Positions 1-11,301 of a stretch of 11,301 nucleotides of DNA are shown here, one piece after another (the stretch's first letter is position 1; the number at the start of each line of letters is the position of its first letter). Made by a program: the position numbers and the translations under genes. The DNA lies in assembly GCA_020697375.1 (NCBI GenBank), contig JAJFBJ010000104.1, forward strand, positions 1 to 11,301. The letters run 5' to 3'. The stretch is from Nitrospira sp. (GTDB lineage: Bacteria > Nitrospirota > Nitrospiria > Nitrospirales > Nitrospiraceae). The notes beneath the pieces were generated by a model, which was not told the DNA's origin, ran no database searches, and saw only the letters and a list, made by a program, of their open reading frames with translations.

Positions 1-4
1 TCAT
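1..4 (-). CDS. Start codon of an unidentified gene running off the left edge
   Basis: On the minus strand an ATG at 4..2 is preceded by GAGAGGAG (17..10) with a five-base spacer, which is a near-ideal ribosome site. Only the first codon lies in the window, so nothing can be said about the product. It follows motB in the same direction, but about 265 bases separate them, so it may have its own promoter. Confidence 0.45.
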
Positions 5-268
5 GGCAGCTCCTCTCTGCTTCGGTTGAGACATCATCTCTTATTCATTCTTGCGTCGGAATCGGCGGCGGTATGCCGGCGAACAACCTGGCGATTTGCG
101 GTCACAGGTAAAAGCCTCGATCGCGCCGCCTGTCCGACAAGCGTGACCTATCCGGCACTGTATCGGTCTGCACGAAGCGGTTCTTGAGCGCATGTCCTGT
201 GAGGATAAAGTCTCGGAATAGCCCGCTGTAGACTTGCATCTCGCCTGTCGCGTTCTCACCGGCAGAGA
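5..268. other. Region between motB and the left-edge gene, no secure gene
   Basis: No ORF here has convincing coding character. A minus-strand frame at 41-259 (72 codons, GTG start, no Shine-Dalgarno) is rich in Arg, Ser and Cys and looks random. A second minus-strand frame at 102-239 has a short stretch that faintly resembles an enzyme N-terminus and is listed separately. I see no convincing GC hairpin followed by a T run to act as the motB terminator. Confidence 0.5.
102..239 (-). pseudogene. Possible remnant of an Old Yellow Enzyme-type gene start
   Basis: This 45-codon minus-strand frame starts at ATG 239..237 behind a weak AGGCGAG site. It contains GLFRDFILTGHALKNRFVQ, which recalls the N-terminus of NADH:flavin oxidoreductases (LF-x-PhKhG-x-LxLKNRhV). 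The similarity stops after about 20 residues, and the frame then becomes Arg/Asp-rich and ends at TGA (104..102). It could be a decayed gene 5' end or pure chance. The match is from memory of the family pattern, so this is a weak call. Confidence 0.15.
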
Positions 269-1051
269 CTAGGCAGGAGGAATCCCTGCCTGCAATGGCA
301 CGACGAGTAGGTCGTCATGGTTGAACTTTTCCAGCACGACAATTTCCACCCGGCGATTCTTCCGGCGATTCTTGGTCCGTCCTTCGGGAGTGTCGTTGTT
401 TTCAATCGGCTTGGAATCCGCAAAGCCGGTGGCGGAAAGATGTGTAATGGGCACGCCATACAGCTCAGAGAAAATTCTGACGACCATTACGGCCCGCCCC
501 GCGGAAAGCTCCCAATTCGACGGAAATTGCGCCGTTCGAATGGGTACATTGTCGGTATGGCCGAGGATGCGGATATGGCGGTCCATTTCAACCAGGATTT
601 CTGAAAAGGCTTTGAGGAAGGGCAATGCCTCCGCCCGCACGCGCGCTTCCCCGCTCTCAAATAGAATGGATTCCGGCAGGGAAAGCACAATGGCGCCGTT
701 TCCGATTTCGGCGACTTTGATATCCGGCATCTCCGATTTCAGGATCGGATGAATCCTCTTTATAATTTCCCGCATCCGGCGAATGGCCGGTTCGTTTACA
801 TTGGACATGTCGGGATTGATCATCTTCGGCTTCGCATCGCCGATGCTGAACGGCAGGCGGCTGGATGGCGTGCTGTTCACCGGATTCAAGGCGGCTTTGA
901 TAGAGTCACTCACGGTTCGATATTTGCCCTCATTCACAGAGGACACCGAATACATGACGACGAAAAAGGCGAACAGCAGCGTGATGAAATCCGCATAGGA
1001 GACCAGCCAGCGTTCATGATTTTCGTGCTCTTCGTGCTTCTTCTTCGCCAT
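269..1051 (-). CDS. motB: Flagellar stator protein MotB (MotD-type)
   Basis: Stator subunit that anchors the torque-generating complex to peptidoglycan and carries the ion-binding aspartate; 260 residues. A short charged cytoplasmic tail is followed by one membrane helix (about 15-38) with the signature SYADFITLLFAFF; D21 is the expected ion-binding Asp (Asp32 of E. coli MotB). The C-terminal half is an OmpA/MotB peptidoglycan-binding domain with GHTDNVP (164-170), NWELS (179-183) and an Arg-rich NRRVEIV end. The N-terminus, with HENHERW before the helix and NEGKY after it, resembles Pseudomonas MotD more than enteric MotB. The KNRR segment at residues about 227-234 is duplicated by a 12-bp tandem repeat. 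The ATG at 1051 has only a weak ribosome site. motA lies 51 bases upstream, so the two are probably co-transcribed. Confidence 0.95.
   Translation of the reverse strand: MAKKKHEEHENHERWLVSYADFITLLFAFFVVMYSVSSVNEGKYRTVSDSIKAALNPVNSTPSSRLPFSIGDAKPKMINPDMSNVNEPAIRRMREIIKRIHPILKSEMPDIKVAEIGNGAIVLSLPESILFESGEARVRAEALPFLKAFSEILVEMDRHIRILGHTDNVPIRTAQFPSNWELSAGRAVMVVRIFSELYGVPITHLSATGFADSKPIENNDTPEGRTKNRRKNRRVEIVVLEKFNHDDLLVVPLQAGIPPA
350..373. repeat. Exact 12-bp tandem duplication inside motB
   Basis: The 12-mer CCGGCGATTCTT occurs twice in direct contact, at 350-361 and 362-373. It is in frame within motB and yields KNRRKNRR in the protein, where the usual family pattern has a single copy (EGR-x-KNRRVEI). 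It looks like a replication-slippage insertion of four residues next to the conserved Arg that helps bind peptidoglycan. Confidence 0.9.
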
Positions 1052-1102
1052 GCGAGGATCCAGCCGGCAATCTTGCGGTTCGGCAACGCCGGATTCACGT
1101 GC

Positions 1103-1873
1103 TTACTTTTTCTCTTCCTTCGTCCGTTCGTTCGGAGAGAGGTACCCTTCCAGTTTCTCCTGTAACAGCCTTGGATTTTCTCCCTGTGCCAGGCCGACGA
1201 GTCCCAGAATCATCATCGTCCGCAATCCGGCTTCTTCTTTCAGTTTGAATTTGAGCTTGTTCGCGATCGGCAGAAAAAACAGGTTTGCGGCTCCGACCCC
1301 GTAGACGGTCGCGACGAATGCCACGGCGATACCGCCGCCGAGCTTGGAAGGATCGGCCAGGTTCTCCATCACATGGATCAAGCCAAGCACGGCTCCGAGA
1401 ATGCCGACGGTCGGCGCATAGCCGCCGGCCGCTTCCCAGACCTTGGCCGAGACGACTCCTTCTTCTTCATGGTGCTCGACTTCGATTTCAAGAATCTCCT
1501 GCAAGAGCTTCGGGTCGGTTCCGTCGACGATCAACTGCACTCCCTTTCTGAAAAACGGGTCGTGCAGGTCTTTCAATTTTCCTTCCAGCGCGAGCAGGCC
1601 CTGTTTGCGCGAGACATTCGCCAGATCCAGGATCTGCGAGATGCTTCCTTTGACGTCGTGCGGAGGATTGGTAAGGACGAGAGACAGGGATCCGACGGCT
1701 CTGATGACGACCGGCAGCGTATTTTGCACACAGCAGGCTCCGAACGTCCCACCCATGACGATGATAAAAGCCGTCAATTGAAGGACCGACCCGATGTGTC
1801 CGCCTTCGAGGGCCTGACCACCGATGATCGATCCGATCGCAATGACGATTCCCAGTATGGTGGCTATATCCAC
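1103..1873 (-). CDS. motA: Flagellar stator protein MotA (MotC-type)
   Basis: Inner-membrane ion-channel and torque-generating subunit that pairs with MotB; 256 residues. Four hydrophobic segments are visible: about 3-20, 32-50, 150-170 and 180-203. A large cytoplasmic loop holds the conserved SRKQGLLALE stretch (88-97), which matches the MotA region that contacts the rotor. The GGYAPTVGILGAVLGLIHVM block, NLADPSKLGGGIAVAF and the ENPRLLQEKL tail are typical of the MotC/PomA branch. P154 and P202 correspond to the functional prolines of helices 3 and 4. The start is GTG at 1873, chosen because GAGG lies about ten bases upstream and the protein then begins exactly at the family's usual MDI-x-T-hhG motif. 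motB follows after 51 bases. Upstream lies a divergent small gene, so a promoter is expected in 1874-2015. Confidence 0.95.
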   Translation of the reverse strand: MDIATILGIVIAIGSIIGGQALEGGHIGSVLQLTAFIIVMGGTFGACCVQNTLPVVIRAVGSLSLVLTNPPHDVKGSISQILDLANVSRKQGLLALEGKLKDLHDPFFRKGVQLIVDGTDPKLLQEILEIEVEHHEEEGVVSAKVWEAAGGYAPTVGILGAVLGLIHVMENLADPSKLGGGIAVAFVATVYGVGAANLFFLPIANKLKFKLKEEAGLRTMMILGLVGLAQGENPRLLQEKLEGYLSPNERTKEEKK

Positions 1874-2015
1874 AGCTCTGTTACCTCACGGCCGAGTGCG
1901 GCCCGTTGTTCCCGCAAAAGGTTCCGCGGATGGCCGGAATGGTGGGGTTGCGCCTGCCGGAAACAGTCTGGTACCGTGCAGTCGCATCATAACAGTCTTG
2001 CATGGAGGTGCTATT
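1874..2015. promoter_or_regulatory. Divergent intergenic region between motA and the small plus-strand gene
   Basis: These 142 bases separate two divergent start codons and should hold promoters in both directions. No clear sigma-70, sigma-28 (TAAA-N15-GCCGATAA) or sigma-54 (GG-N10-GC) match was found. It contains a perfect palindrome TCCGCGGA (1923-1930) inside a wider inverted repeat TTCCG/CGGAA (1922-1926, 1935-1939), and a direct repeat AACAGTCT at 1962-1969 and 1991-1998. Any of these could be an operator, but that is inference. Confidence 0.4.
2004..2010 (+). promoter_or_regulatory. Strong Shine-Dalgarno site for the small gene
   Basis: GGAGGTG lies five bases before the GTG at 2016-2018. 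This near-perfect ribosome site on the plus strand is the main reason for calling the gene and for choosing this start over the in-frame ATG at 1824, which would run back over the motA start. Confidence 0.7.
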
Positions 2016-2258
2016 GTGGGTCCTGCCGATAGCTTGATGCTCGATGCTAAACAAGCCATTCTCGATGAGCAGCACCGGAAATTTCAGGTTTTGCAGCAGG
2101 AGGGTCGTTGGTCGGAGGCTATGCAACAGTTTCATGTGACCTTGAATTGTGCGTCGGACCTGTTGAAGGAATCCTTAGAGTTGCTTCAACATGTCATCGA
2201 TGCACGGAACCGACGCGGCCCCTCCCAACCTCGCCTGTCCGATCATCGCAGCCCATAG
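2016..2258 (+). CDS. Small helical protein of unknown function between mot and che units
   Basis: I do not recognise this gene. From GTG 2016 it encodes about 80 residues and ends at TAG 2256-2258. The sequence is free of glycine and proline through most of its length, and from about residue 7 to 63 it is predicted all alpha-helical with Leu/Ala spacing (AKQAILDEQHRKF, LLKESLELLQHVIDARNRR). The tail is Pro/Ser/Arg-rich. It has no signal peptide or membrane segment, so it is probably cytoplasmic. It runs opposite to all neighbours: divergent from motA, convergent with cheW. The QQEGRWSEAMQQF segment faintly recalls the first helical hairpin of FliT-type flagellar chaperones, but it could equally be a degenerate TPR-like helix pair or unrelated. 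The strong ribosome site and coding-like composition support a real gene; the function is open. Confidence 0.65.
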   Translation: MGPADSLMLDAKQAILDEQHRKFQVLQQEGRWSEAMQQFHVTLNCASDLLKESLELLQHVIDARNRRGPSQPRLSDHRSP

Positions 2259-2332
2259 ACGGTACTAGAAATGATGAAGTCTTCCCCACCGCTCCTAACA
2301 TTCGGTTCCAGAACAACATAGAGTCACCTACG
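2259..2332. other. Convergent gap between the small gene and cheW
   Basis: Two transcription units meet in these 74 bases, so a bidirectional terminator would be expected. I see no GC-rich hairpin with a T tract on either strand, so termination may be Rho-dependent or read-through. Confidence 0.4.
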
Positions 2333-2851
2333 CTAGGCTGCTTCTCGGGCGAGCAGAAGCCGGTTCAAATCCACCAGGATAAGGAGCCGGTCTTCAATGC
2401 GCCCTACGCCCTGCGTGAATTCCGCTCCGGCCATCGTACCGACTGATGGCGGAGGCTCGATGGCGCTTTTCGGAACACGCAACACCTCTTCTACTGAATC
2501 CACCACCAGCCCAACCAAGCGTGCCTGCACGGACACTACGACAATCCGCGTATTCGTGGTCCGTTTGGCGCCTGTGAGGCCGAACAGTTTTCGGAGATCC
2601 AGAACCGGAATAATACGGCCCCGCAGATTGATGACGCCTTCCACATAAGGTGGAGTCTTTGGGACTCGCGTGACTTCCACGATCCGGTTGATCTCCTGTA
2701 CGCTTAGGACATCCACCGCGAATTCTTCGTTTCCGATCCTACAGATCACGAATTGAAGAAGATCGTCTCCTGCCTTCTCGTCCAGGCGGTCCGCAGCCTC
2801 TGCTGCGGCCGCCTGGTCGTGGGATTTCACCTGTTGTTCCGTGGCGCTCAT
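2333..2851 (-). CDS. cheW: Chemotaxis coupling protein CheW
   Basis: Scaffold that links chemoreceptors to the CheA kinase in the cytoplasmic array; 172 residues. The CheW fold covers residues about 31-166, with the hallmark block VQEINRIVEVTRVP (51-64), then YVEGVINLRGRIIPVLDLR (69-87), where NLRG at 75-78 is the most conserved part. Residues 1-30 form a charged, Ala-rich extension (AAAAEAADRLDEKAG) beyond the usual start of the domain, possibly a flexible lead. The ATG at 2851 is supported by AGAAGGAG seven bases upstream. It is the last gene of the che series, 27 bases after the mcp stop. The window also encodes a second CheW domain in CheV and a third in CheA, so two separate adaptors can couple to the kinase. 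Confidence 0.96.
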   Translation of the reverse strand: MSATEQQVKSHDQAAAAEAADRLDEKAGDDLLQFVICRIGNEEFAVDVLSVQEINRIVEVTRVPKTPPYVEGVINLRGRIIPVLDLRKLFGLTGAKRTTNTRIVVVSVQARLVGLVVDSVEEVLRVPKSAIEPPPSVGTMAGAEFTQGVGRIEDRLLILVDLNRLLLAREAA

Positions 2852-2878
2852 GCTGGGCTCCTTCTCGTGGTTAGCAGC

Positions 2879-4564
2879 CTAGATCTTGAATCCACCCACG
2901 ATGCCCTGCAACTCGACCGCCAGCTGGCTCAAATCCTGACTGGCCTTCGCCGATTCATGGGCTCCGGACGAAGACTCCTTCGTAACTTTCGCGACCTGCT
3001 CGATGTCGCTGGCAATCTGCTGAGTGGCGACTGATTGCTCCTCCGACGCCACTGCAATCTGCCGGATCATGTCCGCGCTTTCGGATACCATGCGCACGAT
3101 CTGCGACAGGGCTTCGCCGGTCTTATTGACAAGATCAACGCCGGCTGTGACTTTCTGCGTACCCTGCTGCATCGAGTCGACGGCGCCCCGCGTATCCTGT
3201 TGGATTTGACGGATCATATCGCCTATTTCCTTCGTGGCTTTGGTCGTCCGCTCGGCAAGCTTCCGTACTTCATCGGCCACGACGGCGAATCCTCGGCCTT
3301 GTTCACCCGCACGGGCCGCTTCGATCGCGGCGTTCAAGGCCAGCAAATTGGTCTGATCGGCGATGTCTTCAATCGTCCGCACGATTTCACCGATCTGATC
3401 GGACGACTTGCCGAGGTCGGAGATGATCGTGGCGGAATTGGAAACCGCGTCGGACAACTGCTGCATCCCGGAGATGGTGCTCGAAACCACCGTTCCGCCC
3501 TCCTGGGCCGTTTTGACCGTATCCTGTGCGAGACTGGCGGCTTTGCCTGAATTCTGCGCCACTTGACCGACGGTGGCATTCATTTCTTCCACCGCTGCGG
3601 CTGTTTGTGAAGCACGTGAGGTCAAGGTTTCGGTGCCTTTCGAAATCTCCTCGGCCGTCGCGGACAATTCAACCGATGCCGAGGCCACTTTGTCCGTCAC
3701 ATGCGCAACTTTCTTGATCATATGCTGCAATTTCTCGATGAACTCATTGAAGTACCCTCCCATGTGCGCAAGCTCATCATTGCCCTCGCAAGGGACACGC
3801 TTGGTGAGGTCGCCCTCGCCCTTGGCAATGTCTTTCGAAATGTCACTCATTCGCGCGAGAGGTTTCAGCACGATGTTGCGGAGCAGGAAATACATCACCA
3901 CCATGATCGCGACGACGATGCCTCCCATCAGTCCGCCGGTTTGCCACATGGACCGGTTCGACAGAACGATGGCCTCCGCCATGGGAAGCGAGAGGCTCAA
4001 AATGCCCAGGGTATCGCCGACCTGATTGTTGGTATGGCAACCGAGGCAGGCAGAAGAGGAAGCCTTGTCGGCAACGGCTCGTCGGAATGTCTGCACACCG
4101 TTGACGTCGTCGCGGCGGGCATAGCTCTCAGCTCCGGCCATGATGGCTCTGATCGCTTCATTCTCGAAATTGTCTTTTGGTGAGTTCGCGGAATTCAGCG
4201 GATTCTGGCTGACCAGGCGGGCACTGTACAGCCCCGTCCGTGATGCTTCTTCGCCCATTTCCCGGACCGCCGTCGCAGGGAAAGGAATGGCATCCGGAGT
4301 ACCGGTATGGTCCTTGAGAATCTGGATGTCTCCGCCGGACTTCGATTTTTTAATTTTGGCGACATAGTTCTGCGTGATATAGGCCCGGCTGATCATGATC
4401 TGCGTGCTGATGACACTGCTCCGCCCCTTGAGCATCGTGTCCATCTTGGACTCTTCCTGTTGATACAGCACGAAGAGTCCCAGCATGATCACCAGGAGTG
4501 ACACCGTTGAAATGGACAGAATAAACTTGGGCCCGATTGTCATATTCTTCATCATTGTCCCCAT
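2879..4564 (-). CDS. Methyl-accepting chemotaxis protein with periplasmic c-type haem sensor
   Basis: Transmembrane chemoreceptor of 561 residues. Order: TM helix 12-34; periplasmic domain about 35-205; TM helix 209-228; HAMP about 229-281; cytoplasmic signalling domain to the end. The periplasmic part matches the Tll0287-like/DUF3365 family: [11 protein letters not shown] at 119-129, then CLGCH at 173-177, a CXXCH motif for covalent haem c, followed by GILSLSLP. The signalling tip is canonical ([37 protein letters not shown], roughly 404-440), the surface that binds CheW/CheA. No C-terminal NWETF-type CheR tether is present (it ends GGFKI). ATG 4564 follows AGGAGG with a four-base spacer; M4 and M5 are possible alternatives. 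Its place between cheB and cheW suggests it is a main receptor of this array. Redox state, oxygen, NO or another haem ligand is the likely stimulus (inference). Confidence 0.93.
4034..4048 (-). other. CXXCH haem c attachment motif in the chemoreceptor
   Basis: Codons for C173-L-G-C176-H177 lie here on the minus strand. Both cysteines are TGC and the histidine is CAT, read directly from the bases. The motif sits between the two membrane helices, on the periplasmic side where cytochrome c maturation takes place. Confidence 0.9.
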
Positions 4565-4613
4565 GACGCCTCCTACCCCTCTCTATTGCGAACGATTGAG
4601 ATGACGGTTGTTC

Positions 4614-5711
4614 TCACACCATGTTCATGATTTCGCCGATCACTTTGGAGAGCGAAACCACTTTGTCTGCGCACCCTGCTTCGACGACTGCTTTCGGCAT
4701 GCCGTATACAACACTCGACGCCTCATCCTGAGCCACAGTTCTGCCCTTGGCGGCCTTGATGGCTTTCATCCCTTCCAATCCGTCGTGCCCCATCCCGGTT
4801 AAGATCACTCCGATACTGCGCTCCCCATACAGAGCCGCCACCGATTTGAGCATGATGTCGGCGGAGGGCGCATGCGCATGCTGTTCCACATTCGGCGCAA
4901 GTGACACCACCGTGCTGGTGATGGTCCGTTTGGCGACTCTAAATTGCACTCCTCCGGGGGCCACGAGCACGCGGCCGGGCCGAATTTCATCACCCTCGAC
5001 TGCTTCGCGCACATCAAGCGGGCAAAGGTTATTGAGCCGCTCGGCAAAAGGTTTCGTGAACGATTTCGGCATATGCTGCACGATGACAATCCCGGCCGGA
5101 CAATCCGAGGGAATCATCGGCATGATTTCAAACAATGCCTGCGGACCTCCCGTGGAACATGCAATGGCAATGAGTTTTGTGCCGCGCGTCACGCTGACCG
5201 CGAGGCTGCTCAACGCCTTGATCGGGCTCGCGGTGGTCTTTGCGAGCCCGGTCATCGTGATTTTTTTGAGTTTCGCGCCGGCATGGCTGGCGGCCAGCAC
5301 TTTGGACACGAGTTGCTTTTGAATCTCGGCGATTTTTGAGGCGACCCCGTCTAATTGTTTGGGCACGAAATCCATGGCTCCCCACTCCAAGGCTTGCAAG
5401 GTTTCCTGCGCTCCTTCTACTGTGATGGAGCTCACCATGATGATGGGGACCGGATGTTGCGCCATGATCTGCTGCAAGGCCTGCAGGCCTGTCATACCGG
5501 GCATCTCCACATCCATGGTTACGACGTCCGGTTTCAATTGCCGCACCTGTTGGATGGCTTCCTCTCCGTTTCGCGCGACTCCTACCACCTGAATCTGTTT
5601 GCCTTCCTCCAGCATGTTGGTCAGGCTTTTACGCATAAACGCGGAATCATCCACGACGAGTACGCGTACCGGAGATGCCGGGAGGGTCATGTGTGGGACT
5701 GTAAGCGCCAT
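4614..5711 (-). CDS. cheB: Chemotaxis response regulator protein-glutamate methylesterase CheB
   Basis: Removes methyl groups from receptor glutamates (and deamidates glutamines) to reset adaptation; activated by phosphorylation from CheA. With the start used here it has 365 residues. An N-terminal receiver domain (about 15-130) has the acidic pair D21-D22, phospho-acceptor D67 (VVTMDVEMPGMTG), S94 and K118. A linker of about 50 residues follows. The methylesterase domain carries the catalytic triad S186 (ACSTGGP), H213 (VQHMP) and D310 (GMGHDG). I chose ATG 5711 because AGGA lies four bases upstream. An in-frame TTG at 5747 would add 12 residues but lacks a ribosome site. Its partner cheR is at the head of the same operon. 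The gap to cheV is 81 bases and to mcp 49 bases. Confidence 0.95.
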   Translation of the reverse strand: MALTVPHMTLPASPVRVLVVDDSAFMRKSLTNMLEEGKQIQVVGVARNGEEAIQQVRQLKPDVVTMDVEMPGMTGLQALQQIMAQHPVPIIMVSSITVEGAQETLQALEWGAMDFVPKQLDGVASKIAEIQKQLVSKVLAASHAGAKLKKITMTGLAKTTASPIKALSSLAVSVTRGTKLIAIACSTGGPQALFEIMPMIPSDCPAGIVIVQHMPKSFTKPFAERLNNLCPLDVREAVEGDEIRPGRVLVAPGGVQFRVAKRTITSTVVSLAPNVEQHAHAPSADIMLKSVAALYGERSIGVILTGMGHDGLEGMKAIKAAKGRTVAQDEASSVVYGMPKAVVEAGCADKVVSLSKVIGEIMNMV

Positions 5712-5792
5712 AGCGTCCTGCCTGTTCCCATCGGTTGTCGGCCGCAAAAGCTTGAATGCCTGTGAGTCGTCGATCGACTGTGAATGTGCGTG

Positions 5793-6776
5793 TCAGGCTG
5801 CCTTGCCGGCTTGCTGTTTGTCCTGACTGATATGGAACGATAGTTTTTCACCCAGGATTTTTGCGTCGAATTTTGTGATGTAGTCCGTCGCGCCGACCGC
5901 CTTTCCCTTTTCCATGTTGCATGCGCCAGTCAGCGATGAATGGAGCATTACGGGCAGGTGCGCGAGTCGTGGGTCGGCACGAATGTGCTTGGTCAAGGTA
6001 AAGCCGTCCATTTCCGGCATTTCGATGTCGCTTAAAATGCAGTGGATCTGATCCACTCGCGGTTTGCCTTCCGCCGTGGCCTGGTCGGCGAGCGCTAGGA
6101 GCTTCGTCCAGGCCTCTCCGCCGGTCGTGGCCATGATGTACGACATTTCGAGACGCTCCAGCGCCTTGCGAATTTGCGTGCGTGCCACTGAGGAGTCGTC
6201 GGCAAACAGCATGCATTTCGATTTCAGCTCCGGTGTCATCACCATTCCGGCAAACACTTCATCGTCCGAACGGGGGCAAATATCGTTCAACACTTTCTCC
6301 ACGTCGAGAATCAGCACCATGCGGCCGTCATCCAGCATCGTGACGGCGGTGACGGCGCCCTTGTTGTTTTCTCTGACAATGGCAGGCGGGGTCTTGATGG
6401 CGGACCAGGAGAAGCGAATGATCCGGTCGACTCCCGAGACGAGGAATCCCTGCAAGCTCCCGTTGTATTCGGATACGATTAAGTATGGATGGGGTCCCGC
6501 CGTGCTGATCGCGGGAGCATCTGATTCCATGGCCAGGCCTAAACTGCGCTTGAGGCCCACTACCGGAACCATAATTCCGCGGATGTTGGCCATGCCCACG
6601 ATGCGGCAATCCGCCTCCGGAATTTGTGTGAGCGCCGGCAGCTTCATCACCTCACGAACCTTGAACACGTTGATGCCGAAGATTTCGTTCGTGCCGAGCT
6701 TGAAAAGCAGCAGTTCCATCTGATTGGCGCCCGCGAGCCTGGTCCGTGCATCAATTTCACTGATGAGAGTCGACAT
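5793..6776 (-). CDS. cheV: CheV: CheW-receiver fusion chemotaxis coupling protein
   Basis: Adaptor that couples receptors to CheA and whose activity is tuned by phosphorylation; 327 residues. A CheW-like domain spans about 18-165, with FGINVFKVREVM (33-44), NIRG (64-67) in place of the NLRG of CheW, and VLILDVEKVL near its end. A receiver domain spans about 186-315 with D193-D194, phospho-acceptor D250 (CILSDIEMPEMDG), S280 and K302. The receiver has a longer loop before the phospho-Asp than CheY. ATG 6776 follows GGAGG with a four-base spacer. It sits between cheA (50 bases upstream) and cheB (81 bases downstream). The full set of receiver residues suggests it is phosphorylated by CheA and acts in adaptation or as a phosphate sink (family knowledge). 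Confidence 0.93.
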   Translation of the reverse strand: MSTLISEIDARTRLAGANQMELLLFKLGTNEIFGINVFKVREVMKLPALTQIPEADCRIVGMANIRGIMVPVVGLKRSLGLAMESDAPAISTAGPHPYLIVSEYNGSLQGFLVSGVDRIIRFSWSAIKTPPAIVRENNKGAVTAVTMLDDGRMVLILDVEKVLNDICPRSDDEVFAGMVMTPELKSKCMLFADDSSVARTQIRKALERLEMSYIMATTGGEAWTKLLALADQATAEGKPRVDQIHCILSDIEMPEMDGFTLTKHIRADPRLAHLPVMLHSSLTGACNMEKGKAVGATDYITKFDAKILGEKLSFHISQDKQQAGKAA

Positions 6777-6826
6777 GCTTCCTCCGATTTCTCTCTTCGT
6801 CGTTCATCGTGCGCGTAGGCGCAGGA

Positions 6827-8737
6827 TTAGACCGCTGCCCCGGCGGTATGCCAGGCCCGTGCATTCTGGACCAGTTCAGAGGTATCGAGGATCAGTACGA
6901 CCTTGCCTTCACCGGTAATGGTCGCGCCCGACACACCCTTGACCGTTTCGAGATAGTCCCAGATGGATTTGATGACCACTTCTTCTTGTGAGCGCAGTTC
7001 GTCGACCACGACCCCGACCCGTCGGTCGCCCAATGCGGCCACCACGACATAAAATCGGTCCCTCTCAGAATCGGTCGGGATTTCAAACTCTTGTGCCAGG
7101 CGAATCAGCGGCAGTACCCGGTCCCGTAGATGCAGAACCTCGCGCCCATTGATCGTCTTGATGTCCGTACGTGAAATCCGAACCGCTTCGATCACCGTGC
7201 TCAGCGGGATGGCGAAGATCGATCGCTCCACTTCCACCATCAACGCTTGAATGATCGCGATGGTCAGAGGCAGTTTGATGATGATCTGGCTGCCTTTGCC
7301 CGGTTCGGATTCCAAATCCACACTGCCGTTGATCTTTCGAATGTTGGTTCGAACGACATCCATGCCGACGCCACGGCCGGATACGTCGGTGACTTGCTCG
7401 GCCGTGCTGAACCCCGGCAAAAAAATGAGATTCAGCACCTCGCGATGTTCCATCGTAGCCAGTTCCGCTTCCCCGATCAGGCCCTTGGCCAAGGCCTTGG
7501 CTTTGATCTTCTCGACAGGAATACCGCGCCCGTCGTCGTTGATGCGGATGACGATGCTATTGCCTTCCTGGCTTGCGGCGATGGTGAGCTGTCCTTCGCC
7601 CTGCTTTCCTTTGGCTTGCCGTTCAGCGGGAGTCTCAATCCCATGGTCGATGGCATTGCGCACCAGGTGGACCAGCGGATCACCGATTTCATCGGCGACG
7701 GATTTGTCGAGTTCAGTTTCTTCTCCGCGCATCTCCAACCGGACCTGCTTGTTCAGTTTCTGCGAAAGGTCACGCACCATGCGCGGCAGCTTGGCGAAGA
7801 CTTTCTTGATCGGGAGCATGCGGGTTTTCATGACGGCCAGTTGCAGATCGGTCGTCACCAGATTGAGCTGCGCGAGGGTTTCGCTCAGAACACGAACCTG
7901 AGGGTCCGATTCATGGTTCTGTTCCAGCTGGGTGCCGATCTTGATCAGACGATTGCGGCCCAGGACCAACTCACCGACCAGATTCATCACGCTGTCGAGC
8001 CGTTTGGTTTCCACCCGAATGGTCGCGTCTTCTTCAGGCGGTCTCGGTTGTTTGTCCTGCTTTTGGAGGGCCTGATCCAGCGCCCGCTCGGTGATGGCTT
8101 TGGCCTGGAGTAGAATTTCTCCCAATGGGGTCTTGGGATCAGGCTGATGCTGTTGCGCATTGAGAGCGTCTAACACCTGGCCTTTCGACGCCAGACCCTC
8201 GTCCACCAGAATTTCGCCTAACGTGTGCGTCGCCGAAGCGGGAGAGACTTGCGATTCGGATGCGGACAGCGTGCCGATCGGCGACACCGTCGCAGTCTTT
8301 GCCTCTATCGAATGAACCGAGGCAGCGGCCGGCTCCGACAGGCTGGTTTTCCCGTTGATGATATCGTCCAACTTGGCGGAGATTTCTTCGGTGGGCACGT
8401 GCGCGTCGGTTCCCGATCCACGAATGTCGGCCATGATCGCTTTGATGACGTCTATGGTTTCCAGGATGACGCTGATCACGACCGGGACGACCGCCATCTC
8501 TCCCTGCCGGAGCTTATTCAGAATGTTTTCTCCGCGATGGGCGACGTCGACCAAATGGTTGAACCCCAGGAAGCCGGCGGATCCTTTCATGCTATGCATC
8601 GCACGAAAGATTTCATTGAGAAGGTCTGTGTTGTTGGGATCGGACTCCAATGTCACGAACCGCTGATCCAAGACCTCCAGCATCTCGTTGGACTCGGTTA
8701 GAAAGTCGTTGAGTATTTCCTGCATTTCATCGCTCAT
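6827..8737 (-). CDS. cheA: Chemotaxis histidine kinase CheA
   Basis: Central kinase of the array; autophosphorylates in response to receptors and passes phosphate to CheY, CheB and probably CheV. 636 residues. P1/HPt domain about 1-105 with phospho-acceptor H48 (AMHSMKGSAGF). The linker, about 106-235, has no recognisable P2 CheY/CheB-binding domain but has two LGEIL repeats (see separate entry). P3 dimerisation domain about 240-320 (RLDSVMNLVGELVLGRNRL). P4 ATPase has the N box around N361 (LVRNAIDHGIE), G1 NDDGRGIP (400-407) and G2 GRGVGMD (454-460). P5 CheW-like domain covers about 495-625. All catalytic boxes appear intact. ATG 8737 follows GAGGTGG, which overlaps the cheZ stop codon, so the two are probably translationally coupled. 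Confidence 0.97.
   Translation of the reverse strand: MSDEMQEILNDFLTESNEMLEVLDQRFVTLESDPNNTDLLNEIFRAMHSMKGSAGFLGFNHLVDVAHRGENILNKLRQGEMAVVPVVISVILETIDVIKAIMADIRGSGTDAHVPTEEISAKLDDIINGKTSLSEPAAASVHSIEAKTATVSPIGTLSASESQVSPASATHTLGEILVDEGLASKGQVLDALNAQQHQPDPKTPLGEILLQAKAITERALDQALQKQDKQPRPPEEDATIRVETKRLDSVMNLVGELVLGRNRLIKIGTQLEQNHESDPQVRVLSETLAQLNLVTTDLQLAVMKTRMLPIKKVFAKLPRMVRDLSQKLNKQVRLEMRGEETELDKSVADEIGDPLVHLVRNAIDHGIETPAERQAKGKQGEGQLTIAASQEGNSIVIRINDDGRGIPVEKIKAKALAKGLIGEAELATMEHREVLNLIFLPGFSTAEQVTDVSGRGVGMDVVRTNIRKINGSVDLESEPGKGSQIIIKLPLTIAIIQALMVEVERSIFAIPLSTVIEAVRISRTDIKTINGREVLHLRDRVLPLIRLAQEFEIPTDSERDRFYVVVAALGDRRVGVVVDELRSQEEVVIKSIWDYLETVKGVSGATITGEGKVVLILDTSELVQNARAWHTAGAAV
8054..8227 (-). 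other. Tandem MshEN-like LGEIL repeats in the CheA linker
   Basis: CheA residues 171-228 hold two related helical motifs, TLGEILVDEGLASKGQVLDA (172-191, continuing LNAQQ) and PLGEILLQAKAITERALDQA (204-223, continuing LQKQ), whose LGEIL starts are 32 residues apart. The pattern LGxhL-x3-G-x-h-x5-L-x2-AL-x2-Q is that of the T2SSE_N/MshEN fold. The Arg of the RLG consensus is Thr or Pro here, and the second copy lacks the Gly, so nucleotide binding is uncertain. A structural or docking role is equally possible. Confidence 0.7.
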
Positions 8738-8746
8738 AACCCCACC

Positions 8747-9397
8747 TCAGTTAAATCCGAATTGCTTCAGAATCTCATCGGCGAGATCCTGGTTCATCGA
8801 GGTATTCTTGGTCGCTTCCAGTTGCTTCAACATATCGCTGGCCTTGTCCTGATCCTTTTTCGCCGCCTGTTTCTGGTACGGACCGAATACCACCACCAGT
8901 TGGAGAAGCTTGTGCTCGACTTCATCGAGAATGGTCACCAATTTGTTGACGCTCTGCGCCACCAGATCCTGAAACGATAAGGCGGTCATGATATCGAGCA
9001 GACGTTTGTCATCCTGCCCGAGGATCTGTCCGATGGTCTGAAGCTGTTGCTTCAATGCAGGGGATGCCTGAGTTTGCTGCAGCGCCCTGGTCATCTCTTG
9101 GAGCAGGGCGCCGAGTTGGATATGAGTATCCTGGATGGCTTCCACCTGCCGCATGACCTCGTGCGTCCCCTGTTCCGTCAAGGTCTTCAGATTGGTGAGA
9201 TGAGTCACTGCTTGAGGCAGCTGTTCTGTCGAGCTATTGACCGGCGCACTGAATTCCGACAATGTCCGCATCGTGGTATCGATAAATCGCGCCAATTCCC
9301 CGAGCTCATCATAAAGCTTAGTATTGGGGTCCTGTCCGTTCCCGTCTGAATCGTTCGTTGCGCTTGCCGACTGGGTTCTCGCAGGGGATTGTGCCAT
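8747..9397 (-). CDS. cheZ: Chemotaxis protein phosphatase CheZ
   Basis: Dephosphorylates CheY-P so that the motor signal decays quickly. With the start used here it has 216 residues, close to the 214 of E. coli CheZ. A long helical hairpin runs from about 65 to 170. The active-site helix reads SFQDLVAQ, with D144 and Q148 at the positions of the catalytic Asp143 and Gln147 of E. coli. A charged Lys/Gln/Asp linker is followed by a C-terminal helix QDLADEILKQFGF, which matches the CheY-binding tail (hydrophobic-acidic, ending in GF). ATG 9397 was chosen because GAGG lies six bases upstream; the GTG at 9409 has no ribosome site. It follows cheY by 26 bases and precedes cheA by 9, an order also known from Pseudomonas. 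Residues before about 30 are low-complexity Ser/Asn/Gln/Asp-rich. Confidence 0.92.
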   Translation of the reverse strand: MAQSPARTQSASATNDSDGNGQDPNTKLYDELGELARFIDTTMRTLSEFSAPVNSSTEQLPQAVTHLTNLKTLTEQGTHEVMRQVEAIQDTHIQLGALLQEMTRALQQTQASPALKQQLQTIGQILGQDDKRLLDIMTALSFQDLVAQSVNKLVTILDEVEHKLLQLVVVFGPYQKQAAKKDQDKASDMLKQLEATKNTSMNQDLADEILKQFGFN

Positions 9398-9423
9398 CGC
9401 CGCCCTCACCGGTTAGGAGTCGA

Positions 9424-9804
9424 TTATTTGAAAATCTTGTTGATCTTTTCCTGCATCGTCTCGGCGGTGAATGGTTTGACGACATAGTTGCTCACGCCTG
9501 CCTGGACGGCCTCCATGAGGTTTTCTTTTTGCGCCTCGGCCGTGACCATCAAGACCGGAATCTTTTTTAGTTTTTCATCGGCACGGATTGCGCGCAGCAG
9601 ATCGATTCCCATCATGACCGGCATATTCCAGTCGGACACGACAAACCCATAACTGTCTGCCTGCAACTTGGTGAGCGCATCCTGCCCGTTCTCGGCCTCC
9701 TCCAGATTGTTGAAGCCGAGCTGTTTGAGAATATTCTTCACGATGCGCCGCATGGTGGACATGTCGTCGACGACAAGAATTTTCATGTTGGGATCGGCTG
9801 GCAT
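9424..9804 (-). CDS. cheY: Chemotaxis response regulator CheY
   Basis: Single-domain receiver that carries the signal from CheA to the flagellar switch (FliM). 126 residues with all key positions present: D13 and D14 for Mg binding, phospho-acceptor D58 (VVSDWNMP), T88 (VTAEA), Y107 and K110 (YVVKPF). The sequence [23 protein letters not shown] and INKIF is very close to proteobacterial CheY. One departure is MMG at 64-66, where the family usually has (N/K)MDG or similar. The ATG at 9804 is preceded by TAAGGAGG with a seven-base spacer, and this ribosome site includes the stop codon of cheR (9819..9817), so the two genes are tightly coupled. No output domain is present. Confidence 0.97.
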
Positions 9805-9816
9805 GCATCATCCTCC

Positions 9817-10680
9817 TTACTGTTTTTCATGAATAACGGAACGGCCCGCGTGAATGGCCCTGAAGAGGCCGGTTGTATCGTGCAACGTTTCGGAAAAACC
9901 GATCATCAAGTACCCCTTGGGCCGCAACGCGTCCCGCAGGTCTGAAATAATCTGCATTTTGGCTTTGTCGTCGAAATAGATGAGGCAGTTGCGACAAAAC
10001 ACCATATCCATCCCGCGCACCAACTTGAGGCGAGGGCGGTCGTAAAGATTCACCGTCATGAACCGGACCATGTTTTTCACCACAGGGAGGAGAGTCTGCT
10101 GGTCGGCCGTCCCGGTAAAATATTTCGCGAGCATGGCGGCTGGTACCTTTCGCAGGGAATGCGAGCTGTATTTGGCGGCTCTCGCGATATTCAGAACGCT
10201 TTCACTGATATCCGTGGCCAAAATGTCAATGGACCAACCGGCCAGAGGAGGATGGTCGCGCAAGAGCAACGCCAGGGTGTAGGGCTCGTCACCGGTGGAG
10301 CAAGCGGCACTCCAAATACGAATCTGTTTCGTCGCCGCATTGGTTTTCATGACTTCGGGGATCATGACTTTCATGAACGTATCGAGCTGCGCTTCGTCGC
10401 GGAAAAAGTAGGTCTCATTGGTGGTGATGACCGTGTACAGTTCGGTGAACTCCCGGTCACGGTACGCATCGAACCGCAAGAAATTGAGGTACTGTTCGAA
10501 TGTCTGGCAACGGCAGGCTTTCAATCGGAGCTGCAGGCGATTTTCCAAGAGATAGGTTTTGTTTTCCTGGAAATGGATGCCCGTCTGTTCGTAAATCAAA
10601 TCCCGGAGATGCTTGAACGTATCGAGATTCAACTTGGCCGCTGGCACATCGGACTTTTTCACCGTATTCGTGTCGGCCAT
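9817..10680 (-). CDS. cheR: Chemotaxis protein methyltransferase CheR
   Basis: Transfers methyl groups from S-adenosylmethionine to receptor glutamates; counterpart of CheB. With the start used here it has 287 residues, matching E. coli CheR (286). An N-terminal helical domain (about 17-85) leads to TNETYFFRD (88-95). The SAM-binding Rossmann domain has WSAACSTGDEPYTLAL (123-138), the Asp of ATDIS (155-159), FCRNCLIYFD (228-237) and GYLMIGFSETL (256-266). Small departures from the family consensus are Ala for Gly in WSAGCS, Asp for Glu in STGEEPY, and Cys for Val in CRNVLIYF. ATG 10680 was chosen for the AAGAGG six bases upstream and the fit in length. ATG 10779 would add 33 residues, but they have no ribosome site and do not look like CheR. 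Confidence 0.95.
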   Translation of the reverse strand: MADTNTVKKSDVPAAKLNLDTFKHLRDLIYEQTGIHFQENKTYLLENRLQLRLKACRCQTFEQYLNFLRFDAYRDREFTELYTVITTNETYFFRDEAQLDTFMKVMIPEVMKTNAATKQIRIWSAACSTGDEPYTLALLLRDHPPLAGWSIDILATDISESVLNIARAAKYSSHSLRKVPAAMLAKYFTGTADQQTLLPVVKNMVRFMTVNLYDRPRLKLVRGMDMVFCRNCLIYFDDKAKMQIISDLRDALRPKGYLMIGFSETLHDTTGLFRAIHAGRSVIHEKQ

Positions 10681-10793
10681 CGCATGCCTCTTCATGAACC
10701 GTTGCAGGTGATGGGTCGGATGCGCTCGGACAGCCGAGCCGTCCCGGATGTGCGATCCTGCCAGTTCTGCGCTCCCCATGCGGGGGACAAGGA
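10681..10793. promoter_or_regulatory. Leader between the HTH gene and cheR
   Basis: If cheR starts at 10680, this 113-base gap is the largest in the che series. It contains a perfect 6-bp inverted repeat with a 4-base loop (GCTCGG-ACAG-CCGAGC, 10724-10739) and a short CCCC-ATGC-GGGG palindrome (10775-10786 region). No T run follows either, so they are not typical terminators. They could be mRNA leader structure, an attenuator or a protein-binding site. No convincing promoter hexamers were seen. Confidence 0.35.
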
Positions 10794-11027
10794 TCAGTTC
10801 TGGCGAGCCCGGCTATGCATCCAATCTTGAATGTCGCGCCGGAGAAATCGCCAATGCTTCCCGATTTTGGAAGCCGGCAGCTGTCCCAGGCGGGCGAGCT
10901 TATACACCGTGGATTTGGGGACGCGTAGAAACCGCGCCACTTCCATGACGGTCAAAATTTCGCTCTCCGAGGAGGATGTGCTGTCGGCATTCGTTTTGGT
11001 GATTGTTGCTGGGATTGCATCGTTCAT
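10794..11027 (-). CDS. Excisionase/MerR-type HTH DNA-binding protein
   Basis: Small putative DNA-binding protein of 77 residues. Residues about 25-72 form an excisionase-family (HTH_17) winged-helix domain: LTVMEVARFLRVPKSTVYKLARLGQLPASKIGKHWRF, then RRDIQDWM. The recognition helix is PKSTVYKLARLG, and the KIGKHWRF turn is the usual wing. The first 24 residues are a Thr/Ser-rich tail with no predicted structure. No integrase, att site or other phage gene is near, so a regulatory role is more likely than recombination (inference). It heads the che series in the same direction, with cheR 113 bases on. ATG 11027 has no clear ribosome site; an in-frame TTG at 10952 follows GGAGAG with good spacing and would remove only the tail. 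The target is unknown; self-regulation from the divergent gap is possible. Confidence 0.85.
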   Translation of the reverse strand: MNDAIPATITKTNADSTSSSESEILTVMEVARFLRVPKSTVYKLARLGQLPASKIGKHWRFLRRDIQDWMHSRARQN

Positions 11028-11054
11028 GACGGATGAGGTATCGGTGGGGTGGGT

Positions 11055-11072
11055 CCCAAACTTTAGTTGGGG
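11055..11072. repeat. Imperfect hairpin upstream of the HTH gene
   Basis: CCCAAAC-TTTA-GTTGGGG forms a seven-pair stem with one A/G mismatch and a TTTA loop. It would lie in the 5' leader of the HTH transcript if transcription begins further right. It directly abuts the next inverted repeat. Confidence 0.45.
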
Positions 11073-11073
11073 T

Positions 11074-11093
11074 TGTCGCGCGATCGGGCGACA
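11074..11093. repeat. Operator-like inverted repeat upstream of the HTH gene
   Basis: TGTCGC and GCGACA are exact inverted arms of 6 bp separated by GCGATCGG, giving a 20-bp dyad. It lies 47 bases upstream of the HTH start codon. Its position fits an operator for self-control or a site for a flagellar regulator, but no known consensus was recognised. Confidence 0.45.
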
Positions 11094-11226
11094 GAACTAT
11101 AGGAGGGGCTTGCTGCAGTCACGGAAAGGGGCACAGAAGGGCGCTTCCGGTTATGCTCATGTTTTTCCCTGTGGAAACCGATAAGAAAGAGCGGCAAACA
11201 GACACAACGGGGAGAAATGTGTCCGG

Positions 11227-11301
11227 ATGGCTGTGATCGTCTCGGTTGGATCGGGAAAGGGCGGCGTGGGCAAGAGCGTCATGGCCGCCAATCTGGCCCT
11301 C
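11227..11301 (+). CDS. MinD/ParA/FlhG-family ATPase, 5' end only
   Basis: The first 25 codons are present and the gene runs out of the window. They read MAVIVSVGSGKGGVGKSVMA and continue AANLAL: a hydrophobic beta strand and the deviant Walker A motif KGGVGKS of the SIMIBI ATPases. In a flagellar locus the best guess is FlhG/FleN, which controls flagellar number and placement, or a ParC-type ATPase that positions the chemotaxis array. A general MinD, Mrp or plasmid-type ParA cannot be excluded from this fragment. ATG 11227 was taken because no earlier in-frame start gives a better family fit; the nearest purine-rich site, GGGGAG, is 12 bases away, so the ribosome site is poor. It is divergent from the HTH gene. 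Confidence 0.85.
   Translation, partial: MAVIVSVGSGKGGVGKSVMAANLAL

Follow-up and report, generated by a model that had tools for sequence, protein, structure and literature searches.

A predicted haem c-type chemoreceptor of the sCache_heme family encoded in a conserved flagellar che operon of Nitrospira

Introduction

The closest described relatives of the receptor analysed here belong to the sCache_heme family, defined in a February 2026 preprint by Deshpande et al. (PMC12889525). According to the preprint, CXXCH is present in 99% and 99.4% of two sCache_heme sets, the domain is fused to MCPs, kinases and c-di-GMP enzymes, and in Nitrospirota, as in some other phyla, over half of the genomes have it. 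For the signalling branch, NO binding is reported there for the Pseudomonas azotoformans protein only; this HAMP-linked protein behaved as an NO sensor with slow NO release (koff 6.25e-4 per s). GSU0582 and GSU0935 of Geobacter sulfurreducens are assigned to the same family (PMC12889525). Both bind NO and CO (PMC8396549).

How nitrite oxidisers navigate has been little studied. In the portions available, five Nitrospira papers (PMC12342949, PMC6606698, PMC12542776, PMC5596200, PMC6251164) make general remarks on chemotaxis genes and assign no sensory input to a receptor. The available text of PMC12342949 contains neither "chemotaxis" nor "flagell-", PMC12542776 describes a strain that lacks flagellar genes and yet has an MCP and type IV pili, and for N. 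lenta both MCPs and a flagellum are noted in PMC6251164. No description of the receptor in Nitrospira was found in the open-access literature searched.

The window analysed here is a stretch of 11,301 nucleotides from Nitrospira sp. The kind of receptor it encodes is already known, and its genomic setting in Nitrospira is the addition made here. To the sCache_heme picture it contributes a conserved place in a flagellar che operon, the residue His86, and the finding that some genomes have few other MCPs.

Results

An sCache_heme chemoreceptor

The receptor is a predicted protein of 561 aa (Table 1), and the interval highlighted in the initial annotation (3965-4417) corresponds to its residues 50-200. 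The initial annotation had proposed a Tll0287-like (DUF3365) chemoreceptor inside the core che operon, and the Pfam profile, the gene neighbourhood and the fold all agree with this. PF11845 matches the sensor with an E-value of 3.1e-16 and 60.5 bits (cut-off 24.1). By hydropathy alone, two hydrophobic segments flank the sensor, so the CLGCH motif is placed between them in an extracytoplasmic position, as had been claimed; the two flanks named at the same time, a stretch of 11 residues upstream (letters not shown) and GILSLSLP downstream, are likewise present in the reading frame. With Pfam, neither a globin nor a PAS profile was matched down to an E-value of 0.01, which speaks against a receptor of the globin (HemAT) or PAS haem b type.

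Table 1. Positions of the receptor gene, its parts and the neighbouring genes in the window.
Feature	Position	Strand	Basis
Chemoreceptor CDS: TM1, sCache_heme sensor, TM2, HAMP, MCP signalling domain	2879..4564	-	ORF and Pfam
Tll0287-like (PF11845, sCache_heme) sensor, residues 45-218	3911..4432	-	Pfam
Membrane segment 1, residues ~8-36	4457..4543	-	hydropathy
His86, candidate distal haem ligand	4307..4309	-	invariant in 120/120 listed relatives
CLGCH (C173, C176, H177), predicted haem c attachment site, residues 173-177	4034..4048	-	sequence motif, conservation
Membrane segment 2, residues ~206-237	3854..3949	-	hydropathy
HAMP domain, residues 228-280	3725..3883	-	50.4 bits, cut-off 25 (Pfam)
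MCP signalling domain, best stretch residues 344-528	2981..3535	-	191 bits, cut-off 34.6 (Pfam)
MotB/MotD-like	269..1051	-	PF13677, PF00691
MotA	1103..1873	-	PF01618; above NF006583 cut-off
CheW	2333..2851	-	PF01584
CheB	4614..5747	-	PF01339, PF00072
CheV-like (CheW plus receiver)	5793..6776	-	PF01584, PF00072
CheA	6827..8737	-	PF01627, PF02895, PF02518, PF01584
CheZ	8747..9409	-	PF04344
CheY	9424..9804	-	PF00072
CheR	9817..10779	-	PF01739, PF03705

The protein is almost certainly a Nitrospira member of the sCache_heme (PF11845, Tll0287-like) family, and its architecture, family and operon are solid. It shares with the signalling branch the profile, the CXXCH, the periplasmic Cache fold, the HAMP and MCP output, the lack of an axial Cys and the occurrence in Nitrospirota; no family-defining difference was found. 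It also resembles GSU0582 and GSU0935 in combining a periplasmic c-haem domain (here a predicted one) with two transmembrane segments, HAMP and MCP (PMC8396549). The initial annotation had set the receptor apart from the Geobacter c-haem "PAS" receptors. This contrast fails because the preprint places those two proteins in sCache_heme (PMC12889525), and GSU0935 was also retrieved at rows three and four of a Foldseek search with the sensor model.

Predicted fold of the sensor

In the sensor model (numbered from residue 30) two long strands (118-125 and 128-138) are followed by a helix (142-146) and another strand (156-165). The CXXCH (144-148) falls within an insertion, containing a short helix, that separates strands three and four of the Cache sheet. 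The predicted fold matches that of Tll0287, as the initial annotation had expected. In the Foldseek search the GSU0935 crystal structure 3b42 was detected at E 3e-4. Its superposition was poor (rmsd 14.3, TMq 0.35), and it was absent from the 50 rows of another comparison; the crystal is a swapped dimer (PMC8396549). Row two, 9a5d_A (a WalK complex model), was read as a general Cache-like arrangement.

With phmmer the sensor had no match in the PDB, and profile A2 reached Tll0287 (5b82) only at E 0.062. Profile A3 gave an E-value of 4.6e-12, which is not evidence for the window sensor alone because 16 of the 20 A3 rows are Nitrospira paralogues.

Conservation of the CXXCH motif

CLGCH is the sole CXXCH in all six frames of the window. 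When residues 35-205 were shuffled, a CXXCH appeared in 15 of 100,000 trials. The protein search detected 241 sensor relatives at E up to 0.001, of which 120 were listed, one being the window's own protein. CXXCH is present in all 120 listed relatives, with identical C173, C176 and H177 columns, and H86, R60, Y62, Y67 and K70 are likewise identical in all 120. The organisms named among the listed relatives are Nitrospira or another Nitrospirota. A further protein search, this time with profile A2, contributed 34 additional ids, the majority of them fragments.

Two families of haem c maturation genes, ResB (PF05140) and Cytochrom_C_asm (PF01578), which together are the central components of System II, were each found in 25/25 Nitrospira genomes, a check that the initial annotation had called for; among 14 control genomes they occur in 5 and 9, respectively. 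Haem in the window receptor is a prediction, and a disulfide or the coordination of a different metal would be alternative roles for the cysteines. The maturation genes in the 25 related genomes, the profile and fold matches and the periplasmic position all argue against a haem-free sensor, which is very improbable. Alternatively, the haem could be structural or vestigial, and the sensed quantity would be a small molecule in the Cache pocket or the energy state, read through the membrane segments and HAMP. Cache domains are indeed mostly small-molecule binders (PMC12889525), but the invariance of CXXCH in the 120 listed relatives and its presence in 99% of the family (PMC12889525) make this reading improbable.

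The che operon in the window and in relatives

The receptor gene is separated from cheB by 49 bp and from cheW by 27 bp. The gap between cheW and motA (1874-2332, 459 bp) is longer than the others in the run and may contain a promoter or an operon boundary.

In total 43 loci were compared. Four had no sensor match (L038, L041, L042, L043) and were excluded from neighbourhood counts, leaving 39. At 27 of these (L001-L026, L040) cheB is the next upstream among the homologues of window genes, and where the contigs are long enough this group keeps the order cheR-Y-Z-A-V-B-mcp-W-motA-motB. At ten others (L027, L029, L030, L032-L037, L039) cheB is located after the receptor, and L028 and L031 have no cheB beside it.

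Downstream of the haem-receptor operon of N. defluvii, two further genes were observed: one for a 371-aa protein with MCPsignal in which no sensor was recognised (L056:13388-14503, +) and one for a second CheA of 715 aa (L056:15009-17156, +). L001 is among several relatives without such a second CheA match downstream of the receptor.

Receptor number across the genus

For genome-wide counts, 25 genomes from the genus of N. defluvii (G006) stood in for the window's organism. One strong orthologue of the receptor (74-87% identity over the sensor) is present in 19/25. It was not found in G013, G014, G019, G024, G026 and G027; in this set, requested at 90% completeness, such an absence may be a loss or an assembly gap. 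Flagellin was found in four of these six (G013, G019, G024, G026). Five of the six have one CheA match, in a frame of ChpA length, and G026 has two further matches.

The genomes encode one to five MCPs each (PF00015). In 6/19 orthologue-bearing genomes (G001, G020, G022, G023, G028, G029) there are exactly two, the haem receptor and a PilJ-like protein, which leaves the haem receptor as the one evident flagellar receptor. The CheA search covered three of the six, G001, G022 and G023. Each has two matches, of which one is ~4 kb away from the haem receptor and the other occupies a frame as long as ChpA (1137-1144 aa). In G022 a gap is unlikely, since all listed matches are on contig C1 (4,616,681 bases of a genome of ~4.6 Mb). 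G001 contains the first-listed locus L001, whose receptor is 92% identical to that of the window in the best segment. An MCP could have been missed in those two-MCP genomes whose assemblies are fragmented; in G028, for example, ~1 kb separates the receptor from the end of its contig.

The remaining 13/19 genomes have three to five MCPs, so "only receptor" does not apply in general. The earlier suggestion that haem-based sensing is a primary input of the pathway is supported for the part of the genus in which the only other MCP found is PilJ-like; other genomes have up to five MCPs. In two other Nitrospirales, G008 and G009 (the genomes of L029 and L033), two and three frames combine PF11845 with MCPsignal, and the receptor type was therefore multiplied there.

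Candidate haem ligands and the sensed signal

The receptor contains three cysteines, C173, C176 and the cytoplasmic C259, and the sensor has none outside the motif. Unlike the window sensor, Tll0287 (PDB 5b82) is a stand-alone protein with Cys/His ligation (PMC12889525). Such ligation cannot apply here, and a distal Cys as in the Tll0287-type redox branch was rejected. The P. azotoformans protein of the signalling branch likewise has no axial Cys, and the window receptor is consistent with it (PMC12889525). The distal side would thus be His86, water or an open site. As 86 and 177 are the only His positions in residues 1-225, His86 is a candidate distal ligand, judging from the sequence. GSU0935 differs in having Met60 as a possible distal ligand; no equivalent conserved Met was identified near R60 in the 120 listed relatives. 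M103 (111 of the 120), M142 (113) and M195 (120) are conserved Met residues that may or may not be close to the haem. Position 61 is a guess at the counterpart of the Tll0287 Cys, made from where the aligned ranges end, and carries no evidential weight.

The best explanation, to which we give a probability of roughly 0.55, is a haem c receptor in which NO alters the coordination and thereby drives flagellar chemotaxis. We infer the haem, its ligand and the direction of the response. A ResB/CcsA-type system would couple haem c covalently to the periplasmic CLGCH, with His177 as the probable proximal ligand and a distal side that, having no Cys, would be water, empty or His86. NO, possibly together with a redox change of the haem, would alter the coordination, and the Cache fold and HAMP would relay this change to the MCP hairpin. 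The hairpin would set the activity of CheA together with CheW and CheV, and CheY would act on the flagellar motor, with CheZ dephosphorylating CheY and CheR and CheB adapting the receptor.

By analogy NO appears the likeliest signal, with redox potential as its main rival, and that NO is the main signal is about an even bet. The NO reading is transferred from three proteins, one of Pseudomonas and two of Geobacter, which counts against the best explanation. Further points against it are the following: the Geobacter authors favour redox sensing (PMC8396549), there is no documented NO-forming activity of Nitrospira NirK according to PMC5596200, and the orthologue is lacking in 6/25 genomes, four of them with flagellin.

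In a redox (energy-taxis) receptor, periplasmic carriers would oxidise or reduce the haem, the distal ligand would swap and the kinase would switch, NO binding being incidental. Such a redox-driven swap was proposed for GSU0582 and GSU0935, which show redox-linked ligand and spin changes with midpoints of -156 and -251 mV (PMC8396549), and the invariant His86 could be the switching ligand. Redox sensing is possible but less likely here, and two observations count against it: the lack of an identified counterpart of Met60, and the preprint's division of the family, in which NO sensing is ascribed to the signal-linked members while the stand-alone ones count as redox proteins (PMC12889525). A genome with one evident receptor for the flagellar CheA, carrying a predicted haem open to assay, makes the target of Nitrospira swimming directly testable and offers a natural host for the NO hypothesis of sCache_heme.

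Stand-alone sCache_heme genes

The 25 Nitrospira genomes contain 5-13 PF11845 matches each. In nine genomes with 7-13 matches each, 70/85 were in open frames under 500 aa. At least 22/25 genomes have a PF11845 match within 5 kb of the PilJ-like MCP, and at least 24/25 have one that is less than 5 kb (3.0-3.5 kb) away from a NirK-like gene; both counts are minima, as only the stronger matches entered.

In N. defluvii a stand-alone sCache_heme gene (L054:12274-13008, -) heads a Pil-Chp-like operon (L054:5886-12209, -) encoding a receiver, CheW, a 4HB MCP and a three-Hpt CheA. The same gene order is found in N. moscoviensis (L055:3271-10297) and in L046-L051 as far as these short pieces reach. 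A phmmer search of the PDB with the Pil-linked stand-alone protein detected no family member. The main text of PMC12889525 contains neither "pilus" nor "operon".

A same-strand run in N. defluvii includes another stand-alone sCache_heme gene (L074:1841-2776, -), a NirK-like gene (4806-5777, -) and, adjoining the latter, a gene for a Crp/Fnr-type regulator (5952-6785, -). The NirK-like protein scored 197.5, below the NCBIfam cut-off of 296.3, and its identification is based on the PDB match. The best hit was 4kns (348 bits, "Multicopper oxidase type 1"), which is presumably the Nitrosomonas europaea enzyme, followed by copper nitrite reductases. TIGR02376 had a match above the cut-off in 1/25 Nitrospira genomes, and matches in 7/14 control genomes, one of them above it. 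N. moscoviensis has several constitutively transcribed nirK genes (PMC6606698), and according to PMC5596200 every strain compared there has nirK, some have an Fnr gene upstream of it, and nor genes are missing.

A wider and rather unlikely proposal would connect these loci. The haem receptor would be the main, and in some species the sole, flagellar input, and NO from periplasmic NirK (from nitrite) or from neighbouring ammonia oxidisers would serve as a proxy for the growth substrate. The stand-alone sCache_heme proteins with the Pil-Chp-like operon and nirK would extend the cue to twitching and nitrite reduction. Perhaps unexpected for a specialist are the occurrence of a single evident flagellar receptor in some Nitrospira and the association of stand-alone relatives with nirK and with a Pil-Chp-like operon.

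An unusual fusion was also observed in N. defluvii (L061:842-2601, -), where a PF11845 protein in a long open frame has an N-terminal part that resembles an NTPase (VLVIDEAQ).
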